From the NCBI GenBank assembly GCA_003222535.1, contig QHWJ01000184.1:1-41310 (forward strand): DNA of 41,310 nt, written 5' to 3'. Numbering within the stretch: position 1 is the first letter of the stretch; each line of letters starts with the position of its first letter. Source of the DNA: Acidobacteriota bacterium. GTDB taxonomy: Bacteria; Acidobacteriota; Vicinamibacteria; Vicinamibacterales; CAVVIG01. A program made the position numbers and the translations under genes. This document shows, piece by piece, positions 1-41,310 of the stretch. The notes below the pieces were generated by a model. It saw nothing but the letters and a program-made list of their open reading frames with translations, did not search any database and was not told where the DNA came from.

Positions 1-1854
1 GAAGCCGTCGACGATGACGGGCGGGATCGGCGGTGGCGGCGGCAGACCGCCGTCGCCTCCCGGGCCGGCTGGTCCCTCGGGTCCCTTCGGATCCGAGAAG
101 AACGGCAAACCGAACAGGCGCGTCGCGCCTGTGTCGTCGTAGACGGTGAACATCAGCTTGCCGGTTGGCTCGTCGATGCGCGTCCCACGGCCGATCATCT
201 GGTAGAACGAGATCGGGCTCTTCATGTATCGGAAGAACGCGATGTTCCGCACGCCCGGCACGTCGACTCCTGTGGTCAGCAGTTCCACCGTCGTCGCGAT
301 GAAGTGCGACGAAGCCGAACCGCGGAAGTCGGGGAGCGCGTCGTTGCCGTAACCGGCAGCCGTGCACTTGAACGCGTAGGGATCCTTGCGCGCGACGCCC
401 TTCTGCTTACACCACTGTGCATAGAGATTGTTCATCGCCGCCGACACATCGTCCGCATGCCGGTCGCGGGCGCAGAAGATGATGGTCTTCTGGAGTGGGC
501 CGCGCTCCGGATCGCTGGCGAGGAGCTGGGAGAACAGGTCGTAGCACATCGCGTTGACCCGATCCGGCAGGAGCAGACTAGTCTCGAAGTCGGTCTTCTC
601 GTACACAGCGGCGATTTCTGCGGCGCTGAGCGGCTGGCCGGTGTTCGCGTTTCGAGGATTGCGGGCGACGATGTCCGCAAGCGTCAGTCCCGTCGCGTCG
701 AGGTTCACCTGGGCCATCTGGATCTCGCACGCGGCGAGGTAGCCGTCCTCCATCGCCTGCGCGAGGCCGTACTCGTACACCGGATCGCCAAAATACCTGA
801 GGTTGTCGGAGGTCACCTGGGCGTCCGCCTTGGCTTCCTTCGTGTCCTCATCACACTTGATCTGTCGCGGCGTCGCGGTCAGGCCGATTTGTACGGCATC
901 GGGGTTTCGAGTCAGCACGACGGACCATTTGCCCCACGCGGAACGGTGGCACTCGTCGATGACGATGTGCGAGAAGTAGTTCTCCGGATAATGGCGGAAG
1001 AGGAACGACGGATCGCCGTCCTCGCGATCGATCCCGAGCGTCTGGTAGGTGGCAATGTGCACGCGAGCGTTTTTAGCGTGATTCCGTCCTCCGTCTTCAT
1101 CGTATACCTCAGCGGCGTCGGCACCGAAGACGCCCTGCATCGCTTTCAGCCCCTGCGTCCGCAGCTCGTCGCGGTCGCAGAGGAAGAGCGCGCGTTTGAG
1201 CTGGCCCGCGTCGGCGATCCGCTTGAGCAGGTGGACCGCAATGAAGGTCTTGCCCGTGCCGGTCGCAAGCGACAGCAGCGCACGTGGTGGTCGACCTTCC
1301 GCGGCACTGCGGGCAGTCTTTTCGAAGACCGCTCGAATCGCCGCGTCCTGGAAATAGCGTCGTTGACCCTCGCCGCCGGCATATCGCGTGAGCAGCGGCT
1401 TGGCGACCGCCGCCTCCAGTGAGAAGCCCATGATCTTCTCGTAACGCACTCGAAGATCGGCGGGCGACGGAAACTCGGCAAGTGCCCGCGGCGCGCTCGT
1501 CATGCCGGTCGAACGGTCGAACTCCACGAACATGTGGCCGTTGGAGGAGAAGACGAACTGCACGTTGTGCTGCGACGCGCGAAGGTAGCCCTTCACCTGG
1601 TCCAGGCCGTGGCCGGGCGGCAGCGTGTCTTTCTTGGCTTCCAGCAATGCCACTGCAACCGGTTGCGCCCCGGAGCTGACGCGAACGCGGAGTGTGTAAT
1701 CGGTGCGGCCGCCCGTCCGTCGGCGTGCTTTACCGGCGATGATCTCGACCGCGCCGAGCGTGGTCTCGCGGCGAATCAGATCCTCCGACCACCCACAGGC
1801 GTGGATCACCGGGTCGATCAGCTTCGCGCGGGTGTCGGCTTCAGAGAGAGCCAA
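1..1854 (-). CDS. hsdR: Type I restriction enzyme R subunit (HsdR, EcoEI-like), 3' end beyond window
   Basis: ATP-dependent DNA translocase/restriction subunit of a type I restriction-modification enzyme. The 618 visible codons begin SEADTRAKLIDPVIHACGW, typical of the EcoEI-type N-terminus, followed by a nuclease-like region (LLEAKKD near residues 85-95). The SF2 helicase core has Walker A ATGTGKT (197-203), a DECH box (300-303), LTATP and motif VI GRGTR (555-559). Translation probably starts at TTG 1854; no ATG lies in frame nearby, GGGAG sits just upstream, and the conserved N-terminus begins here. The C-terminal domain and any hsdM/hsdS lie left of the window. It follows ahcY on the same strand but is separated by a terminator, so it is probably transcribed separately. 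A type III or stand-alone helicase-nuclease is less likely. Confidence 0.87.
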   Translation of the reverse strand, partial: MALSEADTRAKLIDPVIHACGWSEDLIRRETTLGAVEIIAGKARRRTGGRTDYTLRVRVSSGAQPVAVALLEAKKDTLPPGHGLDQVKGYLRASQHNVQFVFSSNGHMFVEFDRSTGMTSAPRALAEFPSPADLRVRYEKIMGFSLEAAVAKPLLTRYAGGEGQRRYFQDAAIRAVFEKTARSAAEGRPPRALLSLATGTGKTFIAVHLLKRIADAGQLKRALFLCDRDELRTQGLKAMQGVFGADAAEVYDEDGGRNHAKNARVHIATYQTLGIDREDGDPSFLFRHYPENYFSHIVIDECHRSAWGKWSVVLTRNPDAVQIGLTATPRQIKCDEDTKEAKADAQVTSDNLRYFGDPVYEYGLAQAMEDGYLAACEIQMAQVNLDATGLTLADIVARNPRNANTGQPLSAAEIAAVYEKTDFETSLLLPDRVNAMCYDLFSQLLASDPERGPLQKTIIFCARDRHADDVSAAMNNLYAQWCKQKGVARKDPYAFKCTAAGYGNDALPDFRGSASSHFIATTVELLTTGVDVPGVRNIAFFRYMKSPISFYQMIGRGTRIDEPTGKLMFTVYDDTGATRLFGLPFFSDPKGPEGPAGPGGDGGLPPPPPIPPVIVDGF

Positions 1855-1873
1855 GGCTCCCGATAATAGCGTG

Positions 1874-1913
1874 CCAAAAGAAACCCGCGGGCGCCTTTCA
1901 GCACCCGCGGGTT
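1874..1913 (-). terminator. Rho-independent terminator of ahcY
   Basis: Perfect 10-bp inverted repeat (1882-1891 with 1904-1913, arms AACCCGCGGG/CCCGCGGGTT, 12-nt loop). On the minus strand it is followed by the T-rich tract TTTCTTTT. It lies downstream of the ahcY stop and just before the hsdR start. Confidence 0.75.
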
Positions 1914-1915
1914 CG

Positions 1916-1941
1916 TCGCTCGGCTGAAGCCTTCGCGCTCC
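1916..1941. repeat. Dispersed 26-nt element, intergenic copy
   Basis: The reverse complement of 1916-1941 is identical over 26 nt to 25775-25800 and 25808-25833, which lie inside the E1 dehydrogenase gene. Its core is the small palindrome GGCTTCAGCC. A diverged relative is at 39129-39145. Confidence 0.75.
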
Positions 1942-1945
1942 ACAT

Positions 1946-2032
1946 AGGTCTGGTGGGTCGCGTGGGTCGGGGTCGCGTGGGTCAGGCAGGAACCTTCCCC
2001 ACCCAACCCACCCGACCCAACACACCTACCTG
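1946..2032. repeat. Inverted cluster of GTGGGTC-like short units
   Basis: Several GTGGGTC-type units (1951-1985) face ACCCAAC/ACCCGAC units (1999-2022) in opposite orientation, forming an imperfect large hairpin between ahcY and its terminator. It resembles the other short-unit intergenic repeats in this window. No coding is seen here. Confidence 0.6.
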
Positions 2033-2034
2033 GC

Positions 2035-3534
2035 CTAGTACCGGTAGTGATCCGGCTTATACGGCCCGTCCACCGGCACACCGATGTAGTCCGCCTGATC
2101 CTTCGTCAGCTTCGTCAGCTTCACACCGAGATGATCCAGGTGCAACCGCGCCACCTGCTCGTCCAGGTGCTTCGGCAGCATGTAGACCTTCTTCTCGTAC
2201 TTGCCGGTGTTGGCGTGCAGCTCGAGCTGTGCGATCACCTGGTTGGTGAACGACGCGGACATCACGAAGCTCGGGTGGCCGGTGGCGCATCCGAGGTTCA
2301 GCAGGCGCCCTTCCGCCAGGACCATCACGCTGTGGCCGTCGGGGAACTTGAACTCGTCGTACTGCGGCTTGATGTTGATCCGCTCCACGCCGGGGAACTT
2401 CTTCAGGCCGGCCATGTCGATCTCGTTGTCGAAATGGCCGATGTTGCCGACGATGGCTTTGTCCTTCATCTTCGCCATGTGCTCGACGGTGATGATGTTG
2501 TGGTTGCCCGTCGCCGTGATGAAGACGTCCGCGCTCCGGACGACGTCGTCGATGGTCGCGACCTGATAGCCTTCCATCGCCGCCTGCAGCGCGCAGATCG
2601 GATCGATTTCGGTGACGATGACGCGGCAGCCCTGGCCGCGCAGTGCCTGCGCGCAGCCCTTGCCGACCTCGCCGTACCCGAACACGACCGCGACCTTGCC
2701 GCCCAGCATGACGTCGGTCGCGCGCGCGATGCCGTCCGGCAGCGAGTGGCGGCAGCCGTAGATGTTGTCGAACTTGCTCTTCGTCACCGAGTCGTTGACG
2801 TTGATGGCGGGGAAAAGCAGCGTGCCCGCTTCCATCATCTGATACAGACGGTGGACACCGGTCGTCGTTTCCTCGCTCACGCCACGGATAGACGAGGCGA
2901 GGCGCGTCCAGCGCGATTTGTCCTTCGCGATCGACGTGTTGATGCAGTCGAGGATGACGCCCCATTCCTCGGGATCGCTGCCGGCCTTGAACGCCGGCAC
3001 CTTGCCGGCCTTCTCGAACTCGGCGCCCTTGTGCACCACCAGCGTCGCGTCCCCGCCATCGTCGACGATCAGCGTGGGGCCGGTCCCGTCCGGCCACTCC
3101 AGTGCTTCGTTCGTGCACCACCAGTACTCTTCGAGCGTCTCACCCTTCCACGCGAAGACGGGCGTGCCCTTCGGGTCCTTCGCGGTGCCGCCGGTTTCCG
3201 GGCGCCCGACGACGACCGCCGCGGCGGCGTGGTCCTGCGTCGAAAAGATGTTGCACGAGACCCAGCGTACGTCGGCGCCGAGATCCCTCAGCGTCTCGAT
3301 GAGCACCGCCGTCTGAATCGTCATGTGCAGACTGCCCATGACGCGGGCGCCCGCGAGCGGTTTCCTGCCGCCGTGCTGCGCGCGCAGCGCCATCAGGCCG
3401 GGCATCTCCTGCTCGGCGAGCCGGATTTCCTTGCGGCCGAATTCGGCCTGCGAGAGATCCTTCACTTTGAAAGGTTCGCGTCCGGCGGTTTTCGCCGCGA
3501 CGAACGGATGCATCTTCTCGGTCGCTGTTGCCAT
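2035..3534 (-). CDS. ahcY: Adenosylhomocysteinase
   Basis: NAD-dependent cytosolic enzyme that hydrolyses S-adenosylhomocysteine to adenosine and homocysteine, relieving product inhibition of methyltransferases and feeding homocysteine to MetH, which is encoded nearby. The 499-residue product is full length. Visible features are the substrate region [13 protein letters not shown] (70-82), [11 protein letters not shown] (247-257) with catalytic Lys/Asp, the Rossmann motif [10 protein letters not shown] (284-293), and the family C-terminus ending KPDHYRY. ATG 3534 is chosen because AGGAGAGG precedes it; a longer frame to 3558 adds eight residues with no ribosome site. A large inverted short-unit repeat lies upstream and a terminator downstream, so the gene appears monocistronic. 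No SAH riboswitch was recognised by eye. Confidence 0.96.
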
Positions 3535-3550
3535 TTGCCTCTCCTGTACC

Positions 3551-3625
3551 GTAACCACGATGACACGAAAGCACGAAGAATAGAAATCTAGCTCTTTTTC
3601 GAGTCTTCGTGTGTTCGTGGTTTCC
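3551..3625. repeat. Inverted 7-nt-unit repeat (CACGAAR type) upstream of ahcY
   Basis: Units such as ACCACGA, CACGAAA and CACGAAG (3553-3580) are mirrored by CTTCGTG/TTCGTGG units (3602-3622), giving a long imperfect hairpin in the presumed ahcY leader. The remaining bases to 3756 contain no supported gene. Confidence 0.7.
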
Positions 3626-3756
3626 CTGTGTTCTTGCGCGATTGGGACGAACGGTCCGGTCGGCGACGCTTCTTGCGGGGACTGGTGCCGCGAGAGTTCA
3701 CGCCGGCCCTGAAGAGCTGGATGGATCAGATTCAGCGGATGGCGGGCGATGGAGCG

Positions 3757-4182
3757 CTAACGCGGCGCGATCGCACAGATCTGCAGATCCGTGCCAGCGT
3801 CTGGTTGCGCCGCACAGTAGTCCACGATCGCGCGTTGTACTTCATCGCGCGCGAGATGTTCGTCGTGACCGCGCTTGGCGTCGGCGACGCTCTTCGCCAC
3901 ATACCGAACGATGCTCAGCAGGTCGAATCCGACGGCCGGCGGCGTCCATCCCAGGTGGGGCAACGCCCATGGAGGCGACTCGAACACCTCGTGCAGCGGA
4001 TGCCGCGCCTCAATGTGCAGCGTGAAGTCCGGCTTGCGGTCCGTCAGGATCAGACGCGGCGCGGGCTTCTCCAGCGCAGCCCGCACGCGCTCGACGGATC
4101 CGGTCGCGGGTTGTTGTGCAGAAGGCGAGGCCACTAGGCCGGCAACGAGCAGGCACATGAGTCGCGGGGCTTGCGTGCTCAC
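3757..4182 (-). CDS. Small putative secreted protein, paralogue of upstream gene
   Basis: Family not recognised. The 141-residue product begins with a signal-peptide-like stretch (MCLLVAGLVASPSAQQ, roughly residues 9-24). It shares architecture with the gene directly upstream: an ERVRAALEKP.. segment, a TDRKPDFTLHIE stretch, and a C-terminal signature VDYCAAQPDAGTDLQICA matching VDQYCNAQPNAGAGIQICS in the paralogue. Its ATG overlaps the upstream stop by 4 nt (4179-4182), so the two are translationally coupled and probably descend from a tandem duplication. The two conserved Cys near the C-terminus could form a disulfide in the periplasm; this is inference. No enzyme motif is visible. Confidence 0.7.
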   Translation of the reverse strand: MSTQAPRLMCLLVAGLVASPSAQQPATGSVERVRAALEKPAPRLILTDRKPDFTLHIEARHPLHEVFESPPWALPHLGWTPPAVGFDLLSIVRYVAKSVADAKRGHDEHLARDEVQRAIVDYCAAQPDAGTDLQICAIAPR

Positions 4183-4778
4183 CGGCCGACGCTCGAACAG
4201 ATCTGAATGCCCGCCCCGGCGTTCGGCTGCGCGTTGCAGTACTGGTCGACCGCCACGCGGACTTCCTCGCGTGCGGCGGCTTCGGCGCGCGCGCGCTCGC
4301 TTTTCGAGATCGCGTCCATCGCCTTGCCGCCCAGATACTTCCCCACGAGGTTCTCGATCAGGATCGTCAACAGTTCGCCCTGGCTGAACGCCGCGAACGG
4401 CTGCATCAGCGGGTGATCGACCGGGTTGAACATCTGCCGCTGCTGCTCGTACATGTAGACGCCACCCGCCGGCACCGGCCCGGCCTTGAAGTTCAGCGAC
4501 GACAGCAGCTCCTCGATTTTCTGACGCTCCAGAATCTGGATGCGGAAGGTCGGACGCTCGTCGAGCGCGCGGAGCGAGATCGCCGGGGTCTGCTCGAGCG
4601 CCTCCCGAATCTTCGCGACCGAGACCGGCAGGCCCGGTCCCTGGGTTTTGGATTCCTGGCTCCTGGTCTTGTCCTGTTCACCGGACGGGGATTCCGGAGC
4701 TGCGGACGGCTGTGGCTGCTGCGCCGGGGCCGGCGAGGCCGTGAGAATCGCCGTAAACAGCAGAGCCATCAGGCGCAT
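4179..4778 (-). CDS. Putative secreted protein, first gene of a paralogous pair
   Basis: Unrecognised 199-residue product with a clear signal peptide (MRLMALLFTAILTASPAPAQ), a Pro/Ser/Gln-rich spacer, then a domain with SVAKIREALEQTP and RPTFRIQILERQKIEELLSS. It ends in the VDQYCNAQPNAGAGIQICS signature shared with the coupled downstream paralogue. The middle MYEQQRQMFNPVDHPLMQP part corresponds to a shorter stretch in the paralogue (EARHPLHEVFE...). Start 4778 is chosen at the signal peptide; an upstream ATG at 4841 would add a poorly fitting N-terminus. No strong Shine-Dalgarno is visible. The exported location is inferred from the signal peptide only. Confidence 0.72.
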   Translation of the reverse strand: MRLMALLFTAILTASPAPAQQPQPSAAPESPSGEQDKTRSQESKTQGPGLPVSVAKIREALEQTPAISLRALDERPTFRIQILERQKIEELLSSLNFKAGPVPAGGVYMYEQQRQMFNPVDHPLMQPFAAFSQGELLTILIENLVGKYLGGKAMDAISKSERARAEAAAREEVRVAVDQYCNAQPNAGAGIQICSSVGR

Positions 4779-4864
4779 AGGAGTTAGGACGCTACAGGCA
4801 AGCCGGCAGCCGGTCCTGTGGCAGCGTACACCGGGGTGCACGACTTACGCCAGTCGCACGTCCG

Positions 4865-4888
4865 CAGGCTGCGGAAGAACGCAGCCTG
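4865..4888. repeat. Small perfect hairpin in divergent intergenic region
   Basis: 9-bp arms CAGGCTGCG/CGCAGCCTG with loop GAAGAA, between the divergent starts at 4778 (-) and 4997 (+). There is no T-tract, so a terminator is unlikely; it may be another member of the palindromic repeats found here. Confidence 0.5.
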
Positions 4889-4996
4889 AAGTGAGACCTG
4901 GAAAGTCAGACCTGCAGCCGTGGACAACGTTCGTTCTTGAACAGATGCGCGATGGGGAGCGGGGGCGTAGAATGCCAACGGAACGTGGAGGCGAGG

Positions 4997-5332
4997 ATGC
5001 ATCAAGTCCCGCGCGCAGATCAGATCGAGCTTGCCGACGCGATTGCCGAGGGCGCAAGGCGGCGCCCGGTGCAGGCGTTCGGCGAGTACTTCTCGCACCA
5101 GGGCGGCTCGTGCGCGCTCGGCGCGGCGTACGAAGGCGCCTACACCCTGCCGCACGAAGCCGAGTCGATTCGCCCGCGGCTTGATCGCCTGTTCGATTGC
5201 CTCGAGAACGTCCGCCGGCGCTGTCCCGAGGGCTGCCACAAGCGGCTGCCGCTCAACTCGATCATCCTGCACCTGAACGACGATCATCACTGGACGCGCG
5301 AGCAGATCGTCGAGTGGCTCAAAAAAGATTGA
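4997..5332 (+). CDS. Small conserved-looking cytosolic protein of unknown function
   Basis: 111 residues from ATG 4997, preceded by GGAGGCGAGG. No signal peptide or membrane segment. Distinctive blocks are VQAFGEYFSHQGGSCALGAAYEGAY, followed by CLENVRRRCPEGC and the C-terminal LNDDHHWTREQIVEWLKK, which has the look of a conserved family. I recognise it only as a hypothetical type, not by function. Five Cys and the paired His do not match a zinc motif that I know. Its TGA is followed immediately by the TTG start of the DNA glycosylase, so the two are probably co-translated. Confidence 0.72.
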   Translation: MHQVPRADQIELADAIAEGARRRPVQAFGEYFSHQGGSCALGAAYEGAYTLPHEAESIRPRLDRLFDCLENVRRRCPEGCHKRLPLNSIILHLNDDHHWTREQIVEWLKKD

Positions 5333-6220
5333 TTGCCCGAGCTTCCTGACGTCGTTGTCTACATCGAGGCGCTGACGCGCCACGTCGTCGGACGGCGCCT
5401 CGCCCGGGTCGAGCTGTTCAGCCCGTTCGTCCTTCGTTCCGTCGACCCGCCGATCACGGCGATCACCGATCAAACCGTCAGCGGCGTGCGCCGGGTCGGC
5501 AAGCGGATCGTGCTGGTCTTCGACCCCGATCTGTTTCTCGTCCTCCATCTGATGATCGCGGGCCGTTTGCGGTGGCGGGAGCCGGGGAAGAAGCCGGGCA
5601 TGGGGCCGAAGATGATCCTCGCGTCGTTCGAGTTCGCCGAGGGCTCGCTGTTCTTCACGGAGGCGAGCTCGAAGAAGCGGGCTTCCATGCAGCTCGTCCG
5701 CGGCGAGGCTGCGCTCGGCGCGCTCGATCCCGGCGGCCTCGAGCCACTCGGCGCGACGCTCGACGAGTTCCACGGCGCGCTCACGCGCGAGAGCCACACG
5801 CTCAAGCGCGCGCTCACCGACCCGCATCTGTTCAGCGGGATCGGCAACGCGTACTCGGACGAGATCCTTCACGCCGCGCGTTTGTCGCCTCTCAAGTTGG
5901 CGCGGTCGTTGCACGGCGAGGAATGCCTCCGGCTGTACGACGCGACGCGCGCCACGCTGCTCGCGTGGATCGATCGCCTGCGGAAGGACGTCCGGGGCGG
6001 CTTCCCTGAAAAGGTCACCGCGTTTCACGACGAGATGGCGGTGCACGGCCGCTTCAAGAAGCCGTGCCCGGTTTGCGGGTCGCCCGTGCAGCGCATTGTC
6101 TATGCCGCGAACGAGTGCAATTACTGCGCACGATGCCAGACCGGAGGGCGGCTTCTCGCGGATCGCTCGCTGTCGAGGCTCTTGAAGAACGACTGGCCCA
6201 AATCGATTGATGAAATCTAG
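5333..6220 (+). CDS. Fpg/Nei family DNA glycosylase-AP lyase
   Basis: Base-excision repair enzyme that removes oxidised bases and nicks the AP site. The 295-residue product starts PELPDV after the initiator, giving the N-terminal Pro nucleophile and the Glu of the family. Lys57 in VGKRIVLVF is the conserved beta-hairpin lysine. The helix-two-turn-helix region has LFSGIGNAYSDEILH (166-180). A C-terminal zinc finger uses C245, C248, C265 and C268 and ends CQTGGR. The start is TTG at 5333, directly after the upstream TGA; this is the only start that exposes Pro at position 2. Fpg versus Nei specificity cannot be settled by eye. Confidence 0.92.
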   Translation: MPELPDVVVYIEALTRHVVGRRLARVELFSPFVLRSVDPPITAITDQTVSGVRRVGKRIVLVFDPDLFLVLHLMIAGRLRWREPGKKPGMGPKMILASFEFAEGSLFFTEASSKKRASMQLVRGEAALGALDPGGLEPLGATLDEFHGALTRESHTLKRALTDPHLFSGIGNAYSDEILHAARLSPLKLARSLHGEECLRLYDATRATLLAWIDRLRKDVRGGFPEKVTAFHDEMAVHGRFKKPCPVCGSPVQRIVYAANECNYCARCQTGGRLLADRSLSRLLKNDWPKSIDEI

Positions 6221-6235
6221 CTGCTGGACAATACT

Positions 6236-6260
6236 AATCAATACATGTAGATTTATAGAT
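6236..6260 (+). promoter_or_regulatory. Putative leaderless promoter with overlapping operator-like palindromes
   Basis: TAGATT (6248-6253) lies 7 nt before the GTG at 6261, the spacing of a leaderless -10 box. It overlaps an 8-bp palindrome TACATGTA (6242-6249) and an AATC-N10-GATT dyad (6236-6253). The position suggests autoregulation by the ArsR-type protein encoded next. This is inference from sequence only. Confidence 0.4.
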
Positions 6261-7238
6261 GTGAAACAGATCTCCGCGCTCTACCGGCTGCTCGGCGACG
6301 AGGCCCGGCTGCGGCTCCTGCGCGTCCTGGCGAAAGAACGCCTGAACGTCACCGAGCTGACCGGCGTCCTCGGCCTCGCGCAGTCGGGCGTCTCGCGCCA
6401 CCTCGGGCTCCTCAAGGAGGCCGGGCTCGTGGCCGAAGAGCGCGACGGCGGTTTCAGCTATTACCGGCTCGCGCCACGCTTCCTCGACCAGCCAGGCGTG
6501 CCGCTGGCCGCCGCGCTCCGCGCGCAGTTCGACGAGTCCGCCGGCGATGCGGCCGTCCGCGCCGACGAGGCGCGGCTGCAGGAAGTGCTGCGGCTGCGCA
6601 AGGAGAACTTCGACTCGCAGGCCGGCCCCGACACGCGCGATGCGCGGCAGCTGGTGCCGGGCCGCAGTTGGGCGGCCTGGTCTCGCGCGCTCGGTTTGTT
6701 GATGTCGCCGCTGAAAGTCGCCGATCTGGGCTGCGGTGAAGGCTACCTGACAATGGAAGCCGCGCGCTGGGCGGCGCGCGTGATCGCCGTCGATCGATCG
6801 GCGGTCGTCCTCAAGCGGGCGCAGGCGCTCGCGCGGCGCCGCCACGTGTCGAACGTGATCTGGAAGAAGGGCGAGCTCGAGAAGCTGCCCATCAAGGACG
6901 CCTCGGTCGACGTCGCCATGCTCTCGCAGGCGCTGCATCATGCCCGCAATCCGGCGCGGGCGGTCGCCGAAGCGGAGCGCGTCACGGTGCCGGGCGGCCG
7001 CGTCCTGCTGCTCGACCTGCGCGCGCATCAGGAAGACTGGGTCCGGGTGAAGCTCGGCGACCGCCGCCTCGGGTTCGACGACGCCGAGCTCAAGCGGATG
7101 CTGACGGCCGCGGGCCTGGCCGACGTCAGCGTCGGCGTCGGCGCGCGAAAGGCCGGCGATCCGTTCACGGTACTCATCGCGACAGGGACGAAAAACGCCA
7201 CGAAAAACACGAAAACACGAAAACACGAAAACCAGTAG
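6261..7238 (+). CDS. ArsR-family HTH fused to SAM-dependent methyltransferase
   Basis: Two-domain 325-residue regulator-like protein. N-terminal winged HTH (about 1-75) has LYRLLGDEARLRLLRVL, VLGLAQSGVSRHLGLLKEAGLV as recognition helices, and the wing RDGGFSYYRL. C-terminal class I methyltransferase has motif I VADLGCGEGYL (153-163) and DVAMLSQALHHARNP. ArsR-methyltransferase proteins of this kind commonly accompany metH/metF/ahcY, and the SahR regulator responds to SAH. Placement directly before metH and near ahcY suggests a similar role (inference). GTG 6261 is preferred over ATG 6207, which lies inside the glycosylase gene. The last residues, TKNATKNTKTRKHENQ, are encoded by an intergenic-type repeat and are probably not functional. 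Confidence 0.85.
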   Translation: MKQISALYRLLGDEARLRLLRVLAKERLNVTELTGVLGLAQSGVSRHLGLLKEAGLVAEERDGGFSYYRLAPRFLDQPGVPLAAALRAQFDESAGDAAVRADEARLQEVLRLRKENFDSQAGPDTRDARQLVPGRSWAAWSRALGLLMSPLKVADLGCGEGYLTMEAARWAARVIAVDRSAVVLKRAQALARRRHVSNVIWKKGELEKLPIKDASVDVAMLSQALHHARNPARAVAEAERVTVPGGRVLLLDLRAHQEDWVRVKLGDRRLGFDDAELKRMLTAAGLADVSVGVGARKAGDPFTVLIATGTKNATKNTKTRKHENQ

Positions 7239-7271
7239 GTTCTTTTGTTGTCGTGCGTTCGTGGGTTTTCC
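7188..7271. repeat. Inverted ACGAAAA short-unit repeat, partly coding
   Basis: Tandem CACGAAAA-type units (7189-7231) followed by the inverse units TTGTTGTCGTGCGTTCGTGG (7246-7265). The first arm encodes the Lys/Thr/Asn-rich C-terminal tail of the ArsR-methyltransferase; the second arm sits just before metH. Confidence 0.7.
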
Positions 7272-7288
7272 TGGCCAGGGCGTGACCG

Positions 7289-11080
<3,792 letters not shown>

Positions 11081-11271
11081 CGAGTTTCGTGGTCGGCCGA
11101 CCAGGTTTGTCACCCGTCCGGGCAGAGCTCTTGCCCCGTTGCTCACTCCACATGCCCACTTCCGTGGTCTGGAGGGTGTCCGCGGCTCTTGCGGCCTTTC
11201 GATTTCGTTTAACCGGCCAGTCCGTCATTGCGATTGTGAGACATCCCGCCCGGCTCTCTCATGCCGTCGGA

Positions 11272-13233
11272 ATGCGCTCGTGCATCCGGGCCGCGCTCGC
11301 GATCGTGGCCGTGGCTGCTGCCGTGCCGGACGCCTCGGCGGCCGGCCCGTCGAGGCGGTTTCCCAAGCTCGACGCCGCCCTCGAGCATCGCGCCGCCGTC
11401 GCCAGCCCCGTCAGGATGAGCACGGTCATCGTTTCGTTGAGTCCCGGCTCGGAGCTGCCGTCCGATCTCAGGAAATACGCCCGCGCCGACAGGCTGGACT
11501 CAATCAACGCCCTGGTGCTCGACCTGCCCGACAGTCAGCTGGCGGCCGTGTCGAAGCTTGCGGCCGTGACCCACGTGCACGCCGAGACCACCGTCTATGC
11601 GAGCAACTTCCGCACGGGCATCACGTCAGGAGCGTTCTTCGTTCGCAACAACCTCGGGTTCACGGGCGCCGGCGTGACGGTGGCGATGGTCGATTCCGGC
11701 GTGGGTCCTCACGACGATTTGACAACGGTGAAAGCGCTGGACTTTGTCGGGACCGGCATCCAGGACGAAGCGGGACACGGCACGCACGTCGCGGGCACGC
11801 TCGCGGGCGATGGACACGATTCCAACGGCCGGCTGGCAGGCATTGCGCCCGGTGTCTCGCTCGTGTCGCTCAAGGCGCTCGACGCCGGGGGGTCGGGCCG
11901 TCTGACCGACGTCCTGAGGGCGCTGAACTGGCTGGCGAAAAACGCCGGCGCGCACGATATCCGCGTCGTCAACCTGTCGTTCGGCACGCCGGTCACGGAA
12001 TCTTACTGGCAAGACCCGCTCGCGCTCGCGACCAAAGCGTTGGTCGACGGCGGGGTGGTGGTCGTCGTCGCCGCGGGCAACGAAGGCCGGGACGACAAAG
12101 CGCACAAGGTCTGGGGCGCCGTCACGTCCCCGGCAAACGCGCCGTGGGTCATCACCGTTGGTGCGTCCAGCACGATGGGCACGTTGACGCGCAGCGACGA
12201 CGAGGTCGCCGGCTTCAGCTCGAGAGGACCCACGCGGATCGATGGCGCGGCGAAGCCCGATCTCGTGGCGTCCGGCGTTGGGACGGTGTCGACCGCCGCG
12301 GTCCCGAGCACCGAGTACAGCAAGTGGCTCGTCGCGCACCCATCTTGCCTCGCGGGCGGATTCTCCGGCGATAAAGCACCGTACATGACGCTCACCGGCA
12401 CGAGCATGGCGGCGCCTGTCGTCAGCGGGACCGTCGCGCTGATGCTGCAGGCAAATCCGAAGCTGACGCCGAACCTGGTGAAGGCGATCTTGATGTACAC
12501 CGCCGAGGTGTATCGCGGGTTCAGGCCACTCGAGCAGGGCGCCGGCTTCCTGAATTCCCTCGGGGCCGTCCGTCTCGCGCGCTTCTATAAGACCGCGCGC
12601 AAGGGCGCTCGAGTACCCGTGGAACCGATCTGGAGCAAGCAGTTCTTCTGGGGGAACCACCGCATCACGGGCGGCATCATGGTCCCGGACGCGAACGCGT
12701 GGGACAGGAAGATCGTCTGGGGCGCGGTCAAGACGCTCGGCGATGACGGCGACAACATCGTCTGGGGCACGTCGTGCGGCAGCTCCGACTGCGGCGACAA
12801 CATCGTGTGGGGCACGGCCGGCGACGGTGACAACATCGTGTGGGGCACGAGCGGCGACGGCGACAACATCGTCTGGGGCACCAGCGCCGATGGCGACAAC
12901 ATCGTGTGGGGCACCGACTGCGGCGGCGCCGATTGCGGCGGCAACATCGTGTGGGGCACGGCCGGCGACGGCGACAACATCGTCTGGGGTACGGGCAGCG
13001 ACGGTGACAACATCGTCTGGGGCACGGGCAGCGACGGCGACAATATCGTATGGGGCACCGCCGATGGCGACAACATCGTTTGGGGGACGGCGCTGCGCGG
13101 GCGGTCGTGGCGCAAGACGCCGTTGCTCTCGCCGAGCCTGTCGTTCGAGTGGTTCCTCGATCCGCGCAACGACGGAGCCTGGATCATGCAGGAGTTCGGC
13201 GATGCGCTGATGGTCCGTGGCGCGAAACCGTAG
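11272..13233 (+). CDS. Secreted subtilisin-like protease (S8) with NIVWGT-repeat C-terminus, copy 1
   Basis: Exported serine endopeptidase of 653 residues. A signal peptide (AALAIVAVAAAVPDASAA) precedes a propeptide-like segment (VIVSLSPGSELPSDLRKYA). The catalytic domain has D141 (MVDSG), H169 (GHGTHVAG), the oxyanion region AAGNEG and S378 (GTSMAAP). After LNSLGAVRLARFY and WSKQFFWGNHRITGG comes a tail of ten NIVWGT units plus one degenerate KIVWGA, many spelled DGDNIVWGT, interrupted by SCGSSDC and DCGGADC. ATG 11272 fits the signal peptide; GTG 11236 is an alternative. The second copy follows at 13678. Its role is unknown; extracellular proteolysis with a repeat-mediated surface or calcium-dependent tail is a guess. 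Confidence 0.9.
   Translation: MRSCIRAALAIVAVAAAVPDASAAGPSRRFPKLDAALEHRAAVASPVRMSTVIVSLSPGSELPSDLRKYARADRLDSINALVLDLPDSQLAAVSKLAAVTHVHAETTVYASNFRTGITSGAFFVRNNLGFTGAGVTVAMVDSGVGPHDDLTTVKALDFVGTGIQDEAGHGTHVAGTLAGDGHDSNGRLAGIAPGVSLVSLKALDAGGSGRLTDVLRALNWLAKNAGAHDIRVVNLSFGTPVTESYWQDPLALATKALVDGGVVVVVAAGNEGRDDKAHKVWGAVTSPANAPWVITVGASSTMGTLTRSDDEVAGFSSRGPTRIDGAAKPDLVASGVGTVSTAAVPSTEYSKWLVAHPSCLAGGFSGDKAPYMTLTGTSMAAPVVSGTVALMLQANPKLTPNLVKAILMYTAEVYRGFRPLEQGAGFLNSLGAVRLARFYKTARKGARVPVEPIWSKQFFWGNHRITGGIMVPDANAWDRKIVWGAVKTLGDDGDNIVWGTSCGSSDCGDNIVWGTAGDGDNIVWGTSGDGDNIVWGTSADGDNIVWGTDCGGADCGGNIVWGTAGDGDNIVWGTGSDGDNIVWGTGSDGDNIVWGTADGDNIVWGTALRGRSWRKTPLLSPSLSFEWFLDPRNDGAWIMQEFGDALMVRGAKP
12712..13095 (+). 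repeat. In-frame tandem repeat, DGDNIVWGT units (protease copy 1)
   Basis: Eleven units of about 27-48 nt, with the invariant core encoding NIVWGT (first unit KIVWGA). Nucleotide identity among units is high, the spelling GGCGACAACATCGTSTGGGG recurring, which suggests slippage or gene conversion. Two spacers contain paired cysteines. Confidence 0.9.
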
Positions 13234-13298
13234 CCCAACGACGTATCCCTGATTCCCGAGGGGTCGATCAAACCCATCCACTCACGTCCTGACGACAA

Positions 13299-13328
13299 AG
13301 GGTCGGCTTGAAGCCGGCCCTTTTTCTT
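13299..13328 (+). terminator. Rho-independent terminator after protease copy 1
   Basis: Stem GGGTCGGCT/AGCCGGCCC (one G-T pair) with a 3-4-nt loop, followed by TTTTTCTT (13321-13328). It separates the two subtilase genes transcriptionally. Confidence 0.8.
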
Positions 13329-13677
13329 GCGTCTGCCATTTGTGACGTCTTTAGGCGCTAGCGATAGGACATCAAGCCATCTTTATGAGCGACTATATAT
13401 GACAATAACAACATTACGCAGCCTTTCAGTGCTCTACTTTGACAACGTCGCACCATAGTGGAACATTCACCAATCATGGGTGTTTCTTCTAATGATTACC
13501 TGATTAACGCAGTGAAACGACGCTGGGCGTGTCCCATAACAGCACAAAGCAGCTGGCGACGTTATCGCCGTACTTTCGAGCGCCAAATCCACATAAGCCG
13601 TTTAATTACAGCTACTTATTGGTATGAGCGTCGAACAGGAGAGCCTATGGTCATGTCTTTGCTCATGTTTGATTTCG
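13329..13677 (+). promoter_or_regulatory. AT-richer leader/promoter region of protease copy 2
   Basis: About 350 nt without a supported gene. Composition is near 47 percent GC by eye, against mid-60s around it. A TTGACA occurs at 13439-13444 with a weak AACATT 17 nt downstream as a possible sigma70-type promoter, and there is a small stem GGCGA-N5-TCGCC. An open frame from 13458 crosses into the protease frame but lacks coding character. No riboswitch class was recognised. It may be a long regulated 5' leader or a remnant of foreign DNA. Confidence 0.4.
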
Positions 13678-15789
13678 ATGATTACTTCGCCAGTTACCTC
13701 CTCCGCGGCGCCGCGACGGAAAGCCGTTTGGAGTCCACGACTCGGGCTCGCCGCCCTCGCAATTCTCTCGATTGGACTGGCACCAGATGCGATGGCTGCC
13801 GGCCGGCATACCAGCACCCCGCCGACGGCGAAGCCCGGCGTTCCGAGCCAGCGTGTCAAGAATTACAAGCTCGACAACGAGGTGTCGCGCCGATCGCTGC
13901 ACGGTAACCCGCTGTTCACGACCAGCGTCATCGTGACTCTTGTTCCGGGCGCGACACTCCCGCCCGAGTTCAAGAAGTACGCACGCCTCGACAAGCTCGA
14001 CCTGATCTCCGGCGTCGTCCTCGATGTTCCGAACTACCTGTTGAAGAAGCTCGAGGCGAATCCGGGCATCTTCCGCGTCCATCACAATCGTGAGATCAAG
14101 ACGCACAATTACCGTACGTCGGTCACCGTTGGCGCCCGCGCCGTCCAGGAGACGCTGGGGTACACCGGTGCGGGCATCGGGATCGCCGTCATCGACTCGG
14201 GCATCTCGTCGTGGCATGACGACTTGACGAACAAAACGGCACGTCTGTTTCCCTACGGGAATCAGCGCGTCGCGAAATTCGTCGACTTCGTCAACGGGCG
14301 GACGCTGCCTTACGACGACAACGGCCACGGCAGCCACGTCGCCGGCACCATCGCCGGCAACGGCTACGATTCGAATGGCGAGAAGAGCGGCATCGCGCCC
14401 GGCGCGGCGATCATCTCCCTCAAGGTGCTCGATGCCCAGGGGCAGGGCACGATCAGCAACATCATCTCGGCGCTCGGCTGGGTGGCGGCGAACGCGGCGA
14501 CCTACAACATCAAAGTCGTCAACATGTCGGTGGGCGCGCGGATCCTCGAATCGTACTGGACCGACCCGCTGACCCTGGCCGTCAAGGCGGTCACCAACAA
14601 GGGCATCGTCGTGGTCGCGGCGGCGGGCAACATGGGCAAGAACGCCCAGGGGCACCTGCAGTGGGGCGGCATCACGGCGCCCGCCAACGCGCCGTGGGTG
14701 CTGACCGTCGGCGCCTCGAGCACGATGGGCACCAACACCCGCAACGACGACACGATGGCGGCCTTCAGCTCGTCGGGTCCGTCGTATGTCGACTTCGAAG
14801 CCAAACCGGATCTGGTCGCGCCCGGGACCGGCACGATCTCGCTCGCAGTCCCCGGCAGCCTGTTCTACGCGACGAAGGCGCAGTACCTGCTCGCCGGCAA
14901 GGCCGGTCTCGGCGTCAAACCGTATCTCAGCCTGAGCGGGACGAGCATGGCGGCGCCGGTCGTCACCGGGACGGTTGCGCTGATGCTGCAGGCCAATCCG
15001 ACGCTGACGCCGAATCTGGTCAAGGCGCTGCTCCAGTACACCGCGCAGGCGTATCCCGGCTACAGCCCACTCCGGCAGGGCGCGGGCTTCCTGAACACGC
15101 TGGGCGCGGTGCGGCTGGCGAAGTACTACGCGAACCCTCACGTCGGCGATCGGATGCCGGTGCAGAAGGTCTGGAGCCGCCAGATCAACTGGGGGAGCCA
15201 TCGCTTGACGGGCTTCATCCGGCCGTCCGCCAACGCGTGGGCGACCAACATCGTCTGGGGCACGGCGAAGACGCTCGGCGCCGACGGCGACAACATCGTG
15301 TGGGGCACGGCGGCGGACGGCGACAACATCGTGTGGGGCACCGCCAATGACGGTGACAACATCGTCTGGGGCACGGCTGGCGACGGCGACAACATCGTGT
15401 GGGGCACGGCCGACGGCGACAACATCGTGTGGGGCACCGACTGTGGCGGCGCCGACTGCGACAACATCGTGTGGGGCACGGCGGACGGCGACAACATCGT
15501 GTGGGGCACGGCGGCCGACGGCGACAACATCGTGTGGGGCACGGCCGACGGCGACAACATCGTCTGGGGCACGTCAGCGGACACGGACGTCACCTGGGGT
15601 GAGGCCGCCGACGACGTGGTGGTCTACACCGACGACGCCACCGAGCCGCTCCCGAACGTGGCCGTGGAGTTCGGCGAGGTGACGACGACGACCGTCACGG
15701 ATCCCGTGACCGGGATCACGACCACGACGGTCACCAATCTGATCACCGGGGAAACGACGACGACGACCGTTCCGCAGGGAGGCATCTAA
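13678..15789 (+). CDS. Secreted subtilisin-like protease (S8) with NIVWGT-repeat C-terminus, copy 2
   Basis: 703-residue paralogue of the preceding protease. N-terminal hydrophobic segment LGLAALAILSIGLAPDAMA acts as signal peptide. The propeptide-like part contains VIVTLVPGATLPPEFKKYA. Catalytic residues are D173 (VIDSG), H217 (GHGSHVAG) and S423 (GTSMAAP). After LNTLGAVRLAKYY and INWGSHRLTG the tail carries ten NIVWGT units plus a degenerate VTWGE. The DCGGADC spacer occupies nearly the same place as in copy 1. Beyond the repeats it has an extra Thr/Val-rich end with repeated TTTTVT motifs that copy 1 lacks. ATG 13678 is chosen; ATG 13624 is possible but has no ribosome site. The acetyltransferase follows 2 nt after the stop. 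Confidence 0.9.
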   Translation: MITSPVTSSAAPRRKAVWSPRLGLAALAILSIGLAPDAMAAGRHTSTPPTAKPGVPSQRVKNYKLDNEVSRRSLHGNPLFTTSVIVTLVPGATLPPEFKKYARLDKLDLISGVVLDVPNYLLKKLEANPGIFRVHHNREIKTHNYRTSVTVGARAVQETLGYTGAGIGIAVIDSGISSWHDDLTNKTARLFPYGNQRVAKFVDFVNGRTLPYDDNGHGSHVAGTIAGNGYDSNGEKSGIAPGAAIISLKVLDAQGQGTISNIISALGWVAANAATYNIKVVNMSVGARILESYWTDPLTLAVKAVTNKGIVVVAAAGNMGKNAQGHLQWGGITAPANAPWVLTVGASSTMGTNTRNDDTMAAFSSSGPSYVDFEAKPDLVAPGTGTISLAVPGSLFYATKAQYLLAGKAGLGVKPYLSLSGTSMAAPVVTGTVALMLQANPTLTPNLVKALLQYTAQAYPGYSPLRQGAGFLNTLGAVRLAKYYANPHVGDRMPVQKVWSRQINWGSHRLTGFIRPSANAWATNIVWGTAKTLGADGDNIVWGTAADGDNIVWGTANDGDNIVWGTAGDGDNIVWGTADGDNIVWGTDCGGADCDNIVWGTADGDNIVWGTAADGDNIVWGTADGDNIVWGTSADTDVTWGEAADDVVVYTDDATEPLPNVAVEFGEVTTTTVTDPVTGITTTTVTNLITGETTTTTVPQGGI
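15247..15600 (+). repeat. In-frame tandem repeat, DGDNIVWGT units (protease copy 2)
   Basis: Ten NIVWGT-encoding units plus a final VTWGE. Units are almost identical at DNA level (GACGGCGACAACATCGTG then TGGGGCAC) and match those of copy 1, including the cassette encoding DCGGADC. Confidence 0.9.
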
Positions 15790-15791
15790 CC

Positions 15792-16409
15792 GTGGAAAAG
15801 ATGGTTTACCGCGTTGAGCTCGACATCATGCGGGTGCAGCCTGCGCTCGCAGTCACGCCGGTGCGGGCTGGTGTCGCACCGATCGTCAGCAGCGACTGGC
15901 GGCAGGGCCTGCCGACGCTGCGTGGGACGCAGGTCGTCTTGCGGGAGCTGCGCGCGTCCGACGCGACGTCGCTCTGCGCGCTGCTCAGCACCGAGGAAGT
16001 GGCGCGATTCATGTCGCCGCCGCCCACAACGGTCGAGGGGTTCGAACGTTTCATCGCCTGGACGCTTCGGCAGCGCATCGTGGGTACGTATGCGTGCTTC
16101 GCGGTCACCCTCCACGGTTTCGACACGGCAATCGGGATCTTTCAGATCCGCGAGACCGAGGCCGGGTTCGGCACCGCCGAATGGGGCTTCGCGATTGGTT
16201 CGGCGTTCTGGGGCAGCGGCGTGTTCCAGGACGGTGCGGAGCTGGTGCTCGACTTCGCGTTCAAGACCCTCGGTGTGAACCGGTTGGAAGCGCGAGCGGC
16301 GGCCCTGAACGGCCGCGGCATCGATCAGGTCCTTTACTCGATTCTCGAAAGCGACCGGCGCGTCACGCGCACGCCGATGATGGCTGCGTCGCCAGTCCTG
16401 GTGCACTGA
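15792..16409 (+). CDS. GNAT-family (RimJ/RimL-like) N-acetyltransferase
   Basis: Predicted acetyl-CoA-dependent acetyltransferase of 205 residues, cytosolic. LPTLRGTQVVLRELRASDATSLCALLSTEEV is the usual beginning of the Acetyltransf_3 fold. WGFAIGSAFWGSGVFQDGAELVLDFAF matches the WxxGxG acetyl-CoA region, and LGVNRLEARAAALNGRG the following strand. The C-terminus is diverged from the typical N-x-x-S/LGF ending. The GTG start lies 2 nt after the protease stop (ATG at 15801 is an alternative), so translation is probably coupled. The substrate is unknown. The tight linkage hints at a function connected with the protease or its product, but GNAT genes sit in many contexts. Confidence 0.82.
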   Translation: MEKMVYRVELDIMRVQPALAVTPVRAGVAPIVSSDWRQGLPTLRGTQVVLRELRASDATSLCALLSTEEVARFMSPPPTTVEGFERFIAWTLRQRIVGTYACFAVTLHGFDTAIGIFQIRETEAGFGTAEWGFAIGSAFWGSGVFQDGAELVLDFAFKTLGVNRLEARAAALNGRGIDQVLYSILESDRRVTRTPMMAASPVLVH

Positions 16410-16512
16410 GCGTTTCTCAGCCAGGTTCTCTCGATCCCGCGCTTTTCAGGGGCCGGCCGTATGTGCCCGGCCCAACCAGCGAAAACTTGGCTCATTCGTT
16501 GTGACATCGGAT

Positions 16513-17832
16513 CTACACGCGCTTCAGCTTCCACGATCCGCGCCGAAACAGCCAGGCGCTCACGAGCGTCATCACTGAAAACGCGATGGCGATGGCCCAG
16601 AACACGCCCGGCGGCCCCAGACCGAGCGGTCGCGCCAGCAGGTAGGCGAGCGGCACTTCGCCGAGCCAGAAGCAGAAGAGGTTGATGAGCGTCGGCGTGA
16701 CGGTGTCGCCGGCGCCGTTGAACGACTGCGACAGCACGTACCCGGAAGCATAGAACACGAAGCCGCCGCTGATGATGCGCAGGCCGCGGGCGGCGATCGC
16801 CGAGACCGCCGGCTCGCTCGTGAACTGCGCGACCACGCCCTCGGCCCACACGATGAACACCAGGCTGATGACTCCGAGGACCACGGAGTTGTACAGGCAC
16901 GCGCGCCACACGGACGCCTCCGCGCGTTCGGGCTTGCCGGCGCCGAGGTTCTGCCCGACCAGCGTCGCCGCGGCGTTGGAGAGCCCCCACGACGGCAGCA
17001 GCACGAACATCACGATACGGATGGCGATCGTGCAGCCGGCGACCGCGACGCTGCCGAACGACGCCAGAATACGAACGACGCCGACCCAGCTCGTCGTCGC
17101 GATGAGCGTCTGGCCCACCGCGCTGCCAGACAGCCGCAACATGTTCAGCATCACGGGGAGGTCGAGCCCGAGATGTTTCCGGCGGATGACGATGCGGCCG
17201 TCGCCACGCGACAGGAAGAACAGCTGCACCAGCACACCGACGCCGCGCCCCGTCGTCGTCGCCACCGCCGCGCCGGTGACGCCCAGCCGGGGGAATGGCC
17301 CGAGACCGAAGATGAAGCACGGATCGAGACAGATGTTGATTGCGTTGGCGATCCAGAGGACGCGCATCGCGATCGCCGCGTCGCCCGCGCCGCGGAACAC
17401 CGCGTTGATCAGAAACAGCATCACGATGACGCCGTTGAAGCCGAGGACGACGGCCGCGTACGATGAGTGCGCGAGCACGTCGGGCGTGGCGCCCATGATC
17501 GTCAGCAGCCTCCGCGCGGACCTGGACGCGATGAGGCCGATCGCCCCGACGCTCAGGCCGATCGCCAGCGCGTATACGATGGTCAGGATCGACTCGGTGA
17601 GGCCGACCGTGGCGACCGCGTCGGCGCCGAGGCGGGAGACGAAGAAGACGTCGACCACCGCGAACACAGACTCGAGCACGAGCTCGAGGACCATCGGGAT
17701 CGCGAGCAGCAGAATCGCACGACCGATCGGGCCGTCGGTGTACTCGCCGCGATGCGAGCCCGCGATCGATTCCCGGACCGTGCTCCACAGGCTCGCCTCT
17801 CTCGCGGGCGCGGCAACGTTTATCTCGCTCAT
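16513..17832 (-). CDS. MATE-family multidrug efflux transporter with internal deletion
   Basis: Inner-membrane Na+- or H+-coupled exporter, 439 residues. Recognisable features are MVLELVLESVFAVVDVFFV in TM1, FRGAGDAAIAMRVLWIANAINICLDPC, and GLSNAAATLVGQNLGAGKPERAE opening the second half. Near residues 96-108, SVGAIGLIASRSARRLLTIMGATPDVL joins the end of TM2-3 directly to the LLxxMGA segment. Homologues as I know them carry roughly 40 more residues here, including most of a helix. The deletion is in frame, so expression is possible, but membrane topology would be odd. The gene lies downstream of ridA, separated by a short-unit repeat. Confidence 0.85.
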   Translation of the reverse strand: MSEINVAAPAREASLWSTVRESIAGSHRGEYTDGPIGRAILLLAIPMVLELVLESVFAVVDVFFVSRLGADAVATVGLTESILTIVYALAIGLSVGAIGLIASRSARRLLTIMGATPDVLAHSSYAAVVLGFNGVIVMLFLINAVFRGAGDAAIAMRVLWIANAINICLDPCFIFGLGPFPRLGVTGAAVATTTGRGVGVLVQLFFLSRGDGRIVIRRKHLGLDLPVMLNMLRLSGSAVGQTLIATTSWVGVVRILASFGSVAVAGCTIAIRIVMFVLLPSWGLSNAAATLVGQNLGAGKPERAEASVWRACLYNSVVLGVISLVFIVWAEGVVAQFTSEPAVSAIAARGLRIISGGFVFYASGYVLSQSFNGAGDTVTPTLINLFCFWLGEVPLAYLLARPLGLGPPGVFWAIAIAFSVMTLVSAWLFRRGSWKLKRV

Positions 17833-17852
17833 GGGTCAAGGCTCGCCCTACA

Positions 17853-17927
17853 GAGGACACCAAGGAAACAGAGGACACTAAGGAAGAGGCTTTCTTTGTG
17901 TCCTTTGTTCCCTTTGTGTCCTTGGCG
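17853..17927. repeat. Inverted AGAGGACAC short-unit repeat
   Basis: Units AGAGGACACCAAGGAAAC and AGAGGACACTAAGGAAG (17854-17885) face TTTGTGTCCTTTG/TTTGTGTCCTTGG (17895-17925) in inverse orientation. It fills the gap between the MATE gene and ridA. Confidence 0.7.
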
Positions 17928-18311
17928 TTAAGGCAGATAAGCGACCGCATCGATCTCGATGCGCAACCCCTGGCCGGGCAGGCCGGCGACCTGCACCGTG
18001 GTGCGCGCGGGACGATGCTCGCCGAACATGCGTGCGTAGACGCCGTTCATCTTCGTGAACTCCCGCATGTCGATCAGGAAGACGCCGCAGCGCAGGACGT
18101 GCTGCAGGCCGGAGCCCGCGGCTTCGAGAATCATCCGGACGTTCTTCAGGCACTGCTCCGTCTGCCGTTCCACATCGTCCGCGATCGTTCCGGTCGACGG
18201 TTCGTAGCCGCCTTGACCGGAGACGAAGATGAGCCGGTCGAACGACACGCCCGGCGAGTACGGTCCAACCGGCGCCGGAAGATTCGCCGCACGCACTGGT
18301 GAATGATTCAT
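17928..18311 (-). CDS. RidA/YjgF family protein
   Basis: 127 residues, full length for the family. RidA proteins hydrolyse reactive enamine/imine intermediates made by PLP enzymes. Visible signatures are PVGPYSPGVSFDRLIFVSGQGG near the N-terminus, ERQTEQCLKNVRMILEAAGSGLQHVLRCGVFL in the middle, and ARTTVQVAGLPGQGLRIEIDAVAYLP at the end with the conserved Arg and Glu. ATG 18311 lies 5 nt after the sulfurtransferase stop, with AAAGGACAGG inside that gene as ribosome site, so the two are co-transcribed. Some relatives are Rid subfamilies without deaminase activity, so the exact reaction is uncertain. Confidence 0.93.
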   Translation of the reverse strand: MNHSPVRAANLPAPVGPYSPGVSFDRLIFVSGQGGYEPSTGTIADDVERQTEQCLKNVRMILEAAGSGLQHVLRCGVFLIDMREFTKMNGVYARMFGEHRPARTTVQVAGLPGQGLRIEIDAVAYLP

Positions 18312-18316
18312 GCGGC

Positions 18317-19171
18317 TTATGTTACCTGTCCTTTCTCCACGGGCCGCTCGGGATCGGACGACCACTCCGACCACGACCCGGCGTAAAGCGTGGCGCCCTT
18401 CAGCCCGGCGTGTTCGAGCGCCAGGAGATTGTGACAGGCGGTCACGCCGGATCCGCAGTAGCAGACGACCTGGCCGGAGGGCACATCGCCGAGCGACTCC
18501 TTGAACCGCGCGCGGAGGTCCTCCGGCGATTGAAACAGTCCGTGCTCGTCGAGATTCCACTGGAAGAAGTGATTCACCGCGCCGGGGATGTGCCCCGGGG
18601 TCTTGTCGATTGGTTCCGTTTCGCCGCGGTATCGCTCCGGCGCGCGTGCGTCCACGAGCCGAACACCAGAGGAGCCGATGCGTGATGCGACGGCGTCGAC
18701 GCCGATGGCCATCCCGGCACGCGGCGAACCGCTGAAGGCTCGCGGCTCGCGCCGCTCGGCGCCGCTGCCGGTCGGGCGCCCTTCGGCCATCCACTTCGCG
18801 AGGCCGCCGTCGAGGACCGCTACCGCGTCGTGCCCAAGCCAGCGGAGGAGCCACCACAGCCGGCTCGCGTACATCCCGTTGTTCTGGTCGTAGGCCACCA
18901 CCTGGAGCCCGCTCGTGATCCCGAGACGGCCGAAAAACAGTCCAAGCGCACGCGGATCGGGCAACGGGTGGCGACCGTTCGTCCCACTTCTGGGACCGGC
19001 GAGGTCGCGGCCGAGATCGGCGTACACAGCGCCGGGGATGTGCGCCGACGCGTGCTCGCGCTCGCCCCAGCTCACATCGTCCAGCTTGTAGCGGCAGTCG
19101 ACGATCGCGAACGCCGGATCGTCCATGAACAAGGCGAGAGCAGCAGTGGAAATCAGCGTCGTAAAAGCCAT
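18317..19171 (-). CDS. Two-domain rhodanese-type sulfurtransferase
   Basis: Transfers sulfane sulfur (thiosulfate or 3-mercaptopyruvate as donor). 284 residues from ATG 19171. The N-terminal inactive rhodanese domain contains VDCRYKLDD, SAHIPGAVYADLGRDL and VVAYDQNNGMYASRLWWLLRWLGH. The C-terminal catalytic domain has LVDARAPERYRGE, GHIPGAVNHFFQWNLD and the active loop CGSGVTA with nucleophile C239. That loop is closer to 3-mercaptopyruvate sulfurtransferases (CGxGVTA) than to CRKGVT thiosulfate enzymes, but activity is not certain. First gene of a minus-strand unit with ridA. There is no Shine-Dalgarno; TATCGT sits 6 nt before the ATG. Confidence 0.93.
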   Translation of the reverse strand: MAFTTLISTAALALFMDDPAFAIVDCRYKLDDVSWGEREHASAHIPGAVYADLGRDLAGPRSGTNGRHPLPDPRALGLFFGRLGITSGLQVVAYDQNNGMYASRLWWLLRWLGHDAVAVLDGGLAKWMAEGRPTGSGAERREPRAFSGSPRAGMAIGVDAVASRIGSSGVRLVDARAPERYRGETEPIDKTPGHIPGAVNHFFQWNLDEHGLFQSPEDLRARFKESLGDVPSGQVVCYCGSGVTACHNLLALEHAGLKGATLYAGSWSEWSSDPERPVEKGQVT

Positions 19172-19177
19172 TGGCGT

Positions 19178-19183
19178 ACGATA
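19178..19183 (-). promoter_or_regulatory. Putative leaderless -10 box for sulfurtransferase
   Basis: TATCGT on the minus strand, 6 nt before ATG 19171, with no ribosome-binding sequence. Transcription would begin at or next to the start codon. Confidence 0.35.
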
Positions 19184-19249
19184 CCATCGAGACCGCCTCC
19201 CTCTCGCCAACCAACACGGTCGACCGCTCGTCTAATTACGCCAGTCATC

Positions 19250-21787
19250 ATGATTCTCGGGATGCTCGCGCTCACGCTCACGACGGCAACGGCCGCATCC
19301 GCGACGGCGCGCGTGGATGCCGTCGCCATCACGTCCGCCAGGGCGGTGCGGGCCAGCGGCGAGCTGGGCGACGAGGTCTGGCAGACCGCCGCGCCCGTCG
19401 ACGCGTTCGTCCAGCGCGAGCCCCACGACGCCGGCGAGCCCAGCCAGCGCACGGAGTTCCGCGTCGCCTACGACGCGACCACGCTGTTCGTGAAGGTCCG
19501 CGCCTACGACACCGAGCCGGACAAGATCGTCACCTACCTCACGCGGCGCGATCTCGATTCACCCTGCGACTGGATCCACATCCTGATCGACTCGTATCAT
19601 GATCACCGGACCGCGTACGAGTTCGCCGTGAACCCGTCGGGCGTGAAGATGGACCGCTACTGGTTCAACGACAACAGCCTCGACGACAGCTGGGACGCGG
19701 TGTGGGACGTCAGCGTGTCGCGCGACCGCGAGGGCTGGACCGCTGAGTTCCGAATCCCGTTCTCCCAGCTGCGCTTCAACCCGTCGGCGGCGAGCACGTT
19801 CGGCTTCGCCGTGTCGCGCCAGATCGGCAGGATGAACGAAACGTCGACGTGGCCGCTGCTCTCGCGCGGCGCCAACGGCTACGTGTCGTCGTTCGGTGAG
19901 CTCGGCGGCCTGTCGATGACGGCGTCGCCGAAGAAGCTCGAGATCGTGCCGTACGCGCTGACGAATCTGACGAAGCAGCCAACCGGCGGCAATCCGCTCG
20001 TGAAGGGCTCCGCGCCGGACGGCGCGATCGGCCTGGACATGAAGTACGCGCTGACGTCCGGCCTCACGCTCACGACGACGGTGAATCCGGATTTCGGACA
20101 GGTGGAGGCGGATCCGGCGGTTGTGAACCTGTCGGCGTTCGAAACGTACTTCAACGAGCGGCGGCCGTTCTTCGTCGAGGGATCCGGCAACTTCAACTTC
20201 AATCTCGACTGCAACGACGGCGCGTGCAGCGGCATGTTCTACTCGCGGCGGGTCGGCCGCCCGCCCCAGGGCGCCGACAATCTGCCGAGCGGGGACAACA
20301 TCTATACGGACGTGCCGTCGCAGACCAAGATTCTCGGCGCGGCCAAGCTGACGGGACGGGTCGGTCAGTATTCGATCGGCGTCATGGAGGCGGTGAGCGA
20401 GAAAGCGCAGGCGCGCGTGCAGAACGGGTCGGTGCTTTCCACGCAGCCCGTCGAGCCGCTGACCAGCTATTCGGTCGGCCGCGTGCGCCGTGAATTCTCG
20501 AACCAGTCCGCGATCGGGTTCATGCTGACCGGGACGAAGCGCCGGACGCGCGACAGCTTTGGCGACGTGCTGCCGACGAGCGCGACCACCGGCGGCATCG
20601 ACTGGGATCTGCGATTCAAGACGCGGTACTCGCTGAGAGGGTATTGGGCCGGCAGCACGGTCCGCGGCGATGCGGCGGCGATCGATGAGTTGCAGGAAAA
20701 CAGCCGCCACTATTTCCAGCGGCCCGATCTGAAGGGTGCGACCCTGGACACGGCGCGGACGTCGCTCTCAGGCGACGCGGCAATGATCGCGATCAGCAAG
20801 ATCGGCGGTCAATACGTGCATTTCAATTCGAACGTCGGGTTCAAGTCGCCAGGCTTCGACATCAACGACGTCGGGTTCCTGCGCCGCGCCGACACGCGCA
20901 ACATCGGCAACTGGATACAATTCCGCAGCGACCATCCGAATCGGTGGTTTCGCAGCCGCATGATCAATTTCAACGAGTACGCCGGCTGGAACTCGGACGG
21001 GGACCGGCTGTACAGCGGCGGCAACATCAACGCGCACGCGGTCTTCACCAGCAACTGGTCCACCGGCGGTGGGTACAACATCAACGGGCTGAACTTCGAC
21101 GATCGCGCCACGCGAGGCGGCCCGGGCGTCTACATGGAAGGCGGCCGGGGCGTCTGGTACTACCTCAACTCCGACAATCGTCGTGTCGTGTCGCTGGAGT
21201 ACTTCGGCAGCTGGTTCGTCGACAGTCGAGGGTCAACGTCGCGCGACTTCAATCCTGAGTTCACCATTCGTCCGGTGCCGGCGCTGATGCTGACGACCGG
21301 TTTGCGATTCGGCCGGAACGTTGCCGACTCCCAGTGGGTGGGGGAGGTGACGGATTCGGCGAACCACTACGTGTTCGGCCATCTCGATCAGACGACGGTG
21401 GCGTTCACCGAGCGGTTCAACTACACGCTGACGCGGAATCTGTCGATCCAGCTGTACGCGCAGCCGTTCGTTTCGGCCGGCGACTACAGCGCTTTCAAGC
21501 AGATCGCCAACGCGCGCAGCATCGACTACGCGCAGCGCTACACTCCGTACGTCTACGATCTCGTCGCGAACGACGATCCCAACTTCAACGTGAAGTCGTT
21601 CCGGACGACGAACGTCCTGCGGTGGGAGTACAAGCCGGGGTCGACGCTCTTCGTCGTCTGGCAGCAGGCTCGCGAGAACGACGCCGTGCCCGGCGGGTTC
21701 CGCTTCGGCCGCGACGTGCACGGTATCTTCGGTGTGGCGCCGAAGAACGTCTTCCTGGTGAAGCTCGCGTACTGGTTGAATTACTAG
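19250..21787 (+). CDS. CBM9-like/DUF5916 outer-membrane-type protein
   Basis: 845 residues. A signal peptide (ILGMLALTLTTATAASA) leads into a carbohydrate-binding family 9-like beta-sandwich (about 25-200) with ASGELGDEVWQTAAPVDAF, FRVAYDATTLFVKVRAYD and WTAEFRIPFSQLRF. The remainder resembles DUF5916, with TTVNPDFGQVEADPAVVNLSAFETYFNERRPFFVEG followed by many amphipathic strands. It ends KLAYWLNY, consistent with a beta-barrel. The biochemical role of the family is not established; carbohydrate or xenobiotic handling at the cell surface is often presumed. ATG 19250 fits the signal peptide. It is divergent from the sulfurtransferase across 78 bp. Confidence 0.88.
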   Translation: MILGMLALTLTTATAASATARVDAVAITSARAVRASGELGDEVWQTAAPVDAFVQREPHDAGEPSQRTEFRVAYDATTLFVKVRAYDTEPDKIVTYLTRRDLDSPCDWIHILIDSYHDHRTAYEFAVNPSGVKMDRYWFNDNSLDDSWDAVWDVSVSRDREGWTAEFRIPFSQLRFNPSAASTFGFAVSRQIGRMNETSTWPLLSRGANGYVSSFGELGGLSMTASPKKLEIVPYALTNLTKQPTGGNPLVKGSAPDGAIGLDMKYALTSGLTLTTTVNPDFGQVEADPAVVNLSAFETYFNERRPFFVEGSGNFNFNLDCNDGACSGMFYSRRVGRPPQGADNLPSGDNIYTDVPSQTKILGAAKLTGRVGQYSIGVMEAVSEKAQARVQNGSVLSTQPVEPLTSYSVGRVRREFSNQSAIGFMLTGTKRRTRDSFGDVLPTSATTGGIDWDLRFKTRYSLRGYWAGSTVRGDAAAIDELQENSRHYFQRPDLKGATLDTARTSLSGDAAMIAISKIGGQYVHFNSNVGFKSPGFDINDVGFLRRADTRNIGNWIQFRSDHPNRWFRSRMINFNEYAGWNSDGDRLYSGGNINAHAVFTSNWSTGGGYNINGLNFDDRATRGGPGVYMEGGRGVWYYLNSDNRRVVSLEYFGSWFVDSRGSTSRDFNPEFTIRPVPALMLTTGLRFGRNVADSQWVGEVTDSANHYVFGHLDQTTVAFTERFNYTLTRNLSIQLYAQPFVSAGDYSAFKQIANARSIDYAQRYTPYVYDLVANDDPNFNVKSFRTTNVLRWEYKPGSTLFVVWQQARENDAVPGGFRFGRDVHGIFGVAPKNVFLVKLAYWLNY

Positions 21788-21804
21788 TCCCCAGTCCCCA
21801 GTCC

Positions 21805-23100
21805 CTACTGTCTGTACACTGTCCCCGCCTTCATCACGAACTTCACGCGTCTCAACGCGCCGATCTCCCGCGTCGGATCGCCGTCGAAGGCGGCGAGATC
21901 CGCGAACAGCCCCTGCTTCACCCGACCGATTTGGTTCTCCATGTGCAGAACGCGCCCGGCGACGGACGTCGCGCTCTTGAGCGCCGCGGTTGGCTGCATC
22001 CCGTAGCTGACCATCGCTTCGAGCTCGCGCGCGTTGTCGCCGTGCGGGAACGTACCGACGTCGCTGCCGTTGATGATCGTGACGCCCGCGTCGAGCGCCG
22101 CTTTGAAGCTCTCGCGCTTGCGCAGAGCGGCGGGCGAGCTGGGGTTGGCTGGCGGCCACGGCCCGGCGCCGGCCGTGATCGTCGGGCACAGCGCCACGTG
22201 ATGTTCGGCCATCAGCTTGAAGATTTCAAGCGTGCCCTCGCCGCCGTGTTCGATGGTCTCCACGCCCGCGAGCGTGGCTCGGCGCATGCCCTCGGCGGTG
22301 TTCGCGTGCACCGCCACCGGAACGCCTGCGCTCTTCGCCGTCTCGACGGCGAGCTTCAGTTCCTCGACCGAGAAGGTCGGTCGCGACCCCGGCATCGGGC
22401 CCCACCTGTAATCCGCGTACATCTTGATCCAGTCGGCGCCTTTCCCGATCTGATCGCGCACGACACGCGTGAGGCTGTCGATGCCGTCCGCTTCCTCCGC
22501 ACCCTGCGGGACGTTCCATTCGGCGACGAACTTCGGCTGGTAGCTGCCGGTCGCGACGATGGCTTTTGTCGATGCCAGGATGCGCGGGCCTGGAATGAGG
22601 CCCTGGTTGACCGCCTGTTTCAGCTCGACGTCCGCGTACTGCGCGCCTTCGGTGCCGAGATCTCTGATCGTGGTGAAGCCGGCCAGGAGCGTCGCGCGCA
22701 GATGATTCGTCGCCCGCGCCACGCGCAGGGCGAGGCCCTCGCGCGAGACCTGATCGGTCCACGATGCCTCGTTGTACGCGTGGAGCAGCACGTGTGAGTG
22801 CCCTTCGACCAACCCGGGCGTCAGCGTCGTGCCCGGCAGGTCGATGACCCTGGCGCCAGGCGCCGTGACGCCATCGAGCGACCCGACGGCATCGATGCGT
22901 TCGCCCTTCACCCGCACCGCCCAGCCCTCGTGCATCGTCTCGCCGTCGAAGACGCGCGCTGGTTTCAACACGATCACCGCCGCCGGCGCCGGCGGCTGGC
23001 CCTCGACCTTCTCGGGCCACGCTGAGATTGTCAAAGGGTGCGCGTCGGGAATCGCGGCGGCCACGAACGCGACCGCGAGCACTGCAAGTGTCTTTCGCAT
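21805..23100 (-). CDS. Secreted metal-dependent amidohydrolase, prolidase-like
   Basis: 431 residues with a signal peptide (KTLAVLAVAFVAAAIPDA), so periplasmic or extracellular. Amidohydrolase-superfamily TIM barrel with binuclear-metal ligands visible: H101 and H103 (EGHSHVLL), carboxylatable K226 (WIKMYAD), H265 (VHANT), H285 (IEHGG) and D347 (NGSDVG). Spacing and surrounding text (GFTTIRDLGTEG, GPRILAS, MSSA-type ends) match the Xaa-Pro/Xaa-Arg dipeptidase group. Actual substrate is unproved. It is divergent from aconitase X, an enzyme type that can dehydrate cis-3-hydroxyproline, which makes proline-containing peptides an attractive substrate (inference). The start lies 7 nt after TATAAT and has no ribosome site. 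Confidence 0.9.
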   Translation of the reverse strand: MRKTLAVLAVAFVAAAIPDAHPLTISAWPEKVEGQPPAPAAVIVLKPARVFDGETMHEGWAVRVKGERIDAVGSLDGVTAPGARVIDLPGTTLTPGLVEGHSHVLLHAYNEASWTDQVSREGLALRVARATNHLRATLLAGFTTIRDLGTEGAQYADVELKQAVNQGLIPGPRILASTKAIVATGSYQPKFVAEWNVPQGAEEADGIDSLTRVVRDQIGKGADWIKMYADYRWGPMPGSRPTFSVEELKLAVETAKSAGVPVAVHANTAEGMRRATLAGVETIEHGGEGTLEIFKLMAEHHVALCPTITAGAGPWPPANPSSPAALRKRESFKAALDAGVTIINGSDVGTFPHGDNARELEAMVSYGMQPTAALKSATSVAGRVLHMENQIGRVKQGLFADLAAFDGDPTREIGALRRVKFVMKAGTVYRQ

Positions 23101-23107
23101 GCCCGGG

Positions 23108-23115
23108 ATTATAGT
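23108..23115. promoter_or_regulatory. Overlapping divergent -10 boxes in a 23-bp intergenic gap
   Basis: ATTATAGT reads TATAAT on the minus strand (23108-23113, 7 nt before ATG 23100) and TATAGT on the plus strand (23110-23115, 8 nt before ATG 23124). Both genes lack a Shine-Dalgarno and the gap is too short for two conventional promoters. A shared, symmetric promoter core giving two leaderless mRNAs is the simplest reading. Confidence 0.55.
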
Positions 23116-23123
23116 TAACGGCG

Positions 23124-24389
23124 ATGCTGCAGTTGAGCGATGACGATCGGGCGATGCTGAACGGCGATCGTGGTCCCGCCCCGCGGCTCGCGATGTCGAT
23201 CCTCGTACGGATGGCGGACGTGTACGGCGCCGCCGAGCTGATGGACATCTCGCAAGCGCACATCGACAGCACGATCTATCTGGGTGACGCGACGCTCGAT
23301 TTCGCGGAGCGGCTCGCCGCGCTTGGCGCGCGCGTCGCGGTGCCGACGAGCCTCAACGTCAGCGGCGTGGACGAGTGCGGCTGGAAGGACTGGGCCGTCC
23401 CGCCCGACTGGGCCGCGAAGGCGGCACGGCAGATGCTCGCCTACGAGAAGATGGGCGCGGTGCCGATGTGGACCTGCGCGCCGTACCAGACCCACATGCG
23501 GCCGGCGTTCGGCCAGCAGATCGCGTGGGGCGAATCGAACGCAATCGCGTTTGCCAACTCGGTGATCGGCGCGCGCACCGAGCGCTATCCGGATCTGCTC
23601 GACGTCTGCTGCGCGATCACGGGGCGCGTGCCGGCAGTCGGCCTCCATCTCACCGCTCAACGCGCCGGCCAGATGCTGCTGCGCCTCGCCGGCGTCGCGC
23701 CCGCGCTGCAACAGGACGACCAGTTCTTCGCCGTCCTCGGCCATCTCGTCGGCACGCTCGCGGGGGATCAAATCCCGGTCATCGACGGCATCCTCGTCCG
23801 GCCCGCGGAGGATCGGCTCAAGGCGTTTGCGGCGGCCTCCGCGTCCTCGGGTCGTGTGGCGCTGTTTCACATGGTCGGTGTGACGCCCGAGGCTCCGACG
23901 CTCGATGCGGCCTTTCAGGGTCGCGCGGCGCCGCCGGCCATCGAGATCACGACTGCGGATCTCCGTGCAGCACGTCGAGAGTTGACGACCGCAGACGGCC
24001 AGCCACTGGACATGGTGATTCTCGGCAGCCCGCACTTCTCGCTCGCCGAGTTCTCGCTGCTCGCGCCGCTGGTCGCCGGCCGGCAGGTGCATCCGCGCGT
24101 GAAGTTTCTGGTCACGTCCAGCCGCCTGATGAAGGAGCGCGCGGAGGAAAGCGGAGTCCTCGCGCCGATCGTGGCGTTTGGCGCGCAGATTACGCTCGAC
24201 ACCTGCATCCTGGCGTCGCCGATGCTGCCGCCGGAGATCAAGACGCTGATGACCAACTCGGCGAAGTACGCCTACTATGCGCCGAGCCTCCTGAACACGC
24301 GCGTGACGTTCGGCAGCCTGGCGGACTGCGTGCGCTCGGCGGTCGAGGGTCGCGTCGTGCGCGACGAGTCGCTGTGGCGGATCGCGTAA
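23124..24389 (+). CDS. Aconitase X large subunit (AcnX, DUF521)
   Basis: Dehydratase catalytic subunit, 421 residues. AcnX enzymes include cis-3-hydroxy-L-proline dehydratase and phosphomevalonate dehydratase. Visible features are LVRMADVYGAAELMDISQAHID near the N-terminus, conserved Cys regions WTCAPYQT (C118), DVCCAITGRVP (C162/C163) and DTCILASP (C361) expected to bind the iron-sulfur cofactor or metal, and NSAKYAYYAPSLL near the end. Substrate cannot be fixed from sequence alone. The hydroxyproline branch is favoured because this is a bacterium and a prolidase-like gene is adjacent. Its stop overlaps the small-subunit start by 16 nt. Confidence 0.88.
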   Translation: MLQLSDDDRAMLNGDRGPAPRLAMSILVRMADVYGAAELMDISQAHIDSTIYLGDATLDFAERLAALGARVAVPTSLNVSGVDECGWKDWAVPPDWAAKAARQMLAYEKMGAVPMWTCAPYQTHMRPAFGQQIAWGESNAIAFANSVIGARTERYPDLLDVCCAITGRVPAVGLHLTAQRAGQMLLRLAGVAPALQQDDQFFAVLGHLVGTLAGDQIPVIDGILVRPAEDRLKAFAAASASSGRVALFHMVGVTPEAPTLDAAFQGRAAPPAIEITTADLRAARRELTTADGQPLDMVILGSPHFSLAEFSLLAPLVAGRQVHPRVKFLVTSSRLMKERAEESGVLAPIVAFGAQITLDTCILASPMLPPEIKTLMTNSAKYAYYAPSLLNTRVTFGSLADCVRSAVEGRVVRDESLWRIA

Positions 24390-24793
24390 TCGCCGGCCGC
24401 GCCATCGTCGCCGGGAATGCGGAAGGGGACGCGCTCGTCACGAGCGACGCGCTCTCGTTCTGGGGCGGCTATGATTTTCACACCGGCGAGATCATCGATC
24501 GCCGCCATCCCCTCGCGGGGGTGCGCGCGGCGGGGCGCATTCTCGCCGTGCCGTTCAGCAAGGGATCGTCGTCGACGACCGCCGTGCTCGTCGAGGCGGT
24601 GCGGGCGGGCACCGCACCGGCCGCGATCCTGACGACCGGTGTCGACGCCTTTTTCGCGCTCGCATCGATCGTGGCGGACGTCATGTACGGCAAGCCGTTC
24701 CCGGTCATTGCGCTCGAGCCGGTTGATTTTGCGTCGCTGCGATCGGGGGAGCAGCTGCGGATCGAGCTGTCCGGTGTCATCAGACGGATATAA
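24374..24793 (+). CDS. Aconitase X small (swivel) subunit, DUF126
   Basis: 139 residues from GTG 24374, inside the end of the large-subunit gene in another frame. It carries the swivelling-domain signatures GNAEGDALVTSDALSFWGGYD, GRILAVPFSKGSSSTTAVL with the conserved Gly/Ser loop, and PVIALEPVDF. AcnX enzymes are either fused or split; here the split arrangement with translational coupling is clear. It is required with the large subunit to complete the active site (family knowledge). Confidence 0.88.
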   Translation: MADRVIAGRAIVAGNAEGDALVTSDALSFWGGYDFHTGEIIDRRHPLAGVRAAGRILAVPFSKGSSSTTAVLVEAVRAGTAPAAILTTGVDAFFALASIVADVMYGKPFPVIALEPVDFASLRSGEQLRIELSGVIRRI

Positions 24794-24794
24794 G

Positions 24795-24822
24795 CCACAG
24801 AGACTCAGAGACACGGAGGGCG
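24795..24822. repeat. CACAGAGACTCAGAGACACGGAG short-unit repeat, left arm
   Basis: Short purine-rich units directly after the AcnX stop. An inverse counterpart (CTCTGCGTCTCCGTGTCTC) lies about 280 nt downstream, so the two enclose the palindromes in between. Confidence 0.6.
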
Positions 24823-24830
24823 GCCTCGCG

Positions 24831-24890
24831 GGTTCGACGGTGTCGCTATGCGGCGCCAGCCGGCCTGCTGCGCAGGCCGGCCGTCGAACC
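24831..24890. repeat. Nested hairpin element
   Basis: Outer perfect arms GGTTCGACGG (24831-24840) and CCGTCGAACC (24881-24890). Inner perfect arms GCCGGCCTGC (24859-24868) and GCAGGCCGGC (24872-24881) with loop TGC. No T-tract follows. It is part of the 410-nt gene-free stretch 24794-25203, which is made almost entirely of repeats. Confidence 0.75.
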
Positions 24891-24902
24891 GTTCCAAAGC
24901 GC

Positions 24903-25070
24903 CTTAGTGGTCCGTCGCGTAATTACGGCGACGCACCGAGGGCGCCGAGGCGCCCGCCCCGCAAGGCGCGAGGAGGGACAATACCAGGAGTATTCGACCG
25001 ACGAGCAACGCCGCGGGGCGGGATGCATCGGCGGCCGAATGCAGCCGTAATTACGCGGCGGGCCACTTAG
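24903..25070. repeat. 168-bp imperfect palindrome with 27-bp terminal inverted repeats
   Basis: Terminal arms 24903-24929 and 25044-25070 match at 24 of 27 positions and contain CGCGTAATTACGGC. Inside, CCCGCCCCGC pairs with GCGGGGCGGG, and the tip has AATAC-CAGGA-GTATT. The whole can fold into one long rod. There is no open reading frame and no transposase in the window. It resembles a MITE, a REP-like element or a structured RNA. Confidence 0.8.
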
Positions 25071-25082
25071 CCTCTACGGACT

Positions 25083-25190
25083 TTGCCGGCTCTGCGTTCG
25101 AAACTCTGCGTCTCCGTGTCTCCTGGCCCGTTACTCTTCGTGACCTTCGGTGACTTTCGTGACTTCGTGTTTTCGTGGTTGCCTTTGATA
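25083..25190. repeat. Short-unit repeats before E1 gene
   Basis: CTCTGCG/CTCCGTGTCTC units (25089-25121) followed by TTCGTGACCTTCGGTGACTTTCGTGAC-type units (25137-25180). The first set is the inverse of 24795-24822. No gene is seen here. Confidence 0.65.
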
Positions 25191-25203
25191 CGATCAACCG
25201 GCC

Positions 25204-27825
25204 ATGGCGAAGCCCGCTGAGCTCGAGAAGCTGACCGGCCTTGCGAGCCGCTTCGGTGCGTTCGTCGCCGAGCGGCATCCCTTCGCGCTCGCCGATTCGC
25301 TCGAGGTCTTCGAGACGGTGACCGCCGGCCGCGATCCGCGGGACGAGGCCGGAATCGACGCGCTGCGCTCGGCGTTCCGTCGCGAGTTGACGCGCCGATT
25401 GCAGTCTCGGCCGCTGCCGGCGGGCCTGCCCGACACGACGCCGCGCACAAGCGTTGCCGCGCGAATGGGTCAGGCGCATGACGAACTGCTCGACGCGTGC
25501 GACGGTTTCCTGCGTCGCGCGGCAATTGAGGCGTCGCTCACGCGCGAGGAACGCCTCGAGATTCTGCGCGGCATGGTGCTCACGCGCGCGACCGACAACC
25601 GCCTCAAGACATTCTTTCTCGGTGGCGAGGTCCGCTTCGGCGGGACCGCGCTCCAGGGCAAGGGATTCCGATCCCTCGGCCAGGAGGCGATTTACGGCGC
25701 GGCGATGCGCCTGCGGCGAGGCCCGAAGTACCGCGGCGATGGCTCCGTGAAGACCTCAGCCGAGCGATGGGACAGGAGCGCGAAGGCTTCAGCCGAGCGA
25801 TGGGACGGGAGCGCGAAGGCTTCAGCCGAGCGATCGACGTGGCACGGTGACGTCATCGGTCCGATGATTCGCGATCTGGGCGTCACGCTGGCGATGCGGC
25901 CGGAGCCGGCCACCGTGCGTATGGTGCTCAACTCGCAGATGGCGAAGGCGGGTCCACCGACCGGCGGAAAGGACTTCGGCTACGGCGACATCGACTGGGG
26001 GATCCTCCTGCCGGCGTCGCCGCTCACGATCGCGACGCTGACGCTGGCGGGCATGGCGATGGCGTTCTGGCGCGAAGGCTCGGGTCGCGTCGCCGTGTCG
26101 TTCATCGGCGAAGGCGGATCGTCGCTCGGCGAATGGCACGAGGCGATCAACCTGTGCGCCGCGCGGCGCCTGCCGGCGATCTTCTGCATCCAGAACAATC
26201 AGACCGCGCTGTCGACGCCGGTGGCGGATCAGTCGGCCGTCCGCACGTTCGCCGAAAAGGCGGCGGGCTACGGCGTGCCGGGCGTCACGATCGACGGGAC
26301 GGATCCCGAGGCGATTGCGGGCGCCTTCGGCTGGGCCGCCGAGCGGGCGCGCGCCGGCCTCGGGCCCGCGCTCATCGAGTTGGTGGCGATGCGGATGTGC
26401 GGCCACGCCCATCACGACGATATGTTGTACCTGGGTCGCGACCCGCAGACATCGTGGGAGATCCCGCCGCTGACCGGGCATGGCTATGCGAACCGCGAGC
26501 TCTACGAGTACTGGGCCTCGCGTGATCCGATCGCGCTCTATGCGGCTCGGCTGACCGCCGACGCGATCCTCGCGCCGGGCGATCTCGACCGCTTCAAAAG
26601 CGAGGCCGAAGCGATTGTCGAGGCAGAGGCCCGCGCGGTCATCGACGCGCCGTGGCCCGATCCGGCGCAGGCCGGCATCGGCGTGTTCGCGAACGAGCCG
26701 GCGCGCGTGCGCGTCGAGGTCCTCGATCCGGACGTCAGGCTACGTACAAGGAACGCAGAGGCCGCTGAGCCCACGGAGAAATCCGGCTGTGCGAGCTCCG
26801 CGGGCTGTCGGTTCAACGTTGAGGAGGCGCCGCCGTTCGACGCGAAAGGCCGCACGTTCCTCGACGCGGTGATGCTCGGCGTCGGCGACGCACTGCGCGC
26901 CGACCCTCGCGTGTTCGTCTACGGCGAGGACGTGGGCGGGAGTTACGGGAACGCGTTCCTGCTCCTGCGGCCGCTCATCGAGGAGCTCGGCGATCGCATC
27001 ATCAATTCGCCGATCGCCGAAAGCGGCGTACTCGGCGTGTGCGTCGGGGCGGCGCTGGCGGGTCAGCGGCCCATCGGCGAGATGCAGTTCAACGACTTCG
27101 TCGCGACCGGGTTCAATCAGCTCGTCAACAACGCGGCGATGAACCGCTACCGCTGGGGCGGCGGCGTGCCGATGGTGCTGCGGATGCCGTGGGGCGGCCT
27201 GCGCCATGCCGGCCCCTATCACTCGCAGAATACCGAAGCGTGGTTCTACCGGACGCCCGGCCTGAAGATCGTCGTGCCGTCGACGCCGCACGATGCGCGC
27301 GCGCTGATGGCGTCGGCGGTCGCCGATCCGGATCCGGTCCTCTACTACGAGCACATCGCGCTCTATCGCGATCCGCGGATCAGGCAGGCGATCGCCGACG
27401 AGCCGCCGGCGCCGATTCCGCTGGGCAGGGCGGCGGTGCGCCGCGCTGGAGACGATCTCGCGATCATTTCCTATGGCGCGTTCGTGCACGTCGCTCTGCG
27501 GCTCGCCGAGAAGCTCGCCGCCGACGGCATCGAAGCGAGCGTCCTCGATCTGCGCAGCCTCGCGCCGCTCGACCGCGATGCGCTGCTGCACGTCGCGCGC
27601 CACTGCCACAAGGTCCTCGTCATTCACGAGGACTCGCGCACCGGCGGCATCGGCGAAAGCCTCGCCGCCATCATTCAGGAGGAAGCCTTCGAAGCGCTCG
27701 ACGCGCCCATCCGCATCGTCGGCGCGCTGGACACGCCGGTGCCGTACTCGCCGTCGCTCGAGGAGTTCTATCTGCCGAGCGAAGCGCAGATCGAGCGCGC
27801 GGCCCGGCTGCTCATCGCCTATTGA
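25204..27825 (+). CDS. Fused alpha/beta E1 component of a 2-oxoacid dehydrogenase
   Basis: Thiamine-diphosphate-dependent decarboxylating subunit, most like branched-chain 2-oxoacid (2-oxoisovalerate) dehydrogenase E1, with alpha and beta chains in one 873-residue polypeptide. Residues 1-110 are an unassigned extension. The alpha half has RTFFLGGEV-like text, KDFGYGDIDWG, and the ThDP motif GEG (302-304) through NN (331-332). The beta half begins near 547 (TFLDAVMLGVGDAL, GEDVGGSYG) and contains EMQFNDFVATGFNQLVNNAA and HEDSRTGGIGESLAA. Residues 179-209 are a triplicated dispersed repeat, and the alpha-beta linker near 514-530 is an intergenic-type repeat. E2/E3 genes are not in the window. 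ATG 25204 lacks a ribosome site. Confidence 0.92.
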   Translation: MAKPAELEKLTGLASRFGAFVAERHPFALADSLEVFETVTAGRDPRDEAGIDALRSAFRRELTRRLQSRPLPAGLPDTTPRTSVAARMGQAHDELLDACDGFLRRAAIEASLTREERLEILRGMVLTRATDNRLKTFFLGGEVRFGGTALQGKGFRSLGQEAIYGAAMRLRRGPKYRGDGSVKTSAERWDRSAKASAERWDGSAKASAERSTWHGDVIGPMIRDLGVTLAMRPEPATVRMVLNSQMAKAGPPTGGKDFGYGDIDWGILLPASPLTIATLTLAGMAMAFWREGSGRVAVSFIGEGGSSLGEWHEAINLCAARRLPAIFCIQNNQTALSTPVADQSAVRTFAEKAAGYGVPGVTIDGTDPEAIAGAFGWAAERARAGLGPALIELVAMRMCGHAHHDDMLYLGRDPQTSWEIPPLTGHGYANRELYEYWASRDPIALYAARLTADAILAPGDLDRFKSEAEAIVEAEARAVIDAPWPDPAQAGIGVFANEPARVRVEVLDPDVRLRTRNAEAAEPTEKSGCASSAGCRFNVEEAPPFDAKGRTFLDAVMLGVGDALRADPRVFVYGEDVGGSYGNAFLLLRPLIEELGDRIINSPIAESGVLGVCVGAALAGQRPIGEMQFNDFVATGFNQLVNNAAMNRYRWGGGVPMVLRMPWGGLRHAGPYHSQNTEAWFYRTPGLKIVVPSTPHDARALMASAVADPDPVLYYEHIALYRDPRIRQAIADEPPAPIPLGRAAVRRAGDDLAIISYGAFVHVALRLAEKLAADGIEASVLDLRSLAPLDRDALLHVARHCHKVLVIHEDSRTGGIGESLAAIIQEEAFEALDAPIRIVGALDTPVPYSPSLEEFYLPSEAQIERAARLLIAY
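25738..25831 (+). repeat. Three tandem copies of a dispersed element inside E1
   Basis: Units 25738-25765 (28 nt, diverged), 25766-25798 and 25799-25831 (33 nt each) contain GCGAAGGCTTCAGCCGAGCG. They encode VKTSAER, RSAKASAERW and SAKASAER. The last two share a 26-nt exact match with intergenic 1916-1941. The insertion keeps the frame and lies in the alpha domain before WHGDVIGPMIRDLG. Confidence 0.85.
26743..26782 (+). repeat. Short-unit intergenic-type repeat at the E1 alpha/beta junction
   Basis: AAGGAACGCAGAGGCCGCTG continuing AGCCCACGGAGAAATC has the same purine-rich short-unit style as the intergenic repeats at 24795-24822 and 25089-25121. It encodes TRNAEAAEPTEK at the point where the alpha chain ends and the beta chain begins. 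Confidence 0.6.
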
Positions 27826-27834
27826 TCGATCGCT

Positions 27835-28380
27835 GGTACCAGATCATCTTGTCTCCATCGCGCGAGTCGGTGTAGGTAGAGTCTCGCCTGGCGTCTGCCT
27901 GCTGCCGTCGCTGGCTTGATGCGTTTCGCTCAACGACTTCACGGACGAGTTGCAGGCGCTCATTGCCGCGTGGAGATACGAGACCGGCCACCATGTCGTC
28001 GAGACGTTGCCGAACAACTTCTGCAGTGCGTGCATTGCGCACGGAGTCGAGCACATTCTGGCACGCGCGGCTCCTTTGTGAAGGCTGCGCCGAATAGCAG
28101 CAAGTTGAAGATCGAGTCTTCGTCGCCCTGGGCAGCGCGCGCACAGACTGTCCGATCGCGGTTCGTCACCCAACCGGGCCACATCCGCTCGCGCTCAGCG
28201 GATGTTTTGGCCTTCAACTCCGTCGGCAGAAGGTCGTCCTGAAGTGCGTCGATGGTGTCTTCACATCGACGTACGGAATGTTGGTCCTGGTACCGACCGC
28301 GGGCCCGGGTGTCGGTTTCCTCAGTTGGGGCGCTGGACGAGCGGGACGATTGAAATGATCCCTGCCGGGGACAGACAGAT
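27835..28380 (-). pseudogene. Decayed hypothetical-protein gene with at least two frameshifts
   Basis: Coding-like text continues across frames on the minus strand. VGTRTNIPYVDV (about 28270-28300) shifts frame to EDTIDALQDDLLPTELKAKTSAERERMWPGWV (28164-28262), continues as QGDEDSIFNLLLFGAAFTKEPR, then shifts again near 28060 to QNVLDSVRNARTAEVVRQRLDDMVAGL and NERLQLVREVVER. Together these resemble a hypothetical protein type with GDEDSxxNxLLFGxxFT that I associate with Acidobacteriota (memory, unverified). No single frame spans it and the stop lies near 27830, so I call it a remnant. It fills most of the gene-free stretch 27826-28410. Confidence 0.55.
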
Positions 28381-28410
28381 CGTCAGGGCTTTCATGCTGT
28401 GTGTGCCGGA

Positions 28411-28450
28411 CAAACAAAAGGCCCGCCCTCACTGACCGTAGGGCGGGCCT
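28411..28450 (-). terminator. Rho-independent terminator of TonB receptor gene
   Basis: Perfect 11-bp stem AGGCCCGCCCT (28419-28429) with AGGGCGGGCCT (28440-28450), followed on the minus strand by TTTTGTTTG. Confidence 0.9.
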
Positions 28451-28471
28451 GGAGAGATGATCGGCCGAAGA

Positions 28472-31384
28472 TCAGAACGCGATCCGGAATCCCAACTGCA
28501 TCATGCGCGGCTGATACGCGAGACCCGTGTTCTGAGCCGGCTTTCCATAACTCGCGTTGGTTTCTACGGTTGTGTAAGAGCCGTAGTTCTCATGGTTGAA
28601 GAGGTTGAACACCTCCACCATGCCGTCCACCGACCTGCGGCCGCCCAGCCCGAAGCGACGCTGGAGCCGGATATCCATCCTATGCAGCGGCGATCCGACG
28701 AAGTCGTTACGCGGCACGATGCTGCCCGCCGGGCCCTGGGCGTCGGCAGCGGTGCGCAAGCGGGGACGATCCCCGCCGCCATAGGTGGTTGCGAAGCGTT
28801 GGCCCGAGCCGTAAAAATACAGCCCGCTCACCTGGAAACCGTACCCGGCCTCCCAGATTCCGTTGAAAACAGCGCGGTGCCTCTGGTCGGTGGTTGCCAG
28901 TCCATATTGCGCTCCTGCATCCTCGGCCAGTTGAATCCCCGCAGGGCAAACGGACGAGACGGTACTGCCGGCCGGCATGAGCGGAATACTGCAAGGCGAC
29001 GGGGTCCCATCTTTGAACCACGAAAGCGTGTACGTGCCCGACGCCTGCCACCGCTGACTGAAGCGCTTTGTCATCGCCGTTTGCAAGGCATAGTAGTTGG
29101 AATATCCGTCGCCGACGTACGAGCTGACACTACCCCAGTCGGGAAGAACCGCATGGGCGGCATCCGTGGTGGAATAGGCCGCGCCGGTGGCGGGGTTGAA
29201 AGTCAGATTGAGGTTCCGTGCGTTGAGCTCGCCTCGGCTGTTGTTCTGAACATAATCCGCCGTGATCCCTGTGCTGTTGCCGAACTGCCGCTGCACGCCG
29301 ATCGACGACTGATAGCTGTAGGGCACCTCCAGGCCCGGACTCGCAAGTTGCGAAACGCTCTTTCGGAGACCGGGTATGAGTAACGCCTGCTCGTAAGTCG
29401 GCGTGCCCTTACCATTCCAGGGGTTCCCTCCAAAGTCAGCGCGCCCATCATTGTTAATCTGCGCGTTGACTTCCCCTCCACCATAGCGTTCCGTCCACGA
29501 GGAGACCTGGTCGGAGACGTCGGCGAAGTACTTCCCAGCCCCACCCCGAATCACGGTTCGATCGTTCAGGGTATAGGCGAAACCGACGCGCGGACCGAAC
29601 CTGTTCTTCGCGGTTTTACGGTCAGCGGGCAGCCAGGGAAGAAGGCTCCGTCTCTCGGCAAACTGCCCTTTGCTGATGTCGTAGCGCATTCCCACATTGA
29701 GTGTCACATGAGGTGTTATCGCCCAATCGTCCTGCACCCAGGCTGCGCCTATTTCCTTGGGGGTATATTGTTTGAACCCGACCGCCGAAATGCCCTGGGT
29801 GTACGTCCTGAAGAGAGAGGACATTGGCGCCAGATTCCAGGTCGAAACATCCATGATGTTCGGGAGCAGCGCTTCGATATTAGCCGGAGGTCTATTGGTT
29901 CCGGCATCATAAGTGCCCATGCAATTGGTGCACTGAAAGTACGGGCCCCACTGGTGAAGCCATTCACCGCCGAGCTTCAGGTTGTGGCGTCCACCTGCGT
30001 TGAACCAACGCGTATAGTCGTCCCGGAACGAGTACTGTGTCTGGCCATTGCGCTGCGGCGCGTTGGTGTGCGCTTGCCCGATCCTCAAGCCGGAGAAGGT
30101 GATGACTGGCGCTCCTTGCCCCACGGCCCATGACGGAAAAAAGCCGTTGCCGATGTGGTTCGCCCAGTCCGCACTCGGAAGCGCCTGGAATACGAAGTCG
30201 TCGTAGCCCACCTTGACTTCATTGACGGCACTGCTGCCCAGAACCCGTGTCAACGAAGCGAAGAGCTCGTCACTCGGCCTTGCCACGGCCTCAGACGACG
30301 ATGGCGTTTGGATGGAGCCGCCCGTGTAACGCGGATCGAACTGTATGTAGTACCGCGACATGTTGCCGCGCACCATAAGGCGCGTGTTTGAGGAGAACTG
30401 GAAATCCACGCGGGCACCACCTTTCGGGTCCGTGCGGATGCCAGTGAGGTCCTTGTTGAAGCTAGGAAAGCTGGTCGAATAGGTTTGGGTGGACGGCTCG
30501 CGCTCGTATTCGTAGTTGGCAAAGAAGTGGATCTTGTCCTTCACGATCGGGCCACCGAAGGTTGTGCTGCTCTGTTGATTCGAGTAGGGCAGCACGCGAT
30601 CCACGATCAAGTCGGCCGCGTTGAAGCGGTCGCTTCGAAAGTAGCCCGAGGTTGTGCCCGAGAAGACGTTCGTTCCCCCTTTCGAGATGGCATTGACCTG
30701 CACGCCTGCTGAACGGCCTTGGCTCGCGTCAAACCGGTTTGACACGAACTCGAATTCCCCGATGGCGTCCCGGGAGTAGTGAGGTTGACCGAAACCCGTT
30801 GCCGAAATCGTGGACGTCACCTGATGGCCGTCAATATTGAGCTGAGCGTTGCCGACTGTCGCTTTAGGTGTCAGATCATCACTCGCCACCGTGTTGACCC
30901 GGCTCCCCGACGCCAGCATCGTCAGATCCAACCAGTTCCGGCCGTTAATCGGGAGTTCCGAGAGCTGCCGTGGATCGATGTTGGTCGCTTGGCTCGATTG
31001 AGTCGTATCGACGAGGGGGGATGCCGCGCTTACGGTGACCGCTTCCTGCACGCTCGATGGGGTAATCTCGAGATTCACCACGGCTTGCTGCCCTACCAGC
31101 AGCTCCAGTCCACGTCGAGTAATGGTCGCAAACCCCTGCAGCTGCGCCGTGATGCGGTAGACCCCCGCGCGGAGGGGGATCTGATACTTGCCACGCTCGT
31201 CGGTCACCGCCTCAAAGGTGTTTCCCGTGGCTTCGTGAACCGCGGTGACGGTGACCCCGGGCACCACGCCGCCTGTGGAATCCGTGACCGTGCCATTGAG
31301 AGTCGCGTCCTGCGCGCGGCCGGTCGCAGGTAATAGCAAAAGCGCACCGACGATGAGCAGCCGTCTGGTCAGTTCCAATCGCAT
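28472..31384 (-). CDS. Oar-like TonB-dependent receptor with carboxypeptidase-regulatory N-domain
   Basis: 970-residue outer-membrane protein. A signal peptide (RLLIVGALLLLPATGRAQ) precedes a CarboxypepD_reg-like beta-sandwich (about 26-110: LNGTVTDSTGGVVPGVTV, GKYQIPLRAGVYRITAQLQGF). A plug-like domain follows (LSELPINGRNWLDLTMLASG, INAISKGGTN type), then a long beta-barrel ending MQLGFRIAF with terminal Phe. Ligand is unknown; such receptors are numerous in Acidobacteriota. ATG 31384 has GGAGGA upstream, a good sigma70-type promoter lies at 31437-31465, and a strong terminator follows the stop, so it is monocistronic. It is divergent from the Vgb-like cytochrome. Base composition looks slightly less GC-rich than its neighbours. 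Confidence 0.94.
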   Translation of the reverse strand: MRLELTRRLLIVGALLLLPATGRAQDATLNGTVTDSTGGVVPGVTVTAVHEATGNTFEAVTDERGKYQIPLRAGVYRITAQLQGFATITRRGLELLVGQQAVVNLEITPSSVQEAVTVSAASPLVDTTQSSQATNIDPRQLSELPINGRNWLDLTMLASGSRVNTVASDDLTPKATVGNAQLNIDGHQVTSTISATGFGQPHYSRDAIGEFEFVSNRFDASQGRSAGVQVNAISKGGTNVFSGTTSGYFRSDRFNAADLIVDRVLPYSNQQSSTTFGGPIVKDKIHFFANYEYEREPSTQTYSTSFPSFNKDLTGIRTDPKGGARVDFQFSSNTRLMVRGNMSRYYIQFDPRYTGGSIQTPSSSEAVARPSDELFASLTRVLGSSAVNEVKVGYDDFVFQALPSADWANHIGNGFFPSWAVGQGAPVITFSGLRIGQAHTNAPQRNGQTQYSFRDDYTRWFNAGGRHNLKLGGEWLHQWGPYFQCTNCMGTYDAGTNRPPANIEALLPNIMDVSTWNLAPMSSLFRTYTQGISAVGFKQYTPKEIGAAWVQDDWAITPHVTLNVGMRYDISKGQFAERRSLLPWLPADRKTAKNRFGPRVGFAYTLNDRTVIRGGAGKYFADVSDQVSSWTERYGGGEVNAQINNDGRADFGGNPWNGKGTPTYEQALLIPGLRKSVSQLASPGLEVPYSYQSSIGVQRQFGNSTGITADYVQNNSRGELNARNLNLTFNPATGAAYSTTDAAHAVLPDWGSVSSYVGDGYSNYYALQTAMTKRFSQRWQASGTYTLSWFKDGTPSPCSIPLMPAGSTVSSVCPAGIQLAEDAGAQYGLATTDQRHRAVFNGIWEAGYGFQVSGLYFYGSGQRFATTYGGGDRPRLRTAADAQGPAGSIVPRNDFVGSPLHRMDIRLQRRFGLGGRRSVDGMVEVFNLFNHENYGSYTTVETNASYGKPAQNTGLAYQPRMMQLGFRIAF

Positions 31385-31436
31385 GGACTCCTCCAGTAAA
31401 TGACCGTCCGCCGCGCAGATCTGTCGAGAGAGGTCG

Positions 31437-31465
31437 ACTCTACAGAATCATGGCAAGCCCGTCAA
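31437..31465 (-). promoter_or_regulatory. Sigma70-type promoter of TonB receptor gene
   Basis: On the minus strand, TTGACG (31465-31460), a 17-nt spacer and TAGAGT (31442-31437), giving a leader of roughly 45 nt before ATG 31384 with a GGAGGA ribosome site. The divergent cytochrome gene may use TTGCAA (31542-31547) with GTTACT 17 nt on, a much weaker match. Confidence 0.6.
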
Positions 31466-31665
31466 AAGAATTGTCCGGTTCTGACGCGGGAATCCTGCTG
31501 TTCTGTCCGCACGATCCAAGAAAACAGGGGAGGGTAAACCCTTGCAACCGGGACTGTCATTGATGTTACTCTGACGACCTGTCGAAGCTCGTTGTCGTTC
31601 TCGCGTTGGTGCCCTTTTGGAGCTCCGGGTTCTGTGTCAATCTGGGTGGAGATTTTGGAGGAATC

Positions 31666-32946
31666 ATGTCGAGACAGTCACTCTTGCCGTTGATGGTGGC
31701 CGCGTTTCTCTGCTCCATCTTCGTCTTCTGTGTCGATCCAGCGCACAGTCAAGGCCGCGGTCAAGGCCGCGGTCAAGCGGCGGCACTGCCGGACGGGCCT
31801 GGCAAAGAGATGGTCCAGACCAATTGCACGAAGTGCCACGCAACCAACTTGATCGTCAACTCAGGGGGATACACGCGGCAAGGATGGGAGGACCTCTTCA
31901 ACACGATGGTTGCTGTGCCGAAGGAAGAGAGCATCGTGATGGCGGACTATCTCGCGAAGAACTTCCCCGAGCAGCCGAGACCGGCCGCCGTGGTGATTCC
32001 CGGACCGGTGACTGTGTCCTTCAAGGAGTGGGCGGCCCCCAGCCTCGGGTCGCGGCCCCATGATCCCGAACCGGGCCCCGGCGGGACGATTTGGTGGACG
32101 GGAATGTTCGCCAACGTGTTGGGGCGACTCGATCCGAAGACGGGCCAGATGAAGGAATATCCCGCGAAGACGCCTGCCTCCGGCCCGCACGGTCTCGCGT
32201 TCGACAAGGCCGGCAATCTGTGGTTCACGGCGAACTCGAAGAGCTACATCGGCAAGCTCGATCCGAAGACGGGCGACATCACGGAATACAAGATGCCGGA
32301 AGGCGTTCGCGATCCGCACACGCCGCTCTTCGCACCGAACGGCATACTCTTCTTCACGGCGCAGAACGCGAATTATGTCGGCCGTCTCGACCCGAAGACC
32401 GGAGACATCAAGGTCGTCAAGACGCCGACCGATCGCGCGAACCCCTACGGGATGGTATTTGACACCAAGGGCGTTCCGTTCGTCTGCGACTTCGGCACGA
32501 ACAAGATCATCCGGATCGATCCGAACACGCTCGACATCAAGGAATACGAGCTGCCGAGCGCCGAGAGCCGGCCTCGTCGCATCGCGATTGCCCCCGACGA
32601 TATCATCTGGTACGCGGACTACTCGCGCGGCTATCTGGGCCGGCTCGATCCGAAGACCGGCAAAGTGACTGACTGGGCGTCGCCGAGCGGCCCGAAGTCC
32701 CAACCCTACGGCATCACTTACCTGAACGGCGCCATCTGGTACAGCGAGTCGGCGGTCAGACCGAACACGCTCGTGCGATTCGACCTCAAGACCGAAAAAT
32801 TCCAGACCTGGATTGTTCCGGGCGGCGGCGGCGTTATCCGCAACATGAAGAGCACTCCGGACGGCAAGCTCGTGATCGCGGAAAGCGGCGTCAACAAGGT
32901 TGGCCTGATAGAGATCGGCGGCGCCGCGATGAGCAAATCTCAGTAA
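31666..32946 (+). CDS. Vgb-like beta-propeller protein with N-terminal haem c motif
   Basis: 426-residue exported protein. A signal peptide (MVAAFLCSIFVFCVDPAHS) leads into a small cytochrome c-like domain with C54-x-x-C57-H58 (CTKCH) and the GYTRQGWEDLFNTMV text typical of these domains. The remainder is a seven-blade-type propeller like virginiamycin B lyase/streptogramin lyase, with repeated GRLDPKTG units (IGKLDPKTGDI, VGRLDPKTGDI, LGRLDPKTGKV). True Vgb enzymes lack a haem domain; this fusion is common in environmental proteobacteria and acidobacteria and is probably not a resistance enzyme. ATG 31666 follows GGAGG. The receptor gene is divergent 281 nt away. Confidence 0.88.
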   Translation: MSRQSLLPLMVAAFLCSIFVFCVDPAHSQGRGQGRGQAAALPDGPGKEMVQTNCTKCHATNLIVNSGGYTRQGWEDLFNTMVAVPKEESIVMADYLAKNFPEQPRPAAVVIPGPVTVSFKEWAAPSLGSRPHDPEPGPGGTIWWTGMFANVLGRLDPKTGQMKEYPAKTPASGPHGLAFDKAGNLWFTANSKSYIGKLDPKTGDITEYKMPEGVRDPHTPLFAPNGILFFTAQNANYVGRLDPKTGDIKVVKTPTDRANPYGMVFDTKGVPFVCDFGTNKIIRIDPNTLDIKEYELPSAESRPRRIAIAPDDIIWYADYSRGYLGRLDPKTGKVTDWASPSGPKSQPYGITYLNGAIWYSESAVRPNTLVRFDLKTEKFQTWIVPGGGGVIRNMKSTPDGKLVIAESGVNKVGLIEIGGAAMSKSQ

Positions 32947-32954
32947 CCACAAAA

Positions 32955-32989
32955 GAGGTGACGTCCGCGTGCTCCACGCCCGCGGACGT
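32955..32989 (-). terminator. Hairpin terminator between convergent gene ends
   Basis: Perfect 9-bp stem ACGTCCGCG (32961-32969) with CGCGGACGT (32981-32989). On the minus strand it is followed by CACCTCTTTTG, which favours termination of the minus-strand remnant ending at 32989. It could also slow read-through from the Vgb-like gene. Confidence 0.45.
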
Positions 32990-33140
32990 TACATTAGGGA
33001 CCAGACCAGCTTCGGGCTCGCCGGGTTGCCACAGTAGATCAAGGTGCCAACACAGACCGTCCGAGCGAACGCGGGCTCTAGCGCGATGTCGAGACGGTCG
33101 TTGAGCGATTCTGGAGCGCCGGGCCTCAAATCTAGCCCAA
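32989..33140 (-). pseudogene. Short C-terminal gene remnant
   Basis: A minus-strand frame reads GLDLRPGAPESLNDRLDIAL then EPAFARTVCVGTLIYCGNPA then SPKLVWSLM and a TAA at 32989-32991, followed by a terminator-like hairpin. It has protein-like composition but no usable start except a TTG near 33132. I do not recognise the family. The rest of 32947-33229 shows nothing further. Confidence 0.35.
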
Positions 33141-33229
33141 TGAAGCATCAAACCGCCGTCGTGCGCCGATCGGCTCGATCAAAGATGAAGACCGTAACTG
33201 TTGCAGCCTTTACGGGAACGGGAACGAAC

Positions 33230-33697
33230 ATGACGCGTCGCTGGTCACCCGCCTGGGGCTCGGTCGTCCTTCTCGGGTTCTTGTCCGCATGTCGGCGTGA
33301 GCCGGCAACACCGGTCTACACACCGGGGTTCGGAGAAATCATGACGCTGACGCAGATGCGCCACGCGAAGCTGTGGTTCGCGGGACAGACGGCGAACTGG
33401 CCGCTGGCGGCATACGAGCTCGACGAGCTGCGGGAAGGCCTGCAGGACGTCGCCACGTTCCACCCGACCCACAAGGATGCGACGCTTCCGATTCCGGCAT
33501 TGATCGAGAAGATCATGACGGATCCCGTTCAACGGGTTGAAAAAGCGATCGGCGCTCGCGATGGAAATGGCTTCACACAGGCATTTGACGCCTTGACCGA
33601 GGCGTGCAATGCGTGTCACCGGGCGTCGAATTTCGGATTCAATGTCGTGACGCGGCCGAGCGCGAATCCGTACTCGAATCAGGCATTTCAGCCGTGA
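33230..33697 (+). CDS. Small cytochrome c-like lipoprotein
   Basis: 155 residues. The N-terminus has a lipobox (LLGFLSAC, lipidated C21) after an Arg-rich start, so it is predicted to be membrane-anchored in the periplasm. A single haem-binding CNACH (C126-x-x-C129-H130) lies near the C-terminus in a helical context (DALTEACNACHRASNFGFNVV), as in class II-like cytochromes with C-terminal haem. ATG 33230 is selected because it begins the signal peptide; longer frames start upstream without signal features. It follows the Vgb-like haem protein on the same strand, 283 nt away, and could be part of an electron-transfer set (inference). Electron partners are unknown. Confidence 0.78.
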   Translation: MTRRWSPAWGSVVLLGFLSACRREPATPVYTPGFGEIMTLTQMRHAKLWFAGQTANWPLAAYELDELREGLQDVATFHPTHKDATLPIPALIEKIMTDPVQRVEKAIGARDGNGFTQAFDALTEACNACHRASNFGFNVVTRPSANPYSNQAFQP

Positions 33698-33699
33698 CG

Positions 33700-33993
33700 A
33701 TGCTCTCCCCGCCGCCTCCCGCGACGAGCGCGAAGCAACGAGTGGCGCTGGTGCTGATGGGCGCCTGGCTGGCGGGGACCGTCTGCACGTCCGTGGTCGC
33801 GACCGAGAATTTCTACACGATCGACCGCCTCCTGGCCGGTTCGCCCAACGCGGCGTTCTCCGCCGCCCTGCAGCGGCTCGGACCGCCGGAGGCACGCGAC
33901 CTGCTGCGCTATCTGTCGTCCGAGCTGAATCGGCTCTATTTCCAGTTGACGATGTGGATCACGCGAGCAGTCTCGCCGGCACGTGCCTCGTGA
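33700..33993 (+). CDS. Short membrane protein, possibly 3'-truncated
   Basis: 97 residues from ATG 33700 (GTG 33694, overlapping the cytochrome stop as GTGA, is an alternative). One clear membrane helix, VALVLMGAWLAGTVCTSVVA, is followed by ENFYTIDRLLAG and EARDLLRYLSSELNRLYFQLTMW. I recall acidobacterial membrane proteins with this VATxNFxTVDRxLA/ELNRxYF beginning that continue with further helices. Here the frame ends in ITRAVSPARAS without them, right next to decayed genes, so truncation is likely. The 33994-34126 stretch has no supported gene. Confidence 0.5.
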   Translation: MLSPPPPATSAKQRVALVLMGAWLAGTVCTSVVATENFYTIDRLLAGSPNAAFSAALQRLGPPEARDLLRYLSSELNRLYFQLTMWITRAVSPARAS

Positions 33994-34126
33994 ACCGACA
34001 ATCTTCTGCAAGGTCGCGCATCACGCGCCAGCCGACAAGCCGCCCGCCCGGGGACCTCGAACCCGACCGCGTCGCCGACGCGCGTGGCGCCGCGCACGAG
34101 CCAGACGCCCACACCCCTGTCGAATC

Positions 34127-34840
34127 TCAGAACTCGTACGTGATGCCGAAGCGCAGCACCCGGGGCGTCACAATGCCAACAACGTAGCCGTAGGTCGGCC
34201 CGGACGCGTCGGTAATGCCCGACCCATTGCTGCCGCCGCCCCACGCCACGTTGGAGTTGAATGCGTTGAACGCGTCGAGTGCGAGCGATAGTTTCTTGCT
34301 GCCCCCGATCCCGAATTTCTTCTCGCCACGCAGGTTGACGATGTGGCGGGCCGGCGCCCGGTGGGCACCGAACGGCTCCACACGAAGGGTGATGGTGCTC
34401 GAGCTCGGGAACGCGGGGCCGCCCGCCGGGTCCGTGGCACGGAAGACGTTCGTCCGCTGTCTTGCGATCCCGTTGTAGGCCTGATACAGAGTGGAGAAGT
34501 CGACCCCGTACGGCAGCGTATAGCCGCCCGCCAGCCGATAGCTCACATCCCAGGTCGTATCGAGGTCATTGATCAAATCGTTGGGGCTCTGGACGACCCC
34601 GGTCACGTACCGACGATTCTTCGTGGCCAGGATTGCCGTGTTGGCGAACCACTTGCCGGTCGGCCGCTTGGTCAGCATCATCTCGACGTTCTTGAACGAG
34701 TCGTTGCGGTCTGTCGGCCGATTCAAGTTCATGCTTTGCACAAAGGCGTTGCCACGGTATGCCGGGTTGTAGTCGTAGATCGTGTAGGGCAGCCCATCGT
34801 CGGTTGTGTTGAGCAGGCCATCGGGCCCCGGATCCTTCCG
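34127..34840 (-). pseudogene. C-terminal fragment of a TonB-dependent receptor
   Basis: Only the last part of a beta-barrel remains: GPDGLLNTTDDGLPYTIYDY, NPAYRGNAFVQSMNLN, then strands through FGIGGSKKLSLALDAFNAFN to RVLRFGITYEF with terminal Phe. There is no signal peptide, plug or N-terminal domain. The 5' end abuts, at about 34835-34862, a fragment of an S9 peptidase in a different reading frame, so a recombination or deletion joined two unrelated genes. Not expected to be functional. Confidence 0.8.
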
Positions 34841-35699
34841 GGTTGCCTCTTCTCCTCGCTGATCCAGTTCGAGATCCCCGCCCCCGAGATGGCCGCCGCG
34901 AACCGCGTCGTGTGCCCGATCACCCAGTTGTAGTCGTCGCGCTGGAATTCGTTGGCCACGAACGCGAGCGCGCCGCTGTCGGGACGCCAGGCCGCGCCGT
35001 TCACGTTCACGTCAGGCGCGTGAGCTGCCGGGCGTCGCCGCCGTCGCGCGGCACGATGAACAGCTCTTCGGCCGGCGTCGCGTTGGGATCTCGCGGATCG
35101 GGCAGGTATCCGCGCTGATCGAACCGGTAGCCGAGCCACTCGTACGCGCGTCCCTTGAAGCGCTCGTTGATCACGCGCTCCGCGTCGGTCGCGTACTGAG
35201 GCGGCTTCGGCTTCGCGACGCGTTTCGTGAAGGCGATCCACCTGTTGTCCGGGCTGAAGATAGGCACGCCCTCGACGCCGCGAATATGCGTCGCGGGCTC
35301 GTCGAGCCGATCGGCGCGCAGGAACCAGATCGATCCGCCCTCGTCGTCCGATGCGGCCGCCCCGCGGCGGCGGCCCGTGAACGCCAGGACTTGTCCATCG
35401 GGGCTCCAGCGTGGACCGGATGCATTGAGCGATGGGTCCGAGATCCGGCGCGCGGGTACGCTCCCGTCGGCGGCCACGATCCACAACTCGGACTGCCGCC
35501 GATTCTCGACCTCGACGATCGCCGTCCTGATGAACGCCACCCTGCGTCCGTCGGGCGACATCGCCGGCGCCTGAACGGTCACGAGACGGTAGTAGTCCTC
35601 GAGGGCGAGCGGCCGCGCCTCGGTCCCGGACGGCATCAGCGTGGCCGCGACGAAAATCGCGGCGGCTCTGAGCAAACCGACGATGTGCGTTCGAGGCAT
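34841..35699 (-). pseudogene. S9 prolyl oligopeptidase-family remnant (frameshift and large deletions)
   Basis: Starts well: GGAGGATGTC then ATG 35699, an exported N-terminus (VGLLRAAAIFVAATLMPSG), and a WD40-like propeller (APAMSPDGRRVAFIRTA, LNASGPRWSPDGQVLAFTGRR, PIFSPDNRWIAFTKRVA). The frame breaks near 35010 (QLTRLT then stop) and continues one frame over as DVNVNGAAWRPDSGALAFVANEFQRDDYNW. At about 34925-34935 it jumps straight to NWVIGHTTRFAAAISGAGISNWIS, a catalytic-domain segment that normally follows the nucleophile motif GGSYGGYMT, so the nucleophile and several hundred residues are lost. It then joins the TonB fragment. Confidence 0.82.
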
Positions 35700-35720
35700 G
35701 ACATCCTCCGGCGCCGATTC

Positions 35721-35796
35721 TAAGGGCCCGCGGAAGAATAAGGTGGATATTGTGGGCGGCGGCCCAATGTCCACCTTATTCTTCTGCTGGCCCTTA
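35721..35796. repeat. Long hairpin with about 36-bp arms
   Basis: Left arm 35721-35757 and right arm 35762-35796 are nearly complementary, sharing GAAGAATAAGGTGGA and TAAGGGCC ends, with a 4-nt loop. It lies between the divergent S9 remnant and ADOP gene. The arms suggest a palindromic repeat element; no T-tract is present. Confidence 0.8.
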
Positions 35797-35831
35797 CGAA
35801 CTTGTCTCAGGTTTCGGCGTCTAATCGAGGA

Positions 35832-38161
35832 ATGGATACGTTCCTCCAGGACCTGCGCTACGCCGCCCGCACCCTGATTAAGAACCCCGGGTTTGCCGCG
35901 CTCACCATCGTCTGTCTCGCGCTGGGCATCGGCGTCAACAGCACCATTTTCAGCGTGGTGGACACGGTTGCGATTCGGCCGCTGCCCTTCCGCGACCCCG
36001 GGCGGCTGTGCTGTCGGATATCGCCACGGTCACCGGGCGCAGCCTGACGCTGTCGGACCGCGAGGAGCCCGAGCGATTCAACGGCGCGACGGTGACGTGG
36101 AACATGTTTCCGATGATCGGCGTCCAGCCGATCCTCGGACGTCAGATCCGGCAGGAAGAGGACACGCCTGGCGGACCTCGCGTGGTGCTCCTCGGTGACG
36201 GCGTCTGGCAACGCCGCTACGCCGCCGATCCTTCGGTCGTCGGCCGCACGATCACGGTCAACGGCAACCCTCACACGATCATCGGCGTCATGCCGCCGAA
36301 GTTTCAGTTTCCGGAACAGGCGCAGCTGTGGATCCCGCAGACGCCGCTCGAGTACGCGAGCCCGCGGACCAACCGCAACCTCCAGGTGATGGCGCGCCTG
36401 AAGCCCGGCGCGTCGCTCGAGGACGCGCGCAAGGACATCGCCGGCGTCGCCGACCGTCTCTCGATCGACGAGCGGGACGATGAAGGCTGGGGCGCCTCCG
36501 CCGCGTCGCTGCGCGACGACATGGTGCCCTCCGACATCCGCCTGGTCGTATTCACGATGATGGGCGCGGTGAGCCTGGTGCTGCTCATCGCGTGCGCGAA
36601 CGTCGCGAACCTGCTGCTGTCGCGCGCGACCGTCCGCCAGCGCGAGATCGCCGTCCGGACCGCGCTCGGCGCCGGCCGCGGGCGCATCGTCCGGCAGTTG
36701 CTGACCGAGAGCGTGCTGATCGCCCTGGCGGCGGCGCCGCTGGGCGTCGCGATCGCGTACATCGGGCTGGAGTGGCTGACGGCGTCGATCCCGCCGAACA
36801 ACCAGGCGCCGTACTACATCGACTGGAGCATGAACCCGCGCGTGATTGTCTACACGAGCGCCATCGCCCTGCTGACGGGGCTCATCTTCGGGCTGGCGCC
36901 GGCGCTTCAAGCGGCGAAGGCGAACGTGCAGGACGGGCTCAAGGACGGCGGCCGCGGAAGCGCCGGCGGCGTCCGCAATCGCCTGCGCAGCACGCTGGTC
37001 GTGTCCGAGATCGCGCTGTCGCTCGTGCTGCTGGTCGGCGCGTCGCTCTTCGTCCGCAGCTTCCTCAATCTGCAGCAGTCGCGCGCCGGACTCGACACCG
37101 CGCCGCTGATGACGATGCGGTTCTACATGCCGGGCGATCAGTACGCATCACCCGACGCGATGGCTCGCCGGGTGGACGACATCGTGCGCCGTGTCGAAGC
37201 GCTGCCGGGAGTCGTGTCCGCGATGGCGTCGAACATGGTGCCGCTGAGCAGTGGTGGATCGGAGGGAGCGGTTCTGCCCGAGGGTCCTGCTGTGACGCCG
37301 GGCCAGGAGCCGCGCATCTCCTATTTCGGCGTCACGGCGCATCTGCTCAAAACGCTCAACGTGCCGCTTGTCGCCGGCCGCGACTTCACCGACGCCGAAG
37401 GGCAGGGACGATCCGGCGTGGCGATCGTCAACGGCGTGTTCGCGAAGCGGCTGTGGCCCAATCGCAACGACGTCATCGGGCAACGCTTCCGCCTGCTCGA
37501 AGACAAGCAGAATCAATGGATCACGATCGTCGGGCTCGTCCCTGATTTCCGATTGTTCTCGGTTCGTGACGGGAAGCCGTCGCCGTATGCGTTCGTGTCG
37601 TACCCGTACGATCCCGCGCCGAACACCGGGCTGACGATCCGGGTGGCCGGCGGAGCGCCCGCGTCGATCACGAACGCCGTGCGCCAGGAAATCCGGAAGG
37701 CGGATCCGACACTGCCCCTGTTCAGGATTCGGACCGGCGAGGAAGCGAGGCTCGACACCTTCTGGCAGTACCGGCTCTTTGGCTGGATGTTCGGGATCTT
37801 CGGCGTTGTGGCACTGGCGCTGGCGTCCATCGGTGTCTACGGCGTGCTGTCGTACGCGGTGTCGCAGCGCACGCAGGAGATCGGCGTGCGCATGGCGCTC
37901 GGCGCCACCCGCCAGAGCGTCTTCGCGCTCATCGTCGGCTATGGTGCCCGGCTCGCGGGCCTCGGCATTCTGTGCGGCGTGATCGGCGCCGCCGCCGTCA
38001 CGCGCGTGGTGACGAGCCTGCTCTACAACGTGAGCGCGACCGATCCGCTCAGCTTCACCGTGACGGCAGGGTTCCTGGCGCTCGTCGCGCTCCTGGCAAG
38101 CTACATCCCAGCGCGACGCGCCACGGGCGTCGATCCGATGATCGCGCTTCGCGCTGAATAG
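35832..38161 (+). pseudogene. ADOP-type FtsX/MacB permease gene, interrupted near codon 60
   Basis: Encodes an acidobacterial duplicated orphan permease, a MacB-like ABC permease without its own ATPase. The first 59 codons (MDTFLQDLRYAARTLIKNPG, LGIGVNSTIFSVVDTVAIRPLPFRDPGRL) contain TM1. Near 36003-36012 the frame shifts, and the second frame (from GTG 36008) continues SDIATVTGRSLTLSDREEPERFNG through both FtsX domains (RQREIAVRTALGAGRGRIVR and QRTQEIGVRMALGATRQSV) to the typical ending DPMIALRAE. About 40 residues expected between the two parts are absent. The 717-residue downstream frame is otherwise intact, so inactivation is recent or an assembly error. Confidence 0.82.
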
Positions 38162-38370
38162 TGGTCCTTGGTCCTTGGTGCCTGGTTCTTGGTCCGTCCT
38201 TGGTCCTTCGTCCTTTGTCCGTCCTTGGTCCTTGGTCCTCAGTTTTCCGCGCCGACGCGGCGGCTGGCAGCGGACCAGGGACTATGGACCACGGACGGAC
38301 TTAGGACCAGGGACGGACTTGGGACCAGGGACGGACCAAGAACCAAGAACTAAGGCCTAAGGACGGACAG
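38162..38370. repeat. Large inverted TTGGTCC/GGACCAA short-unit repeat
   Basis: Tandem TTGGTCC-like units (38163-38242) face GGACCAGGGACGGACC-type units (38273-38350). An internal CCGCG-CCGA-CGCGG hairpin sits near the centre. It occupies the whole ADOP-HAD intergenic gap apart from the promoter. Confidence 0.8.
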
Positions 38371-38371
38371 G

Positions 38372-38377
38372 TATTAT
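38372..38377 (+). promoter_or_regulatory. Putative leaderless -10 box for HAD gene
   Basis: TATTAT 6 nt before ATG 38384, with no ribosome-binding sequence between. It starts directly after the short-unit repeat. Confidence 0.4.
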
Positions 38378-38383
38378 GATTGG

Positions 38384-39046
38384 ATGCCACCCCTTGCCGC
38401 CGTCGTCTTCGATTTCGACGGCATCGTCCTCGACAGCGAAACCTCTGAGTTCGAATCCCATCGGCGCATCTACGAGCGGTGCGGCGTTGCGCTGACTGCG
38501 GACGAGTGGTGCGATCAGATTGGGCTCTGGGCGGAAGGGCATGACGAGCGGTGGTTCCTGCAGTTGCGTGAGCGATCCGCGCGCGCGCCCGATCGCGCCG
38601 AGTACCACGCGGAAAAGCGGCGAATCTTCGACGAGGTCGTGCCGGGCGCGCCCATGCGCGGCATCCGCGAGCTGCTGACGGAGCTTGCGGCGGCCCGTGT
38701 CCCGAGCGCGATCGCGTCCACGTCCCCCTCGTCGTGGGTGGTGCCCGAGGCGGAGCGCATCGGTGTGCGATCGCTGTTTGGCGTCATCGTGTCGGGCGAC
38801 CAGGTCGCCCGGCGCAAGCCGGCGCCTGACGTCTATCTCGAGGCCGCCCGGCGGCTCGGCGTCGATCCGGCGCGATCGATCGCGATCGAGGATTCCGGCC
38901 CCGGCATCGCGGCGGCGCGCGCGGCCGGAATGAAGACCGTGGCGATCCCGCACGCCCTGACCGAGCGCCACGACCTGAGCGGCGCCGACCTCAGGGTCGC
39001 CCATGCCGGTGAGCTCACATTGGCGCGGCTGGCGCGGCTTCTCTGA
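38384..39046 (+). CDS. HAD-superfamily phosphatase/phosphomutase-like hydrolase
   Basis: 220-residue cytosolic enzyme of HAD subfamily IA with a cap domain between motifs I and II, like beta-phosphoglucomutase and related sugar phosphatases. Motif I is VVFDFDGIVLDSE (nucleophile D10, acid/base D12). Motif II is the Ser/Thr of AIASTSPSSWV, motif III the Lys of RRKPAPDVYLEAARRLG, and motif IV IAIEDSGPGIAAARAAGM. All catalytic positions are present. Substrate is not predictable from sequence. No Shine-Dalgarno; a leaderless -10 candidate precedes it. Separated from glnS by repeats, so probably a single-gene transcript. Confidence 0.9.
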   Translation: MPPLAAVVFDFDGIVLDSETSEFESHRRIYERCGVALTADEWCDQIGLWAEGHDERWFLQLRERSARAPDRAEYHAEKRRIFDEVVPGAPMRGIRELLTELAAARVPSAIASTSPSSWVVPEAERIGVRSLFGVIVSGDQVARRKPAPDVYLEAARRLGVDPARSIAIEDSGPGIAAARAAGMKTVAIPHALTERHDLSGADLRVAHAGELTLARLARLL

Positions 39047-39054
39047 CACGACGA

Positions 39055-39090
39055 TCAACGCAAAGGCCGCGAAGCACGCAAAGAAAAACC
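39055..39090. repeat. Short-unit repeat after HAD gene
   Basis: AACGCAAAGGCCGCGAAGCA and CGCAAAGAAAAACC, same purine-rich short-unit style as elsewhere in the window. No inverse arm is obvious. Confidence 0.5.
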
Positions 39091-39126
39091 CGACACGACA
39101 ATTGTCCCGGAGAGGACAGCTGATCG

Positions 39127-39230
39127 TAGCGCGAAGGCTTTAGAGCCTGTGAAGCAATCTCGGTAATGTCCGTCTTTAGGCGGACTTGGTCGGGTCCGGC
39201 TGAAGCCGGACACTACCCGAGACTCGATTT
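39127..39230. repeat. Cluster of palindromic elements upstream of glnS
   Basis: Contains a diverged copy of the 26-nt element (GCGCGAAGGCTTTAGAGCCT, 39129-39148), a GTCCG-TCTTTAGG-CGGAC hairpin (39167-39184), and a perfect palindrome GTCCGGCT-GA-AGCCGGAC (39191-39212). Outer arms CTCGGTAATGTCC and GGACACTACCCGAG pair around the latter two. The GTAG-flanked hairpin architecture matches the copies inside metH. Confidence 0.7.
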
Positions 39231-39293
39231 TTTCACACGCTCTTTAGCCGAGCGGGTCGAGACGGCTGGGCTATGGATAAAATAAGAGAGACC

Positions 39294-40915
<1,622 letters not shown>

Positions 40916-40967
40916 CACGTCACTCGATGCGCGGCGTGCCGTAGCACTTCTCTTTTCGCTGGGGGTC

Positions 40968-41310
40968 TTGCTGCCCGCCTTCCGCCTCCCACGCGCCCTC
41001 GCGTCCCAGGAGGTTGCACGCGGCCGGTGGTACAAGGGCAACACCCACACGCATACCCTGAACAGCGATGGCGACAGCACACCGGACGAGGTGGCCAGGT
41101 GGTACCGTGAGCATGGCTACCGCTTTCTCGTCCTGTCCGATCACAATTTCCTCACCAGCGTCGACGGTCTCAACGCGCTCCACGGCGCGGACGAACAGTT
41201 CCTGCTCATCAAGGGAGAAGAAATCAGCGACAGGCTTGGAGACAAGCCGATCCATGTCAATGGCCTGGACCTCCGGGAGAAAGTGGAACCGCGCCACGGC
41301 TCGAGCGTCC
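40968..41310 (+). CDS. Secreted PHP-domain protein, 5' part only
   Basis: Runs off the right edge. The visible part has the PHP metal-binding beginning KGNTHTHTLNSDGDSTPDEV, WYREHGYRFLVLSDHN and IKGEEISD, typical of PHP phosphoesterases of the TrpH/YciV type. A hydrophobic stretch encoded from about 40935 (AVALLFSLGVLLPAF) looks like a signal peptide but has no ATG, GTG or TTG in frame upstream; TTG 40968 is the first start in frame. ATG 40927 would fit a signal peptide start if one nucleotide were gained or lost near 40940, so a frameshift here is suspected. Substrate is unknown. Confidence 0.75.
   Translation, partial: MLPAFRLPRALASQEVARGRWYKGNTHTHTLNSDGDSTPDEVARWYREHGYRFLVLSDHNFLTSVDGLNALHGADEQFLLIKGEEISDRLGDKPIHVNGLDLREKVEPRHGSSV

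Follow-up and report, generated by a model that had tools for sequence, protein, structure and literature searches.

How does a short repeat that lies scattered through a bacterial genome come to be read, three times over and in frame, as part of a metabolic enzyme? The question is raised by the window analysed here, a stretch of 41,310 nucleotides that forms contig C179 of an 8.06-Mb, 450-contig assembly (genome G000), in which three copies of such a repeat stand in tandem within the gene of a 2-oxoacid dehydrogenase E1. REPs are short elements whose mobility is attributed to REP-associated tyrosine transposases (RAYTs) that work on single-stranded DNA. We propose, with a probability of about 0.86, that a GTAG-type REP entered a loop of E1 and was then duplicated in tandem, and that the enlarged loop is tolerated by a working enzyme.

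A scan of the window for shared 12-mers revealed that the 26-nt sequence GGAGCGCGAAGGCTTCAGCCGAGCGA at 1916-1941 recurs, inverted and exact, at 25775-25800 and 25808-25833 within the E1 gene, just as the original prediction had it; the diverged third unit that it described is there as well, and is the first of three 33-nt direct repeats (Table 1). Its length of 26 nt holds for the match and not for the element proper, which measures 25 nt and makes up the 33-nt step together with an 8-nt spacer. Likewise, an insertion of about 31 residues had been announced; the insertion is real and its length is 30 (55 residues here vs 25 in the usual form, in the same alignment slice). The copy at 1916-1941 had been placed between hsdR and ahcY, names that are right in kind: its left neighbour matches ResIII and SWI2_SNF2 and is HsdR-like, and its right neighbour matches TIGR00936 (ahcY). 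This copy lies about 62-87 nt upstream of the likely start of the HsdR-like gene, a TTG at 1854 by our own reading, and because the reading frame stays open through the element up to 2025, its intergenic status depends on that start.

Table 1. Positions of the E1 gene, its repeat-related parts and the further repeat copy in the window.
Feature	Position	Strand	Remarks
Further copy of the 25-nt element, between ahcY and the HsdR-like gene	1917..1941	-	Same direction as the HsdR-like gene; assumes the TTG start at 1854
Fused alpha-beta 2-oxoacid dehydrogenase E1, 873 aa	25204..27825	+	Pfam E1_dh, Transket_pyr, Transketolase_C
REP unit 1, diverged, body without GGAGC head	25747..25766	+	Unit register 25746-25778; 4/33 positions differ from unit 2
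REP unit 2, exact 25-nt element, translated SAKASAER	25775..25799	+	Unit register 25779-25811
REP unit 3, exact 25-nt element, translated SAKASAER	25808..25832	+	Unit register 25812-25844
Codons of D216-R223, aligned with the YR motif of E1 alpha	25849..25872	+	DVIGPMIRDLG aligned to DWVFPYYRDHG of 1um9_A
Alpha-beta linker stretch in E1 (NAEAAEPTEKSGCASSAG), related to a CGCAGAG-type dispersed repeat	26754..26804	+	73%, E 2.3e-4 vs the G017 linker repeat

Lining up 132 copies from G000 with 63 from a second genome, G005, gave a sharply bounded 25-mer, G[G/T]AGC followed by GCGAAGGCTTCAGCCGAGCG, with conservation running from G[G/T]AGC to GAGCG 20 bases on. At the variable head position G (GGAGC) stands in 92 and T in 30 of the 132 copies from G000, and T (GTAGC) in 55 of the 63 from G005. 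The genome-wide count that the original prediction had proposed finds the 21-mer core in 109 + 108 copies at up to 3 mismatches, and in 1 + 0 when the pattern is read backwards; with 217 copies against 1 in the control, the recurrence is therefore far beyond chance. A 20-mer pattern at up to 2 mismatches returned 205 copies here (reversed control, 0) and was matched in 12 of the 60 genomes searched, G000 included, with 125 copies in G005, 38 in G017, 27 in G014, 14 in G020 and 1 to 7 in each of the remaining seven. These properties fit a GTAG-type REP: a sharply bordered 25-nt element falls within the 20-40 bp of that class, the tag is found as GTAGC in most G005 copies and as GGAGC in most of those in G000, and the copies are numerous and dispersed. 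The E1 type, which we call type I, can form a 6-bp interrupted hairpin with the head left unpaired, no stronger than in shuffled sequences (z 0.17 and -0.25); the corresponding z is -1.77 for the sister type described below and -3.99 for a RAYT-linked type of G005. A search of positions 24700-26900 with Rfam returned nothing at gathering thresholds.

As judged from sequence, the REP family to which type I belongs is tied to RAYTs via sister types, and not directly. Two patterns served to count the sister type (type II), GCGAGCCTTTCAGGCGAGCG. One that departs from its consensus by a single base, with up to 2 mismatches allowed, matched 285 times in G014 and 72 times in G000; the consensus itself, with up to 3 allowed, matched 234 times in G026 and 153 times in G000. 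G014 encodes a RAYT of 166 residues (L085; contig G014:C106, 1429-1926) that scores 100.4 bits against NF047646, for which the cut-off is 80. On one side of this gene lie 15 tandem sister-type elements, mostly in 37-nt steps, with two inverted copies beyond them, and on the other side three inverted copies (all at up to 4 mismatches). The only Y1_Tnp match in G000 also passes the RAYT model (101.2 bits) and has CCGG-type repeats on both sides, and a RAYT of G005 (L082, 106.5 bits) has on both sides arrays of a third, related repeat type. RAYT/TnpA-REP systems (REPtrons) are resembled in that REP_Tyr_transpos genes with flanking REP-like repeats occur in G014, G005 and G000; the difference is that neither of the genomes rich in type I, G000 and G005, yielded a RAYT with this exact type beside it. 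According to one study on REP recognition, TnpA-REP cuts REPs in single-stranded form, and GTAG is one of the determinants (PMC8266576).

The history of the insertion site was traced in an alignment of 104 E1 proteins (sets of 24 and 80, some genomes being in both), mostly from Acidobacteriota MAGs, several of them labelled Vicinamibacteria or Vicinamibacterales. The site is covered by 101 rows, with three fragments (L053, L178, L184) kept outside the count. Ninety-one rows have no long insert, their loop measuring 23-25 residues in 85 and 13-16 in six; the predicted absence of the insertion is thereby confirmed for most orthologues, and this supports, given a dispersed and mostly noncoding repeat, the view that noncoding sequence has turned into protein sequence. 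An ancestral coding repeat in E1 was rejected on the same count. A REP-type insert or remnant is present in seven rows, which represent four genomes (G000, G005, G016 and G026), and inserts of other kinds in three (L121, with AFAKATADKA, L141 and L168). Where G000 has three units, G005 has one, with a GTAGC head, and the sequences at this site in G016 and G026 are close to the sister type, the G016 copy being two mismatches off. Expansion by 33-nt steps stands for G000, and the original picture of a single entry followed by expansion is qualified by the other REP type in G016 and G026, which makes it uncertain that the site was entered only once. All four carriers group in one clade (support 100/100 in a tree of 29 rows; its internal order is weak, 83/60). 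The spacing from the 3' border to the next TGG codon is identical in all four, and their 5' borders differ. Which type sits in E1 tracks the repertoire of the host genome, the ratio of type I to type II copies (counted at up to 2 and up to 3 mismatches, respectively) being 125 to 8 in G005, 3 to 234 in G026, 4 to 32 in G016 and 205 to 153 in G000, which is rich in both. Two types at one site fit separate insertions, or the replacement of one element by another. The AFAKATADKA insert of L121 (MGR_bin296) resembles a dispersed repeat that its genome has in 13 places when up to 3 mismatches are allowed (none in the control), and is an independent insert at the same site.

Is the enzyme that carries these residues a working one? 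A Pfam scan of the 873-residue protein found all three domains listed in Table 1, and no NCBIfam model scored above its own cut-off, so that the substrate is left unnamed. By our own Nei-Gojobori script, dN/dS is 0.157 between this E1 and its counterpart in G005, and four further pairs gave 0.187 to 0.290; the gene is therefore under purifying selection despite the insert. The original prediction had put the insert in the catalytic alpha domain; a place in the catalytic core we reject, for the insert occupies a length-variable loop that precedes D216, and the segment D216-R223, aligned with DWVFPYYR of 1um9_A and so with the YR motif of E1 alpha, which we take to contact ThDP, comes after it. 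In an AlphaFold model built on 41 sequences (mean pLDDT 81.9), with which Foldseek retrieved E1 beta chains best and then transketolases, the insert (residues 181-187 and 189-209) has pLDDT below 50, and the loop is probably flexible. Values below 50 are not special to inserts; they occur in the linker (520-536) and also at residues 337-348 and 664-677, which belong to no insert.

The E1 gene is no one-off, and in this respect the original prediction has to be widened: E1 is one of many genes that carry an in-frame copy of a REP-type element. Twenty element-bearing ORFs besides E1, chosen beforehand by their coding signal, were scanned, and all 20 score above the cut-off of a Pfam family; in eight of them the element lies inside the Pfam-matched stretch (gamma-glutamyltranspeptidase, MFS, histone deacetylase domain, IspD, methyltransferase, AMP-binding enzyme, PfkB and protein kinase). 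The MFS protein has three tandem copies within a loop, in steps of 30 nt; of six proteins compared with it, five have this loop shorter and one has another insert in it. In PfkB, G005 has a copy in sense and G014 one in antisense at the same place; neither is present in 13 other aligned proteins, one of which (L356) has a different short insert there. This pair favours separate insertions, as far as the aligned sequences tell.

Orientation was scored for 195 copies at 168 sites in fetched loci of G000 and G005, from which 6 sites too near an end were dropped; the sample stands against 205 plus 125 copies in the two genomes and over-represents exact and near-exact ones, best matches having been taken first. 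The codon model was retrained on 90,793 codons of these loci, that of a first count having come from five genes. Coding signal was present on both sides of the element at 25 sites, on one strand at 22 and on opposite strands at 3. All 22 same-strand sites have the element in sense and 21 have it in phase (binomial p 4.8e-7 and 1.4e-9). With coding signal downstream only, 33 sites were sense and 8 antisense, with signal upstream only 12 and 10, and 74 sites had none on either side. Four element-bearing ORFs with a Pfam match (L197, L225, L255 and L277) fall outside the class with same-strand signal on both sides. The sister type in G014 is less biased than type I: among 110 sites, scored with the codon model trained on G000 and G005 and not on G014, 6 copies within genes were sense and 3 antisense, 7 of the 9 being in phase, and 26 and 11, respectively, stood in front of genes. 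Antisense cases that turn up under other counting rules or in other genomes speak against an absolute orientation rule: these 3 of 9 same-strand sites, the copy in PfkB of G014, L255 (IspD/YgbB), two arrays in G000 and one in G014. Array steps were multiples of three in 12 of 21 arrays in genes vs 26 of 60 elsewhere, which is no clear difference.

Our reading of these data is as follows. REP copies would be inserted by RAYT activity on single-stranded DNA, exact type I presumably among them, and most insertions in genes would be lost, those surviving that fall in loops and leave the frame open. One copy would have entered E1 at a permissive loop that directly precedes the strand running towards the ThDP-site motif, either in the ancestor of the small clade or separately in its sub-lineages. 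In G000 the element and its 8-nt spacer would then have been duplicated twice in tandem, slippage and unequal recombination being the probable routes, and the loop thereby lengthened by 30 residues would, if translated as predicted, presumably be neutral. The sense bias could stem from exposure of the coding strand during transcription, from targeting of the lagging strand or from selection on the encoded peptides. More tentatively, certain protein loops may be recurrent landing pads for REPs, in which sister lineages fill the same codon interval independently; the sense bias would then reflect insertion into the exposed coding strand and make REPs an ongoing, strand-biased source of new loops. 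The cases that suggest this possibility are E1, with type I in G000 and G005 and type II in G016 and G026, and PfkB with its copies in both orientations.

The 450 contigs of the assembly, the origin of the relatives from MAGs and the difficulty that repeats pose for assemblers could all be taken to mean that the E1 repeats are an artefact of assembly or binning. The number of units could indeed be wrong. That the separately assembled G005 (JANYHS010000357.1) has identical residues at the same site, and that the sister type stands there in G016 and G026, makes an artefact extremely improbable as the source of the repeats. It is also conceivable that the SAKASAER repeats are useful, in subunit contacts, regulation or partner binding, and have been kept by selection, seeing that the insert or its remnants persist in four genomes of one clade, has expanded in G000 and includes a helix drawn at residues 185-197 of the AlphaFold model. 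Such exaptation would be hard to reconcile with residues that vary among carriers (SAKASAER, GASRSGER, GASLPGER), with the fact that all four differences between units 1 and 2, located in three codons, change a residue, with the shortened loop in six other rows, and with the recurrence of the same SAKASAER-type peptide in unrelated proteins; we consider it very unlikely.

A closer rival concerns the number of insertions. A single ancestral insertion in E1 might have been overwritten later, through gene conversion, by whichever REP type is frequent in the genome concerned, which would account for the single clade of carriers, for their shared spacing from the 3' border to TGG and for the agreement between E1 type and genome repertoire. 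It leaves the sense and antisense copies of PfkB unexplained, which separate insertion explains, and the 5' borders in E1 differ; on balance we regard gene conversion as rather unlikely. Entry of a REP into a tolerant loop, followed by tandem duplication in G000, is the reading that we retain.

REPs inside genes are themselves already published. Di Nocera et al. 2013 (PMC3733652) describe palindromic GTAG and CGTC REPs, also in clusters, within ORFs of known proteins, which they lengthen by 20-30 residues or more, and report one case, recB in two Xanthomonas species, with different REPs at about the same site. Our elements resemble these in being short tagged repeats in ORFs, with different REPs at one site. 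The cases published there come from other phyla and include many replication and repair genes, whereas ours belong to an Acidobacteriota clade, lie mostly in metabolic enzymes and transporters, and comprise, for one site, orthologues that are empty, filled once, filled three times or filled by another type. The same paper describes, as background, Rickettsia palindromic elements as palindromes inserted in frame in protein genes, the examined ones ending in CGTC and not GTAG; comparing descriptions rather than sequences, our element differs, with G[G/T]AGC at its head, GAGCG at its tail and no CGTC tag. Among the matches listed for REPs or RAYTs with Acidobacteria, and for Vicinamibacter palindromes, the titles and abstract openings of open-licence papers mention no such elements in Acidobacteriota proteins. 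What we add is an unusually good comparative series, and the less ordinary feature is that one protein site, in E1 and in PfkB, is used repeatedly by different REP types or orientations. REP-type elements thus supply residues to many conserved proteins in a common soil phylum, and the several states of one site make the route from mobile DNA to protein testable with existing genomes, as is the question whether REP insertion follows transcription or only selection. A practical warning is that peptides of this sort, where protein databases list them, have their origin in repeats.

The alpha-beta linker of E1, whose length varies among orthologues, is a second place of this kind. A 63-nt linker repeat of G017 has 48 matches in that genome and 10 here (40 of 145 and 40 of 86 candidates having been scored in the two genomes), one of which is the linker stretch of our E1; with the REP insert, the E1 gene has therefore taken up two unrelated dispersed repeats, and the linker is repeat-derived in several relatives too. 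Upstream of E1, the segment 24794-25130 has at both ends, as read by eye, repeats of the CACAGAGACTCAGAGACACGGAG type, like the E1-linker repeat, and contains a 37-nt inverted repeat (24893-24929 with 25044-25080, 81% complementary). At 39121-39260, also by eye, about 100 nt with inverted-repeat-like ends and an internal GTCCGGCTGAAGCCGGAC palindrome seem to separate a type I-like REP half (GTAGC...TTTAG) from the second half (TTTAGCCGAGCGG), which would suit the insertion of a small element into a REP and a duplication of TTTAG. Elsewhere in the window, a 32-nt motif recurs five times at a spacing of exactly 129 nt (32128-32675), probably encoding a protein with 43-residue repeats, and at 35721-35796 an inverted repeat of 32 nt has arms that are 91% complementary and 12 nt apart.
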